Of a stretch of DNA of 64,000 nt, positions 1 through 64,000 are shown piece after piece. The translations under genes and the position numbers were made by a program. The notes under the pieces were generated by a model that did no database searches, was not told where the DNA came from, and was given only the letters and a program-made list of their open reading frames with translations. Source of the stretch: SAR202 cluster bacterium (GTDB taxonomy: Bacteria > Chloroflexota > Dehalococcoidia > Lucifugimonadales > Lucifugimonadaceae); contig VFGZ01000030.1 in assembly GCA_009392215.1 (NCBI GenBank), positions 1-64,000 of the forward strand, given 5' to 3'. The first letter of the stretch is position 1; the number at the start of each line of letters is the position of its first letter.

Positions 1-1482
1 ACCGGAATCATGTCTGTCTTGGTCTTTGGGGCAGGCACCAATTACGCTCTTTTCATAGTCTCCAGATATAGAGAGGAGCTAGTCAGTCAAAGTGATAAGT
101 GGTTGGCTATGCGATCTACTATGTCCCGTGTTGGACCCTCAATTGCAGGGTCTGCTGGGACCACAATGGTTGCGATGTTAGCTTTGACTTTTTCTTCTTA
201 TGGCTCCTTCAGGTCTCTGGGCCCCATGCTTGCCATGGCTATCTTTGTTGTTTTATTGAGTGGTATTTTTGTCATGCCAGCCGTCATAGCTCTGTGTGGG
301 CGATGGGTTTTCTGGCCACGGCCTTTGATTCAAAGTCATTCATTTTCGGATTCTGGTGTTTGGAGCCGGGTTGGCCAACTTGTTGTGCGCCGGCCATTGC
401 TCATTTTCTCCATAACGATGATTGGGATTGTTATAGCGACCATACCTGCATGGTCGATTAAGCCTAGCCATAATTTTTTGGCTGGTTTTCCTGACGATAT
501 GGAATCCAAAGTTGGCTATGAAATGCTTGCTGAATCATTTCCCCCAGGGCGTCTTGCACCTACCGAAATTTATATTGTCGCTTCTGAGCCTAATATCTTG
601 ACTGCAGCTGTAGAAATTGATGATTTGACAGCACGGCTTGCAAACATGGAGGACATTGTGAGCGTGACGGGTCCTACCCGCCCGGCTGGACGTCCGGTGA
701 ATTCCGGGGAGTATCTAGAGCAGGGAGGCGGAAGATTTATTTCGCTTGACGGGTCTACAGCGCGAATCGATGTAGTTTTGAAAGGCGATCCGTATTCCAC
801 TGAATCACTGGCTACGATAGTAACAATTCGTGAAATCCTCTCAAGTACTGAATTTCCAACGCTGCTAGCCCCTTACACGCTCGTAGGAGGTGATACTGCC
901 ATAGAGTCAGATACCAAGGCTGCTATAGATGCCGACGTTAGCTGGCTGGCGCCTGTATCTCTCATTGCGATTTTACTGATTCTCATTTTATTGTTGAAAT
1001 CTGTAGTTGCGCCACTGTATTTAGTTTTCAGTGTCATAGTGAGTTTCGGAGCCACTTTCGGTCTGTCAGTATTTGCGTTTCAGGAGATTTTTGGACATTC
1101 AGGTGTTGCGTATCAGAACGGGGTTTGGATGTTCATTTTCCTGGTTGCTCTAGGGGCCGATTACAATATTTTTGTGATGTCCCGTATCCGTGAATCGGTG
1201 GGGCAGCATGGAATTAGGCAGGGTATAGCAATAGCAGTTGGTCGGACTGGTGGTGTCGTTACATCCGCTGGAATAATTCTCGCAGGCACATTTGCTGTTT
1301 TGACTACACTTCCATTGAGGGATTTATTCCAGCTTGGCTTTGCTGTCAGCTTGGGCGTTCTCATAGATACATTTATCGTAAGGGCTCTTCTGGTCCCGAG
1401 CATGGCTGCCATTTTAGGAGAGTGGAGTTGGTGGCCTCGCAAAACACTACGCACAAAAGATATACCAGTTAACTCCTCGTAG
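1..1482 (+). CDS. MMPL/RND-family transporter, 5' truncated by window edge
   Basis: Long ORF open to the window edge (frame continues upstream of the 10..1482 ORF). Repeated hydrophobic TM segments and MMPL-like motifs (GAGTNYALFIVSRYREEL; VALGADYNIFVMSRIRE). Confidence 0.85.
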   Translation, partial: TGIMSVLVFGAGTNYALFIVSRYREELVSQSDKWLAMRSTMSRVGPSIAGSAGTTMVAMLALTFSSYGSFRSLGPMLAMAIFVVLLSGIFVMPAVIALCGRWVFWPRPLIQSHSFSDSGVWSRVGQLVVRRPLLIFSITMIGIVIATIPAWSIKPSHNFLAGFPDDMESKVGYEMLAESFPPGRLAPTEIYIVASEPNILTAAVEIDDLTARLANMEDIVSVTGPTRPAGRPVNSGEYLEQGGGRFISLDGSTARIDVVLKGDPYSTESLATIVTIREILSSTEFPTLLAPYTLVGGDTAIESDTKAAIDADVSWLAPVSLIAILLILILLLKSVVAPLYLVFSVIVSFGATFGLSVFAFQEIFGHSGVAYQNGVWMFIFLVALGADYNIFVMSRIRESVGQHGIRQGIAIAVGRTGGVVTSAGIILAGTFAVLTTLPLRDLFQLGFAVSLGVLIDTFIVRALLVPSMAAILGEWSWWPRKTLRTKDIPVNSS

Positions 1483-1486
1483 ATTT

Positions 1487-1511
1487 GTCGGTATGAGGAT
1501 CCGACGTTTTT
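1487..1511 (+). terminator. possible weak rho-independent terminator after the MMPL gene
   Basis: GTCGG...CCGAC 5-bp stem followed by GTTTTT just after the stop codon; short stem, so weak support. Confidence 0.35.
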
Positions 1512-1707
1512 ATACGTAGTTCTATTACTTACGGTGATACTCATATCGAATCGGATTGTCGTCTAGACTCTGTGTTCACGTGGTCATGAGCAAAATAATG
1601 ATCCGTCATGGGTTAATTATGTTAGTGAAACTTTTGAATATTAGAGATTCTAAAATTCGACGTTTGTACTAACGCATATATTCCAAACACTTCGTATACT
1701 CATAAGG

Positions 1708-2697
1708 ATGTTTATTGGAAATGTGGAAGTAAAAGGTTTGGCACGCCTAGCCCCAATGGCAGGAATTTCTAATGCTGCCTACCGAATTATCGCGCGAGAG
1801 TGCGGCAGTGCTTTGACTACAAGCGAAGAAATCGATGCAACTGGACTCACTCGTAAGAATTCGAAAACCCGATACGATATCGCTAAGTACTTACCAGAAG
1901 AAAAGCCAATTGCCCTCCAAATATTAGGGTCTAACGCTGAGACACTCGTTCCAGGTGCCCAATGGTTGCAAGATCGAGGGGCGGATATCATCGACTTAAA
2001 CATGGGTTGTCCTGTTCCGAAAATTACTAAAACAGGCCGTGGGTCTGCGATGATGAGGGATGTGAAAAAGACATCCGAAATTTTAAAAGCTATGCGTAAG
2101 GTGATCACTGTTCCTTTCACCATTAAAATTCGCAGTGGATGGGATCAAGAGCACCTAAATGCAGTTGAAGTTTCGAAAATGGCAGAAGACATCGGGGTTG
2201 ACGCGATCACGGTTCATCCAAGAACCCGAGCCCAGCGATTTACCGGTCTTTCGACTTGGGACATGATTGCGCAGGTTGTCGACGCTGTGAGCATTCCCAT
2301 TACTGGAAATGGTGATGTTAAATCCATGTCTGATGCCCGCAAGATGCAGATGGCAACCGGGTGTCAGTCCGTCATGATTGGTAGAGCCGCTATTGGTAAG
2401 CCATGGATATTTGATGAAACCTTTGAGGATCTTTCACCTGAAGATAAATACGATTACCAAACGCGGGTTATTGATCGCCACATGCCACTAATCATGGAAC
2501 ATTTTCCTGAAAAAGTAGGGCTTATACAGATGCAACGACATCTATCCTGGTATGCAGGCGGTCGTGATCGTGTCAGGTCATTCAGGGTCGAGTTATTTGC
2601 GACACGGACTTACGATGAAGCTCGTAGCGTATTCGATCGTTATTGGGAATCAGTTAATCCCGCTGTAAGCAAACAGCCTCATTTAGTTGCTGTTTAA
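1708..2697 (+). CDS. dus: tRNA-dihydrouridine synthase (DusB-like)
   Basis: LAPMAGISNAAYR, DIIDLNMGCPVPKITKTGRGSAMM, ITVHPRTRAQRFTG, GNGDV motifs of the Dus family. Confidence 0.93.
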   Translation: MFIGNVEVKGLARLAPMAGISNAAYRIIARECGSALTTSEEIDATGLTRKNSKTRYDIAKYLPEEKPIALQILGSNAETLVPGAQWLQDRGADIIDLNMGCPVPKITKTGRGSAMMRDVKKTSEILKAMRKVITVPFTIKIRSGWDQEHLNAVEVSKMAEDIGVDAITVHPRTRAQRFTGLSTWDMIAQVVDAVSIPITGNGDVKSMSDARKMQMATGCQSVMIGRAAIGKPWIFDETFEDLSPEDKYDYQTRVIDRHMPLIMEHFPEKVGLIQMQRHLSWYAGGRDRVRSFRVELFATRTYDEARSVFDRYWESVNPAVSKQPHLVAV

Positions 2698-4175
2698 ACT
2701 GCCGGCAGGGGCATGTCGTCCCCTGTTTCGTCCTGCCATACCCTGATACGTGCACTCATTTCCCGGATTCGATCTCGATGTTCCTGAATATTGAACAGGT
2801 TATTTAATTCATAAGGATCACTATTTAGATCATAAAGTTCACATTGGTCGCCTGGAGATAAATTTAGCTTCCAGCGGTCTCCAGTGACCACACCTCGCCA
2901 TGGAACGGACACCATACGGTTGATTTCGGGTGAACCGAGATTTCGATCTCCCATCCCGTTCCACTGTATGAATACATCGTTGTGCGATAAATCTTTATCA
3001 CCTTCTAAAACCGACACTAAGGATTTGCCTTCCAAATGTTCAGGGATATCACTGCCCGACAAATCCAACAAGGTTGGAACTAGATCTATCTGTCCGACTG
3101 ACCCATCTATCCTCTGTTGCCCATCGTCATTTAGCCATGGCACATAAATGAGCAGTGGCACGTTTGATGCTTCTTCGTAAAGCGATCGCTTTTCGAGCAT
3201 TCCATGGTCGCCTGCCATCTCACCATGCTCACTAGTGAACACAATGATGGTGTTTTCAGCCTGTCCGCTTTTATCAAGTGAGTTGAAAATCTTTCCTATT
3301 TGATTGTCCACAACTGTGACGTTTGCGAAGTACTGAGCTCGAAGTTTTCTAAAACCTTCTTCGGTACTGGTGTCATGGTGATCACCACCAGCTGCTCCTA
3401 GTGGATTATTGCCACCATTCATGTAGAAATCAGACCTGAGTCGATTTACCAGTGAACCCGAATCTGGCCGTTTTCTGAATCCAGGACCTACTTCAATGTC
3501 TTTTGGATCGTAAAGATGGTTTAAAGGACCGGTATATGGTGGATGCGGTTCAAAGAAATTTACAAATAGCATCCATGGTTGATCCGCGTGGTTTCCTTTT
3601 GGATAATCCGATATGAAATTAGATGCAGTATGCCCTAGGAAACCTGCCTGTGTTTGTTCTTCGGTCAATTCAGCCCCACCAACCCAACCTTCGTAGGAGA
3701 CTTGCATCGATGGAGGATCAACGCCGTGATCGCGTAACCACTGGTTGTATGGAGCTTCTTGGTATCGATATTCTTTTCGAGTAATCCTCACTCGTTGGAA
3801 GTCTTCGACTGCTTCCCATTTGTCAAAACCGTGTTGTGCTGTCATATCATCACCGAGATGCCACTTACCCATGTGGGCGTTGTAGTACTCGCTTGCGATC
3901 ATGTCTCCAATAGTCGGGATGTCACGGCTAAGCGGGATATTATTGCGTTGTAGCCCGGTTGCATATGGGTAAAGGCCTGTCATGATCGAAGCCCGTGCTG
4001 GCGTACAGACGGGTTGGGTCACATAGGCGTTTTCGAATACAAAACTTTTCTTTGCAAGTTTGTCGAGATTAGGAGTTTTGATCCAGTTGTTGCCATATGC
4101 TCTCATCGAGTCTCGGCGCTGTTGGTCGGTCAGGATAAAAAGTATGTTTGGTTTACGATTTTCCATGGGTGTCAT
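2694..4175 (-). CDS. sulfatase (Cys-type, formylglycine-dependent)
   Basis: N-terminal RKPNILFILTDQQRRDSM and sulfatase signature VCTPARASIMTGLYPYATG; GKWHLG. Confidence 0.93.
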   Translation of the reverse strand: MTPMENRKPNILFILTDQQRRDSMRAYGNNWIKTPNLDKLAKKSFVFENAYVTQPVCTPARASIMTGLYPYATGLQRNNIPLSRDIPTIGDMIASEYYNAHMGKWHLGDDMTAQHGFDKWEAVEDFQRVRITRKEYRYQEAPYNQWLRDHGVDPPSMQVSYEGWVGGAELTEEQTQAGFLGHTASNFISDYPKGNHADQPWMLFVNFFEPHPPYTGPLNHLYDPKDIEVGPGFRKRPDSGSLVNRLRSDFYMNGGNNPLGAAGGDHHDTSTEEGFRKLRAQYFANVTVVDNQIGKIFNSLDKSGQAENTIIVFTSEHGEMAGDHGMLEKRSLYEEASNVPLLIYVPWLNDDGQQRIDGSVGQIDLVPTLLDLSGSDIPEHLEGKSLVSVLEGDKDLSHNDVFIQWNGMGDRNLGSPEINRMVSVPWRGVVTGDRWKLNLSPGDQCELYDLNSDPYELNNLFNIQEHRDRIREMSARIRVWQDETGDDMPLPAV

Positions 4176-4363
4176 CCGCTGATAGGTGTTTTAATTTTAT
4201 GATTCCCATAAATATCTGAAACGGGAAATTACAATCATTGGTTATATTCAAACTACTAGATTTCATCGAAGGTTTTTGTCAGAAAATGGTACCGCACACC
4301 TTGCATGATAATTGCCAATGGTTGTAAAAAAATGATCATTGCGTTTGCAGTTTTACCATCAAT

Positions 4364-4813
4364 TTGATGTTAGGAGTTAGAATTTCACTTAGGCGGGTTA
4401 TAAATATTCATACTCCGGAGATTCATTTGACCAGTCAGTCTGAAATTACGTTCGAACCTTCCAATAAGAAACGCGAGTCTCGTCCTTGGGGATCGTATGA
4501 AATTTTGGTTAGTGGTTCTGGGTTCCAGACAAAGCGGTTAACGGTAAAAACAGAATCTCGTCTTTCATTGCAGTGGCACCGCCATCGTGACGAAACTTGG
4601 GTCGTAGCGCGTGGCACGGCAAAAGTCATACTCGGAGAGGAAGAGCACACTCTTGGTCGAGGGCAATCAATGTTTGTACCACGCAATACTCACCATAGGA
4701 TTGAAAATATTTCTTCAGTCGAACCATTGGAGATCATTGAAGTGCAGACTGGAGATTATATTGGTGAGGACGACATTGTTCGTTTAGAAGACGATTTTGG
4801 ACGCGCTGATTAA
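4364..4813 (+). CDS. stand-alone cupin similar to the C-terminal domain of type II mannose-6-phosphate isomerase (start may be downstream of 4364)
   Basis: RPWGSYEIL...LSLQWHRHRDETWVVARGTAKVILGEEEHTLGRGQSMFVPRNTHHRIEN cupin motifs. Confidence 0.85.
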   Translation: MMLGVRISLRRVINIHTPEIHLTSQSEITFEPSNKKRESRPWGSYEILVSGSGFQTKRLTVKTESRLSLQWHRHRDETWVVARGTAKVILGEEEHTLGRGQSMFVPRNTHHRIENISSVEPLEIIEVQTGDYIGEDDIVRLEDDFGRAD

Positions 4814-4823
4814 CCGGATGACT

Positions 4824-5963
4824 CTATTTCAGTGCGACACTACCGTCCTCACGGATTGGGGCTGGCGCATTAGCGGGGTTAAATGGATGCATGGCGGGTG
4901 CTTTTTCGTTAAATAACACTCCTAGTCCTGGTTTTTCGGAAGGTGTATACCAGCCTCGTTCGAGTTTCATGATCTCGTCGGTCATATCGCGTCTAGGTGG
5001 CACTTCTTCCTCGACGGATTCTTGAACGTCCCACGATGGCGACGCGGTTCCAATAGCGATACATGCGGCTGTTGCGATAGGCCCTTGGAAATTGTGTGGG
5101 CAAATTTTAATGTGATGAGCTTCAGCAATCGTTGCGATTTTTTTAACGCCAGTGATTCCACCAGCTACAGCGATATCGGGTTTGAAGAATGCAGGTTTTG
5201 CCAGTTGAGCGTATTCACGGAACTCCCATATGCCGATGTTTCGTTCGCCTATCGCAAGTGGAAGTCGCATCTTTGCAGCTACTTCTCCCATTGCAACTAC
5301 CGAGTCGGGGACGATGGGATCTTCTATGAAGTAGGGCCTCAGTTTTGCGACTTCTTCGCAAAAGGCGATTGCTTCGTGTGGTTGCATGTTTCTGTGGATC
5401 TCGATTCCGACGTCGAAATCCCATCCAACGGTTTCCCGTACGGCTGAGACCATGTCGACTGCGAGGCCGATCATTTTTGTGTAGGTCAGTTCCGCCCAGT
5501 TTTTGGGCATTGGAGTGAACTTTAGTGCAGAGAAACCTTGGTCTAGTGCCTTTTTGGCTCCAATAGCGCATTCTTCAGGAGTGTCGCCACCGATTCCCTG
5601 AGCAATACCCCGAATTTTCTGGCGAAACTTTCCACCAAGTAAGTCCCAAATAGGAGCCTGAAGTCGCTTGCCCTTAATGTCCCAAAGCGCCATATCGATA
5701 GCACTAATCGCACCACCAATGCTGTTACCTCTAAACGCTGAGTTATAGCGCCAGAGATAGCTCCAAATATGTTCTATATCTCCGGCATCCATACCGATTA
5801 GCGCATCGGCAAATGCGTGGATTGTTTGTTCAGCAGCTTTTGGATACGACCAGTAACACGATTCTCCAATACCTTCGGTTCCGTCTTCAGTAGTGATTTT
5901 TACCACAAGGTATCGGTCCACAAAAAAAGTTTCGATCTTTGCAATATTCAAAATTCTTCTCAC
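4824..5963 (-). CDS. mandelate racemase/muconate lactonizing enzyme family (enolase superfamily) protein
   Basis: GIEIHRNMQP, YFIEDP, AIGERN, PDIAVAGGITGVKKIA, CPHN: metal-ligand and catalytic motifs of galactonate-dehydratase-like enolases. Confidence 0.92.
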   Translation of the reverse strand: MRRILNIAKIETFFVDRYLVVKITTEDGTEGIGESCYWSYPKAAEQTIHAFADALIGMDAGDIEHIWSYLWRYNSAFRGNSIGGAISAIDMALWDIKGKRLQAPIWDLLGGKFRQKIRGIAQGIGGDTPEECAIGAKKALDQGFSALKFTPMPKNWAELTYTKMIGLAVDMVSAVRETVGWDFDVGIEIHRNMQPHEAIAFCEEVAKLRPYFIEDPIVPDSVVAMGEVAAKMRLPLAIGERNIGIWEFREYAQLAKPAFFKPDIAVAGGITGVKKIATIAEAHHIKICPHNFQGPIATAACIAIGTASPSWDVQESVEEEVPPRRDMTDEIMKLERGWYTPSEKPGLGVLFNEKAPAMHPFNPANAPAPIREDGSVALK

Positions 5964-6008
5964 ATATGCCTGATGTATTTGTAACTAATTTTGGAGGTAA
6001 TAAAAAAT

Positions 6009-7259
6009 TTAAATGTTCCAATGGGCGTTAATGCTCGCTTCGTATTGGGCTGTCTCTTCGTTTTCGATTTCTTCAATGGTCACTGGGCGACCGAGTACTG
6101 ATGATTCTAAAGCTGCGTTACATACAGCTAGGTCCTTTCGACCGGTATATGCATCTACTTCAGGCACGGTGCCATCGGCTATACATTGACCTAGCTCATA
6201 GTATTCCAGAGCTACAAGAAATCGATCCGAATCTCCAGTGGGCCTGTTGTACGATCCAAGTCTGTCACTACCAAAAAGCCGGGCGGGTAGTTCATCCAGG
6301 TGAAAATCTGGAACGAGTTCCAGAACTTCATCACCGGATATCGTGCCGACACCATCTATAGTCACCGTCAACTCGTCACCCCTGCGGTTTTTTGCAGGAG
6401 TTATTGAACCCTTACTGCCGTAAATCATCCCGTATTGTGTTGCCTGGCCGTGTGCGGCATAAAACGAAGTCCATTGTCCAACTGCACCGCTCTTAAATTT
6501 GAGAGTAGAAATGACCATGTCTTCCGCATCTGCGTCGATCTCGTTGGGTACTTCATCTTTCCAGTGATCGTAGAAATCATGGACCCCTATGCGTTCACCC
6601 CGATATCGCTTAGGTTCCCATATTTTTGAAACTGCAAATACTTCTTCTATATCGCCTAGGTAGTACATCATCTGGTCAACGGTATGCACTCCGGCATCAA
6701 CAAAAATTCCACCAATATTTTTATAGTGTCGCCAAGGCAATATGATGATTTCTTTACCGCCTCCAGCTGATCCCAATAACATGCTATACGGGATACCGAT
6801 TACGCCTGAATCTAAAACGGCTTTGTTGAGACGACACATTGGGTCACGTCGTTCCTGCTCAGCCACGCTGAGTATCTTGCCGCTGCGTTTCCACGCATCG
6901 ATCACACGGTTACATCCTCGGATTGTTAGTGAAAGCGGTTTTTCACATAGGACGTTGTATCCGAGATCGAATGCCATCTCGGCGACCATATGATGGGATC
7001 CGGAATCGGTGGTGATATCTACTGCTTCAATATCTGGTCGTTTTTTTCGCATATCTTCCATTGAGGTGAAGACTTCGGGACGACTTCCGAGCATTTCTTC
7101 TGCTTTGTCGGCAAGATGAAGGGCGTTTTCTTTCCGGGTGTCACAAACGGCTACTAATTCAACGTTGGCCATACCACTTTCGTAAAGTGAACCTAAGGCA
7201 CGCAGGTGTCTGCCACCCATTCCTCCGGCACCTACTATTGCAATTGGAATAACAGTCAT
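6009..7259 (-). CDS. Gfo/Idh/MocA family oxidoreductase
   Basis: N-terminal Rossmann VGAGGMGGRHLRAL; CEKPLSLT motif; GIFVDAGVHTVDQMMYYLG. Confidence 0.92.
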   Translation of the reverse strand: MTVIPIAIVGAGGMGGRHLRALGSLYESGMANVELVAVCDTRKENALHLADKAEEMLGSRPEVFTSMEDMRKKRPDIEAVDITTDSGSHHMVAEMAFDLGYNVLCEKPLSLTIRGCNRVIDAWKRSGKILSVAEQERRDPMCRLNKAVLDSGVIGIPYSMLLGSAGGGKEIIILPWRHYKNIGGIFVDAGVHTVDQMMYYLGDIEEVFAVSKIWEPKRYRGERIGVHDFYDHWKDEVPNEIDADAEDMVISTLKFKSGAVGQWTSFYAAHGQATQYGMIYGSKGSITPAKNRRGDELTVTIDGVGTISGDEVLELVPDFHLDELPARLFGSDRLGSYNRPTGDSDRFLVALEYYELGQCIADGTVPEVDAYTGRKDLAVCNAALESSVLGRPVTIEEIENEETAQYEASINAHWNI

Positions 7260-7330
7260 TGGTTTACTCCTGTCTTTTTTTGATTAGTTTTCCATTGAAA
7301 TTTACAAAACTTGGTAATTAGCTTCATGGT

Positions 7331-8464
7331 TTACCTGTCTTGGACACTGCCATCGAATCCAATAGGAGTATCGAGTACTTTTGGGTTCTCCGGTCCTGAC
7401 AGAGCGACTTCATTCAGTTCGATTCCGAGTCCCGGACCTTCTGGAACCATGAGATATCCGTCTACTAGTTTCAAAGGAGCTATTAACAGATCACTTTTTG
7501 GTGGCTCGGACTCACCGGTATACTCCTGTAGCGCAAAGTTAGGGATACAGGCATCGAGTTGGACACAAGCGGCTGTACTGACCGGTGAAAGCGGGTTGTG
7601 GGGTATTACTTTTACATGTTTTGCTTCTGCCATGGCGGAAACTTTTTTCGAGCCCGAGAGTCCTCCGCACAGACAGAGATCAGGTCGAATATATGACGTG
7701 GCATTTGCCTCTAAAAGCTGTTCATACTCAAAAATTGTTGTAAAACGCTCACCAGTGGCGATCGGGATATTGCACTGGTCGGCTACTTGAGCCATACGGG
7801 CGGGACTGTCCGGAAGCATTGGGTCTTCGTAGAAAAATGGATTGAACTGCTCAAGTCTACGACCGAGCCATATACTTTCCGCGGGAGCCATTTGCCGATG
7901 GATTTCGACGCAGATATCTGCGTCGCCCCCAACTGCTTCTTTGACGGCTCCGACTCGGTCTACCGCTTCATCTGCCCATTCCGTATACGATTTGTGAAGG
8001 TAATAATCAGGTGGGAATGGGGTGAATCGGACTGCGGTGAAGCCTTCTGCTACTGCACCTTTAGCACTCTCCACGAGCTCGTTTTTGGTTGTGCCACCGA
8101 CGTGCATGTAACAACGGACTTTGTCGCGTGTTTTACCACCCATTAGATCGTAGATCGGTACGCCTAATCGTTTGCCTTTGATGTCCCATAAAGCAATGTC
8201 AATTGCTGAAAGGGCGCCTTGAACGACTGATCCCATAAAGTGAGAAGAACGATACAACCACTGGTAGTGGTGCTCGATGTAATCAGGGTTTTTGCCTTTT
8301 AGATATTCTGCCATCGTGTCGACCATCGTTTTGGTTGGTCTTTGCCAGCCGTGGACTCCACCCTCACCGATTCCGACAGTACCGTCTTCGCAGTAGATGC
8401 GGATCAGTAACCACCGGTCCCAAAGTATCGTTTCGACTCGTTCGATTTTGGTTGAATCTGGCAT
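7331..8464 (-). CDS. mandelate racemase/muconate lactonizing enzyme family (enolase superfamily) protein
   Basis: CVEIHRQMAPAESIWLGRRLEQFNPFFYEDP, ATGERF, PDLCLCGGLSGSKKVS, IPHN. Confidence 0.92.
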   Translation of the reverse strand: MPDSTKIERVETILWDRWLLIRIYCEDGTVGIGEGGVHGWQRPTKTMVDTMAEYLKGKNPDYIEHHYQWLYRSSHFMGSVVQGALSAIDIALWDIKGKRLGVPIYDLMGGKTRDKVRCYMHVGGTTKNELVESAKGAVAEGFTAVRFTPFPPDYYLHKSYTEWADEAVDRVGAVKEAVGGDADICVEIHRQMAPAESIWLGRRLEQFNPFFYEDPMLPDSPARMAQVADQCNIPIATGERFTTIFEYEQLLEANATSYIRPDLCLCGGLSGSKKVSAMAEAKHVKVIPHNPLSPVSTAACVQLDACIPNFALQEYTGESEPPKSDLLIAPLKLVDGYLMVPEGPGLGIELNEVALSGPENPKVLDTPIGFDGSVQDR

Positions 8465-8695
8465 GTAGAGATAATCCGTATTTTTAATATATGCCCCGAA
8501 AATTCAGGTACATTCAAGCTGAAATGATTTGTTATTCGAGAAGGTATCCTCGAATCGAATCAGATTCAACATCAATTTGGTTTGTGCTGAGCTTATAGAG
8601 GAGTTATAACCGCGTAACGGTTCTAAGTGTCGTAAATTTGGCGTTTCACTAACTCAAGATTCGACAATGTTTTGATAAGTAGAGAGAAGTATTAA

Positions 8696-10195
8696 GTGCT
8701 TGATCTAATAATAAAAGGCGCAACGGTAATAGATGGATCTGGTTCTCAAGGAGTTGTACTTGATGTTGGAATTGCAGGTGATCGTATTGTCTCGATCGCT
8801 TCGAGTATCGGTGTTGAATCAGTTGAGATTCTTGATGCGCGTGGTCTAACTTTAGCCCCAGGATTTATCGATGTTCATTCTCATGATGATTTTCATGTCT
8901 TGATCGAGCCTGAAGTTCGCCACAATATCTTGCAGGGCATTACAACCGCAATTGTCGGTAACTGCGGATTTGGTGCAGCTGGGTCAGCCGCCGGGAAGAT
9001 CCAGATGAAGGCGATTAACGAGCCGAGCATCGAACTTCCAGACTGGACTGGCTATGCTGGTTACCTTGAACAGGTCGATAAGACGTCACCTGTTTTGAAC
9101 ATTGCAGCGTTGATCGGTCATCACACTGCTCGGCGAGAGGCGATGGGGGGTGTGGCAGATCGAACACCAACCAAGACTGAGCTCGCATCGATGATCGCTA
9201 ACGTAACCGAGGGTATGGAAGCCGGGGCTGTTGGGATGTCTACTGGATTGGTATACGAGCCGGGTCGATACGCTAGGACAGAGGAAGTTGTTTCATTATC
9301 TAAAGTGGTTGGACGATACGGCGGACTTTACGTTTCACACATGCGTGATGAGGGTGGAGGATTACTCGACTCTGTAAGAGAAACTCTTCATATTGGAGAA
9401 GCAAGCGGTGCTGGTGTTCAGGTCTCACATCATAAATCTGTGGGCAAAACGAACTGGGGGATGGTTACTCATTCACTCGAAATAATTGAAGACGCTGTTG
9501 CCAGAGGCTTGGATGTAACTGCCGACCAGTACCCGTATACCGCTCGTAGCACAATGTTGTTTGCTCTCGTACAAAACGGAACCTTCAATGATGCCTTAGA
9601 TGGACCTATGGGTAAGTCTGAGCCTTCGGAAGTGCTTTTGTGCTCGGTTCCTGGGTATGAGGATTTTGAAGGTCGAACACTCCAAAGCTTTGTTGAAGAA
9701 TTTGATTTGCCAGGAGAAGAAGCTGCAAATAAATTATTGAGTGACTACTCTGATTCCATTCTTGTAGCGGCATTCGGGATGGATGAAGGCGATATTCGCA
9801 TGGTCATGGCTCATGATTCAACGATGATCGGTACGGATGGACTTGATCGTGGTTCCAAGCCCCACCCGCGTGCTTGGGGAACATATCCGAGAATATTAGG
9901 AAAGTATGTGAGAGAAGAGGGCGTGATCTCTCTCGAGAATGCAATATATAAGATGACGCACATGCCTGCATACAAGTTTGGAATTGTAAACAGAGGATTA
10001 ATAAAAGAAGGTTATTTTGCCGATTTAGTGATATTCAATCCTGATACGGTTCTTGATCTTGCGACCTATCAGAATTCCCGTATTGGCCCATCAGGAATGC
10101 CCCATGTAATCGTGAATGGTGAGTTCGCCGTTCGTGATGGGAATCATCTAGGGACTAGGTCAGGTCGCGCCTTGCGGAGAGGTGAAATTTATTAA
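8696..10195 (+). CDS. N-acyl-D-amino-acid deacylase / D-aminoacylase-like amidohydrolase (GTG start)
   Basis: LIIKGATVIDGSG, APGFIDVHSHDD, IVGNCGFG, YVSHMRDEG, VSHHKS; C-terminal G.I..GYFADLVIFNP. Confidence 0.9.
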   Translation: MLDLIIKGATVIDGSGSQGVVLDVGIAGDRIVSIASSIGVESVEILDARGLTLAPGFIDVHSHDDFHVLIEPEVRHNILQGITTAIVGNCGFGAAGSAAGKIQMKAINEPSIELPDWTGYAGYLEQVDKTSPVLNIAALIGHHTARREAMGGVADRTPTKTELASMIANVTEGMEAGAVGMSTGLVYEPGRYARTEEVVSLSKVVGRYGGLYVSHMRDEGGGLLDSVRETLHIGEASGAGVQVSHHKSVGKTNWGMVTHSLEIIEDAVARGLDVTADQYPYTARSTMLFALVQNGTFNDALDGPMGKSEPSEVLLCSVPGYEDFEGRTLQSFVEEFDLPGEEAANKLLSDYSDSILVAAFGMDEGDIRMVMAHDSTMIGTDGLDRGSKPHPRAWGTYPRILGKYVREEGVISLENAIYKMTHMPAYKFGIVNRGLIKEGYFADLVIFNPDTVLDLATYQNSRIGPSGMPHVIVNGEFAVRDGNHLGTRSGRALRRGEIY

Positions 10196-11456
10196 TCCAG
10201 TTGAGTACGCCCAGAGTAGGGAATATCAGGACAATCATTGGACTTCCAGCGAAGACAAGGAAATCATGGCTTCAGAAATAATTGAGTCGGTTTTTTTAAC
10301 TCCGATCCCGTCAAGCTACCGAAAAGAATTAGGCAAAAATGCATATATTGACAATATTGGCATGCAACGCTTGGAATGGGTAGTTTGTGCGCGTAGTTCG
10401 AGTGGAGCCGAAGGGATATCGATTGCCAATCGGTTGATTCGAGAAGGCAGTGTTGAAAGTGCGCTCGCTTACATTAAAAGCGCTTTATTGGGTCGTGAAG
10501 TAGATCAGTTGCTTGAAATTTCCGACGGGGTTGTAACCGGAGCTGGCCCAGGTATGGATCGCTGGTACCGGCGCAACGGTTGGATGACAATATTGGCATT
10601 TGATTTGGTAGGTAAGGTTCAAGGGGTGTCGGCTATCGACCTTCTTGGTGGGCGAAAACACGATTCTGTTCCCGCTTATGACACTACTCTCTATTTTCAG
10701 GATTTTCTCAATCCAGCAAAAGGTGCAGAACAGGTTGCAGATGAGGCATCTCAGGCGGTAAGTGATGGTTGGCGGGCGGTTAAATTGAAAATAGGAAGAG
10801 GTGGGCGGTGGATGTTACCCGATGCAGGGATGCGGCGAGATATTGATGTTGTGCTTGGTGTGCGTGAAGCGGTTGCCTCTGACGTGAAAATTTATGTTGA
10901 TGCCAACTTCGGATATGACAATCATTTCGATTTGCTTGATCGATTTATAAAGGAAGTTACTCCGGCAGATATTTTTTGGTTTGAGGAAATGATTACCCAT
11001 AGTGTCGACGGTTACAAGCGGATGCGAGAAATTCTTGCTAAGTATGGCTCTGGGGCACTGTTAACTTGTGGAGAAGTGGATCGGGATCCCATCTCAGAAA
11101 TTTTCCAGGATTTGATTGATGGAGGTTTGATTGACGGTTATCAACCGGATATTGTTGGGCACGGCTATCTGGGCTGGCTGGATGTAGAGCGTCAACTCTC
11201 AGGCACTGGGGTTAGAACTATTCCTCATAACTTCGGAAATGGATCTTTTGGCACTTATGCGAGCATCGTGTGGGGTGCTACTTCAGAGACGTATGTTTCT
11301 TTAGAGGATGAACGAGCGGTTCCTTGTTATCTGACTGCGCTGCCTGAATTTACTGACGGTGCCTACGCTTTACCGAATGGAACGGGTTTAGGGGTGGATA
11401 TCGATTATTCCAGTTACGCTGCTTATTCCAAGCACGAAAACAGGATGGTGGTGTAA
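10182..11456 (+). CDS. enolase-superfamily (MR/MLE-like) protein, tandem paralog A
   Basis: GWRAVKLKIGRGGRW, IYVDANFGY, FWFEEM, TCGEVD, IPHNFGNG; overlaps the end of the upstream aminoacylase gene by 14 nt. Confidence 0.87.
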   Translation: MKFINPVEYAQSREYQDNHWTSSEDKEIMASEIIESVFLTPIPSSYRKELGKNAYIDNIGMQRLEWVVCARSSSGAEGISIANRLIREGSVESALAYIKSALLGREVDQLLEISDGVVTGAGPGMDRWYRRNGWMTILAFDLVGKVQGVSAIDLLGGRKHDSVPAYDTTLYFQDFLNPAKGAEQVADEASQAVSDGWRAVKLKIGRGGRWMLPDAGMRRDIDVVLGVREAVASDVKIYVDANFGYDNHFDLLDRFIKEVTPADIFWFEEMITHSVDGYKRMREILAKYGSGALLTCGEVDRDPISEIFQDLIDGGLIDGYQPDIVGHGYLGWLDVERQLSGTGVRTIPHNFGNGSFGTYASIVWGATSETYVSLEDERAVPCYLTALPEFTDGAYALPNGTGLGVDIDYSSYAAYSKHENRMVV

Positions 11457-11458
11457 AC

Positions 11459-12682
11459 ATGTCGGATCGAATTCTTGATAGCCACGTTATAAATAAAGTC
11501 ACAATTACACCTGTTGAAACCTATTTTGGCTCCCCGGGTAGAGGCAGGATCATTGGGCGTAATGCCAAGAGCGAGAATTATGGACATAATCAGCGCGAAT
11601 GGTTGCTTCAAATAATGACTAATTCAGGATTGAAGGGTCTGAGTAATGCTCGGCCTGGCATGAATGGAGGAGCAATAGTTGACCTGTATAACGACTTTCA
11701 AGATCTAATTGGACAACCATTATCTGCGTTCTTTACGGTTTCGGCTGGGCGAGTGATAGGTATTAACCCTAGATGGTCCGATCTGATAGATCGTTACGGT
11801 TTTTTGGATGTCGCTCTTTTTGATTTGATAGGACGGGCTCTGGAAAAGCCTGTCTACAGTCTGCTCGGCGATAAAATGCGTGGCCAAATTGAAAGCTATG
11901 ATTCCACTTTATATTTTCAAGATTTAGTGAATCCATCCGAAGGTGCCAATGCTGTAGCGATCGAGGCTATGGAAGCTGTTGCAAAAGGTTGGCGTGCTTT
12001 GAAGCTCAAACTGGGACGGCCCGGAAAATGGTTTGAGCCACATGCTGGCACATACCGAGACATTGAAGTAGTGGAAACTGTTCGTAGAGCTGTAGGTGAT
12101 GACATAAAGATTCTCGTCGATGCAAATAATGGCTATGATGGCCGACTTGACCTTCTTCGAGAGTTTGTAATAGGGATCAGTGATCTCAATGTTATGTGGA
12201 TGGAAGAGATGGTCACTGAGAATCTTGCAGATTATCGAAAGCTAAGGGACTGGCGAGATAAATACACTCCTCAAACCATGATTGTCGATGGTGAAGGCCA
12301 TAAGGGACGCCAGACGATTTATTGGCAATTGATGGAGCAAGGGCTACTCGATGCGATACAGCCCGACATGCTTCACATGGGGTTTTGGAAGTATCATGTT
12401 CTCGCTCGAGATATCGAGGAGTCAGGCAATAATACGCTTGTAGCTCCTCATAACTACAACGCTGCGTACCTAGGTTTGAGAGCCGATATTCAATTCGGCG
12501 CAGCCACAACGAGATTCGTAATCGCCGAAGACTCGACACTGGATTTCGAGTTGTATCAGGGGCCGGAATACGTTTTTAATGACGGTGCATATGATGTGCC
12601 TGATTCGCCAGGATTAGCGGTGAGTATTGATCAGGAAATGTATGAGCGTGTTTACAAAAAACATGAAACTTTAATTATTTAA
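11459..12682 (+). CDS. enolase-superfamily (MR/MLE-like) protein, tandem paralog B
   Basis: GWRALKLKLGRPGKW, ILVDANNGYDG, MWMEEM, DGEGH, APHNYNA; shares YDSTLYFQDLVNP with the preceding gene (YDTTLYFQDFLNP). Confidence 0.87.
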   Translation: MSDRILDSHVINKVTITPVETYFGSPGRGRIIGRNAKSENYGHNQREWLLQIMTNSGLKGLSNARPGMNGGAIVDLYNDFQDLIGQPLSAFFTVSAGRVIGINPRWSDLIDRYGFLDVALFDLIGRALEKPVYSLLGDKMRGQIESYDSTLYFQDLVNPSEGANAVAIEAMEAVAKGWRALKLKLGRPGKWFEPHAGTYRDIEVVETVRRAVGDDIKILVDANNGYDGRLDLLREFVIGISDLNVMWMEEMVTENLADYRKLRDWRDKYTPQTMIVDGEGHKGRQTIYWQLMEQGLLDAIQPDMLHMGFWKYHVLARDIEESGNNTLVAPHNYNAAYLGLRADIQFGAATTRFVIAEDSTLDFELYQGPEYVFNDGAYDVPDSPGLAVSIDQEMYERVYKKHETLII

Positions 12683-12711
12683 GCGGGTTAACCAATCTAG
12701 GAAATTCATTC

Positions 12712-13746
12712 ATGCTCAAAGTACTAATAACAGGTGTTACAGGTCGAGTTGGCGCAAATGTAGCCCAGAATTTTTTAAACCGTGGATACGATGTTACCGG
12801 GCTGGTATGGCCAGGGGATAGGCAGATAGAGAAAATGAAAGCTATAGGTGCTGACATTTTAGAAGGTGACCTTGCTAGTTCTGCCGACGTGAATGCCGCT
12901 GTGGATGGCCAACAGGTAATTATTCACCTTGGCGCTGCTTTTCAGGCTGGTGGACCGTTCACTCCCGAACAATATTTTGACACCAACGTCAAAGGTACGT
13001 TCAATGTGCTCGAGGCTTCTAAGAATCTCGGAGATCATCTAAAGCACGTATTAATTACGAGTACTGATGCCACGATGTTCAAATACCCCGAGGAAGGAAT
13101 ATCTGAGCCCATTGCGGAGGATTCCCTGCCACTGTCTACCACAGATTGGTACGGCTACTCTAAAGTTTTGTGCGAGAGTTTATTGCACCGATATCACGCT
13201 CAAGACAATCTTCCAGGCACTATTATTCGGTTTGCTAATGTCTGGGGTGCTGGTGAAATTTTAAAGTTTGGGCAGTTCCACCTGAGTACTTTCCTCAAGC
13301 AATTTGAAAGCCGCACTGATCCTGCGGGTGAGGCTACTTTCAAAATTCTTAAACACGAGTATGACCGCAGTGATGGTGGATCTCGGTTTATCGTTGCGAG
13401 GGACAGAAACGGTCGATCGTGGAAGAAGCATCAAATCGAGGTTCGAGATATTGTTCATGGATATGAACAAGCAGTATGTGAGCCTGCGACTTTTGGAAAT
13501 GTTTACCAGCTTGGCTCAAAGGAACCGTTTACCTGGGAGGTACTCGTTCCTTATATTTCTGAGAAGACTGGGATTCCTTATTCTACTGTCGATCTTCCTA
13601 TGAATCCTACTTTTTATGAGTATGATCTTTCAGCGGCCCAAAAAGATTTTGGGTATGCTCCCAGTTTGTCGGTATTTGAAATGGTTGATGAGGCGATTAG
13701 ATACAATAAAGAGGGTGGGGGAGGAATAGTTCCGACGAACGTTTGA
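12712..13746 (+). CDS. NAD-dependent epimerase/dehydratase family protein
   Basis: VLITGVTGRVGANVAQNF Rossmann, YGYSKVLCE YxxxK motif, extended SDR layout. Confidence 0.9.
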   Translation: MLKVLITGVTGRVGANVAQNFLNRGYDVTGLVWPGDRQIEKMKAIGADILEGDLASSADVNAAVDGQQVIIHLGAAFQAGGPFTPEQYFDTNVKGTFNVLEASKNLGDHLKHVLITSTDATMFKYPEEGISEPIAEDSLPLSTTDWYGYSKVLCESLLHRYHAQDNLPGTIIRFANVWGAGEILKFGQFHLSTFLKQFESRTDPAGEATFKILKHEYDRSDGGSRFIVARDRNGRSWKKHQIEVRDIVHGYEQAVCEPATFGNVYQLGSKEPFTWEVLVPYISEKTGIPYSTVDLPMNPTFYEYDLSAAQKDFGYAPSLSVFEMVDEAIRYNKEGGGGIVPTNV

Positions 13747-13777
13747 GGTGTTGAGGCCTACATGGTGAGTTAGGTGG

Positions 13778-14317
13778 TTACGGTCTGACACGATTCATGG
13801 CGACATAAACTCCTATTGCCAAACCGATCAAAGCGATAATGTTGGTAAACAGTCCACCGGGGAGACCAAGCAATGTTGCTATGTTTATTCCGATTAACCA
13901 GGCTAGGAACATCGTGAATGCTGCAACGTATCGAAGCCGGTTGTCTAACTTGTATTTTCCAGCTCTTCGGACGAAATCTCCAACTGGTGCTCCTGCTAAT
14001 CCAACAATAAGCGCTGCCACGACATTCCCGATTCGAAAATTGAACGGTAGGTTCCAAAGAAGCCATACGATAAGTGCGTAGGCAACTCCAAATCCTAGTG
14101 CTGCTAAGGCAGACAAAATTATCGTAGTGGTCAGTTCACGGGAATTTGCTTGGAAGATTGGGGCTTGGCCTATTTTAGCGCAATCTGGGCACCGCGCTCC
14201 CACTGGTGATTGCATCATGCATTGCGGGCAGATCAGATCGCCACACCTGCCGCATCGAAGGTTCGATGGGACGTTTGGGTGACGAAGGCATTTGTTGTTG
14301 AAACTGTCGTCGGTCAT
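13778..14317 (-). CDS. zinc-finger (B-box-like) plus multi-TM membrane protein of unknown function
   Basis: N-terminal CLRHPNVPSNLRCGRCGDLICPQCMMQSPVGARCPDC followed by several hydrophobic segments; no rhomboid GxS motif. Confidence 0.7.
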   Translation of the reverse strand: MTDDSFNNKCLRHPNVPSNLRCGRCGDLICPQCMMQSPVGARCPDCAKIGQAPIFQANSRELTTTIILSALAALGFGVAYALIVWLLWNLPFNFRIGNVVAALIVGLAGAPVGDFVRRAGKYKLDNRLRYVAAFTMFLAWLIGINIATLLGLPGGLFTNIIALIGLAIGVYVAMNRVRP

Positions 14318-14374
14318 TTGTAAAGCAGAGTACTTAAAAAAAACAGTAAATTTTTTTGAATTCGTAAATGAGCG

Positions 14375-15052
14375 TCATTGATTGATCCAGTTTTCACGCG
14401 CTGCAATATCTCGGTCGAATATTAACCTTGTTCGAATTAACCTCAGTGATATTTGTTTTTTGTCGTCTCTAAGGGAGTTCGATGTGATTCTTTTTAGCAT
14501 AGTGATAAAGGCAAACACCAATGCGAACCATACAATTTCCACAGGCAAATTTAATAAGGCTGCCCAAATTGGCATAAGAATCACTGCAATGAGCCACCAT
14601 GCAGCCGAATCTTTCCATGGAGTGAAGTGTACGCCGAGTGTTGGAATTGATGCATAGACTATGAGTAGCGGAAAGTTGATAGCTAGGGTGGCGCCAAAAA
14701 CGGTTGCCATACCGCGCCCTCCCTTAAATCTCGAAAATATTGACCAATTATGTCCGGCTATCCCAGCAAGTCCTGAAGCCATTTCGATTTCAATGCCCAG
14801 CCCAAGAATTTTTTCGGAGGCAATGAGTACCGGCAATGTGCCTTTGATAAAAACATCAAAAGGCGCAACTGGTACCACCCACCACGCTCCGACCTGTGAC
14901 GCTAGGTTAGATGCTCCGATGTTTTTTGATCCAAGTTCTCTGATATCGACGTTTTTCGCAAGTCGCCCAATGAGATATGAGGTTGGGATGGAACCTACCA
15001 GATAAGCGCCTACTATTATCGAAAACGGCAGATATACGTCCATAGTGTTCAA
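14375..15052 (-). CDS. plsY: glycerol-3-phosphate acyltransferase PlsY
   Basis: YLVGSIPTSYLIGRL, DIRELGSKNIGASN, AGIAGHNWSIFSRFKGGRGMAT. Confidence 0.93.
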   Translation of the reverse strand: MNTMDVYLPFSIIVGAYLVGSIPTSYLIGRLAKNVDIRELGSKNIGASNLASQVGAWWVVPVAPFDVFIKGTLPVLIASEKILGLGIEIEMASGLAGIAGHNWSIFSRFKGGRGMATVFGATLAINFPLLIVYASIPTLGVHFTPWKDSAAWWLIAVILMPIWAALLNLPVEIVWFALVFAFITMLKRITSNSLRDDKKQISLRLIRTRLIFDRDIAARENWINQ

Positions 15053-15990
15053 ATTATTCCTGCCGGGATGTTACCGACATTGGAACCATGCATGTCGATC
15101 GCCCGTGTCAGTAATTTTGACACTGTATCTGGTGGTGGGCCGTTCATGCCGGGGGTAGATTCGTTCTTTGTTCCAAGAGCGTGATAATCAGTACCACCGC
15201 ATGGTACAAGATTATATTTGGTAGCTATATCTAAGTAGGTATTAATTCGATCGCTTCGGTATTTTTCAGCGTATACCTCGATACCTACTAGTCCAGCTTT
15301 TACTAGTTGTTTTATGATATCGCTTAGATGGGTTACAGTGCGGGGGTGTGCAATTGCTGCTACCCCGCCTGCAGAATGAATAATCTCAAGTGCGTCAATA
15401 GGATGAAGCTTAGGTCGGGGTACACGGGCGATTCCTTTTTCTCCTATGAATCGATCGAATGCTTCAGCTATTGTCTCTACGTGACCTGCTTCGATCATCG
15501 CACGAGCTATGTGTGGTCGTCCTATCGATCCCCTAGCCAATTCCACGACTCGTCGCCAAGAGACGGGTCTGTTAATTGCAGCGAGCTTATCGACTGTTGC
15601 GCGTGCACTTTGAATTCGTTCAGTTCTGAATTGTTCTAATCTTGATTGCAACTTCGAGTCGCTGGAATTAATAAAGTACCCCAGAAGATGCAGTTCAGAA
15701 TCGTTGGTTGCAGTTCCTAACTCGATTCCTGGAATTACTGTGAGTTGCTTGTGAGTTGATGCAGCTTGGATGGCCTGATCGGATCCGATAGTTGCGTCAT
15801 GGTCAGTGATTGCGATGATCCGTAGTGACGTTTTGGAGATTTGCTCAATTAATTTTTTCGGAGTCAGGGTGCCATCGGATGCGGTGGTGTGTAGGTGAAG
15901 ATCGATTTCCACGGGCCATTCAGGTGAAACTGTTGGAGTTGCGGGGTTATATCGGCTGCTTTTTGATTGGCCGTCTGGAGAATGATTCAA
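15049..15990 (-). CDS. PHP domain metal-dependent phosphoesterase
   Basis: EIDLHLHTTASDGTLTPKKL, AITDHDAT, AHPRTV, CGGTDYH. Confidence 0.92.
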   Translation of the reverse strand: MNHSPDGQSKSSRYNPATPTVSPEWPVEIDLHLHTTASDGTLTPKKLIEQISKTSLRIIAITDHDATIGSDQAIQAASTHKQLTVIPGIELGTATNDSELHLLGYFINSSDSKLQSRLEQFRTERIQSARATVDKLAAINRPVSWRRVVELARGSIGRPHIARAMIEAGHVETIAEAFDRFIGEKGIARVPRPKLHPIDALEIIHSAGGVAAIAHPRTVTHLSDIIKQLVKAGLVGIEVYAEKYRSDRINTYLDIATKYNLVPCGGTDYHALGTKNESTPGMNGPPPDTVSKLLTRAIDMHGSNVGNIPAGII

Positions 15991-16766
15991 ATTTCTATCT
16001 GCCGATCAACTCGTGCCATTGAATGCGCTAGACCGGTAGAGGTATCGATTTCAATCAAAACAGAATTGAAATTCATCGTGCCATTTCTAACGGGTTCCAT
16101 ACGCTGGCGGTATCCGGTCAGAAAACGATTGAGGGATCCTTCAACATTCACTCCAAGGATAGAATCTACGGCCCCTACCATCCCGAGATCACTTACGAAA
16201 GCAGTGCCTTCTGGGAGAATCTTGCAGTCGGCGGTTGGGACATGTGTATGCGTTCCAACAACAGCTGCAACCCTGCCGTCTAAATGCCAGGCCAAGGCAG
16301 CTTTTTCAGATGTTGCCTCTGCATGAAAGTCGACCACTATTGGCTTACCCTGTCCGAAGCCACCAGCAAGCAGGTCATCAACCACAGCAAAAGGCGAGTC
16401 GAACTCACCGACCCAAACGCGTCCGATTAGATTGATTACAGCGACTGGACCTGTGTCATCAGCCGCCCCTCTTCCGGGCGTGCTTGCAGGGTAATTTAAT
16501 GGTCGCAGTACAGGTAGGTATGGGTCGTCGAGGTGTTCAATGAATTCTCGTTTATCCCAAACGTGGTTGCCGGTTGTGATGACATTGGCTCCAGCTTCTA
16601 TCATCTCTATGACGGTATCTACAGTCAGCCCCATGCCTGCGGCGAGGTTTTCACCTTGAAGGGTTACAAAGTCCACAGAAAATTCGGCTTTTAGATCAGT
16701 TAATAAACTGCTAACTGCCCGGCGCCCTCCCTTACCGACGACATCGCCGATCATTAGAACCCGCAT
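15987..16766 (-). CDS. ymdB: YmdB/TIGR00282-type metallophosphoesterase
   Basis: RVLMIGDVVGKGGRRAV, TTGNHVWDKRE, VVGTHTHVPTAD; adjacent to rny as is common for this family. Confidence 0.92.
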   Translation of the reverse strand: MRVLMIGDVVGKGGRRAVSSLLTDLKAEFSVDFVTLQGENLAAGMGLTVDTVIEMIEAGANVITTGNHVWDKREFIEHLDDPYLPVLRPLNYPASTPGRGAADDTGPVAVINLIGRVWVGEFDSPFAVVDDLLAGGFGQGKPIVVDFHAEATSEKAALAWHLDGRVAAVVGTHTHVPTADCKILPEGTAFVSDLGMVGAVDSILGVNVEGSLNRFLTGYRQRMEPVRNGTMNFNSVLIEIDTSTGLAHSMARVDRQIEI

Positions 16767-16941
16767 GAGAGCCTTCCAAGATTTGTGATTATGATAGATT
16801 CACCATTGCTATGTTGAAAATTGTCGTCCAAAAGAATCAGTTCAAATAAATTCCTGTCCGATAGAACCGAAAAGAAATTTGGCTGATCATCCATAAGATT
16901 CAAGGTTTTAATACCTTAGTGATAGTGTGTTTTTAAACCTG

Positions 16942-18471
16942 CTATTGGGCGATTTCGACTGTTCTTGACTCTCTTATTACTACAACTCGAATTTGACCTG
17001 GGTAAGCAAGAGTTTCCTCGATCTTCTGAACGATGTTTCGTGCAAGATTAGCAGCGGAAACATCATCGGTGCTTTCAGGATTTACGAGAACTCTAACTTC
17101 ACGACCAGCCTGAATAGCGAAAACTCGTTCAACTCCCTCGAAACCTTGAGCAACTTCTTCAAGAGCCTCCAATCTTTGGATGTAATTTTCTATCGTATCC
17201 TGTCTGGCCCCAGGTCTAGCAGCGCTGATCGCGTCGGCGGCAGCCACTAAAAATGATTCAACCGTTGTCATCTCGCGATCATGGTGCTCCTTGATTGCGG
17301 TAATCACAATCTCTTTCTGACCGTATCGCTTTGCCATATCAGCTCCGATTTCAGCGTGAGGACCATCTACTTCGTGTGTAAGCGCCTTTCCGATGTCATG
17401 CAGGAATCCGGCTGTTTTAGCCGCCTGTGGGTTAGCACCGATCTGTGCGGCGAGTATTCCAGCAACGAGGCCAACTTCAACGGAATGCTGAAGAACATTT
17501 TCCCCGTAGCTGTAGCGGAATTTCAATCGACCGATAAGTTTGACAAGCTCAGGATGTAGGCCTTTTACATCAGCGTCGAATGTCGCTTTTTGGCCGGCTT
17601 TGCGAACCACCTCATCCACTTCGGAGCGAGCTTTATTCACTGATTCTTCAATCCGGGCTGGATGGATACGCCCATCCTTGATTAGACGGTTAATTGCAAC
17701 TCGGGCAATTTCGCGTCTAATAGGATCAAAGCAAGATATCGTGATCGCTTCGGGGACGTCGTCGATTATCAGGTCGACTCCAGTTGTGGCCTCAATTGCT
17801 CTGATATTTCTGCCTTCTCTACCGATGAGCCGTCCCTTCATTTCATCATTTGGTAATGAAATACTTGTCACGGTGGCCTCCGAAACGACTTCGGACGCGA
17901 GCCTCTGCATACTTTCGGCGAGAATCAAACGAGCTTTATCGTCAGCCTCATCTTGTGCTACTAGTTCGGCATCCCTGTACCGGCGCGCTAACTCAAATTC
18001 AATATCTTCTTCAGCTTGATCTATAAGTTGTTGCCTAGCATCTGACATGGAAAGACCGGAAATCGTTTCCAGTTTTTCACTAACCTGCAGTCTCAGATCA
18101 TCGAGCTTTGACTTTTCATTTATTAACTCGTTACGTTGATCCTCTAACTGTGATTCATGTTCGTCTGCTGCATTGGCCTTGCCTTGAAGTACTTCTTCCT
18201 TGGCCTCAAGACGACTTTGTTGGCGCTGTAACGTTAACTTTTGATCATTGATCTGAGCTTGCGCATCACTACGTAACTGAAGCGCTTGCTCTTTTGCTTC
18301 AAGAAGAATCTCCTTGCTACGAGCGTTGGATCTGCGCATTTGTTGCGCTGACGCCTCTTCGACGGCTCGCTGTGATTTTGCCGAAAGGATGTTGTGGAGT
18401 TGAAAGCCTAGTCCGCTCCCAACCACAACCGCTACTAGGGCTACAAGAATGGCTGTGAGGATGATTTCCAT
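16942..18471 (-). CDS. rny: ribonuclease Y
   Basis: N-terminal TM plus coiled coil, KH segment (GRLIGREGRNIRAIEATTGVDLIIDD), HD domain (HDIGKALTHEVDGPHAEIG). Confidence 0.96.
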   Translation of the reverse strand: MEIILTAILVALVAVVVGSGLGFQLHNILSAKSQRAVEEASAQQMRRSNARSKEILLEAKEQALQLRSDAQAQINDQKLTLQRQQSRLEAKEEVLQGKANAADEHESQLEDQRNELINEKSKLDDLRLQVSEKLETISGLSMSDARQQLIDQAEEDIEFELARRYRDAELVAQDEADDKARLILAESMQRLASEVVSEATVTSISLPNDEMKGRLIGREGRNIRAIEATTGVDLIIDDVPEAITISCFDPIRREIARVAINRLIKDGRIHPARIEESVNKARSEVDEVVRKAGQKATFDADVKGLHPELVKLIGRLKFRYSYGENVLQHSVEVGLVAGILAAQIGANPQAAKTAGFLHDIGKALTHEVDGPHAEIGADMAKRYGQKEIVITAIKEHHDREMTTVESFLVAAADAISAARPGARQDTIENYIQRLEALEEVAQGFEGVERVFAIQAGREVRVLVNPESTDDVSAANLARNIVQKIEETLAYPGQIRVVVIRESRTVEIAQ

Positions 18472-18703
18472 CCTGGACCTCCTGAGCCAATAGGTTATTT
18501 TGTTGTAATTTTCAGTGCGACAAGTGTGATTTAAATTTCACAATTAGTGAAGCACTGGGTTGAATAGTAAGATCGAATCGAAACCGAGGCAAGGATTTAT
18601 ACTGGGAATTAGCAGTAAGTCGTAATTTTTCTGAAACTAAAAGTCACCAAGAAGTTACTTTTATGTTTTCATAAGGTAATTCCCCGACGTCGAACAAAAT
18701 TCC

Positions 18704-19405
18704 TTAGTTTTCTTCAGGTTCTGGATCGCCAGGGGTATCTTCTTCGCCTTCTGCACCTTCTTCTCCTCCAGCGTCTTCGAGTATTTCACCTTCTTCATCT
18801 TCAGTTACTGGTGTAAGGTCCTCTTCAGCCGTAACACGTGGTGGTTGTACCCAAGCAATTCGTTCGTCTTCAGGACCTGCAAGTTCGACTCCTGCAGGGA
18901 ACTTTACTTCATTTGCCAGAATTGAAGCGTCAATTGTCTCCAGAATCGAACAGTCGACTATTATTTCATTTGGAACATCGAATGGCTTGGCGCGGACTAA
19001 TATTTCGAATGAGCCCTGAGTAACCACACCTGCTCCACCAGCTGTTCCTGGTGCATCTTCTTGGCCTGTTAATACGATAGGCACCGGGACTTCTACTAGT
19101 TGTTCAACATCTACGCGTTGAAAATCTACATGTTGAATATCACCGGTTACAGCGTGTCGGGCGATTTCGCGAACTATAGTTACTGTGTCTTTACCATCCG
19201 AAGACTTCAGCGTGATAGGAGTAGTACGCCCTGCAGTGCGTAGGGCGATACGCAGATCATTTTCCTTGGTCTGGAGAGACTCCGAATCTTCGTTGAGTCC
19301 GTACATGTGTACAGGGGTAATTCCTTGCCTCCTTAGTGCACGATTCTTTTTACCAAAAGTTGTACGAACTTCGACTTCCAGCGTAACCGCGTCCATCGCG
19401 ATCAT
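18704..19405 (-). CDS. rplY: 50S ribosomal protein L25/general stress protein Ctc
   Basis: N-terminal L25 domain, VDFQRVD motif, acidic C-terminal tail. Confidence 0.9.
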   Translation of the reverse strand: MIAMDAVTLEVEVRTTFGKKNRALRRQGITPVHMYGLNEDSESLQTKENDLRIALRTAGRTTPITLKSSDGKDTVTIVREIARHAVTGDIQHVDFQRVDVEQLVEVPVPIVLTGQEDAPGTAGGAGVVTQGSFEILVRAKPFDVPNEIIVDCSILETIDASILANEVKFPAGVELAGPEDERIAWVQPPRVTAEEDLTPVTEDEEGEILEDAGGEEGAEGEEDTPGDPEPEEN

Positions 19406-19746
19406 CCCCCATAAAACTGTAAATTGGCGACCAAAACTTGTTACGGTGAAGCAAAGGAATCAGTCTTAGCGATAGTGTCATCATGCATGAAAGGTATTTG
19501 AAATTGATTATTTCTATTTATGCATGACTACGGATTCTATCATGGAGACGGTACCACGGTTAAAGACATTTACAGACATTCTGGTAATACCTGATCCCTC
19601 AATAGTGAATGGATGGGGTGAGTAAACATTCGATGGATAAACGTGTTGCGATGATATGATTGGGCAGGCTTGGTCCTACTTCAACTCGTTTCTTTGTTGA
19701 GTTAGGTACTCTTTTCTAGTGGATGCCGAGCTTGGAGATTTAAACT

Positions 19747-20190
19747 ATGTTAGTGCCAATGAGAGTGGACTACGGGGTCAGGGCCCTCGTTTACCTTGCG
19801 CAGGGCGATAGTGATCAGTTCATCTCCACCTCTGCAATTGCCCGCGCTCAACATATTCCAGAACCTTACTTGCTCAGGATATGTTCGGAATTGCAGAAAT
19901 CGGGTTTGATTGATTCACGGCGAGGTCCGCAGGGCGGTCATAGGTTGGCAAAATCAGCGGACGATATATCGGTGAGCGATGTCGTGAATTCTGTTGAATA
20001 TTCTCTTGCACCAGTTGATTGTGTTGAAGAACCAGAAGGATGCCGGCTTTCGGGAGCTTGTTCGCAACGTGAATTATGGAGTGACGTTGAGAAAATGTTG
20101 TTGGAGCATCTGAGCAAGGTTAGGATCGCTGAATTGCTCAGCCAGCAGATGGAAATGGCAAGTGGGGCTTCCTTTCGTGTAGATTTCTAG
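19747..20190 (+). CDS. Rrf2-family transcriptional regulator with three-Cys motif
   Basis: VDYGVRALVYLA, IPEPYLLRICSELQKSGLIDSRRGPQGGHRLAK; CVEEPEGCRLSGAC. Confidence 0.9.
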   Translation: MLVPMRVDYGVRALVYLAQGDSDQFISTSAIARAQHIPEPYLLRICSELQKSGLIDSRRGPQGGHRLAKSADDISVSDVVNSVEYSLAPVDCVEEPEGCRLSGACSQRELWSDVEKMLLEHLSKVRIAELLSQQMEMASGASFRVDF

Positions 20191-20452
20191 TGGGATTTAT
20201 TAAGAACAATTTTGCCACTTAACTTAATTATTGATCAGTAACTGTTCAACCGGAAGCGTTTATGGTCTAAACGACTCTTATCGGATAATCAATTTCTTTT
20301 TCTTCTATCAGTCTTCATCCTTAAATGGAGCCATATGAGTTGTACTGCGTAGTAGAATTCAATGTGAGTAATATCGATGGACTCGCGACAAGGGGATATT
20401 TTTTGGACTGCGAATTTATCCGTCGGATTGGATCAGAGGTAAGTTTAGGGAC

Positions 20453-21310
20453 ATGGTACAAACCAAGGGCTTCACGCCACTCACCCCCGCACAGGTTCAG
20501 CGCTATAGCCGCCACCTGATCATGAACGGTGTCGGTAGTGCGGGTCAGAGAAAACTGATAGACGCAAAGGTGCTTATCATTGGCGCTGGTGGCCTTGGTT
20601 CACCGGTGGCGCTTTATTTGGCACTGGCAGGCGTAGGCACCTTAGGTGTTGTTGATTTCGATACGGTTGACGTATCAAATCTTCAGCGTCAGATTTTGCA
20701 TACAGACGCAGATGTTGGACGACCTAAAGTGATTTCAGCGAAGGAAACGTTGAATGCTCACAACCCAGACGTAAATGTAGTAATACACGAGGAACCTATT
20801 AATTCTGAAAATGCTATGGATATCATCCCTCATTACGACATTATCGTGAATGGGGCCGATAACTTTGCAACGCGGTACCTAGTAAATGACGCTTCGTTTC
20901 TGGCGGGCAAGCCTCTTGTTGATGGTGCTATTTTGGTTTTTGATGGTCAGGCCACAACTTATCAACCGGGTAAAGGTTGCTATCGGTGCATGTTTCCAGA
21001 TCCTCCGCCTCCGGGTGAAGTTCCTAATTGCGCAGAGGCCGGCGTGATAGGAGCACTTCCTGGTCTGGTGGGTTCGATTCAGGCACTTGAGGTTGTAAAG
21101 TTGGCTATGGGCGTTGGCGAGACGCTTACAAGTCGTATGTTGTTGATTGATGCGCTGACCATGGATTTCCGGGAGATTAAGATCCGACGCAACCCTGAAT
21201 GTAAACTCTGCGGGGATAATCCAGAAGTTAAAGAGCTAATCGATTATGAGATTTTCTGTGGCATCGTGCCGCCTTCGCCAATAGAAGAGCAAATTGCGTC
21301 GGCTGACTAA
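20453..21310 (+). CDS. moeB: MoeB/ThiF-family E1-like adenylyltransferase (no rhodanese domain)
   Basis: RYSRHLIMNGVGSAGQRKL, IIGAGGLGSPVALYLA, DFDTVDVSNLQRQ, CxxC pairs CYRC...CKLC, PNCAEAG active-site Cys. Confidence 0.92.
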   Translation: MVQTKGFTPLTPAQVQRYSRHLIMNGVGSAGQRKLIDAKVLIIGAGGLGSPVALYLALAGVGTLGVVDFDTVDVSNLQRQILHTDADVGRPKVISAKETLNAHNPDVNVVIHEEPINSENAMDIIPHYDIIVNGADNFATRYLVNDASFLAGKPLVDGAILVFDGQATTYQPGKGCYRCMFPDPPPPGEVPNCAEAGVIGALPGLVGSIQALEVVKLAMGVGETLTSRMLLIDALTMDFREIKIRRNPECKLCGDNPEVKELIDYEIFCGIVPPSPIEEQIASAD

Positions 21311-21342
21311 TTTGCTGATATTTATTACGTTCCCGTTTATGA

Positions 21343-22362
21343 TTGGTATCTGATCAGCTGGTTTATCCGATGCAAGAAGACTTTTTGGTTTCGTCGTTAG
21401 CTGCACCTACGTATGCAATAAAAAATGATCCGTTGTCAGCCATTGGCAATACGCCGCTGGTAGATGTGTCTATCCTCAGCCCCAATCCGAAGGTTCGGAT
21501 TCTTGGCAAACTCGAATCTGTTAATCCGACCGGTTCTGTGAAAGATCGAGCTGCTAAATCACTTATTCAATCAGCAGAACAAAATGGGTTACTTAAACCA
21601 GGAGACACAATATTAGAACCAACCTCTGGGAACACTGGTCTTGGGCTGGCGATGATAGGGCGCATTCGAGGGTATAAAGTCAAAGTCGTGATGCCTGCAA
21701 GTGTCCCTCCAGAGCGCGTGAATTTACTTGAGGCTTTCGGTGCTGAAGTAATTTTGTCGCACGCTGATAAGGGAACAAATGAATCAATTCTTTTGGCTAA
21801 GCAAATTGCGGAAGAGAATCCCTCTTACTACATGCCATATCAATACGGGAATCAAGCTAATCCTGACGCCCATTATCAGACAACGGGACCAGAAATCGTA
21901 CGTGATTTGCCAGGTGTAGATGTATTTGTGGCAGGGCTTGGTACTGGCGGGACACTAATGGGTGTGGGTAGAGCCCTTAAAGAACATAATCCAGACGCTA
22001 AAATCATTGCTACTGCCCCGCATCCTGACGATAAGGTTCAGGGCTTGCGCTCGATTGAGCATGGATTCATTCCACCTATTTTGGATTTAGACAAACTCGA
22101 TGGGAGAATTCTTGTCGATGGTGAAGAGGCGTTTTACTGGACGCGTCGATTGCTGACGGATTCTGGAGTTTTTGTTGGTGTATCCTCCGGTGCTACTTTT
22201 GCTACGGCTCGCAAAGTAGCAAAAAAAATGGCGGATGAAGAGCGAGAAGGCACAATTGTTGCTATGTTTGCCGATGGTGGTTGGAAATACCTTTCGACAG
22301 GAATTTATGGTGAAGACTATAAATTTGATCAATCGCAGATCGAAGGCAAAACGTGGTGGTGA
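21343..22362 (+). CDS. cysM: PLP-dependent cysteine synthase, CysM-like (TTG start, or ATG near 21370)
   Basis: GNTPLVD, NPTGSVKDRAAKS, PTSGNTGLGLAMIG, VSSGAT; C-terminus GWKYLSTGIYGEDYKFDQSQIEGKTWW. Confidence 0.88.
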   Translation: MVSDQLVYPMQEDFLVSSLAAPTYAIKNDPLSAIGNTPLVDVSILSPNPKVRILGKLESVNPTGSVKDRAAKSLIQSAEQNGLLKPGDTILEPTSGNTGLGLAMIGRIRGYKVKVVMPASVPPERVNLLEAFGAEVILSHADKGTNESILLAKQIAEENPSYYMPYQYGNQANPDAHYQTTGPEIVRDLPGVDVFVAGLGTGGTLMGVGRALKEHNPDAKIIATAPHPDDKVQGLRSIEHGFIPPILDLDKLDGRILVDGEEAFYWTRRLLTDSGVFVGVSSGATFATARKVAKKMADEEREGTIVAMFADGGWKYLSTGIYGEDYKFDQSQIEGKTWW

Positions 22363-22440
22363 TTAACCGTTTTCAATTTGGCTCTATTGTTGTTGGGATT
22401 CAATATTTAATTTGAGATCACTTTCGCTTGCGAAAGGTAG

Positions 22441-23883
22441 TTGCCAGTGTCAGATAATTCTTTATCTTCCGATTTTTCACTTGTGTTCGAAACAGCCCGT
22501 CAACAGGCTCGACTTTTAGCTGACGGTGAGATTTCTTCGGAAGAACTGGTCAGAGCTCATCTCAATCAGATAGAGCGCGTTAATCCCTCGGTTAATGCAA
22601 TTGTCACTTTGGTCGCAGATTATGCCCTTGATCAGGCCAAAGCCGCCGATAACTCGCGTATTTCTGGTGTTGAATTAGGTCCATTTCACGGGATGCCTGT
22701 TGTGATTAAAGATCTCCAGGACACTAGAGGCATACTTACAACTCAAGGTTCTCCGATCTATAAGGATCATATTCCCGATAGTGACGCTCTTATAGTGGAT
22801 CGACTGAAGCGGGCAGGAGCAATTATTATTGGAAAATCAAATACACCAGAATTTGGGGCCGGATCGCAAACGTTTAACGCTGTATTTGGCGCGACAAGTA
22901 ACCCATATGATGTCACTAAGACCTGTGGGGGTAGTTCCGGTGGAGCAGGTGTTGCTTTAGCTACGGGGATGGCTTCTGTTGCGACCGGATCTGATCTGGG
23001 TGGATCTCTCAGGAACCCGGCCGCATGGTCAAATGTGGTTGGAATACGACCGACACCCGGACGAGTTCCATCAGTTGGTGTTGATCTTGGGTGGTCAAAT
23101 CTTTCAACTGATGGTCCTATGGGTCGTACAGTTGGTGATGTGGGGATGCAATTGAGTGTTATTGCTGGGCATGATGCTCGTTCTCCCTTGTCTATTCAGG
23201 AAAGTGCAGCACTGTTTGATGGCTCACTTGAACGTGATTTTAAAGGTGTTCACGTCGCATGGAGCAAGAATCTGGGAGGTCGACCGATTGATGCTGAAAA
23301 CAGCAGGGTTACAGAATCCCAGAGGTACGTATTTGAAAACCTGGGTTGTATTGTCGAAGACGATGAACCTGACCTGTCGACTACGGACGAGATATTTCAA
23401 TCGTTAAGGGCCTATAGTTTTGCAATCAAGCATGAAGCCCATTTGCGTGAGCATCGGGACAAAATGAAAGAAACAGTTATCTGGAACACAGAGCAGGGGC
23501 TGAACATGCCTTCAATTGATTTAGCGCGAGCAGAGCGATTGAGAACCCGGCTCTGGGAGCAGTTAACGGTCTTCTTTGAAAAGTATGAATTTTTGGCGAT
23601 GCCAGTAACTTCAGTTTCACCGTTTTCGATTGAAGATGAGTACGTTTCCGAAATCAATGGGGTGCAACTTGAAACATATCTTGATTGGATGTGGCCGTGT
23701 TACACGATATCTGTGACGGGGCTTCCGGCAATGTCAGTGCCTGCCGGGTTTACCGAAGATGGATTGCCGGTTGGATTGCAATTAGTTGGCCGGCCACGTG
23801 ATGAAATCGGCCTTCTTCAATTGGGGAACGCCTTTGAACAGGAAACCAATTTCTGGAAGCAGAAACCTGCTGTGGTCAGTTGA
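22441..23883 (+). CDS. amidase signature family protein (TTG start)
   Basis: PVVIKDLQDTRG, GKSNTPEFGAGSQTFN, CGGSSGGAGVALATGMASVATGSDLGGSLRNPAA: Ser-Ser-Lys amidase signature. Confidence 0.94.
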   Translation: MPVSDNSLSSDFSLVFETARQQARLLADGEISSEELVRAHLNQIERVNPSVNAIVTLVADYALDQAKAADNSRISGVELGPFHGMPVVIKDLQDTRGILTTQGSPIYKDHIPDSDALIVDRLKRAGAIIIGKSNTPEFGAGSQTFNAVFGATSNPYDVTKTCGGSSGGAGVALATGMASVATGSDLGGSLRNPAAWSNVVGIRPTPGRVPSVGVDLGWSNLSTDGPMGRTVGDVGMQLSVIAGHDARSPLSIQESAALFDGSLERDFKGVHVAWSKNLGGRPIDAENSRVTESQRYVFENLGCIVEDDEPDLSTTDEIFQSLRAYSFAIKHEAHLREHRDKMKETVIWNTEQGLNMPSIDLARAERLRTRLWEQLTVFFEKYEFLAMPVTSVSPFSIEDEYVSEINGVQLETYLDWMWPCYTISVTGLPAMSVPAGFTEDGLPVGLQLVGRPRDEIGLLQLGNAFEQETNFWKQKPAVVS

Positions 23884-23907
23884 ATCCCTAATGAGTTAGG
23901 AGTCGTC

Positions 23908-24708
23908 ATGGATTTGAAATTAGCAGGGAAGCGAGCTGTAGTAACAGGTGGAAGTCGCGGTATTGGTAAGGCCATTGCTCGTACTCTGGCGGAAGAAGGT
24001 GTCAGAGTGGTGATTGCCGCTCGTGGAAAAACTACTCTCCTAGAGGCTGCTTCTGAGCTTACGTCAATAACTGGTTCTGAAGTTACAGGATTGACGGTTG
24101 ACACCGGTTCGGATGAGAGTGTTTGTGAGCTGATAAATGCTGCAGTCCATGCACTTGGTGGGGTTGATATTCTGGTGAACTGTGCCGCTCGACCAGGAGG
24201 GCAAAGTACAGTTCCGACACTTTCTGGTGTTACCACCGAAGAGTTTAATGATCATATGAATGTCAAGGTAATGGGTTATTTAAGGTGTGCGCGTGAGGTC
24301 TCTCCTGTGATGGCTAAGCAGGGTTGGGGTCGAATCATAAATATTTCAGGTTTAGCTTCCAGAAGTACGGGAACTGTTGTTGGTTCGATGCGTAATGTAG
24401 CGGTATCTGCGATGACCAAAAATTTAGCGGATGAACTCGGACCAAGTGGTATAAACGTTACGGTTGTTCATCCCGGTTTGACTCGTACTGAAGCGACAGC
24501 CGGTGTCATTGCACGTCGGGCTGCAGAAACCGATCAAAGTGAATCTGAGGTGGAGCGACAGATGGCTGAGGGCAATTCTGCAAGAACCATAATTGATTCA
24601 TCAGACATTGCGTATGTAGTTGCCATGCTGGCATCACCTCTGTCGATTGCCATTAATGGTGATGGTATTGCTGCGGGTGGTGGAGTTGGAACCGCTATTT
24701 ACTATTGA
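23908..24708 (+). CDS. short-chain dehydrogenase/reductase
   Basis: AVVTGGSRGIGKAIARTL; VDILVNCAAR; Rossmann SDR layout. Confidence 0.9.
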   Translation: MDLKLAGKRAVVTGGSRGIGKAIARTLAEEGVRVVIAARGKTTLLEAASELTSITGSEVTGLTVDTGSDESVCELINAAVHALGGVDILVNCAARPGGQSTVPTLSGVTTEEFNDHMNVKVMGYLRCAREVSPVMAKQGWGRIINISGLASRSTGTVVGSMRNVAVSAMTKNLADELGPSGINVTVVHPGLTRTEATAGVIARRAAETDQSESEVERQMAEGNSARTIIDSSDIAYVVAMLASPLSIAINGDGIAAGGGVGTAIYY

Positions 24709-24838
24709 TCGTTTTCAAGAGATTCTCATGGTGTCTGAATCGTTTTCTACAAGTATGATTCCTTTGAATATTTATCCTTGAATACGTTTTGCGTTTAACA
24801 CGAGTGCTCAGGTTCTGCCTGATTAGGGACTATGCCAC

Positions 24839-25615
24839 ATGACCAAGCTTGCAGCCAACATTTCTATGATGTTCACTGAAGTTGATTTTCTCGACAGGTT
24901 TGAGGTCGCTGCCAAGGCTGGCTTCAAGGGAGTTGAATATCTCTTCCCATACGATTACCCGGCTGATCAGATTAAAGAAAAACTTGATGAAAACGGTCTC
25001 ACACAGGTGCTCTTCGACTTTCCCGCAGGTGATTGGGATGCGGGTGAGCGAGGTATCGGAGCGCTGCCTGATCGTACAGGAGAATTTCAAGATGGAGTTG
25101 GAATGGCTGTAGAGTACGCACGTGTACTCGAATGTGAGCGTCTGACTGTTCTTGCTGGTAAAGCAAGTGCAAATAAAACCGACGTGGCCATGCAACAGAC
25201 GCTTATTGATAATCTCAAATTTGCTTCTAATGCTGTTATCGATACAAATACTACGATTCTGCTTGAAGCGATAAATACAATTGATATTCCTGGCTATTAC
25301 GTCTCCCACACAAACCAGAGTCGTGCGGCGGTGGAATCTGCTGAAGCGGATAACGTCAAGGTTCAATACGACATCTATCATATGCAGATCATGGAGGGTG
25401 ATGTCACCCGAGCAATAGACTCCAACTTAGACGTTATAGGTCATTTCCAGCTAGCCGATAATCCCGGCCGTCATGAACCAGGGACAGGTGAGATTAATTA
25501 CGACTTTTTATTGCCACATATCGATTCAAAGGGATACGAGGGTTGGGTTGGATGTGAATATATTCCATCTGAGGACACCTCTTCTGGTCTTGGCTGGGCT
25601 GCGAAATATCTTTAA
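24839..25615 (+). CDS. hydroxypyruvate isomerase-like / sugar phosphate isomerase TIM barrel, tandem copy A
   Basis: ANISMMFTEVDFLDRFEVAAKAGFKGVEYLFPYDYP; HMQIMEGD; HFQLADNPGRHEPGTGEINY; GWVGCEY. Confidence 0.9.
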   Translation: MTKLAANISMMFTEVDFLDRFEVAAKAGFKGVEYLFPYDYPADQIKEKLDENGLTQVLFDFPAGDWDAGERGIGALPDRTGEFQDGVGMAVEYARVLECERLTVLAGKASANKTDVAMQQTLIDNLKFASNAVIDTNTTILLEAINTIDIPGYYVSHTNQSRAAVESAEADNVKVQYDIYHMQIMEGDVTRAIDSNLDVIGHFQLADNPGRHEPGTGEINYDFLLPHIDSKGYEGWVGCEYIPSEDTSSGLGWAAKYL

Positions 25616-25734
25616 CTTATCGGTTTATCAGAAAGTTTAGATTTAGCGCTAAATGCTGCGAATAACAGATCTATCCAACGCTGATTAACTGAGTAGGGAT
25701 AACGTATTGCGAAATAAAGAAAAGGGAACTTGAT

Positions 25735-26508
25735 GTGCCGAAGCTAGAAGCTAATTTGCAGTGGATGTTTAATGAGTATGACCTGATCGATCGATATGAC
25801 GCTGCTGCTCGCGCCGGGTTTAAAGGCGTCGAACTTCAGGCACCTTACTCTATCCCTATTGAGCAAATTGTTGAACGACTGGAGCGCAACTCCTTGAGTC
25901 ACGTTATTATCAATTCTCCCGTGACTGATCCGGATACAGGAAAAGGCAATATCGCTTTAAGGCCTGATCGAGTAGATCTTTACAAAGAGCGTACGGCACA
26001 GGCTGTTGAGTACGCTTCGCGACTTGGTTGTATCGGCGTTAATATCGGTGTCGGACCGATTGATGATGTTGATCCCGATGAAGCTCGTGAAACTCTGACA
26101 GCCAATATGTGTCACGCTGCTGAAGAGCTGGGGAAAGTTGGTGTAGTAGCTCTTGTAGAAGCAATCAACACTCGTGACCAGCCAGGATTTTTTATTAGCA
26201 CAACCAAACAATCGCTTCGCGCAATAGATGATGCAGGCCATTCCAACCTGGCAGTGCTCTACGATTTTTACCATATGCAGATCATGGAAGGGGATCTGCA
26301 TATGACGGTCAAAGAAAATCTGTCATCTATTAAGCATATTCAGATTGCAGACAATCCTGGCAGGCATGAACCCGGAACGGGTGAGATCAATTACAACCAT
26401 CTCTTACCGCATCTTGATGCGATTGGGTATAGTGGCTGGGTAGGTTGCGAATATGGTCCCAGTGGAAATACTGAACAGACATTGGCCTGGGCGTCGCCGT
26501 GGCTTTAG
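25735..26508 (+). CDS. hydroxypyruvate isomerase-like TIM barrel, tandem copy B
   Basis: ANLQWMFNEYDLIDRYDAAARAGFKGVELQAPYSIP; HMQIMEGD; IQIADNPGRHEPGTGEINY; GWVGCEY. Confidence 0.9.
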   Translation: MPKLEANLQWMFNEYDLIDRYDAAARAGFKGVELQAPYSIPIEQIVERLERNSLSHVIINSPVTDPDTGKGNIALRPDRVDLYKERTAQAVEYASRLGCIGVNIGVGPIDDVDPDEARETLTANMCHAAEELGKVGVVALVEAINTRDQPGFFISTTKQSLRAIDDAGHSNLAVLYDFYHMQIMEGDLHMTVKENLSSIKHIQIADNPGRHEPGTGEINYNHLLPHLDAIGYSGWVGCEYGPSGNTEQTLAWASPWL

Positions 26509-26543
26509 GCTGATCTTAGGCTCAGAAATACAGGTTAATCAGT

Positions 26544-27053
26544 TTGTCGAAGTCGGGATCACAATCAACTAAAAATAACTTTGTTTCCTTCATCGCTGAA
26601 ACTATCGCTACCGGTTTCGGTTCCGGGCGATGGCCGTTTGCGGCTCCTGCGACAGTCGGGACTTTGGCTGCTCTTTTTGTTTATTGGGTTTTCGACTTTC
26701 TTGTATTTAGCGGGAACGGGAATTCCACCTGGTTCTTTTTCTTGATAATGGTTACAGCAATTTTGGGTGTTTGGGCCACTGGATATATCGATAATGCTGA
26801 TGATCATGACCCTGGTCGTGGCGTGATTGATGAGTGGGTTGGTATGTGGATCACTGTGTTGTTTTTACCTGTGACCTGGCCCTGGATGCTTGCTGGGTTT
26901 CTGCTTTTCAGAATATTGGATATATACAAGCCACTCGGTATCAGTAAGATCGAGGTGTGGCCTGGTGGATGGGGCATCATGTTCGATGATATTGCGGCGG
27001 GTGTTATAGGATCCATTCTGCTCAATGGTGTTAGGTTGGCTTTCTTTAATTAA
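26544..27053 (+). CDS. pgpA: phosphatidylglycerophosphatase A
   Basis: ETIATGFGSGRWPFAAPATVGTLAA; DDHDPGRGVIDEWVGMW; PGGWGIMFDDIAAGV. Confidence 0.93.
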   Translation: MSKSGSQSTKNNFVSFIAETIATGFGSGRWPFAAPATVGTLAALFVYWVFDFLVFSGNGNSTWFFFLIMVTAILGVWATGYIDNADDHDPGRGVIDEWVGMWITVLFLPVTWPWMLAGFLLFRILDIYKPLGISKIEVWPGGWGIMFDDIAAGVIGSILLNGVRLAFFN

Positions 27054-27108
27054 AATTGGATTGGTTCTCAGCGAAATTTCGGCCTGATGAATTCGGAGAA
27101 TAAGAAAT

Positions 27109-28605
27109 ATGCGTATCGCAGCTTTGGGCTTTCATCATGAAACGAATACCTTTCAATCGGTAAAAACAGATTACGATGCTTTTGCGGGTTACGAGTTCCT
27201 GCGTGGCGACGAGATTGCTGATCAGCATCTCACTGCTAAAACCAGTTTTTCAGGGTACTTTAGGGCTGCTGAGAAATTTGAATTTGACCTAGTGCCGCTT
27301 CTATGGGCCTTTACGGGTCCCACCGGAACTATTACTAAAGATGCATTCGATCGCATTACTGGAGAGATGATTGACCTCCTAAAGGAAAATGGCCCATGGG
27401 ACGGGGTTTTGCTCGCCCAGCACGGTGCTGCGGTGTCCGAGGAATACTCGGATATGGATGGAGAGATCGCCCGGCGCGTAAGGCAGGTTGTTGGTCCCGA
27501 TATACCTGTGGTGATGACGCTGGATCTGCATTCAAATATTTCTCATGAACAAGCCAGTAATACTGATGCCATCGTGGCCTTTCGCACGAATCCACATCTT
27601 GACGCTGTTGAGAGGGCAGTGGAGGCATCAGATATTTTGGTGAGAACGATTCGCGGCGAGGTTCGGCCTGTTCAGCATCTGGTCCAGGTGCCCATGATTA
27701 TCAACATCGTTAAACAGCCAACTGCTTTCGGTCCGATGAAGGAAATTATTGATGATGTTAATGATGTGCTTCAACAAAACGGCATCCTTTCAGTCAGCTG
27801 TGGACAGGGTTTCCCGTATGCCGACGTAACGCAGATGGGTGTTTCGTTTCTGGTTATAAGCGATGGGGACATGGATCTGGCCGAGCAACATGCAAAGTGG
27901 TTGGCTCGGAGAGCCTGGGATCGGCGTGTGGAACTACAAAACGATTCACCATCAATCCAGGAGTCAATCAGCAGAGCTATAGCTGCTCCTTCAGATGGGA
28001 AACCGACCATCATTATGGATGTCGGCGATAACGTTGGCGGCGGTGGTACGGCCGATTCTACTCACCTCTTAGCTGAGGCGATTGATCAGAGATTAAACGG
28101 TGAAAATAGTCTTCTCATGTCACTATTCGATCCGGATGGTGTTCAATTATGTATCAGCGCTGGTATCGGTTCTACCATAACTCTAAAGGTAGGTGCTAAT
28201 ACTGATGATCTCCACGGAGATCCAATTGAGATTAGAGGTTATGTCCGGGTTATAACAGACGGAAAATTCGAAGAATCAGGATCCGTTCATGGCGGGATGC
28301 GATTCTGGGATTATGGACCTTCGGTTGCGTTAGACACGGAGGATGGGTACACCATAGTTCTGCACACAGTTCGAGGGGTAGGAAACATGAGTCGCCAGCA
28401 GTATTACTACATGGGCATATTTCCCGAAAAGTACAGATTGGTTATCTGTAAGGGCACGGTCTCTCCTAGAGCCGCTTACGAGCCGATCGCTCGTGAGATT
28501 ATCGTGTCTGATAGCCCTGGTGTCACAAGTGCTAATATGGAGAGCTTTTCTTTTGTAAACAGGCGTAAACCACTATATCCGCTCGAAGCCGACACGAAGT
28601 TTTAG
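27109..28605 (+). CDS. M81 family metallopeptidase (MlrC-like)
   Basis: RIAALGFHHETNTFQ; DGVLLAQHGAAVSE; TLDLHSNIS; DVGDNVGGGGTADSTH. Confidence 0.92.
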   Translation: MRIAALGFHHETNTFQSVKTDYDAFAGYEFLRGDEIADQHLTAKTSFSGYFRAAEKFEFDLVPLLWAFTGPTGTITKDAFDRITGEMIDLLKENGPWDGVLLAQHGAAVSEEYSDMDGEIARRVRQVVGPDIPVVMTLDLHSNISHEQASNTDAIVAFRTNPHLDAVERAVEASDILVRTIRGEVRPVQHLVQVPMIINIVKQPTAFGPMKEIIDDVNDVLQQNGILSVSCGQGFPYADVTQMGVSFLVISDGDMDLAEQHAKWLARRAWDRRVELQNDSPSIQESISRAIAAPSDGKPTIIMDVGDNVGGGGTADSTHLLAEAIDQRLNGENSLLMSLFDPDGVQLCISAGIGSTITLKVGANTDDLHGDPIEIRGYVRVITDGKFEESGSVHGGMRFWDYGPSVALDTEDGYTIVLHTVRGVGNMSRQQYYYMGIFPEKYRLVICKGTVSPRAAYEPIAREIIVSDSPGVTSANMESFSFVNRRKPLYPLEADTKF

Positions 28606-28648
28606 TTACAGTATTTGATTAATTTCTACAGATCAATTACATCTGCCA

Positions 28649-30397
28649 TTATTGTTGCAATTCTGTTTGTTTCTGCATTTTTGACCTGAGTATTTTTGTT
28701 GCATTGCGGTCGATCTTGTTTTCGCCTTCGGATATAACCACGCCATATTTGCTTTTTGCCGCTTGAATTGACACCCGGTCATCAATCACGTCATCCAGCA
28801 CCCTGGAAGGATCTCGTTCTATCGGGTTACCCCATCCACCACCACCGGCCATTTTATGGCGGATCACTCCATTGCTAGGTAATTCGACTTGTGCGAGTGT
28901 GGGCAGTATCTTTTCCTCATGACCCGGATTAAGAATATTCATCGAGGGTGATCCGCTTGATCCTCCCTGCAGTCCATATGGGGGGAATTTCCTTTTGTCT
29001 GAGCGGAGTTGAAGAGTAGCTTTCTCGCCGATATTGGTGATCTGTTTGACATACGATTGCGCTCCCCTGAATTTACCCGCACCGCCGGAATCCTGAATTA
29101 GCGCGTATTCATCCACAACGATCGGGTTTTCAACTTCGAGAATTTCTACTGGTGAACCGGCTAGGTTGGATGCCGGGTGAGAAACGCCCTCTGATCCATC
29201 GCTTTTTGGGCCACCACCACGAGCTCCTCCGAAAAAATCAACCAGTGCGTAAGGGCTACCATCAGATCGGGTTCCTCCGATGCTGATCAGTGTATTACCA
29301 CCTTCTCCATCCGCCGGGACTCTATCTGGCATTGCCTGAGCCAGTGCGCCCAGGACGGCGTCCATGGTACGGAATCCTGTGATCCCTCTGGCAGCGACCG
29401 GGGCAGGGTGTACCGGGTTTACGACGGTGCCCTCAGGTACGCTTATGTGTATCGGTCGGTGGTAGCCGGCTGCATTTGGTATATCGGGGTCCATGATTAG
29501 TCTTATGGCACCGTAGATGGCAGCGCGTGTAAATGGTATCGGGGAGTTAATCCCTGCTGGTACCTGGGGAGAAGACCCGCCGAGGTCGACAAATATTTCA
29601 TCTCCCTCTATTTTAATTTTTACAGCGATTTTGACCGGTCCTTCTTTGATGTTATCCGCATCAATGAAATCTTCAAATTCGAACGTTCCATCCGGTAAAG
29701 CTTTGATTTCGCTGCGGGCACGCTGTTCACTGTAGTTAAGGAGAGAGTCGAAGTATTCGGTGAGATTGTCTGCACCATATCTGTCGATTAGCTCAAGTAC
29801 AGCGCGTTCTCCTATATCGCATGCGGCAAGCTGTGATCTCATGTCACCTCGTACCTGGATCGGCAGCCTGACGTTGGTAGCGATGAAATCGAAAACAGCT
29901 TCGTTTGGCTCACCTGCATCGTACAGTTTAGAAGTTGGAATTCTTAGCCCTTCCTGGTAGATCTCAGTTGACTCTGTTGAGTTGCTGCCAGGTACCAGTC
30001 CACCTATGTCAGCCTGGTGGGCTACGACTCCGACGAATCCACGCAGGGTGTCTGTCGCAAATATGGGTTTGATGATATAGACGTCTGGTAGATGGATGCC
30101 TCCGGATGTATATGGGTCATTTAAAATAAATACATCACCTGGTTTGATACGGTTATCGAACTTGGTCAGTACAGAGTTGATGGCTGCGGGAAATGAACCA
30201 AGGTGCAGCATGATCGTAAGACCCTGGGCAATGACCTGTCCGTCTGCTGCGCAAAATGCGGTTGAATAGTCCAGAGCGTCCCTTACTACTCCCGAGTAGG
30301 CTGTTCGCATTACAGTAATGGCCATTTCGTCCACCATCGAATCGAGACCATTCCGAACGACCTCAAATGTAATGGGATCTATCTGATCGTTAATCAA
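28649..30397 (-). CDS. hydantoinase B/oxoprolinase family protein
   Basis: DPITFEVVRNGLDSMVDEMAITVMRTAYS; GDVFILNDPYTSGGIHLPD; GGGGWGNP. Confidence 0.93.
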   Translation of the reverse strand: MINDQIDPITFEVVRNGLDSMVDEMAITVMRTAYSGVVRDALDYSTAFCAADGQVIAQGLTIMLHLGSFPAAINSVLTKFDNRIKPGDVFILNDPYTSGGIHLPDVYIIKPIFATDTLRGFVGVVAHQADIGGLVPGSNSTESTEIYQEGLRIPTSKLYDAGEPNEAVFDFIATNVRLPIQVRGDMRSQLAACDIGERAVLELIDRYGADNLTEYFDSLLNYSEQRARSEIKALPDGTFEFEDFIDADNIKEGPVKIAVKIKIEGDEIFVDLGGSSPQVPAGINSPIPFTRAAIYGAIRLIMDPDIPNAAGYHRPIHISVPEGTVVNPVHPAPVAARGITGFRTMDAVLGALAQAMPDRVPADGEGGNTLISIGGTRSDGSPYALVDFFGGARGGGPKSDGSEGVSHPASNLAGSPVEILEVENPIVVDEYALIQDSGGAGKFRGAQSYVKQITNIGEKATLQLRSDKRKFPPYGLQGGSSGSPSMNILNPGHEEKILPTLAQVELPSNGVIRHKMAGGGGWGNPIERDPSRVLDDVIDDRVSIQAAKSKYGVVISEGENKIDRNATKILRSKMQKQTELQQ

Positions 30398-32510
30398 GTT
30401 TCACTTCCAGATCTGTATTGATCATGATGATGTTGCCTGTTTCGTCGATATGAACTGATGTGTCTGGAGGAACCAGTGTAGTTGAGTCATACTCCTCGAT
30501 TATTAAAGGGCCAGAAGTGACTGAGGTTGTAAGTCTTCCTCGATCAATCACTGGTGTCAGCATCCATCCGTGCTGTTTACCGAAATAGGCGTTTCTGGGT
30601 GGTTTTTTATCTTCTGATTCATTCACTGACTTGGGCACTATTCTGTCTGAATCGATCCTGTAAGTGGATCTGATTGTGACAAGATCGACTGGTTCATCCG
30701 ATGCGCGTCGTCCGTATGTTCGTTCGTGTTCGATGTGGAATCTTTCAACGATGAAATTGGCCAGATCATCATCCGGTCTGGCGTTCGCATTTACAGTCAG
30801 TTCATATGCCTGACCCCGATATCGCAGATCGGCTGTTCTTGACCAGGAGCCAATTACATCCTGCCCCAGGTCTTCGGTTCTTAGCCTTTGGATTGATGAC
30901 GACTCAAGTTCATTAAAGGCGTTGATAATTTTGTCCCCACCCTCGCTTATGGGATCAGTGATCATTGTTCTTGAGAAGCCGTATTCAGGTAATGCTTCTA
31001 GTAGTCCGAGTGCCGAAAATACACCGGGAGACGCGGGAACGATGATTTGTCTAATACCAAGCGATCGGGCCATTTCGGCTGCGTGAAGTGGCCCACTGCC
31101 GCCGAACGCCATCAATGTGAACTCTCTCGGGTCGCGCCCCCTGTATGTTGTTACTGACTTGATCGCTCTGATCATCGTAGTGTTTGCTACAGCGTAAACC
31201 CCGTAAGCTGCATCATTTGTTTCCAGTTTGAGATGCTTCGCTGCCGAGCGGTTGAGAGCTACTTTCGCTGCTTCGGAATTAACACTGACTGTTCCGCCGG
31301 CTATTGATGTTGGATTAATGTACCCAAGCACCACGTTAGCGTCGGTGACTGTCGCCTCTGTTCCACCTTGGCTATAGCAAGCCGGTCCTGGTTTTGCTCC
31401 CGCTGATTGAGGTCCTACTCTCAAAGATCCTCCGGGATCTACCCGTACGATACTTCCTCCTCCTGCCCCTACCTCAGCAATATCAATTACGGGCAGTTTT
31501 AGAGCGTGACCCCGGCCTTTGACCAGGCGGTTAGAAAGCTGAATACCTGCGCCGACTTCATATTCAGTTGTCAGGCTGGGCTTGCCCTGTTCAATCAAAG
31601 ATGCCTTGGCCGTTGTACCGCCCATGTCAAACGTGATCACGTCCTTCAGCCCAATTCTGTCTGCAAGGCGGATGGCTTCAACTACGCCGGCCGCAGGGCC
31701 CGATTCGATGATCCGTGCCGGAGAACGACGAGCCGCAGCATAGGACATAACACCACCATTCGATTGCATGATCGAAATTGGCACCGCCATGTTTGCATGG
31801 TCAAGGCGTTTTTGCATTGACTCCAAGTAACTGTCGACAATCGGACCAATGTAAGAATTGATTACCGTTGTGCTTGTGCGCTCGTATTCTCTAATTTCTG
31901 GTAGTACGTCGATTGATCCGCTTACATATAAATTCGGAAAGCGATTCTTTACCGCTTCAACAACTTTGCGTTCATGTATCGGATTAGCGTATGAGTGAAG
32001 GAGACATATAGCGATGGCTTCAGGTTGCAGCTGTTCCAGTTTATCCAGCACGGATTCTACCGAGACATCATCGAGTGGTTGCCTGACCGAACCATCCGGC
32101 ATGATTCGCTCGATTACTTCGAATCTGTGTCGACGCTGTACCAGCGGTTTGGGTGGAGTGTAGTCCAGCGAAAACAGATCTGGGAATCGCAATCGACGAA
32201 ATTCTAAAACGTCTCTGAACCCTCTGGTGGTCACCAGTGCAGTTCGTGCTCCCTGGTTCTCGAGGATAGCGTTTGTAGCAACCGTTGTTCCGTGAATAAT
32301 TTCGGAGATCAGATCGGAGTTGAGTTTGTTATCTGAAAGAAACGCATCCAGACCTTCCACAATACCTCGTGAGAAATCTTCCACAGTGCTCGGTACTTTT
32401 TGTACAGAGTAATTACCATCAGACCTCAACATAACGAGGTCGGTAAACGTTCCACCAATGTCAGCCCCCACTCTTATTTGGTCTTTAGTGGTGGACTTGC
32501 GCGATTTCAA
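30390..32510 (-). CDS. hydantoinase A/oxoprolinase family protein
   Basis: RVGADIGGTFTDLV; HGTTVATNAILE; SGPAAGVVEA; FDMGGTTAKASLI; overlaps the HyuB-like gene by 8 nt. Confidence 0.93.
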   Translation of the reverse strand: MKSRKSTTKDQIRVGADIGGTFTDLVMLRSDGNYSVQKVPSTVEDFSRGIVEGLDAFLSDNKLNSDLISEIIHGTTVATNAILENQGARTALVTTRGFRDVLEFRRLRFPDLFSLDYTPPKPLVQRRHRFEVIERIMPDGSVRQPLDDVSVESVLDKLEQLQPEAIAICLLHSYANPIHERKVVEAVKNRFPNLYVSGSIDVLPEIREYERTSTTVINSYIGPIVDSYLESMQKRLDHANMAVPISIMQSNGGVMSYAAARRSPARIIESGPAAGVVEAIRLADRIGLKDVITFDMGGTTAKASLIEQGKPSLTTEYEVGAGIQLSNRLVKGRGHALKLPVIDIAEVGAGGGSIVRVDPGGSLRVGPQSAGAKPGPACYSQGGTEATVTDANVVLGYINPTSIAGGTVSVNSEAAKVALNRSAAKHLKLETNDAAYGVYAVANTTMIRAIKSVTTYRGRDPREFTLMAFGGSGPLHAAEMARSLGIRQIIVPASPGVFSALGLLEALPEYGFSRTMITDPISEGGDKIINAFNELESSSIQRLRTEDLGQDVIGSWSRTADLRYRGQAYELTVNANARPDDDLANFIVERFHIEHERTYGRRASDEPVDLVTIRSTYRIDSDRIVPKSVNESEDKKPPRNAYFGKQHGWMLTPVIDRGRLTTSVTSGPLIIEEYDSTTLVPPDTSVHIDETGNIIMINTDLEVKLD

Positions 32511-32587
32511 TCGAATTAATCCTCATTATCGATTTGAGAGTGCATGATCGAATAGGCACATTGATCAATAGACTCTAAAACTAAGTG

Positions 32588-33685
32588 CTATCTGAACTTC
32601 CCTCGACCGGCGACTTCGATCACATCTTCAAGGATTCCATTTCGAACGCAAAAATAGTGATCATGGATGTTGATTGTTGTGCCTGCGTGACTGGGAAGCA
32701 GGTGTACAACATCGCCATGTTTTAGTTTTTGGGCGGATCCTGTTAAAGAAAGTGTGCCGTGTTCTTCGGAGAGTTTTGTAAATTCGGCTCCGTCGAGACC
32801 CATGACACGGGGTGGTCCGTAATCATTTGCAATAGATTTAAGCCCTACATCAAGTATTGCTCGATCAGGTACGGGTCTGCTGATTACCTGGGTCATAATC
32901 GTTAGTGCGGGCCGGAAAGATAATTTTTGGTCAACGTATTGACCGTCCATGAAGATATAGCTGCCGGCCTGTACTTCGGATACTTCGGGTACTTTACAGG
33001 TGATGTCGTGGGTGCTCGTACCTCCCGCGCTAACTGTTTCTATAGGTAGCCCTGCCGCGTTAACCTCAGATACTGCGTGTTGCAGCTTTTCCAGTGCTTC
33101 AAGCGTTTCGGGAATACGTTCATCGCCAAAGCCAAATACGTGGCCTTCGTACCCGTTCAAGCCTGCGAAGTGCAGGGCGGGTAACTTGTCAACGATCTTC
33201 GCTAGTGTGGTTGTCGGTTCTCCAGGTTCGACTCCGCAACGGTTTATTCTAATGTTGACATCTACGAGGACCCCAATTTCTGATTGTGCGGAAACGGCAG
33301 CTTCAGATATCTCACGTGCGTTTTCGGCGTTATCCACCACTACTTTAATCGACGCATGACGCGCTAGTGCTGCCAGGCGATTGATTTTGGAAACGCTGAC
33401 TATCTCGCTGGTGATAAGTATGTCGTTGACTCCGCCTTCTACCAGCACTTCCGCTTCTCCGACTTTTGCACAACATACGCCAATGGCACCAGCTTCGATC
33501 TGCTTCAGCGCCCAGTAAGGGCTTTTTGTTGTCTTGGTATGCGGACGCATTGATGATCCACCTGATGCAACGACCTGTTGCATGTCGCGGATGTTGGCTT
33601 CAGCTGCATCTAGATCTACGATCATTGCAGGGGTATCGATTAATTCCACAGGGGTGCCTGGTGCAGGTAAGAATTCAACAGTCAT
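32588..33685 (-). CDS. D-threonine aldolase / DSD1-type alanine-racemase-fold PLP enzyme
   Basis: DTPAMIVDLDAAEANI; SMRPHTKTTKSPYWA (PLP Lys region); GLNGYEGHV; VSAGGTSTHD. Confidence 0.87.
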   Translation of the reverse strand: MTVEFLPAPGTPVELIDTPAMIVDLDAAEANIRDMQQVVASGGSSMRPHTKTTKSPYWALKQIEAGAIGVCCAKVGEAEVLVEGGVNDILITSEIVSVSKINRLAALARHASIKVVVDNAENAREISEAAVSAQSEIGVLVDVNIRINRCGVEPGEPTTTLAKIVDKLPALHFAGLNGYEGHVFGFGDERIPETLEALEKLQHAVSEVNAAGLPIETVSAGGTSTHDITCKVPEVSEVQAGSYIFMDGQYVDQKLSFRPALTIMTQVISRPVPDRAILDVGLKSIANDYGPPRVMGLDGAEFTKLSEEHGTLSLTGSAQKLKHGDVVHLLPSHAGTTINIHDHYFCVRNGILEDVIEVAGRGKFR

Positions 33686-33782
33686 TGGATTTATAGATGT
33701 TTCACTTGGGATTGATTCACGTAATTTGCGATTGTGAAGTTTAGCTCAGACTACGCACTGATCAGTGATAATTAGGACTTAA

Positions 33783-34673
33783 TCAGAGTGGGCTTTGCCG
33801 TTTTCGTAAAATCTGTCCGAAGAAAGCGTTCAGCAAAGTTACAAATTCTTTCGGTTTTTCATTGTGCATTCCATGCCCTACATCGTCCCACTTTACGTAT
33901 CTACCATTCTCGAGAAGTTCATCTGCTCGGCTGGCCTCAACGTCTCTTAGCGCTCCCCCTTTATCGGGGTTTGCCTGCATCAAAAGGGTGGGGGCTTTTA
34001 TGGCCTGGAGCACTTCGTCGGGGTTCCATTTTTCATGGATTTGACCGCTGATTGCGGCATCCCATACCCCGGGGTCTGCCCTGTTAACGGCTTGTGCTCT
34101 GGTAAATATTGCTTCGTCGGAAGACTCGGGGTCGATCTTGCGCAATTCAACTGCTGTTCCGCGTTCATCTAGGTTTTGTTTTCTTATATCAAGCACGGCC
34201 TGGAATATTGGGGCGAAGTTCGATTCATCAAACCATTCACTAATATAAAGTGGCGGGTCTTCCAGCGCAGCTGCTATTACCATCTCTGGCTTTCTGGCAC
34301 AGAGTTCAGCCGCTGTGATACCACCCAATGAGTGTCCGACCACGTATACAGGTTGCTTGATGACTTCCTGTATGAATTCAATCACTTCTAATTGATAATC
34401 AATAAATGCGTACTTGTTTGGAACCCAACCCGAGTCGCCATGGCCACGGAGATCGATAGCGTGGACGTGCCATGTATCAGCGAACTGATCTATGACCGAT
34501 TCCCAATTCACCCATCTGCCTCCCAATCCATGGAGGAGAATCATTGGAGGACCGTTTTGTTGACCCTCAGCGTAGTTTAACTTGATGGTCTTGCATGAGA
34601 ATTGTTTTTCTAAATATTTTTTCGTCACCATTTTGTTTTCACTATTATTCGTCCCAGAATCGTCGAACTGCAC
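33783..34673 (-). CDS. alpha/beta hydrolase
   Basis: MILLHGLGGRWVNWESV; VVGHSLGGITAAEL nucleophile elbow; DVGHGMHNEKP. Confidence 0.88.
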   Translation of the reverse strand: MQFDDSGTNNSENKMVTKKYLEKQFSCKTIKLNYAEGQQNGPPMILLHGLGGRWVNWESVIDQFADTWHVHAIDLRGHGDSGWVPNKYAFIDYQLEVIEFIQEVIKQPVYVVGHSLGGITAAELCARKPEMVIAAALEDPPLYISEWFDESNFAPIFQAVLDIRKQNLDERGTAVELRKIDPESSDEAIFTRAQAVNRADPGVWDAAISGQIHEKWNPDEVLQAIKAPTLLMQANPDKGGALRDVEASRADELLENGRYVKWDDVGHGMHNEKPKEFVTLLNAFFGQILRKRQSPL

Positions 34674-35472
34674 GGATGAAATCGTGGTTACGGGCGATAT
34701 GGGGAGAATGACCGACTTTGGGCCAGTAGAGAACTCGTGAGTTTGGTATCAGTCCGGCGATACGTGCAGTTTCTTTTTCTGAGAGGATTCCACCTTCAAG
34801 CACGGATCCGTTTATGATCAGGGTCGAGGATTTTATGTTGCGGAAAATTTCGTCGAAGGTTTCCGTTTCTTCTGACGAACTAACCGGGGCCTCCTCTAAT
34901 CCGGGATCCATCTGAAACCACATATGAGCAATGCGTTTGATGCTGTCTTCAGAAACTCCAGGGTACTGTTTTGAAACCGCAAGAGATAGATCTTCAGGTC
35001 TGCGTGCGTTCCGGATCTGTTTTGCTCTAAGGCTACGCTGATGAGGAGGTCGTTTCGCTGCCTGTTTGCGTACTTCGGAATAGACTCCGGAATAGGGTTC
35101 CACTAAGACTACCTTGGATATCAGTTCGGGACATTGGGCGGATACTGCACTCGCTACCCATCCTCCGAGTGAATGACCGATAATCATTATCGGTTTTGAA
35201 GTGATTATTTTGATTGCCGATATCACATCATCCGCCCATGTCTGGCGAACGGAATTCTGGCCATAACGCCCGGATCTGCCCATCCCTCTTAAATCCAGAG
35301 CAAACAGGTGAAAGGACCTCGAAAGTTTATCGGTTACACGGCCCCAGGTTTGCGAGTTTGACCCGTATCCATGTAAAAGCAGTATTGGCGGTGCATTTGG
35401 TGTCGGCGTAGCCCATTCAGACAGATTTAGTGCGATTTTGCCTGTGTGGATATACCGTTCGGTGAGTTTCAT
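34645..35472 (-). CDS. alpha/beta hydrolase
   Basis: PILLLHGYGSNSQTWG; IIGHSLGGWVASAV; KVGHSPHIARN; overlaps the next gene by 29 nt. Confidence 0.88.
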   Translation of the reverse strand: MKLTERYIHTGKIALNLSEWATPTPNAPPILLLHGYGSNSQTWGRVTDKLSRSFHLFALDLRGMGRSGRYGQNSVRQTWADDVISAIKIITSKPIMIIGHSLGGWVASAVSAQCPELISKVVLVEPYSGVYSEVRKQAAKRPPHQRSLRAKQIRNARRPEDLSLAVSKQYPGVSEDSIKRIAHMWFQMDPGLEEAPVSSSEETETFDEIFRNIKSSTLIINGSVLEGGILSEKETARIAGLIPNSRVLYWPKVGHSPHIARNHDFIRAVRRFWDE

Positions 35473-35487
35473 GCGGCAAAGCTCGAA

Positions 35488-36360
35488 CTAGCCAAGTACT
35501 TCCTTCATTTTTGCACCGATTAATGCAGGCGATTCAGCGATATGTACTCCGGCCTCCGCGAGTGTTTTGATCTTTTCAGAAGCCATAGCTGCCTTGCCGG
35601 TGATAATGGCTCCCGCGTGCCCCATACGCTTTCCAGCTGGAGCTGATTGGCCAGCAATCGCAGCTACGACAGGTTTATTTATGTGTTTTTTGATGTAATC
35701 GGCAGCCAGTTGTTCGCGCGTGCCTCCAATTTCACCTATCAAAACGATAGCTTCGGTTTCCTTATCAGCTTCAAATAGTTCAAGAACATCAGTGAATGTT
35801 GTTCCGTGCACAGGGTCTCCACCGATCCCGACGCATGTGGATTGACCCATTCCATGTTGGACCAACTGTGCAATTGCTTCGTAGGTAAGAGTTCCAGACC
35901 GCGAGACGACACCTACATTACCGGGTTTTACGATATTGCTGGGGATGATGCCTACTTTGGCTTTATATCCAGGACTCAATACGCCCGGGCAGTTTGATCC
36001 GATTAATCGCGTTGGTTTATCTTTGATGTAGGCCATGACCTTCACCATGTCGATTACCGGGACACCTTCTGTGATGCAGACAACAAGTTCCAGCCCTGCA
36101 TCGACCTGTTCAATTATCGCATCCATAGCAAACGGTGCGGGGACAAATATGATTCCGGTGTTTGCCCCCGTTTGGTCTACTGCATCCGCTACTTGTGAAA
36201 AGAATGGGACATTGTTTTCGAACTTTTGTCCATTGCGGCCAGGGTGCACTGCCGCAACCATGTTTGTGCCATATGCAAGGGTTCTACTTGCTTGAAAACT
36301 TCCATCTCGGCCGAGGCCCTGAACAAGTAAACGGGTTTCCGAATCAACAAGAATTGCCAT
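35488..36360 (-). CDS. sucD: succinyl-CoA synthetase alpha subunit
   Basis: [46 protein letters not shown] phosphohistidine motif. Confidence 0.93.
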
Positions 36361-37538
36361 TAGTTTGAACGCTCAAGTTCTAATAGCTTTTGTTGTAATA
36401 CATCAGCCGCGCCTGCAAGATCTGTTACAACCGTGATATCAAGGTCGGAGTCGGTGAGTATCTCGATCCCCTCTTTTGCGTTTGTCCCACGCATGGATAC
36501 AACTAATGGCATTTTGGCGGCTGTTTCTGCTGCTGCTGCTACGATACCTGCTGCGACGACATCTGAACGGGCTATACCCGCAAATAAATTCACCAAGACT
36601 ATTTCGACATCAGTGTCATCTACTATGATTTTAAACGCTTCCTCGATGCGCTCCTGATTGGCTGATCCTCCTATGTCAAGAAAGTTCGCCGGATCGGCCC
36701 CGGCGTTCTTAGTTATATCCATAGTAGCCATAGCGAGCCCCGCGCCATTGACCATGCAGCCAACACGTCCCCCGCTGAGTTTCACATATGCGAGATCGGA
36801 TTTATAAGCACGTTGTTCCAGAGGGTCCAATTGATTCGGATCAATTAAATTTGCTAGCTCTGGGTGACGGAACAATGCATCATCTTCGAGGTTGATCTTA
36901 GCGTCCAAGGCTACGATCGCGTTATCCTTCGTTACTACGAGGGGGTTTACTTCAACAAGTGAACAATCATTTTCAATGAATACCTTGTACAGGTCTATTA
37001 TTAGTTTCGTAGTTGCTCTTATCGATTCTGATGGAACCTCTAAAGCGATGGCTAAATCTCTGGCGTGATATGGGGAAAGTCCAATTAAGGGATCAGCGAT
37101 TACTCGGAAGATTTTCTCTGGGGTTGTGGCTGCGACTTCCTCGATATCCATGCCACCTTCGCTGCTGGCCATCACGACTGGAGCACCTAAATCTCCGTCT
37201 ATTACGATTGATAGGTAAAGCTCATCTTTGATATCGAGTGTCTCGGCAATCATCACCTTCTCAATTGGCACTCCAGTGGGTCCTGTTTGATTGGTAACGA
37301 GATGGGTGCCGATCAACTCCTCTGTGAGTTGGCCTGCCTCTTTAGATGACTCAACAAGTTTTACTCCGCCAGCTTTCCCTCGTCCTCCAGCGTGTACTTG
37401 TGCTTTAACTACAACGCGTCCACCGATTCGATCTGCAATTTCTATTGCTTCTTCGGCTGTCGAGGCTACTCCAGAATTTGGGGTAGGCACACCAAATTTT
37501 TCGAAGATTTCTTTTGCTTGATACTCGTGTATATTCAC
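36360..37538 (-). CDS. sucC: succinyl-CoA synthetase beta subunit
   Basis: [61 protein letters not shown]-type motif ([12 protein letters not shown]). Confidence 0.96.
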
Positions 37539-37765
37539 GAATGGGTGTTCACTTATTCAAGTCCAATTCGATTGAGCGTGCCTTACAAAATAACTGATCT
37601 CAAATGTTTTATTGATGCAAGTTATAAATTATCGTACCGAGGGTTAGGTGAAGTGTCCACGACTCTTTGTACAGTGCATCTATACATTGTGTAATTATTG
37701 GATCTGATCGTTAGTTGTAACGATCTAAGATGATTTTGTTTGTTCTGATATTTTCTTGAAGTTAA

Positions 37766-38746
37766 TTAATCATTCAATGCATCAATCGATTGTAAAACGG
37801 CCCTGATATATCCGTAGCAGTAGGCGAACGCAACGGTGGCTGCATTTTCTCCTGCTACCGCTGGGGCGTGATCTGGCATCAACATGCCTTTGTAACCCAC
37901 TTCTTTATAGGTTCTGGCTGCCTTCAGCATATCTACGTCGCCTTCATCAGGGAAAGTCTCTTCAAATTCGAGTTTTTTGCCTGAGATATTTCGGAAATGC
38001 ACATTGAAAATTTTATCTCTTTTGCCGAACCACCTTATTACATCGAATATTTCTGTAGATGGATCATCTAGCATCTCTGAAACGGTTCCCTGGCAGAAAT
38101 TAAGGCCATGAATAGAACTTTCATGCATTTGCACGAACTTTTTCATCCCGTCGACTGTTCCTAAAACCCTGCTCACTCCACGGTAACCATCAGGGGTGTA
38201 GGGGTCATGCGGGTGACATGCAAGCTTTACTTTATATTCTTCTGCTACGGGTACGATGCGTTCGAGGAAATAATCTATGCGTTCCCAGTATTCGTCCGCC
38301 GAAACTTCTCCCCATACACCAGGCGGTTCATTTTGATCGATTTCATTCCAGTGAAAACTGGAGCGTAGTGAACCGCCCCGACCGTATTTTGGTTCGGTTC
38401 TGGTAATACCGATGATGAACAAACGGTACTTGACGGCGGGAATCCCCGATTGACCACAGGCCCGGATAATGTCTTGGCATATTTCGATCTCTCGGTCACG
38501 GTCAGGTGATATACCTAAGGTGATATTCGGAGATTGGTTATCTTCTGGCTTGGTGCCAATGGGCAGAGCGATCATGTCGACGGCAATGCCATAGGATTCG
38601 ACCTTTTGGCGGTATTTGCTAAGTACATCGGTAGTCCATGTATCTGCACTGCCCGGGGGGAATCCGTTGATATGGTTGACACCCAATTGTGCAAGTAATT
38701 TGTAGTCGTTATCACTGTGGATTGGATATTGGGTTCCGACAAACAT
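37766..38746 (-). CDS. mannonate dehydratase (UxuA)-like TIM-barrel protein
   Basis: LACHPHDPYTPDGYRGVSRVLGTVDGMKKF; GLNFCQGTVSEM; KIFNVHFRNI; MPDHAP. Confidence 0.85.
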   Translation of the reverse strand: MFVGTQYPIHSDNDYKLLAQLGVNHINGFPPGSADTWTTDVLSKYRQKVESYGIAVDMIALPIGTKPEDNQSPNITLGISPDRDREIEICQDIIRACGQSGIPAVKYRLFIIGITRTEPKYGRGGSLRSSFHWNEIDQNEPPGVWGEVSADEYWERIDYFLERIVPVAEEYKVKLACHPHDPYTPDGYRGVSRVLGTVDGMKKFVQMHESSIHGLNFCQGTVSEMLDDPSTEIFDVIRWFGKRDKIFNVHFRNISGKKLEFEETFPDEGDVDMLKAARTYKEVGYKGMLMPDHAPAVAGENAATVAFAYCYGYIRAVLQSIDALND

Positions 38747-38816
38747 TTGCCTGTGCCTGATTGAGATATTTAGTTCACAGATGGTTGTTGTGAGGTAGAA
38801 GCTAGATGACCATCAG

Positions 38817-38838
38817 CCACTATTCATCTGAATAGTGG
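38817..38838. repeat. perfect 10-bp inverted repeat adjacent to tRNA-Ser 3' end
   Basis: CCACTATTCA-TC-TGAATAGTGG; possible processing or termination hairpin. Confidence 0.6.
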
Positions 38839-38847
38839 GTAAAAATA

Positions 38848-38937
38848 TGGCGGAGGGGACAGGATTCGAACCTGCGATGCCCTTGCGGACATACTTGTTT
38901 TCAAGACAAGCGCATTCAACCACTCTGCCACCCCTCC
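38848..38937 (-). tRNA. tRNA-Ser (anticodon TGA), CCA encoded
   Basis: Reverse complement GGAGGGGTGGCAGAGTGGTTGAATGCGCTTGTCTTGAAAACAAG...GCAGGTTCGAATCCTGTCCCCTCCGCCA: 7-bp acceptor, TGA anticodon, long variable arm, GGTTCGAATCC T arm. Confidence 0.96.
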
Positions 38938-39112
38938 GCTGACGCTACGACCTCAGGTCGCGCACCAAATATAAGTCTAATTGTAAATTCTGGTAATCCG
39001 AAACAGTTAAATTGTGATTTCTAGTAGCCGACAATAACGTTCAAGTTGATAATCTTCATATCGAATGTTATTTGATCTGTTCTGATGTGGTTATACATGT
39101 ATTTTCTCTGGT

Positions 39113-39355
39113 TTGAATTGTTGGAGAGTGATCATGAAACAGGTTCTTGAGTGGTCAGGAATGTGGATTGTTGCTTTGGGTTTTGTGGTTGCAGGCTTGG
39201 GATTGGTGGTGTTGATAGTGACTGAAAATACGTTCTTTTATGGTTTTGGATGGGCGGTAGTGTTGATTGGTATAGGGGTTCTTTTCTGGTCAGTGCTGCG
39301 TGATCGATTACGAGCTCGGAAGACAGAAGATCTTGATGACGTTGGATTTAATTAA
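39113..39355 (+). CDS. small membrane protein (start may be the ATG at 39134)
   Basis: Two predicted hydrophobic helices (MWIVALGFVVAGLGLVVLIV; FYGFGWAVVLIGIGVLFW), convergent with polA. Confidence 0.6.
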   Translation: MNCWRVIMKQVLEWSGMWIVALGFVVAGLGLVVLIVTENTFFYGFGWAVVLIGIGVLFWSVLRDRLRARKTEDLDDVGFN

Positions 39356-39390
39356 CTACGGTTTGTTGCCTGTCGTATTTTGATCTGGAC

Positions 39391-42324
39391 CTAGTCAACT
39401 GAGTCCATGTCACCCCAGGTTGGTCCAGTTTTCGCTTCTACCAGCAGTGGGACGGTTAAATCCATGGCTTCTGGCATCATGGTTGTCACCATCATTTGCA
39501 TTTCCATCAGTTCTCCAGGGGCGATTTCAAATATTAGTTCGTCATGAACCTGGATGGACATTTTTGACTGCATTTGTTGCGTTTTCATTTCGTTTGAAAT
39601 ATTAATCATGGCAAGCTTAATAACGTCTGCCGCCGTTCCCTGTATTGGCATGTTTACGGATACTCGTTCAGCAGCTGCTCGGTGACCTGGATGGCCAGCG
39701 TTGATATCTGGCAGGTACCGTCGCCGACCGGTGACGGTCTGCGCGAAACCAGTGTCGCGAGCAAATTGTTTAGCTTGCTCTATGTGGTTGCGAATTCCTG
39801 GGTATTTGCCGAAGTAAAGATCGATGAATTCCTGTCCCTGCTTCCTAGTCAGATCTGTTTGACGAGCTACTCCGATCGGTCCAAGTCCGTAGATCACCCC
39901 AAAGTTTAGAATCTTAGCTATTCGGCGTTGATCGGCGCTTACATCCTGCACTCCGTACATTGCGCGTGCAGTGGAAGCGTGGATATCTTCACCGTTTCCA
40001 AATGCTTCTAGGAGACCAGGATCCTGTGATAGGTGTGCGAGGATCCTTAATTCGATCTGGGAGTAGTCTGCTGCCAGAAATTGCCATCCGTTTTCGAAAT
40101 CGGTAACAAATGCCTTTCGAACTTTTCTGCCAAGTTCTGTGCGTACAGGGATGTTTTGTACGTTAGGATCATTGCTTGAAAGTCGTCCGGTGGCTGAGCC
40201 GACCTGGTTGAAACTGGTGTGAACCCGTTGGGTATTGGGATTTGCCAACAGCGGTAGGGCATCAACATATGTAGATTTCAGCTTTGTCAATTCACGGAAC
40301 TTTAGTACTGCATCGGCGATTTGGTAAATCCTATCGTCAAGTCCTCGGCTTTCCTGAATTTTCTCTAAAGCATTAGCATCCATAGACCAGCCGGTCTTGG
40401 TTTTCCGAGTTTTTGGTGCCCCTAGTTCATCAATCAGCAGATTGGCTACTTGTTGGTTTGAAGCAAGATTAAGTTCGCGACCTCCGACGACGCTGGTTGC
40501 CGCCTGTTTGATTAGCTCTATTTCAGTCCCGAGTTGTTCCGACATATCCGCAAGCGCGGCTTTGTCGATGATCATGCCATTGCGTTGCATCTCGATGATG
40601 ATTGGAAGTAACGGGATTTCGATTTCTTTATTTACGTAATCGGCTTGATGATCGGGTATCTCCTGCTTGAGATATTCATACAGACGCCATGTAAAGTCAG
40701 CGTCCGATGCTGCGTACGGGCCTGCTTGTTCGATTGGCACTTCCGCCATTGTGATTTGTTTTTTTCCAACTCCTATAAGTGTCTTAATCTCAGTCATATT
40801 CTGACCGAAAAGTTGGAAAGCAAGTTGCTTCAGACCAATGGAGCGATATCCGCACAGCGCTGCAGCTATCATGGTGTCAAAGGTTAAGGCTTTTACATCA
40901 ATACCTGCGGTGCTTAACACCATCAAGTCAAAATTGGCATTGTGTGCGATTTTACCAACGGATTTATTTTCGAATATTGGGCGTAGTAGTGTAAGTCCAT
41001 CAGAGAATGAGACCTGTGTGCCTTCAGTGTGTCCAAGAGGAACGTACCAGGCATGCCCTGTTTTTATAGCGAACGAAAGACCTACCAGATCAGATGTCAT
41101 TGAGTTAAGGCCGGTTGTTTCTGTGTCGAATGCAAACTCACCATTTTTGTGAAGTTGGTCAATCATTGACTGGAAAGTGGGCGTATCCGTGACGATCTCA
41201 TACTCACCGAGTGGTTTCGGCGGGTCAGGCGGTGTCAGTGCCTCGACTGATACTGGTGGTGAGATATCATCGATCATTTCCAACTGGCTGGAAGTGCCAA
41301 TCGGAGAAGTTTCTGCAATATTGCTATTGTCAGCTTTCATTTCGTTTAAGTGATCCGATTCGAATCGTGGCATTCGATTGGCAACTAGACGTAGCTCGTA
41401 ATTCATTAGAACCTTGATTACTGCCTCCCGATCAAATTGACCGAATTCAGATTTTTCAGCGTCGAAATCAATTGGGACATCACGAACAATGGTTGTTAGA
41501 ACCAGAGCCTCGGCTGCAGTTTCACGGTGCTCGTCAAGTAAGTTCATAGCGCGCTTTGCGCCACGAAGTCCTTCGATCCGTTCGATTTCACTTAGGTTGC
41601 TGAATAAAGAAGGGAAATGCCCTAATTTCGCTAGTACGGTTCGGGCAGATTTCTTCCCCACTCCTGGAACACCGGGAATATTGTCTGAAGAATCCCCTTC
41701 GAGGGCTTTGATTTCGGCGATGTATTCAGGTCCCAGCCCATCATATCTTTCAGCTACTCCCGCAGGGTCGTACGTTCGCATTTCGCCAAAGCCGGTGTAC
41801 ATGAGTAACGAGGTTTTTTCGTCGACAAGCTGTAACTGGTCAGCGTCACCAGTTAGGATCAGGGTTTTCATGCCTTTTTCGCTTGCCTGTTTTGAAAGTG
41901 TCCCGATCAGGTCGTCCGCTTCAAATCCATCGTATTCATAGACTGGGATACCCATTGGTGCGAGGATCTCTTTAACAATTGGAATCTGCTCATGGAGAGC
42001 GGGATCGACCTCTTGTCTTTGGGCTTTGTATGCCGGAAACAGGTCCTTGCGGAATGTTGGAGCTTTTGTATCGAATGTAACCGCTATATGTGTCGGATTT
42101 TGCTCACGTATGGTCTTTAACAGCATTGTCATGAAACCACTAGCACCGGTGGTATTTTGCCCGGAAGAGGTGATTAGATGATCTCGCATAGCGAACCACG
42201 CCCTGAAAACAATCGCGTGACCATCGATTAGTAAAAATAACTGGTCATCGGTTATTGCTTTAGGAGTTGCCATATCTAGGTGATGGGAAGCCTTTAGTCC
42301 CGGTGGATTTACTGCCAGAGTCAT
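39391..42324 (-). CDS. polA: DNA polymerase I with intact-looking 3'-5' exonuclease domain
   Basis: 5' nuclease (LLIDGHAIVFRAWFAM; GVPGVGKKSA), FAFDTETTGL exonuclease motif, polymerase motifs FLAADYSQIELRILAHLS, QRRIAKILNFGVIYGLG, VHDELIFE. Confidence 0.96.
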   Translation of the reverse strand: MTLAVNPPGLKASHHLDMATPKAITDDQLFLLIDGHAIVFRAWFAMRDHLITSSGQNTTGASGFMTMLLKTIREQNPTHIAVTFDTKAPTFRKDLFPAYKAQRQEVDPALHEQIPIVKEILAPMGIPVYEYDGFEADDLIGTLSKQASEKGMKTLILTGDADQLQLVDEKTSLLMYTGFGEMRTYDPAGVAERYDGLGPEYIAEIKALEGDSSDNIPGVPGVGKKSARTVLAKLGHFPSLFSNLSEIERIEGLRGAKRAMNLLDEHRETAAEALVLTTIVRDVPIDFDAEKSEFGQFDREAVIKVLMNYELRLVANRMPRFESDHLNEMKADNSNIAETSPIGTSSQLEMIDDISPPVSVEALTPPDPPKPLGEYEIVTDTPTFQSMIDQLHKNGEFAFDTETTGLNSMTSDLVGLSFAIKTGHAWYVPLGHTEGTQVSFSDGLTLLRPIFENKSVGKIAHNANFDLMVLSTAGIDVKALTFDTMIAAALCGYRSIGLKQLAFQLFGQNMTEIKTLIGVGKKQITMAEVPIEQAGPYAASDADFTWRLYEYLKQEIPDHQADYVNKEIEIPLLPIIIEMQRNGMIIDKAALADMSEQLGTEIELIKQAATSVVGGRELNLASNQQVANLLIDELGAPKTRKTKTGWSMDANALEKIQESRGLDDRIYQIADAVLKFRELTKLKSTYVDALPLLANPNTQRVHTSFNQVGSATGRLSSNDPNVQNIPVRTELGRKVRKAFVTDFENGWQFLAADYSQIELRILAHLSQDPGLLEAFGNGEDIHASTARAMYGVQDVSADQRRIAKILNFGVIYGLGPIGVARQTDLTRKQGQEFIDLYFGKYPGIRNHIEQAKQFARDTGFAQTVTGRRRYLPDINAGHPGHRAAAERVSVNMPIQGTAADVIKLAMINISNEMKTQQMQSKMSIQVHDELIFEIAPGELMEMQMMVTTMMPEAMDLTVPLLVEAKTGPTWGDMDSVD

Positions 42325-42501
42325 TCAACTGTATGAGGTGGAAGTTTATCGCTTGAAGAGTTAGTTGTTCTGATTGTTTACACATTATTAGCAGATATCT
42401 TGTTTGTATAACTAATATGATTAGGTCTTGAAGTGAATATTGATTACAAATAATTACTGCGCAGGAACAGATTTTATTGGCCCAATTGTTTTTGAGGATG
42501 C

Positions 42502-43332
42502 TTGATGACTGACTTAAATCCGCTCGGGACCTTGGTTTCAACTGACGAATTTGCATCGTGCTGTAGTGGTGAGGTAGGTGGAGAAATTACTCATGCACAC
42601 CTGAATTCAATTAGCGAGGCTGTTCGGCATCGCTATGGTGCATTGGCAAAAACGGCGGCTGAACGGGCTCTTTCATCTGATAAGGCCTCTGATACGTTCT
42701 ACACAGAAGAACAGCGGAACGTTTTGACTGACGAAACAGCAGGAGCCTCAGCTGGCTGTGGAAATCCTGTAGGAATTGCTGATGCTAAACCTGGAGAGAC
42801 GGTTTTAGATCTTGGATCAGGAGGTGGTATCGATTGTTTTCTTGCCGCCAAAGAAGTCGGTCATACTGGTCACGTGATAGGTATCGATATGACTCCTGAA
42901 ATGCTTACTCTAGCGCGCGATAATGCTGACAAACTTCGCACCAATAATGTTGTTTTTAAGCTTGGGCATATAGAGTCGATTCCTCAGTCAGATAATTCTG
43001 TCGATCTTGTAATTTCTAACTGTGTCATAGCGCTTTCGGAGAAAAAAAAGCGGGTTTTTTCTGAGATATTCCGAATATTGAAACCTGGCGGTCGATTTGT
43101 CATTTCAGATGTTGTGAGCGAAAAACCGCTTCCAAGGGACGTTCGTAAGTCAGCGGCAGAGTGGGTTGATTGCGCAGGTGGCGCTGCTGTTATGAGCGAA
43201 TATATTGAGTTGATTGGCGAGACAGGATTCGTGGATGTTGATGTACTGGAAAAACGGACTCGTTCAAGTGGCGCTGAAGCGTGGCGTGATTTATTGATAA
43301 ATTTGACTGTTCGAGCATTCAAGAAAGTATGA
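42502..43332 (+). CDS. arsM: arsenite methyltransferase (ArsM-like) (TTG, or ATG at 42505)
   Basis: SAM motif [20 protein letters not shown]; conserved-Cys contexts SAGCGNP, SNCVIAL, VDCAGGA; IRHRYG-like [10 protein letters not shown]. Confidence 0.87.
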
Positions 43333-43413
43333 AGTTTTCTCTGCGTTTCTCCTTAGATATCCACTTGCTTTGTCATAAGTCACTTAGTTTTATTCGTTCG
43401 AGTAATAGCCATT

Positions 43414-44367
43414 ATGCTGAATAATCCATGGGCGCGAAATTATGAGAAAGATGATCATGCAGCTTTGGGTCGCGTTCGTGAATGGGCTGGAAATAAACTT
43501 GGCAGTACTGTCGACTATGGATTTGGTTATGGGACATGGGTATTCATTGGGAATGAGACAGTAATCAAGGTTGATCCCGAGGTTGGTCGGTCGGGTCGGT
43601 TTAGTCATGAGCTCGCTGTAACAGCAATGGACCTCCCTGGAGTCGCTACTCCAAATGTGATTGAAACCGGTACGCTTGAAGGTAGGGCGTGGGTCATCAT
43701 GAATCGACTTGACGGTTCTATTGCTTATAACGTCTGGCCTGGCCTTGATGCCAAGGCTCGTGAAAAATTGGTCGCTCAACTAGCTACGGCATTAAGCCAT
43801 TTACAAAAATTTCGACCTGATGCTTCGATGCTTAACGCCACGACGGAAAATTGGAGCAGGCATGTACGTGAGTCGTTTAATAGGACGCTGAGGTCTGTAG
43901 ACGCTATTGTTCCTGGGAGGATACTGACACAGTCACAGGGAGCTTTTGCTCTCTGGGCTGAAGCGCTTGAAGATCGTCCCAGGGTACTTTGCCATGGTGA
44001 TCTCTGGTTTGGGAATATTTTGGTTAACCATCAAGGGGAATTATCGGGAATTGTAGATTTCGATCGAACTGCCTTGGCACCGTCGGATTATGAACTGGAC
44101 ATGCTTTTGAGATTTTGGAATTATCCTTGGAATTTCGTTCCCGAACAATTAGAAGAGACTTACGACGAGCCACTCGATATCTTTTTGTTGAAACCAATTC
44201 TAGAACTTTGCAAAGGTGACTTAAGTGACGAGGTGTTGAGCGCTCGGCTTAGTGCGCTGGAACTGATATACCGCCTCAACCTCGTTAGTCGTTTTGGCTG
44301 GAACGATGAGAACGCCGAGATGTTTGATCGTGTTCTTGCAGGCGATTGGGTTAACGGTCTTATTTAG
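43414..44367 (+). CDS. aminoglycoside phosphotransferase-family kinase
   Basis: VLCHGDLWFGNILVNHQGELSGIVDFDRTALAPSDYELD: Brenner motif and DFD. Confidence 0.88.
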   Translation: MLNNPWARNYEKDDHAALGRVREWAGNKLGSTVDYGFGYGTWVFIGNETVIKVDPEVGRSGRFSHELAVTAMDLPGVATPNVIETGTLEGRAWVIMNRLDGSIAYNVWPGLDAKAREKLVAQLATALSHLQKFRPDASMLNATTENWSRHVRESFNRTLRSVDAIVPGRILTQSQGAFALWAEALEDRPRVLCHGDLWFGNILVNHQGELSGIVDFDRTALAPSDYELDMLLRFWNYPWNFVPEQLEETYDEPLDIFLLKPILELCKGDLSDEVLSARLSALELIYRLNLVSRFGWNDENAEMFDRVLAGDWVNGLI

Positions 44368-44527
44368 AAATTTCTAGATCGCGATCTTGTATGCTTCACC
44401 TACTCTGGTTTTGCTAATACAAAGTTAATTTATAACTATTGGCTAAGTTTTTCTAAAACGCGGAAGACTTTCCAAGTTCAGTAGGGTTTCTTTATAGAAC
44501 TTGTAAATGTTTAGGTTTTTAACATAA

Positions 44528-45133
44528 CTAATCAGCGACATCGGCTGTTGGTCGAGCCTCGAGTAGGTCGATGCCGCCTCGGACTTGCCCAAGAGTGTCA
44601 GCGATTCGTTCTTCAAGAGTGAATAAGACTTCTCTAGCGTAGTTGTCTGCACCTTTGCGACGTTCTTCAGCAGAAATCCCTGCGTCATGTAAAATCGTGT
44701 TTACCCGACTTTCTGCGTCATCGATGAGTTTCTGTGAACGACTGCTTGCCGCTTCTTCGATCTCGCTTGCGTTTTCATTGGCCTGTTTAACGATTTCAGT
44801 GTCCTGAATCATCTTGTTAGCTTTTTCTTGAGAAGTGGTAAGTAAGGTGTTTGATTGTTCTTCGGCTAATTGGCGGATGGTCGTTGCTTCTTCATCAGCG
44901 TAAGCACGAATTCGACGAGCTTCGATTTCAGCTTGTTTGATGATGGCATCTTTTTGTCTTACTACGCCTTCGGCCTCGGTTATCTCATCAGGAAGATGTT
45001 TTTTCATCTCATCAATGATCGCACTGATTTTTTGCTGGTTAACCAGTGTTCGTGCAGTGCCAGGCACGCGTCCCTTAACGATCATTTGCTCGAGGTTTTC
45101 GAGTTGTGACATGAGTGTCATTTTTGCCTCCAT
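44528..45133 (-). CDS. coiled-coil protein of unknown function (DivIVA/V-ATPase-E-like)
   Basis: Heptad-rich ~200 aa, Ala/Glu-rich; located directly downstream of coaD. Confidence 0.65.
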   Translation of the reverse strand: MEAKMTLMSQLENLEQMIVKGRVPGTARTLVNQQKISAIIDEMKKHLPDEITEAEGVVRQKDAIIKQAEIEARRIRAYADEEATTIRQLAEEQSNTLLTTSQEKANKMIQDTEIVKQANENASEIEEAASSRSQKLIDDAESRVNTILHDAGISAEERRKGADNYAREVLFTLEERIADTLGQVRGGIDLLEARPTADVAD

Positions 45134-45142
45134 GTTTCCTTT

Positions 45143-45643
45143 TCAACTAGCGTTGTCTTGCTTGGTTTGGGCGATCCTCTCAGACAGAGGCTCCCATACA
45201 TTTTGTGGAACTAGTCCCGACACATCAGCGCCGAGTGCTGCCACCTCTTTTACTCTTGATGAACTCAGGATTTGGTATTCCAGAGCGCTGAAGAGACAAA
45301 TCGTTTCTATGTCTTCAGCCATCCTGCGGTTCATTAGCGCCATTTCACTTTCGTATTCGAAATCACTGGTTATTCGAAGTCCTCTTACAATGACATCTGC
45401 ACCAATTTCACGTGCAGCATTGACGGTTAAGCCTGAGTATGACTGCACAGAAACGTTTGGGACGTGGATTATCGCTTCAGCGAACAATGATATTCGCTCG
45501 TCGATTGTGAACATTGTTCGTTTTGATGATATTTCAACAACACCTACTGTCAGGTGATCAACTGTTTTCGATGCCCGCTCAACGATGTCGATATGACCGT
45601 TGGTTACTGGATCAAATGTGCCTGGATATATCGCTATAGACAT
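45143..45643 (-). CDS. coaD: phosphopantetheine adenylyltransferase
   Basis: AIYPGTFDPVTNGHIDIVERA; VVRGLRITSDFEYESEMALMNRR; SSSRVKEVA. Confidence 0.96.
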   Translation of the reverse strand: MSIAIYPGTFDPVTNGHIDIVERASKTVDHLTVGVVEISSKRTMFTIDERISLFAEAIIHVPNVSVQSYSGLTVNAAREIGADVIVRGLRITSDFEYESEMALMNRRMAEDIETICLFSALEYQILSSSRVKEVAALGADVSGLVPQNVWEPLSERIAQTKQDNAS

Positions 45644-46213
45644 CTATTCAACACCTACGCCTGATAGTAATTTGTCCGACCGATACACTGATACTGCTGA
45701 ATCACCGTAAAGCCGATGTGTCGACAACATTAGGCCAGGGAGCATATCTGGTAATTTGGTTCTTTTTGAATGCTCAAGGAACGCGATAGCGGTTGGTGCG
45801 ATTAATCCTGCCTCATTTACACGGGTGAACAGACCTTCAAACTCATTCAGTTCGTATGGTGGATCAGCGAAAATCAGTTCGAATTCCCCTTCCAGTCTTC
45901 CGACTGCTTGAAGCGCGTTACACCTGTGCACTGTTCCTTTTGCTGCCAAATTATGTCGTTCCAGACTTTTTTTGATTTCATTACAACGTTTTGAATTTTG
46001 TTCTACAAATGAAGCGTTTTCCGCACCACGTTGCAATGCTTCAATTCCTAAAGCTCCAGTTCCTGCGTATATATCGAGAACTTGGAGACCATGGGATCCG
46101 GTCGGGCCTAGCATGGAAAACATAGCCGAACGGACCTTTGAAGTTGTTGGACGTAGAGAAGTGGCATCTTTAGATCGCCTGACGCCGGAACACCCTTTCT
46201 GTCTTTTTCTCAT
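45644..46213 (-). CDS. rsmD: 16S rRNA (guanine(966)-N(2))-methyltransferase RsmD
   Basis: LRPTTSKVRSAMFSML; VLDIYAGTGALGIEALQRGA; FADPPY. Confidence 0.94.
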   Translation of the reverse strand: MRKRQKGCSGVRRSKDATSLRPTTSKVRSAMFSMLGPTGSHGLQVLDIYAGTGALGIEALQRGAENASFVEQNSKRCNEIKKSLERHNLAAKGTVHRCNALQAVGRLEGEFELIFADPPYELNEFEGLFTRVNEAGLIAPTAIAFLEHSKRTKLPDMLPGLMLSTHRLYGDSAVSVYRSDKLLSGVGVE

Positions 46214-46500
46214 AGTGCCTTAGAATTCCGCATGGATTTCCTGATGAACTTTAGATGAGAAACGATTATTGTTTAGATTGCATGTTATTGACCATCGTCA
46301 GTTGTTACCGATTTCGGGTGTTTTACACGGAATCGATATATTTATGTGATGGGTAAACCATGTGACGCTGAATATGAAGTGGCTCTGCCTTAGAATAAAC
46401 CGGTGCATTGACGAAAGTGCGTAGTTTCTCGATGCAAACGTATAGTCGAATGATTCAGTAAGCCACCCGAATTTACGGATGAACTTTATTCAGCGAGTAT

Positions 46501-48078
46501 TTGGTCTTAATTAATTTAAGTTACCCCGAAAAAATGACGAGAGAAAAACAGGCAATTCAACCTAACGGGCAATCTAAGGCGGCTGGAGAGCGAAAACTTA
46601 TTGAAGATCGTTTAGCCAAGACGGCTGAGATTCGTTCTCGCGGTATCGACCCTTACCCACCAAGATTTAATCGAACCCATACCTCTTTGGAAGCAATTGC
46701 ACTGTTCCAATCTCTTGAGCGAGGCGGCGAAGAACCCGATCAACCAGAAAACCATATTGTTGGAGTTGCTGGGCGGGTGATGGCTCGACGAGGGCAAGGT
46801 AAGGCCTCATTTATTGACGTCAGGGATGGTTATGGTTCGATTCAAATTTTCGCTCGTCAAAATACCATGGGAGATGATTCCTACGCGATTCTTGACTTAC
46901 TCGACATTGGAGACATTATCGGTATAGAAGGAATGGTGATACGCACTCGTAGGGGTGAAATTAGTGTCGAGGCAAAAACCATCACGTTGTTGACAAAAGC
47001 TATTCGTCCACTTCCAGATAAATGGCATGGATTACAGGATCAAGAGGTACGTTTTCGGCAGCGTTATCTTGATCTCATATCTAATGAAAAGGCTATGCAG
47101 AACGCTTTAATGCGTTCTAAGATCGTTCGTTCAATGCGTGATTTCATGCATGCTCGTGGATTTATAGAAGTTGAGACACCGATTTTGGTCCCTGTCGCAG
47201 CAGGAGCACAAGCGACCCCATTTGCAACACACCATAATCAGCTAAATCGTGATTTGTATTTAAGAATAGCCACCGAGCTATATTTAAAAAAGCTCATAGT
47301 AGGCGGGATCGAACGGGTGTTTGAGATCGGTCGCCTGTTCCGTAATGAGGGCCTTGATCACGATCATAACCCCGAATTTACTACTATTGAGAGCTACCAA
47401 GCATATGCTGATTACAATGATGTTATGTGCATGGTAGAAGAGATGGTTGCTCAGATTGCCCAGGACACAACTGGTTCGATGATATTGCCAGCGATATCTG
47501 AAAAGCGGCCAGAGATTAACCTGACTCCACCTTGGCCCCGTCTTGATCTACGAAGCGAAATTATGGAGCGTACGGGGATCGATTTTGTTGAAACACGCGA
47601 TATCGAGTCTCTTTCTAATGCCATGCAAGAATGTGGTATTCACGTTGAGCCTGGATCTGATTGGGGTCGCTTGCTTGATAAAGTGATCTCCTCAGAAGTT
47701 GAGCCGAATCTCATTCAGCCTCATTTTTTGATTGACTATCCGGTTGAAATGTCTCCACTTGCAAAGCGTAAACCCGGTTCTTCCGATATTGTTGAGCGAT
47801 TTGAAGCGTTCGTCATGGGTACGGAACTAGCGAATGCTTTTACGGAGTTGAACGATCCGGTTGATCAGCGAGAACGCTTTGAGCAGCAAGAACATTTGCG
47901 CCAAGAATTCGACAATGATGAGGCTGATCGCTTGGACGAGGATTTTTTGATTGCAATTGAGCACGGGATGCCACCCACAGGAGGTTTAGGTCTAGGAATC
48001 GATCGTCTCACTATGCTCCTTGCTGGCGAAGAATCTATTCGCGAAATTTTGTTGTTTCCAGCTATGCGCAGTATTTGA
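46501..48078 (+). CDS. lysS: lysyl-tRNA synthetase class II (likely start ATG 46534)
   Basis: RQRYLDLI, FIEVETPIL, FRNEGLDHDHNPEFTTIESYQAYADYNDVM, GLGIDRLTMLL. Confidence 0.97.
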   Translation: MVLINLSYPEKMTREKQAIQPNGQSKAAGERKLIEDRLAKTAEIRSRGIDPYPPRFNRTHTSLEAIALFQSLERGGEEPDQPENHIVGVAGRVMARRGQGKASFIDVRDGYGSIQIFARQNTMGDDSYAILDLLDIGDIIGIEGMVIRTRRGEISVEAKTITLLTKAIRPLPDKWHGLQDQEVRFRQRYLDLISNEKAMQNALMRSKIVRSMRDFMHARGFIEVETPILVPVAAGAQATPFATHHNQLNRDLYLRIATELYLKKLIVGGIERVFEIGRLFRNEGLDHDHNPEFTTIESYQAYADYNDVMCMVEEMVAQIAQDTTGSMILPAISEKRPEINLTPPWPRLDLRSEIMERTGIDFVETRDIESLSNAMQECGIHVEPGSDWGRLLDKVISSEVEPNLIQPHFLIDYPVEMSPLAKRKPGSSDIVERFEAFVMGTELANAFTELNDPVDQRERFEQQEHLRQEFDNDEADRLDEDFLIAIEHGMPPTGGLGLGIDRLTMLLAGEESIREILLFPAMRSI

Positions 48079-48147
48079 CATGGGTATTCAAAGTAAATAT
48101 ATCGATAGTAATTGGTTAGTGAAAAATTTCCCTAAGAGAAACAAATA

Positions 48148-49416
48148 ATGCTTTCACTGGAAAATATTGTTCGAAATCCTGAAAAAACACGTTCAGCTTT
48201 GATGCGACGAGGGGAAGACCCTCCGATCGACCAGATTTTGGAACTGGACCAACAGCGAAAAAGACTGATCCAAGCCGCAGATACTGATCGAGCCTTGCGA
48301 AATGCGGTGAGTAAAACGATTGGCAGGGAGAAACGTAAGCCAACAGCTAAAGAGATTGCTGAAATGCGTGAGACTGGGGATCGTATCAAGTCCCATGAGA
48401 ATGATCTTGAATCGGTTTTAACAGAGATGAATGCGGTTTTGTTGTCCTTGCCAAATATTCCACTCCAGGGTGTTCCTGATGGGATGGATGAAGAATCAAA
48501 TATCATTGCTCGCACATCTGCCGGTGATACGCCAAGTCATGGCAATGCACATTGGGATGTAGGCCCGAGACTTGGGATACTGGATCTTGAAGCGGGCGCC
48601 AGTATTGCCGGGGCAAGATTTTTTGTCCTTAAGGGCAAAGGTGCCAAACTCCAACGGGCATTGGCGGGATGGATGCTCGATGTCCAAACCCAAGAGCATG
48701 GATATCTCGAGATTGATCCACCTTTGCTTGTGCGTCCGGAGACAATGACTGGTTCGGGCAACCTTCCAAAATTCAAAGACAATCTGTATCGGGATGACGA
48801 AACAGATCTTTGGCTTATACCAACGGCAGAGGTTGCGCTAAATGGATTACATCAAGGTCAAATTCTTGAACCGGGACTATTACCTTTGAAATATGTTGCA
48901 CAAACTCCTAGCTTCCGGAAGGAGCATGCTTCCGCAGGCCGAGATGTCCGTGGCATTAAACGGGTTCATCAGTTTGAAAAAGTCGAAATGTTCCGTTACG
49001 TCGAACCAGAAAATTCCGAAGTTGCTTTAGAAGAGATGGTTACTGAAGCTGAAGAATTATGCAAGCGCCTTGATCTTACTTACCGAGTTTTGGAACTTTG
49101 TGCGGGCGATATTGGATTTCAGTCAGCCAAAACTTATGACATAGAGGTTTGGTCGCCTGGATCGGCTGAGTGGTTGGAGGTTAGTTCGATTTCGACCTGT
49201 ATGGATTTTCAGGCACGTCGTAATGGCACTCGTTATAGGCGTGAAGCCGGGGATCCTACTAGGTTTCCTCACACGCTAAACGGCTCTGGATTAGCTTTGC
49301 CTAGAATATGGATAGCGATAATAGAAAACGGTCTCCAGGCGGATGGTTCAGTAGTTATTCCTGATGAATTGGTGCCGTACACTGGATGGGATCAAATTGA
49401 GTCTGGTAGCAAATAA
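48148..49416 (+). CDS. serS: seryl-tRNA synthetase
   Basis: N-terminal coiled coil; LIPTAEVALNGLHQGQIL; PSFRKEHASAGRDVRGIKRVHQFEKVEMF; LNGSGLALPR. Confidence 0.97.
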   Translation: MLSLENIVRNPEKTRSALMRRGEDPPIDQILELDQQRKRLIQAADTDRALRNAVSKTIGREKRKPTAKEIAEMRETGDRIKSHENDLESVLTEMNAVLLSLPNIPLQGVPDGMDEESNIIARTSAGDTPSHGNAHWDVGPRLGILDLEAGASIAGARFFVLKGKGAKLQRALAGWMLDVQTQEHGYLEIDPPLLVRPETMTGSGNLPKFKDNLYRDDETDLWLIPTAEVALNGLHQGQILEPGLLPLKYVAQTPSFRKEHASAGRDVRGIKRVHQFEKVEMFRYVEPENSEVALEEMVTEAEELCKRLDLTYRVLELCAGDIGFQSAKTYDIEVWSPGSAEWLEVSSISTCMDFQARRNGTRYRREAGDPTRFPHTLNGSGLALPRIWIAIIENGLQADGSVVIPDELVPYTGWDQIESGSK

Positions 49417-49431
49417 GGTGATCGATTCGTC

Positions 49432-50553
49432 TCACATGCCTAGTCCGGTGTAGCTACCGTCAAATGCCGACCTTGCGTATTGATCAGGCCAAGTTGCGAT
49501 TCCATCAAGTTGAGCTTTGGCGTAAAGGGGCCAGTAAGGATTTCGCAATAGTTCGCGACCGATAAATATAACGTCAGCGTCTCCCTTAAATAGAATCTCT
49601 TCTGCGTGCTGGGCTTCTGTTATGAGTCCTACAGCCCCTGTTAATATTCCTGTTTGCTTGCGAATTTCAGACGCGAATTCAACCTGATACCCAGGTGCTG
49701 TTGTATTGGAAGGAGTGGCGACAGGTATAGGCAACAACTGGTTAGGAGAGTTTCCTCCCGAAGAGCAATCGACTAGGTCAACTCCTAGGTCTTTCATCCA
49801 TTTTGAAAGTTGAATTGACTGATCAAGATCCCAGCCACCTTTTACGTATTCAGTTGCGGAGATACGAGCGAATAGTGGCATTGACTCTGGAATAGCGTTT
49901 CGAACTGCCGTGATGGTTTCTAGTGCAAAAGTAGCTCGATTTTGGAGTGATCCACCGTATTTATCCTGGCGTTGATTAGAGATTGGTGAAAGAAACTCAC
50001 AAGCAAGATACCCGTGAGCGAAATGTAACTCTATGACTTTGTATCCGGCGTCAACAGATCGAACAGCAGCGTCAGCGAACGCTTGGACAATGTCGTTAAT
50101 ATTTTGTTCACTGAGTTCTGCTGGGATTGCATAATCTTCATCGAATGGCAGCGCGCTCGGAGCCACGGGTTTCCACCCTTCACCGTCTTCACTCAAAAGC
50201 CCGGAACCGATCCATGGGGCTGCATGAGAGGCCTTGCGACCTGCATGTGCAAGTTGGACGGCTGGTACTGATCCCGCGGATTCAATGAACTTGGTTATGG
50301 GTCGTAGTAAATCGACGTGGTCATCTGACCAGATTCCCTGGTCCCATTGAGAAATTCTACCTTCAGGCTGAACCGCGGTAGCCTCTGCCATTACTAACCC
50401 CGCACCACCGACCGCTCGAGTGCCCAAGTGCACCATATGCCAGGGAGTCGCCAAACCATCGGTCTTGCTCGAATACTGACACATTGGAGAAACAAACACG
50501 CGGTTTGGGATAGTTTGCCCTTTTATTGTTATTGGATTGAACAGTTGGCTAAT
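49432..50553 (-). CDS. NADH:flavin oxidoreductase / Old Yellow Enzyme (YqjM-like); apparent ATT start at 50553
   Basis: LFNPITIKGQTIPNRVFVSPMCQYSS, VQLAHAGRKASHAAPW, FAHGYLACEFLSPISNQRQDKYGGSLQNR. The conserved N-terminus lies upstream of the ORF-track start (50499). Confidence 0.9.
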   Translation of the reverse strand: MSQLFNPITIKGQTIPNRVFVSPMCQYSSKTDGLATPWHMVHLGTRAVGGAGLVMAEATAVQPEGRISQWDQGIWSDDHVDLLRPITKFIESAGSVPAVQLAHAGRKASHAAPWIGSGLLSEDGEGWKPVAPSALPFDEDYAIPAELSEQNINDIVQAFADAAVRSVDAGYKVIELHFAHGYLACEFLSPISNQRQDKYGGSLQNRATFALETITAVRNAIPESMPLFARISATEYVKGGWDLDQSIQLSKWMKDLGVDLVDCSSGGNSPNQLLPIPVATPSNTTAPGYQVEFASEIRKQTGILTGAVGLITEAQHAEEILFKGDADVIFIGRELLRNPYWPLYAKAQLDGIATWPDQYARSAFDGSYTGLGM

Positions 50554-50584
50554 TTGATTAACTCCAGATTATCTACAAACAAAT

Positions 50585-52600
50585 TCACTGATTGATGGTC
50601 AAAGTGTATTCTGTTGGCGTGGTTGACAGGCGCGTAACGGCGCTTACGACGGTAATTATCAGATCATCTTTTTTGATGTCATTCAGTTTAATTGATCCGG
50701 TAGCATTTTCGTCCACGGGTAGGCGGTAGACCATTGAATCCCCTGAACCTTTTTCATGGATAACTTGTACCAAATAATTTGTGGGAATCGTGCTCTGTAC
50801 TAAAGTGAAACCTTCAGGAATCCAGTCTCTGGTTGTTGTGGTATTGTCAGTCCAATTTATCGCACTAATTTCGAAATCATCGAGGCAGATGCCTTTAGCA
50901 AATAATGCGTCATCGGTGATGTACTCAAAGCGGATTAATATTTCTTGGCCTGCGTAGCTGGAGATATCAGTCGAATCTTTAACCCATCCCATGCTGTTTC
51001 CAGTGAGTCCGGGTCCGTAAGAGTTGCCATTTGGATCGAGGTTGATTGATCTTTCGGTTGTGAGGATATCCCATGTCTCACCATCATCAGTTGAAATCAT
51101 CGCATACCCATAGTCCCAGAATTCTTCTATATCGTAGTTGACCCAGTAGGTTAACGTGGCAGTGTCTACATCTGATAAATCCACACGCTTGGTTAAGGTT
51201 GAATTGATTGAATCTCCCTGATTAGACCACCAACATGTTTTGTCCGAACGAGGTGGATGAGTCAACAGCGCCGTTTCTGGCTCGCCCTGGAATTTAATGG
51301 TTATTTGCTCAGATTCACTTGAGCTGACTACGTAGTCTGCACCAAATGATTTCACTTGACCATTCAGTGAACCGGGGACTCTCATGGGTATTTGCTTTAC
51401 AGAGGGAAGCGAACGATTTTCATATCTATACGGTCCTTCTTTTGGATTCATGTAATTCGCAATAAGCCAGTCAGCGTAAACATCTTGCCCGGTAACATTG
51501 AAACCTAAATCAGCTAGCACATTGTCGATTGAGTCCATGCTGTCCTTTTTATTTTCGGATACAGCGGACAATATATTTGTACCTCCGTAATGTGTAGCGA
51601 GAAATGCGAAGAATAGGTTCGCAGCTCCATAGTTCGATGGAATCGCGTCAAATTCTATGAGGGAAGTTGATGGGTCCATTAGAAAAGCAGAAATTGCGCT
51701 TCTTTGAAAACCAGCGATCTCTGCTGCGATTTCTGATAGCCCTTCGTTAACCCAGGAATCCTCGCTGGAATCTGATGCGAAATGGGTTGCATGTTGAAGC
51801 TCATGGGCTAGAACACTCAAATATTGTCTGCTGGTTAACTTTAGACGGTCTGCCGACATATAAAGTGCCTGACGCTCGTTGGAGTGTTTGCGAATTTCCT
51901 TGGGATAGGAATCAGCCGCGGAAAAATAACCTCCCATCCTCGATTGTAAGATGCCGTTATAAATGACGATCCTTTCGTCTGCGTCGATTCCGGGTGTGAC
52001 AGGGTAACCGAATACTTCGGTTACTGCGGGCCATATGTCGTTTTCAAAAGATTCGGCGACTTTTTTGATATCGTTCCCGTCAGGGATGAAACCATCTTCA
52101 AATATCCAGTAAGCATGTTCGGATATATATGAAACTTCACCACTAACTTGAGTGTTACCGGTATCACGCAGGATCCAGAAATAAACTTTTTGTCCTAAAG
52201 TCAATGGTTGTGGAGTCAGTATTTTTTCAGGCTCAACGTAATCTTTTAAGAGCCGCCTTGCGAGTGCTGGAAGATCGCGATCCGGCGGTGTCGGAATATA
52301 TTGCTCTGACGAGTCTTGTAAATACGAAGGTATGCTGGTCGGGGATGTTGAATTTTTACGCTGTGTGACTGTTTTTTTTTGCGCTGATGTAGCCGTTAGA
52401 GTTTCTGTTCTCGTGATATTGGAATTATCTGAATCAGTCGATGTGTTTACTATCGTTTCTGTTTGATAGTCGCTGACTATGGTAGGTGCGGAACCTTCAA
52501 TATCGCCTGTACAAGCCAAACACAGAATGATTATTGTGGTTAGGGCGCTGGCAAGAATTGCTGTGGCTAAGTCAGGTGTGATTTTATCGAGCGATGTCAA
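50585..52600 (-). CDS. putative lipoprotein zinc metallopeptidase with C-terminal immune-inhibitor-A-like domain
   Basis: Lipobox-like ILCLACTGD; HELQHATHFASDSSEDSWVNEGLSE (HExxH + downstream E); TLTYWVNYDIEEFWDYGYAMISTDDGETWDIL ... ILIRFEYITDDALFAKGICLDDFEIS. Confidence 0.75.
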   Translation of the reverse strand: MTSLDKITPDLATAILASALTTIIILCLACTGDIEGSAPTIVSDYQTETIVNTSTDSDNSNITRTETLTATSAQKKTVTQRKNSTSPTSIPSYLQDSSEQYIPTPPDRDLPALARRLLKDYVEPEKILTPQPLTLGQKVYFWILRDTGNTQVSGEVSYISEHAYWIFEDGFIPDGNDIKKVAESFENDIWPAVTEVFGYPVTPGIDADERIVIYNGILQSRMGGYFSAADSYPKEIRKHSNERQALYMSADRLKLTSRQYLSVLAHELQHATHFASDSSEDSWVNEGLSEIAAEIAGFQRSAISAFLMDPSTSLIEFDAIPSNYGAANLFFAFLATHYGGTNILSAVSENKKDSMDSIDNVLADLGFNVTGQDVYADWLIANYMNPKEGPYRYENRSLPSVKQIPMRVPGSLNGQVKSFGADYVVSSSESEQITIKFQGEPETALLTHPPRSDKTCWWSNQGDSINSTLTKRVDLSDVDTATLTYWVNYDIEEFWDYGYAMISTDDGETWDILTTERSINLDPNGNSYGPGLTGNSMGWVKDSTDISSYAGQEILIRFEYITDDALFAKGICLDDFEISAINWTDNTTTTRDWIPEGFTLVQSTIPTNYLVQVIHEKGSGDSMVYRLPVDENATGSIKLNDIKKDDLIITVVSAVTRLSTTPTEYTLTINQ

Positions 52601-53247
52601 TGTGCTTTTGGAGCTTCGCCACCGCGGTTGAATTTATTCATGGCGTTTTCAAGATCATCGCGAATGATCATTTCGATCGCATCTACTGCTTTATAGGTCG
52701 CTTTAATTACTAACTCCTTAGTCTCCGGTTCAAATGTGCTGAGGACGTGATCTACTTGGGTAGCACCAGATTCTGGGTTCCCTACACCTATTCTCACTCG
52801 AGGGAATTCGTTGGTACCTAATACAGAGATTATTGATTTAAGGCCGTTATGCCCACCAGGACCGCCTTTTTTTTTGATTCTTAATGAACCTGGGGGCAGG
52901 TTAATATCATCACTGAGGATCAGTATTTTTTCGGGGTCTGTTTTATAGCGGTTGACCAAGTAATTTAGAGCTGTTCCCGAACGATTCATGAATGTCTGAG
53001 GATATGCCAGCACTACTAGGTTGCCATTAAGTTCCAACTCCCCGAATCTCAGCTCCTTTTGCTTGTTGTTTATTTGAGTTTTTGTACGACGGACAAACTC
53101 ATCCATGCACCACCAACCTACGTTATGGCGGGTGTTTTTATATTTGTCCCCCGGGTTACCTAGGCCGATTATTATCCATGGATGAGATTTTGATCCACCG
53201 CCATTGCCGCCTGGGAATAGTTTTTCTAAGATCGAGGAAACATTCAA
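52597..53247 (-). CDS. pth: peptidyl-tRNA hydrolase
   Basis: IIGLGNPGDKYKNTRHNVGWWCMD; PQTFMNRSG; GGPGGHNGLKSI; RVRIGVGNP. Confidence 0.96.
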   Translation of the reverse strand: MNVSSILEKLFPGGNGGGSKSHPWIIIGLGNPGDKYKNTRHNVGWWCMDEFVRRTKTQINNKQKELRFGELELNGNLVVLAYPQTFMNRSGTALNYLVNRYKTDPEKILILSDDINLPPGSLRIKKKGGPGGHNGLKSIISVLGTNEFPRVRIGVGNPESGATQVDHVLSTFEPETKELVIKATYKAVDAIEMIIRDDLENAMNKFNRGGEAPKAH

Positions 53248-53434
53248 TCGATGGGATCTCCGCTGGAACTTTCAGACGTCTTTTCAAGGATATATAAGAT
53301 GTTATCGCTCGACCTGATTGTAATGTTCGATAATGATCTTCGGAATTTATTTGAAGAAAAGGAATTATTACCCGAGGCTTGATTTAGGTATTGATATCGG
53401 AGATTTCCCTAGGAATGCTTTTGGCGCTACATTT

Positions 53435-55552
<2,118 letters not shown>

Positions 55553-55738
55553 TTAGAAATCCCAGCATCGAAAAATCAGCGTGAACTGCATTGTCCAAAG
55601 TATATCAATGCTACTTGAGTACCAATTGAATACAAATATCTCTGTTTAGTGAATATATGAACAAGACTAGGAGGTCTATACTCCTTGTCATGACGGTAAA
55701 TTTGTTAGTGATCAAGCGTTTCGATTCCGTAATTAGAT

Positions 55739-57034
55739 ATGGCTGATATCCAGCCCTTCAGGGCAGTACGTTATAACTCCGATATCGCAGGGGATGTGAG
55801 TCTTCATGTTTGTCCTCCGTTTGACGTAATTACTCCGCAACTTCAACACGAACTTTATGATCGTTCTCCCTACAATATCGTTCGCTTAGAGTTGGCACGT
55901 CGCGGGCTTTCAGATGATCCATATGAACGAGCTGCGGAAACAGCTCAAACTTGGGAAGATTCAGGTGTTCTTAAATATGATGAAGAACCTTCTATATACG
56001 TAACGGAAGAAGAGTTTGAGTATCGAGGTCGCACACTTCGAAGGCGGGGGTTTATTGCGGGTGTCAGGTTAGAGGATTATGACCAAAAAGTCGTACTGCC
56101 TCACGAAGGTACACGATCAGAATGGGTAGCGGATCGAGTTCGGCTTATGGGGGCAGCGCAGTCGAATTACAGCCCTTTGCTAGTTATATATCGTGATGAT
56201 CTTCGCTCCAGTGTCAGGAATCTCATACGGGCTATAGCTGGTGGTGAACCTACGGTAGTGTTCGAACCACCGGATATGCCTCAACTTCGGCTGTGGCGGG
56301 TTACGGATCCTGGAACGATTAGTGTGATTCAAACTGTTTTGAGGGATTCAGAAATATTCATAGCTGACGGCCATCATCGTTATGAAGCAGCTTTGAGATA
56401 TCGCAGCGCAGTGCGATCTGAACGAGAAGTTCGCTTCGATGAATCGTTGAACTTTCGTATGATGTTGCTGGTCTCGTTTGATGAGCCGGGGTTGATAACA
56501 CGCGGTTATCACCGACTCGTCGAGTCTGCCACAGAAAAAGAATTTGCAGATCTCATCAAAACTATAGACCGAACATGTTATATAGAGGAGTGGGATCCTC
56601 CTGCTGCTTCTACGGCTGCGGACCGGATTGAGCGGTTTGCAGTAGAGTTGGGAGAGCGTAAAGATGATGAGGTTGTGTTCGGTATATACGGTAAAGAACA
56701 GGGGAAATTTCATATAGCAAGAATGAAATCTCCACCTGAGGTCGATAACGCGTTAGAGTCTTCTGAATATTCTTATTTACATTCGCATGTGATTCGACCC
56801 GTTGTAGATGTCGAACGTGAAGAGGAGATCATTAGTCCGCAACATGACGCTGAATTGATAGCTCGTCGCGTGGACGATGGATCAGCTCGAATGGCGTTCA
56901 TTATGCGGCCTGTTCCGCTTGATGAATTTGTTTCAATCGTTACTCGTGGCTGGCGGTTACCTGCTAAAACGACGAATTTCTTCCCAAAGCCTCCCGCAGG
57001 TGCGGTGATTCAGCAATTCGGGGATACTCTATAA
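55739..57034 (+). CDS. DUF1015 family protein
   Basis: IQPFRAVRYNSD...CPPFDVITPQLQHELYDRSPYNIVRLE; FIADGHHRYEAALRYR. Confidence 0.9.
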   Translation: MADIQPFRAVRYNSDIAGDVSLHVCPPFDVITPQLQHELYDRSPYNIVRLELARRGLSDDPYERAAETAQTWEDSGVLKYDEEPSIYVTEEEFEYRGRTLRRRGFIAGVRLEDYDQKVVLPHEGTRSEWVADRVRLMGAAQSNYSPLLVIYRDDLRSSVRNLIRAIAGGEPTVVFEPPDMPQLRLWRVTDPGTISVIQTVLRDSEIFIADGHHRYEAALRYRSAVRSEREVRFDESLNFRMMLLVSFDEPGLITRGYHRLVESATEKEFADLIKTIDRTCYIEEWDPPAASTAADRIERFAVELGERKDDEVVFGIYGKEQGKFHIARMKSPPEVDNALESSEYSYLHSHVIRPVVDVEREEEIISPQHDAELIARRVDDGSARMAFIMRPVPLDEFVSIVTRGWRLPAKTTNFFPKPPAGAVIQQFGDTL

Positions 57035-57059
57035 CAGTTGTAGATCCTTTGTTGCCAAT

Positions 57060-57707
57060 TTAGTTGAGAGAGTCGATTTGCTCTAATACTTTTTCAGCAC
57101 TTACAAAATGACCAGTGTTTTCTCCTATACTTTTCCACACAATTTGACCTTTTTTATCTATCAGGAACAATGAGGCTGAGGCTAATCCGTCTCCAAACAG
57201 GTTAAAAACCCCGTATGAATCAGGCACATAAGGGTCTGAGGAGGTAAACAACAACGGGAATTCTATATCTGTTTTGGAAATCAAATTTAATGAGCCGTCT
57301 AGATCATCTGTACTTATCGCAAGAATTTGAACCTTTTTCTGGTCAAAGGCTTGTTTTTGTTTTTGCAACTCCACGAGTTGTCTCTTACATGCAGCTCACC
57401 AAAACGCTCTATAAAAAGCTAGGAGAACAAATTTTTTATCTTCGAAATCTGAACGAGTGAACTTATGACCTTGTGTTGACGGAAGGCTAAAATCTGGCGC
57501 TTTGTTTAGAGTCGTTGATGTTATTTGTTCAGGCGACCGTATTTTTTCTGAAACCGAAGAATTTTCAACCAGATTGCCAGGGTTCGACTCGTCGACACCT
57601 TCACTGTCGCAGGCTATGGACAGCGCTAGGCTTAGAGCAATCAGCATCATCGGTCCTGATTTTAAGTTGTGCTTAAAATCAGGACCGATGATGCTGATGA
57701 AATCCAT
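57060..57707 (-). CDS. candidate selenocysteine-containing peroxiredoxin (AhpC/TSA family) lipoprotein; read-through of TGA at 57396-57398 (alternative start ATG at 57650)
   Basis: ORF fragments 57396..57707 and 57060..57374 are in the same frame. Read-through gives APDFSLPSTQGHKFTRSDFEDKKFVLLAFYRAFW-[TGA]-AACKRQLVELQKQKQAFDQKKVQILAISTDD..., with TGA at the peroxidatic Cys of the WCxxC motif; lipobox LSIAC. Confidence 0.8.
57366..57380 (-). promoter_or_regulatory. candidate bacterial SECIS hairpin
   Basis: Minus-strand RNA: UGA-15 nt-CAACUC-GUG-GAGUUG; perfect 6-bp stem, 3-nt loop beginning with G, loop 21 nt after UGA. Confidence 0.65.
57640..57698. repeat. perfect 27-bp inverted repeat with 5-nt spacer
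   Basis: ATCAGCATCATCGGTCCTGATTTTAAG-TTGTG-CTTAAAATCAGGACCGATGATGCTGAT, read base by base. Confidence 0.97.
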
Positions 57708-57725
57708 TGCGATAAATTTAATGAA

Positions 57726-58826
57726 CTATGAAGTCATACGATTGAGAGTTTGACTGGCAGCATTTAAAGCTTCGTCGATATGACTTTTCTCGACCCATCC
57801 CATATGTCCAATCCTAAAAATCTTCCCCGTTAAAGATTTTTGTCCGCCTCCCAATACGACGTTGAAGTTGTCATTTACGTCACTCAAAAACTTTTTCCCG
57901 TCTACGTCATCGGGTAGTCTGATGGCCGTTACGGTGTTTGAAGCAAACTTCGGGTCTGGTAGGAGATCTAGTCCTATAGATGATGCTCCTTTACGGGTGT
58001 GTTCTGCAATTTCATGGTGCCGTTGGAATACGTTCTCTATCCCCTCATCGACCATTGATTGTAAGGCTATTTGCAGCGTGAACATGGCTGGGAGGCATGG
58101 GGTGAAGGGTGGTTGTCCTATTTTGAGGTAATCTTCGTATTGCTGTACGTCAAGGTAGTATTTTGGCATTGTGGATTTGGCGTAAGCAGCCCAGGCTTTT
58201 TTCGAGAATGTGATCATAGCGATTCCTGGTGGCGAAACCCAGCTTTTTTGTGATGCGGTTGCTACGACATCTACACCCCAAGCATCTACCGCGATCGGAA
58301 CTCCTCCGGCACTTGAAACGGCGTCTACTAAGATGAGCGCATCAGACTCTTCATGTATGACTGTGCAGAGTTCCTTCAGAGGGTTAGAGACGCCGGTTGA
58401 GCTTTCATTGTGTGTGAATATTACAGCCTTGATATGGGGATTTTTTCTTATGTTTTCTCGCACTGCATCCAGATCAGCTGCGTTGCCTAGTTCGAAATTA
58501 AGCCTGTCTACATCAGCCCCATATGCTTCTGCGATTTCTGCGAATCTCTCACCAAAAACACCAATTATTATTGATAAGACCTTATCTCCTGGTGAAACTG
58601 TGTTCACCACTGCTGCTTCCATCGCTCCCGTCCCAGAAGCCGTTATGAAGTAAACGTCATTATTCGTCATAAAAACGGTTTTTAAATTAGAAGACATCTG
58701 ATCCAGCATCTCTGCGTACTCTGGACCGCGATGATTGATCATTTGAGATCCTGCTACCGCCAGCACCTCGTCAGGTAGCGGTACAGGTCCTGGGATTCTG
58801 AGATTTGGCTGATTCTGGATGGCCAA
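57726..58826 (-). CDS. class V aminotransferase (alanine-glyoxylate / serine-pyruvate type)
   Basis: RIPGPVPLPDEVLAV; INHRGPEYAEML; TASGTGAMEAAVVN; VDAVSSAGG; SQKSWVSPPG PLP Lys. Confidence 0.92.
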   Translation of the reverse strand: MAIQNQPNLRIPGPVPLPDEVLAVAGSQMINHRGPEYAEMLDQMSSNLKTVFMTNNDVYFITASGTGAMEAAVVNTVSPGDKVLSIIIGVFGERFAEIAEAYGADVDRLNFELGNAADLDAVRENIRKNPHIKAVIFTHNESSTGVSNPLKELCTVIHEESDALILVDAVSSAGGVPIAVDAWGVDVVATASQKSWVSPPGIAMITFSKKAWAAYAKSTMPKYYLDVQQYEDYLKIGQPPFTPCLPAMFTLQIALQSMVDEGIENVFQRHHEIAEHTRKGASSIGLDLLPDPKFASNTVTAIRLPDDVDGKKFLSDVNDNFNVVLGGGQKSLTGKIFRIGHMGWVEKSHIDEALNAASQTLNRMTS

Positions 58827-59012
58827 TAAAGTGCTCCGTGCTTGTGACTGAATGGTGATTTTAATAGATAGTGGTCGTCTTGACTAAAGGCTATAAAAGA
58901 TTCTAACTCTCGTTAGATAAAACGGTTGCAATTTCATTGGAAAAATCTACACAGAAATCAGATGCTCGACGACAGGGCGATAATAAATGGTCTTTATCTG
59001 TAAATGGAAAAC

Positions 59013-60326
59013 CTAATTCACCAGTTTTACAATAGCGTAGTTTTTTCGCCCTCTGCGTATGACCATAAGTCGACCATCAACAAGATCACTCATCAGAACC
59101 GCTCGACCTGCATCTTTGATTTGTTCTCCATTGAGTGACATGCCGCCTTGTTCTACCGTACGCCGCACGTCTCCATTAGATTTTGCAGATCCACTTGTGA
59201 TAGCTAGTTCAGAGAATTTCATTCCATCGCCAGTTAGTTGATCTCGATTGATTTCCGTTACGGGCGATCCGCTAAGTACATCTTCCATCTCGTCTGACGA
59301 TAGCGAGGAGATATTGTCGCCAAAGAATGCTTCAGTAACCTTTAGTGCTTGAGCGAGTCCGTTATCTCCATGGACAGTTCTTGTAACTTCTTTAGCCAGA
59401 GTTCGTTGAGCTTCGCGTTTTTCGGGTTCAACACTGACAGCCTCTGTTAAGTTCCCTATATGAACTTGATTTAAGAGGGTAAACAATTTTGTATATGACA
59501 CCACATCTGCATCAGCCACGTTTAAGAAAAACTGATATAGCTTATAAGGTGAAGTCTGATTGGGGTCCAACGTCGGAGCACCGTCAATAGACTTACCAAA
59601 TTTTTCACCTGTTGAGCTGACGACCAGTGGATAAACAATACCGTGCGCTCTTGGTCTGCCGTCTGAGTCAGCTCCATGAATCTTGCGAATTAGTTCAACG
59701 CCTCCGAGAATATTGCCCCATTGATCGCTGCCGCCAGCTTGGAAACCGACCTTTTCTTGCTCGAATAGTCTCAGAAAATCGTAGGCTTGTAGTAATTGGT
59801 AGCTGAACTCAGTAAATGAAATCCCACTATCGCGGTCAAATCGACCCTTAACCGATTCTCGTCCCATCATCGAATTTACCGTGAAGTGTTTACCGATATC
59901 TCGGAGAAATTCCAATAGGTTGGTATCTCGTAGCCAGTTAGCGTTGTTCACAATACGAGCGGGATTGGATTTAACTTTGAAATCTAGAAACGGTTCGAGC
60001 TGAAGGCGAATGGCATCCACATTTTCATCAATCTGTGCCACTGACATCAGATTGCGTTCTTCTACCCGTCCAGAGGGATCTCCGATCATTCCAGTGCCAC
60101 CACCCACTAGAGCTATTGGGGTATGGCCGTGGAGTTGGAGGCGGACTAAACCCATGATCGGGACTAGACTCCCGATGTGAAGGCTGCTAGCCGTTGGGTC
60201 AAAGCCGTTGTAGCATAAAACTTTTTGGGTTGCCAGAGTGTGCAGGGCTCCTGGAGTTGCGTCAAATAACGCCCCGCGCCATTCGAGTTCTTCTGCTGCG
60301 TTTGCAAATTCTGTATATGTGGTCAT
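59013..60326 (-). CDS. tyrS: tyrosyl-tRNA synthetase
   Basis: CYNGFDPTASSLHIGSLVPIM; GGSDQWGNILGG; GEKFGKS; C-terminal S4 domain. Confidence 0.97.
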   Translation of the reverse strand: MTTYTEFANAAEELEWRGALFDATPGALHTLATQKVLCYNGFDPTASSLHIGSLVPIMGLVRLQLHGHTPIALVGGGTGMIGDPSGRVEERNLMSVAQIDENVDAIRLQLEPFLDFKVKSNPARIVNNANWLRDTNLLEFLRDIGKHFTVNSMMGRESVKGRFDRDSGISFTEFSYQLLQAYDFLRLFEQEKVGFQAGGSDQWGNILGGVELIRKIHGADSDGRPRAHGIVYPLVVSSTGEKFGKSIDGAPTLDPNQTSPYKLYQFFLNVADADVVSYTKLFTLLNQVHIGNLTEAVSVEPEKREAQRTLAKEVTRTVHGDNGLAQALKVTEAFFGDNISSLSSDEMEDVLSGSPVTEINRDQLTGDGMKFSELAITSGSAKSNGDVRRTVEQGGMSLNGEQIKDAGRAVLMSDLVDGRLMVIRRGRKNYAIVKLVN

Positions 60327-60362
60327 AAGTATGTCCCGTTATTGGAATTTGAGTTGCGTTAC

Positions 60363-61286
60363 TTATCTGGCGAGAATTTTCCTGACTTCATCAACGTCTT
60401 TATTCATTTGGGTGATTAGTTTTTCGGTGGATTCAAAAGCGATTTCACTTCTGGTGCGAGATATGAACTCAATTTGCATTTGTTGACCGTACAGATCCCC
60501 ATCGTAGTCTAGAATGAAAGTCTCAATTGTACGAACCCCACTGGTTTCAAATGTTGGTCGTACACCTATGCTTGTAGCTGCTTTGTGTGACTTCCCGTTA
60601 ATTTCAACTATGGTCGCGTAAATTCCATTCCCGGGCACAGTGATTGTTGAGTCTGGTTGAATGTTGGCAGTTGGAAAACCTAATTCTCGGCCACGCCTAT
60701 CTCCTTCTATTATTACTCCTGAGATAGAGTAATTTCTTCCGAGCATTATGGCAGCGGATTCGCAATGACCCTTAACGATCGCATTTCGTATGGCCGAACT
60801 AGAGACTGCGCAGCCGTTTACGATTTTAGGAGGGGCTTCTATGAAATCTACATTAGATAATTTTTTCGATAACGAGAGTTTCTCGATTCCTAATCGATCA
60901 AACCCGATTTTTGCATTTGGCCCAACTATCAATGCGTTTAATCCAAAGAGATGTTGAAGTTCGCATACAAATTCTTCGGCGGATAATTTCTGAATGGCTG
61001 TTCCAAAATCTAGTTCTATGATCTGATCAATTCCGATTTCCATCAAAATGTTTCTTCGAGTTTTTAAATTACATATATACGAAACATTAAAATCAGGTTT
61101 TATGAAAGCCCTAGGCTGCTCTTTGAATACTAGAGCGACTGATATTGCGCTACGTGCCTTCGCTTCACATTGTAGTTGCTTGAGCAATGCTTGATGTCCC
61201 AGGTGAACCCCATCAAACGTTCCTACGGTAGCCACAGTCGGGCCATCTTGTATTTCTATGGATGCGAACAGTTCTGAAATCGACAT
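60363..61286 (-). CDS. ribF: bifunctional riboflavin kinase/FAD synthetase
   Basis: VATVGTFDGVHLGHQALLKQL; GRELGFPTANIQPD; ATSIGVRPTF; GDLYGQQMQIEFISRTR. Confidence 0.95.
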   Translation of the reverse strand: MSISELFASIEIQDGPTVATVGTFDGVHLGHQALLKQLQCEAKARSAISVALVFKEQPRAFIKPDFNVSYICNLKTRRNILMEIGIDQIIELDFGTAIQKLSAEEFVCELQHLFGLNALIVGPNAKIGFDRLGIEKLSLSKKLSNVDFIEAPPKIVNGCAVSSSAIRNAIVKGHCESAAIMLGRNYSISGVIIEGDRRGRELGFPTANIQPDSTITVPGNGIYATIVEINGKSHKAATSIGVRPTFETSGVRTIETFILDYDGDLYGQQMQIEFISRTRSEIAFESTEKLITQMNKDVDEVRKILAR

Positions 61287-61326
61287 GATCGACGATAGAT
61301 TAGCCTAGTCGCTGCGATTCGTGGCG

Positions 61327-62364
61327 CTAACTAAGAATCGTGTGTGCTTCCCGGAGCAGGGTTTCGGTAGTTTCCCAATTAATACATGCATCAGTGATTG
61401 ATACACCGTACTGTAAATCTGCCGGGTTACCCAAGGACTGATTGCCCTCATTTAGGTGACTTTCAAGCATTAGGCCAATAACACCGGTATTTCCGGCGGT
61501 GCGCTGTCGAATTACTTCTCGGAATACAATTGGTTGGCGCTTATGATCTTTATTACTATTGGCGTGTGAGCAGTCAATTACGACGTTGCGCCTCAGACCC
61601 GCAGTTTCAAGTAGGGATGTTGCTAGGTTAACTGAGGATTCATCGTAATTTGGTCCGGTTGATCCCCCTCGCAAAATTAATTGCTGAGCCTGATTGCCTG
61701 TGGTGTTAACGACTGAAGCGCGGCCATCGAGGTCGATCCCAAGAAACGCGTGTGGTGAACGTGCTGCTACCATTGCGTCCACGGCGATCTGGCAACTGCC
61801 GCCCGTGCCGTTTTTAAAGCCGATTGGCATTGACAGTCCGCTTGCCATTTGTCTATGGGTTTGACTTTCAGTTGTCCGTGCACCAATTGCTCCCCACGAA
61901 ATCAGATCGGCCATATATTGTGGAGTAAACGGATCTAAGAACTCAGTTCCCGCCGGAAGGCCTATTGCACCGACTTGCAGTAAAAAATCCCTTGCTCGTT
62001 TGAGACCGGTTTGTATGTCAAATGTACCGTCCAGATTGGGGTCATTTATGAGCCCTTTCCAACCTACTGTTGTGCGAGGCTTTTCAAAGTAAACCCGCAT
62101 TACAACTAGGATGGTGTCCTTGACTTCCTCGGCGAGAAGGTAAAGTTTTCTTGCGTATTCGATTCCAGCTTTTTCGTCATGTATAGAACAAGGACCAACG
62201 AGCATCATCATACGAGAGTCGGTTCCGTTTTCGATGTTTTCTATAGAGGTACGAGTTTCGGTAACGATTTTGGTGATTTCAGGAGTAATCGGTTGGGAAT
62301 CTAGGAATGAGCGTGGTGGGCCGAGCGGTTTGAGATCGGTGATTCGTATATCTGATGTGGTCAT
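61327..62364 (-). CDS. aroF: class I 3-deoxy-7-phosphoheptulonate synthase (AroFGH type)
   Basis: MLVGPCSIHD; MRVYFEKPRTTVGWKGLINDP; AIGARTTESQTHRQMASGLSMPIGFKNGT; IDCSHANSNKDH. Confidence 0.95.
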   Translation of the reverse strand: MTTSDIRITDLKPLGPPRSFLDSQPITPEITKIVTETRTSIENIENGTDSRMMMLVGPCSIHDEKAGIEYARKLYLLAEEVKDTILVVMRVYFEKPRTTVGWKGLINDPNLDGTFDIQTGLKRARDFLLQVGAIGLPAGTEFLDPFTPQYMADLISWGAIGARTTESQTHRQMASGLSMPIGFKNGTGGSCQIAVDAMVAARSPHAFLGIDLDGRASVVNTTGNQAQQLILRGGSTGPNYDESSVNLATSLLETAGLRRNVVIDCSHANSNKDHKRQPIVFREVIRQRTAGNTGVIGLMLESHLNEGNQSLGNPADLQYGVSITDACINWETTETLLREAHTILS

Positions 62365-62656
62365 AATTTAGGTTGGATTCTGTATAAATGTTGATTACTT
62401 GAAAAATTGACGGGTTGTCTGCGTTGGGGTAGTGATCACAGTTGGATAGTTTTGATTTAGTCGTTTTTTAAACTGGGATCGGGTAGAAATACGGTCAGTA
62501 ATTTAGCTGCGATATGACTGCTCGTATGTATACAGGTTGCTTGTAAAACCACAATACGAGGCAATAACCCAAGATGGATTGGTCTGGATTAGAGCTGGTA
62601 CCCGAATTCGGTGGGAGTTATGCAAGTATTTTGTCTTCAAGCTAGGTTTTCTCACT

Positions 62657-63094
62657 TTAGGTGTTTGGAGTTGAAAGATCGGGACGCAGTTTAGCAGCAT
62701 CGTGAAGGTACACGTGCATTATCTCATTCTGTATTTTGTTTGTGTTCCAAAGAATAAGTATACGTATGCAACGCGTCAACGCCCCAGGGCGTGCCATCTC
62801 ATGACTGCACATTAATGGTACGTCGTTCCACCCTAATCGTTCTCGTGCTGCAACTGCAGGGAATTCAGCGATTAAATCAGGGCTGGTGCTAAATTGTACA
62901 GACGCGACGTCATCCTGCTTGATCTTGTTAGCTTGAATAAGCTTGGATAATAACTCTTCAGTTGCATCCAGTACGTCTCTAGCTGATGTTCCTGTGGTTG
63001 TCGTTGCGCCTTTTATACCTCGGACCTTTGTTGCCAATCTTCTCCTCAAAATGTTTTTGTATGGCTTGTCGGTAAGCGTACGGTAGCTTACCAC
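62657..63094 (-). CDS. aroH: monofunctional chorismate mutase, AroH class (start may be internal)
   Basis: VRGIKGATTTTGTSARDVLDATEELLSKLI; VASVQFSTSPDLIAEFPAVAARE; LMCSHEM. Confidence 0.88.
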   Translation of the reverse strand: MVSYRTLTDKPYKNILRRRLATKVRGIKGATTTTGTSARDVLDATEELLSKLIQANKIKQDDVASVQFSTSPDLIAEFPAVAARERLGWNDVPLMCSHEMARPGALTRCIRILILWNTNKIQNEIMHVYLHDAAKLRPDLSTPNT

Positions 63095-63104
63095 TACAGG
63101 TAAC

Positions 63105-63953
63105 TTAATTTGCCACGCCTTGTCTAATCGTACCCGGAATTAATGATCGTATAAATTTTCCAGCCCGCTCTGGAGCATCAGATGAATTTCCGCAAGAGAT
63201 CCTGTTTATCAATTCACTTCCCACGACCGCGCTGTCAGCATATTCAGCTACATTCGCTACGTGATCTGCCGTTGAGATACCGAATCCGATACCAATTGGT
63301 AAGTCGGTGAAACGACGTACATTTTTCGCTAGTATCTTTACTCGTTCTGACATAGATGACCTTGCGCCGGTAACCCCCAATACTGAGATGCAGTAGATGA
63401 AACCGCGTGCTCTTTTGCAAGCATGTTCGATAGCGCGTTCGGTAGAGGTTAGTGCCAGCAAAGGAATTAGTACCAAGCCTGTTCGATCCACCGCATCTTG
63501 TAGTGGATCTGCTTCAGCTGCAGGCAGATCTGCAGCTATGATCCCATCAACACCAGCCACAAGCGCATTTGAACAAAATTTATCAAGACCCATAGACAGA
63601 ATATTGTTGTAATAGCCCATGATCACAATAGGGATATCAATTCCAGCTTCTCGAATTTCTTTTACTGTGTCCAAACAGGTTGATGGTGTGACACCGTTTT
63701 CAAGGGCCTGGTGACCGGACGCTTGAATAGTAGGCCCATCTCCTAATGGATCACTGAATGGCATACCTAGCTCAATGACGTCAGCTCCGGCTTCTGCAAT
63801 AGCTCGGACAATGTTTTTTGTTATACCTGGTTCAGGAAAATCAATTGTCACGTATGGTATCAACGCGATACGACCTTCTTTATTAGCTTTATCGATTGCT
63901 TGCCGGATTCTGTCTGTCGCCATATATTCAATTCCCTTTATTGCAGTAATCAA
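63105..63953 (-). CDS. trpA: tryptophan synthase alpha subunit (likely start ATG 63921)
   Basis: IPYVTIDFPEPGIT; DVIELGMPFSDPLGDGPTIQASGHQAL; GVDGIIAADLPAAEAD; VTGARSSMS; GIGFGIST. Confidence 0.95.
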   Translation of the reverse strand: MITAIKGIEYMATDRIRQAIDKANKEGRIALIPYVTIDFPEPGITKNIVRAIAEAGADVIELGMPFSDPLGDGPTIQASGHQALENGVTPSTCLDTVKEIREAGIDIPIVIMGYYNNILSMGLDKFCSNALVAGVDGIIAADLPAAEADPLQDAVDRTGLVLIPLLALTSTERAIEHACKRARGFIYCISVLGVTGARSSMSERVKILAKNVRRFTDLPIGIGFGISTADHVANVAEYADSAVVGSELINRISCGNSSDAPERAGKFIRSLIPGTIRQGVAN

Positions 63954-64000
63954 ATTTCAGGTGCATATTTTGCCAGCATAATCGCTACTGAATTGTGTAA

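Follow-up and report, generated by a model that had tools for sequence, protein, structure and literature searches.

Selenoproteins that carry a UxxC motif (U, selenocysteine, Sec) on a peroxiredoxin (Prx)-like scaffold are a class already known from marine metagenomes. In the passages that deal with them, the Sargasso Sea survey set these "Prx-like" proteins apart from the true Sec-peroxiredoxins with a TxxU motif (PMC1088965), and the GOS survey named the class "Prx-like 1" (PMC2398784). The relevant sections of a 2026 review list a "Prx-like thiol:disulfide oxidoreductase", predicted with high confidence, and mention a few prokaryotic selenoprotein families with two or three Sec residues (PMC13188914). 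An initial sequence-only reading of the DNA studied here rightly regarded the fold as not new, Sec proteins on a Prx fold being known from marine bacteria, as the class descriptions in these two surveys bear out. The stretch analyzed (64,000 nucleotides of a SAR202 contig, hereafter the window) contains the following features:

57060-57707, minus strand: gene of a Sec-containing Prx-like putative lipoprotein (215 codons plus a TAA stop, one TGA read through).
57396-57398, minus strand: UGA codon read as Sec, residue 104, first position of UxxC (TGA/TGC counts at this column; selA, selB, selC and selD in the genome).
57387-57389, minus strand: invariant Cys107 (U+3), aligned with the peroxidatic Cys of peroxiredoxins and the second Cys of the ResA WCxxC.
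57366-57380, minus strand: SECIS-like hairpin CAACUC-GUG-GAGUUG, 18-32 nt 3' of the U of the UGA (compensatory changes, 35 relatives).
57609-57707, minus strand: predicted lipoprotein signal peptide ending in the lipobox ALSIA-C (C33) (Prosite-like lipobox pattern).
57135-57506, minus strand: AhpC-TSA/thioredoxin-fold domain, residues 68-191 (Pfam PF00578, E = 1.3e-24; AlphaFold model).
57726-58826, minus strand: class-V aminotransferase (Pfam PF00266), a conserved neighbor directly upstream on the same strand.
55739-57034, plus strand: DUF1015 protein (Pfam PF06245), a conserved convergent neighbor.

The two ORF fragments in one frame, split by one TGA, that the sequence-only reading had described were recovered at exactly the same coordinates. 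The 57707-57060 frame is interrupted solely by the TGA at 57398-57396 on the minus strand, and read-through from the ATG at 57707 to the TAA at 57062-57060 yields a 215 aa product composed of a signal peptide with a lipobox, a short linker and an AhpC-TSA/Redoxin domain, the Pfam match to which spans the TGA. The UxxC motif claimed in that reading is present as UAAC at residues 104-107, within the active-site stretch FYRAFW-U104-A-A-C107-KRQL. Among the frames of the window split by a TGA, with at least 35 codons before it and at least 50 after it, all but this one overlap another predicted gene, so the open frame across the TGA is more than a chance occurrence. Standard annotation would split or truncate such a gene.

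The host genome (SAR202; Chloroflexota, Lucifugimonadales), about 85% complete with 1.8 Mb in 69 contigs, encodes the whole Sec machinery: selA (513 bits; cut-off 268), selB (329.5 bits; cut-off 242), selD (373.6 bits; a UGA of its own lies close to the N terminus) and a tRNA-Sec gene, selC (69.4 bits), with a TCA anticodon according to ARAGORN. The host SelD (L056 1501-2430, minus strand) is a UGA-containing selenoprotein with the motif AACAGUAGK. Within the family to which the window belongs, selA and the Sec gene occur together in 36 genomes and are both missing from 13, with selA alone in 10 and the Sec gene alone in 2 (Fisher p = 1.2e-5), although related genomes are not independent and kinship inflates both co-occurrence and covariation statistics. 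The two assemblies with the gene and no selA are 74-82% complete, and some gene-bearing assemblies with no strong tRNA-Sec or selA match are likewise incomplete (74-90%). In the small-genome genera of the family (g5, g6 and g9, with G022, G023, G026, G032 and G033 among their genomes), selA and the Sec gene are mostly both absent, which suggests that selenium use was lost there along with genome reduction.

At 77 distinct homologous sites with the motif FYR..x..C..QL, the column of the UGA holds TGA in 74 cases and TGC (Cys) in three, all of the latter from more distant members of the phylum. Almost all the close homologs in 100 relatives have exactly one in-frame TGA, and it lies at the same place in homologs throughout the order. 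Among named records, homologous loci are found mainly in SAR202/Dehalococcoidia MAGs and also in the cultured Ca. Lucifugimonas marina JH1073 (CP046147.1), whose order, Lucifugimonadales, corresponds to GTDB UBA1151 (PMC10444878). Comparison with the two nearest relatives gave dN/dS values of 0.13-0.33 before the TGA and 0.15-0.27 after it, indicating purifying selection on both sides with no relaxation downstream.

The stem-loop located 18-32 nt past the UGA is kept in 35 sequences, with 96.2% of the cells paired. Both sides of the stem were changed in 14 cells versus 5.0 in shuffles, and one pair is A-U in 20 sequences, G-C in 11 and G-U in 4, with zero mismatches. This switching pair joins a third codon position (Gln) to a first codon position (Leu), both of which can change silently. 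As the hairpin is short and lies within the conserved coding stretch QL.EL, part of its conservation is due to protein constraint. Folded by itself, the hairpin has an energy of -5.4 kcal/mol (z -1.63), and against synonymous recoding the UGA window (mean z -0.43) is hardly separated from control windows (-0.30 to 0.06). A search of the stretch against Rfam returned no SECIS match; its hits were exclusively to microRNAs, scored far below the gathering thresholds in every case and lay on an unrelated inverted repeat. The presence of a SECIS-like hairpin directly 3' of the UGA is supported by its covariation, but not by the folding-energy z-scores alone.

Two explanations would do away with the selenoprotein altogether. 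If a Cys-peroxiredoxin-like gene had decayed through a nonsense mutation, or if the TGA were a sequencing error, a single substitution from TGC to TGA would be enough, errors do occur in MAG and SAG assemblies, and true TGC homologs are present in the phylum; however, the same TGA is found in dozens of independent assemblies from many genera and families, selection is equally purifying before and after it, and the Sec machinery is present. Conservation of the TGA together with purifying selection downstream rules out a pseudogene, to which we assign a negligible probability. A changed code in which TGA specifies another amino acid, or read-through with no Sec involved, would agree with the open frame across the TGA and is just as hard to credit, given the complete set of sel genes, the Cys at this column in homologs, and the use of TGA as the ordinary stop of 14 of the 52 predicted genes in the window, which shows that the code is not globally changed. 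The sequence-only reading had itself named three signs of a nonsense mutation, namely a genome devoid of Sec machinery, relatives with TGC or TGT and no hairpin, and relaxed selection downstream; none of them was found. The TGA is almost certainly a selenocysteine codon and the gene intact: machinery, TGA conservation, Cys homologs, selection and the SECIS-like hairpin all support Sec decoding, which is established short of an experiment.

Regarding the active site, the sequence-only reading had placed the TGA on the peroxidatic Cys, and here the alignments disagree. Against solved peroxiredoxins (2ywn, 2cx3, AhpE), it is Cys107 that falls on the peroxidatic Cys of PxxxTxxC, whereas U104 falls on the active-site Thr, the active-site Pro is replaced by the Arg of FYR and the catalytic Arg by Ala, so that only the Cys of the canonical signature (PxxxTxxC plus Arg) is kept. 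In the alignment with ResA, U104 coincides with the first Cys of WCxxC, and the second motif residue is Cys in every homolog aligned. AlphaFold produced a confident thioredoxin-fold model for residues 56-215 (pLDDT 85.9, pTM 0.84), in which the helix after the FYR strand begins with the UxxC, and the fold assignment is based on sequence profiles and the secondary structure of this model. Peroxiredoxins were the best PDB matches in the profile search, and none of the NCBIfam models reached its cut-off for this protein. The view that read-through restores one peroxiredoxin holds for the AhpC-TSA/thioredoxin fold, which continues across the TGA, and fails for the canonical Prx active site. Judging from these alignments, Sec is predicted to form a thioredoxin-like UxxC on a Prx scaffold stripped of the remaining Prx active site; since this combination, in a PF00578 domain, defines the predicted class of Prx-like UxxC selenoproteins, the protein is by its sequence a member of that class.

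Two other enzyme types were weighed against this assignment. In a true Sec-peroxiredoxin, as the sequence-only reading had it, Sec would take the peroxidatic role in the classical Prx mechanism, and the PF00578 fold, the peroxiredoxins at the head of the PDB matches and the reactivity of Sec with peroxides all fit; but the peroxidatic Cys aligns three residues away from U104, the active-site Pro, Thr and Arg have become Arg, Sec and Ala, and the second Cys is retained as in CxxC oxidoreductases, making this reading improbable. Somewhat better placed, though still tentative, is an envelope thiol:disulfide oxidoreductase of the ResA/TlpA type, acting in disulfide reduction or isomerization or in cytochrome maturation rather than in peroxide removal. 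The position of U on the first Cys of WCxxC, the place of ResA among the leading PDB and NCBIfam matches and the envelope anchoring typical of ResA-type proteins point in that direction, whereas peroxiredoxins outrank ResA in the profile search, Ser-Ala-Ser stands where ResA-type proteins have a Pro ahead of the C-terminal strand (PTTFLI), and no cytochrome-maturation gene adjoins the locus.

The lipoprotein form suggested by the sequence-only reading agrees with the lipobox pattern, which occurs in the window gene, with residue 33 as its cysteine, and in 58 of the 73 distinct UGA domains. The remaining domains lie inside multi-domain proteins, at contig ends or behind disrupted N-termini, or belong to a separate FYRGDWU subgroup with no export signal. 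A type II signal peptide with a lipobox Cys, the mark of bacterial lipoproteins, is matched by pattern, and lipidation is accordingly a prediction. The signal-peptide coding region also contains, just past the start codon, a perfect 27-bp inverted repeat with a 5-nt loop (57640-57666 / 57672-57698), unique in the genome and missing from the sister gene in G016. The repeat stems either from a recent mutation that formed a palindrome or from an artefact of amplification or assembly.

The arrangement class-V aminotransferase, Sec gene, DUF1015 recurs in genomes ranging from the genus of the window to remote families of its order, the aminotransferase adjoining the Sec gene in most of the order and DUF1015 adjoining it across the order. 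In several genomes, two or three Sec genes stand in tandem. Three adjacent Sec Prx-like genes, of the subtypes FYRGFW/FYRAFW, FYRAYW and FYRGFF, are seen in L034, L035, L036, L038, L039, L075 and L076. A single-contig genome of 2.75 Mb (G019) contains a 705-codon frame coding for a predicted lipoprotein with three UxxC Prx-like domains, and so with three Sec residues:

L051 1746-3614 (G019:C1), minus strand: three-Sec lipoprotein frame, with three UGAs followed by a hairpin and a fourth UGA as stop.

The hairpin sequence GCAGCTCGTGGAGTTGC follows each internal UGA of this frame and is missing after the terminal one. In other members of the phylum (L109, L111), Cys (TGC) versions of the domain are fused behind a ResA-like domain.

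Taken as a whole, the locus very probably encodes an intact selenoprotein with Sec at residue 104, exported and lipidated, with a Prx/thioredoxin fold and a UxxC motif. Gene integrity, Sec decoding capacity, fold, lipobox and UxxC were computed, and lipidation in vivo, the catalytic cycle, the electron donor and the substrate are proposed as follows. SelB with Sec-tRNA(Sec), anticodon UCA, would recognize the small hairpin just past the UGA, and Sec would be inserted at residue 104. The product would then be exported and lipidated on Cys33, its flexible linker holding the Sec domain on the outward side of the cytoplasmic membrane, in cells of the monoderm envelope type described for these bacteria (PMC10444878). 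There, the selenolate would attack an oxidized substrate, either a hydroperoxide or an oxidized thiol or disulfide of envelope proteins; Cys107 would resolve the intermediate by forming a Se-S bond, to be reduced in turn by a donor of the thioredoxin type. With peroxiredoxins as the nearest relatives by profile, we lean slightly toward peroxides or peroxide damage: their reduction in the envelope has, in our estimate, roughly an even chance of being the function, and is favored over disulfide reduction or isomerization, which is possible with a distinctly lower probability.

The passages of the two surveys on the Prx-like class contain no assignment to SAR202 or to lipoproteins (PMC1088965, PMC2398784). 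Within the parts of the literature covered by our search, no report was found of the SAR202 assignment, the lipoprotein form, the fixed locus, the tandem copies or the three-Sec chain, in keeping with the novelty that the sequence-only reading had attributed to the lineage and to the lipoprotein version. Nor was any mention of selenoproteins in SAR202 found in the literature searched, and the term "seleno" is absent from the cultivation paper (PMC10444878). Some of the survey reads may be SAR202 Sec genes of the same kind.

In the dark ocean, SAR202 ranks with the most abundant lineages; if its envelope holds a conserved enzyme that depends on selenium, the redox biology of these bacteria would be tied to the supply of this element. 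As killing by light has been reported for cultured SAR202 strains, a link to oxidative stress is testable. The Sec gene also exemplifies a class of genes broken by automatic annotation. It is conceivable, and we propose it with less than even confidence, that SAR202 possesses a selenoprotein system on a Prx scaffold, anchored in the envelope and common to the whole lineage, which in places has grown into tandem genes and into a single lipoprotein with three Sec domains. Such a system would be a main use of selenium in SAR202, would serve in surface peroxide defense, and would have been missed since annotation cuts the genes at the UGA.

Among known systems, SelL has the motif UxxU. SelL and SelL-related redox proteins (NF040769) share with the SAR202 protein a Prx-like fold and a Sec in the redox motif, but the second motif position is always Cys in the latter and its homologs, and the model scores 44.9 bits against a cut-off of 120. 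PrxU, of the Eubacterium acidaminophilum type (TxxU; NF040737), also combines a Prx fold with Sec in the active-site region; there, however, Sec occupies the peroxidatic position, whereas in the SAR202 protein it lies three residues earlier, and the score is 35.6 bits against a cut-off of 270. The ResA/TlpA thiol-disulfide oxidoreductases are similar in their envelope-anchored thioredoxin fold and in a WCxxC equivalent to WUxxC, and differ in that the SAR202 protein has Sec for the first Cys and a Prx-type C-terminal half devoid of the ResA Pro-Thr-Thr stretch, with 55.1 bits for the curated family against a cut-off of 170. The closest likeness is with the marine Prx-like UxxC selenoproteins, which are also PF00578 proteins with UxxC instead of the TxxU of true Sec-Prx, are likewise marine and are known from computational prediction only; from these, the system described here is distinguished by its SAR202 host, fixed locus, lipobox, Pro/Thr-rich linker, tandem copies and one chain with three Sec residues.
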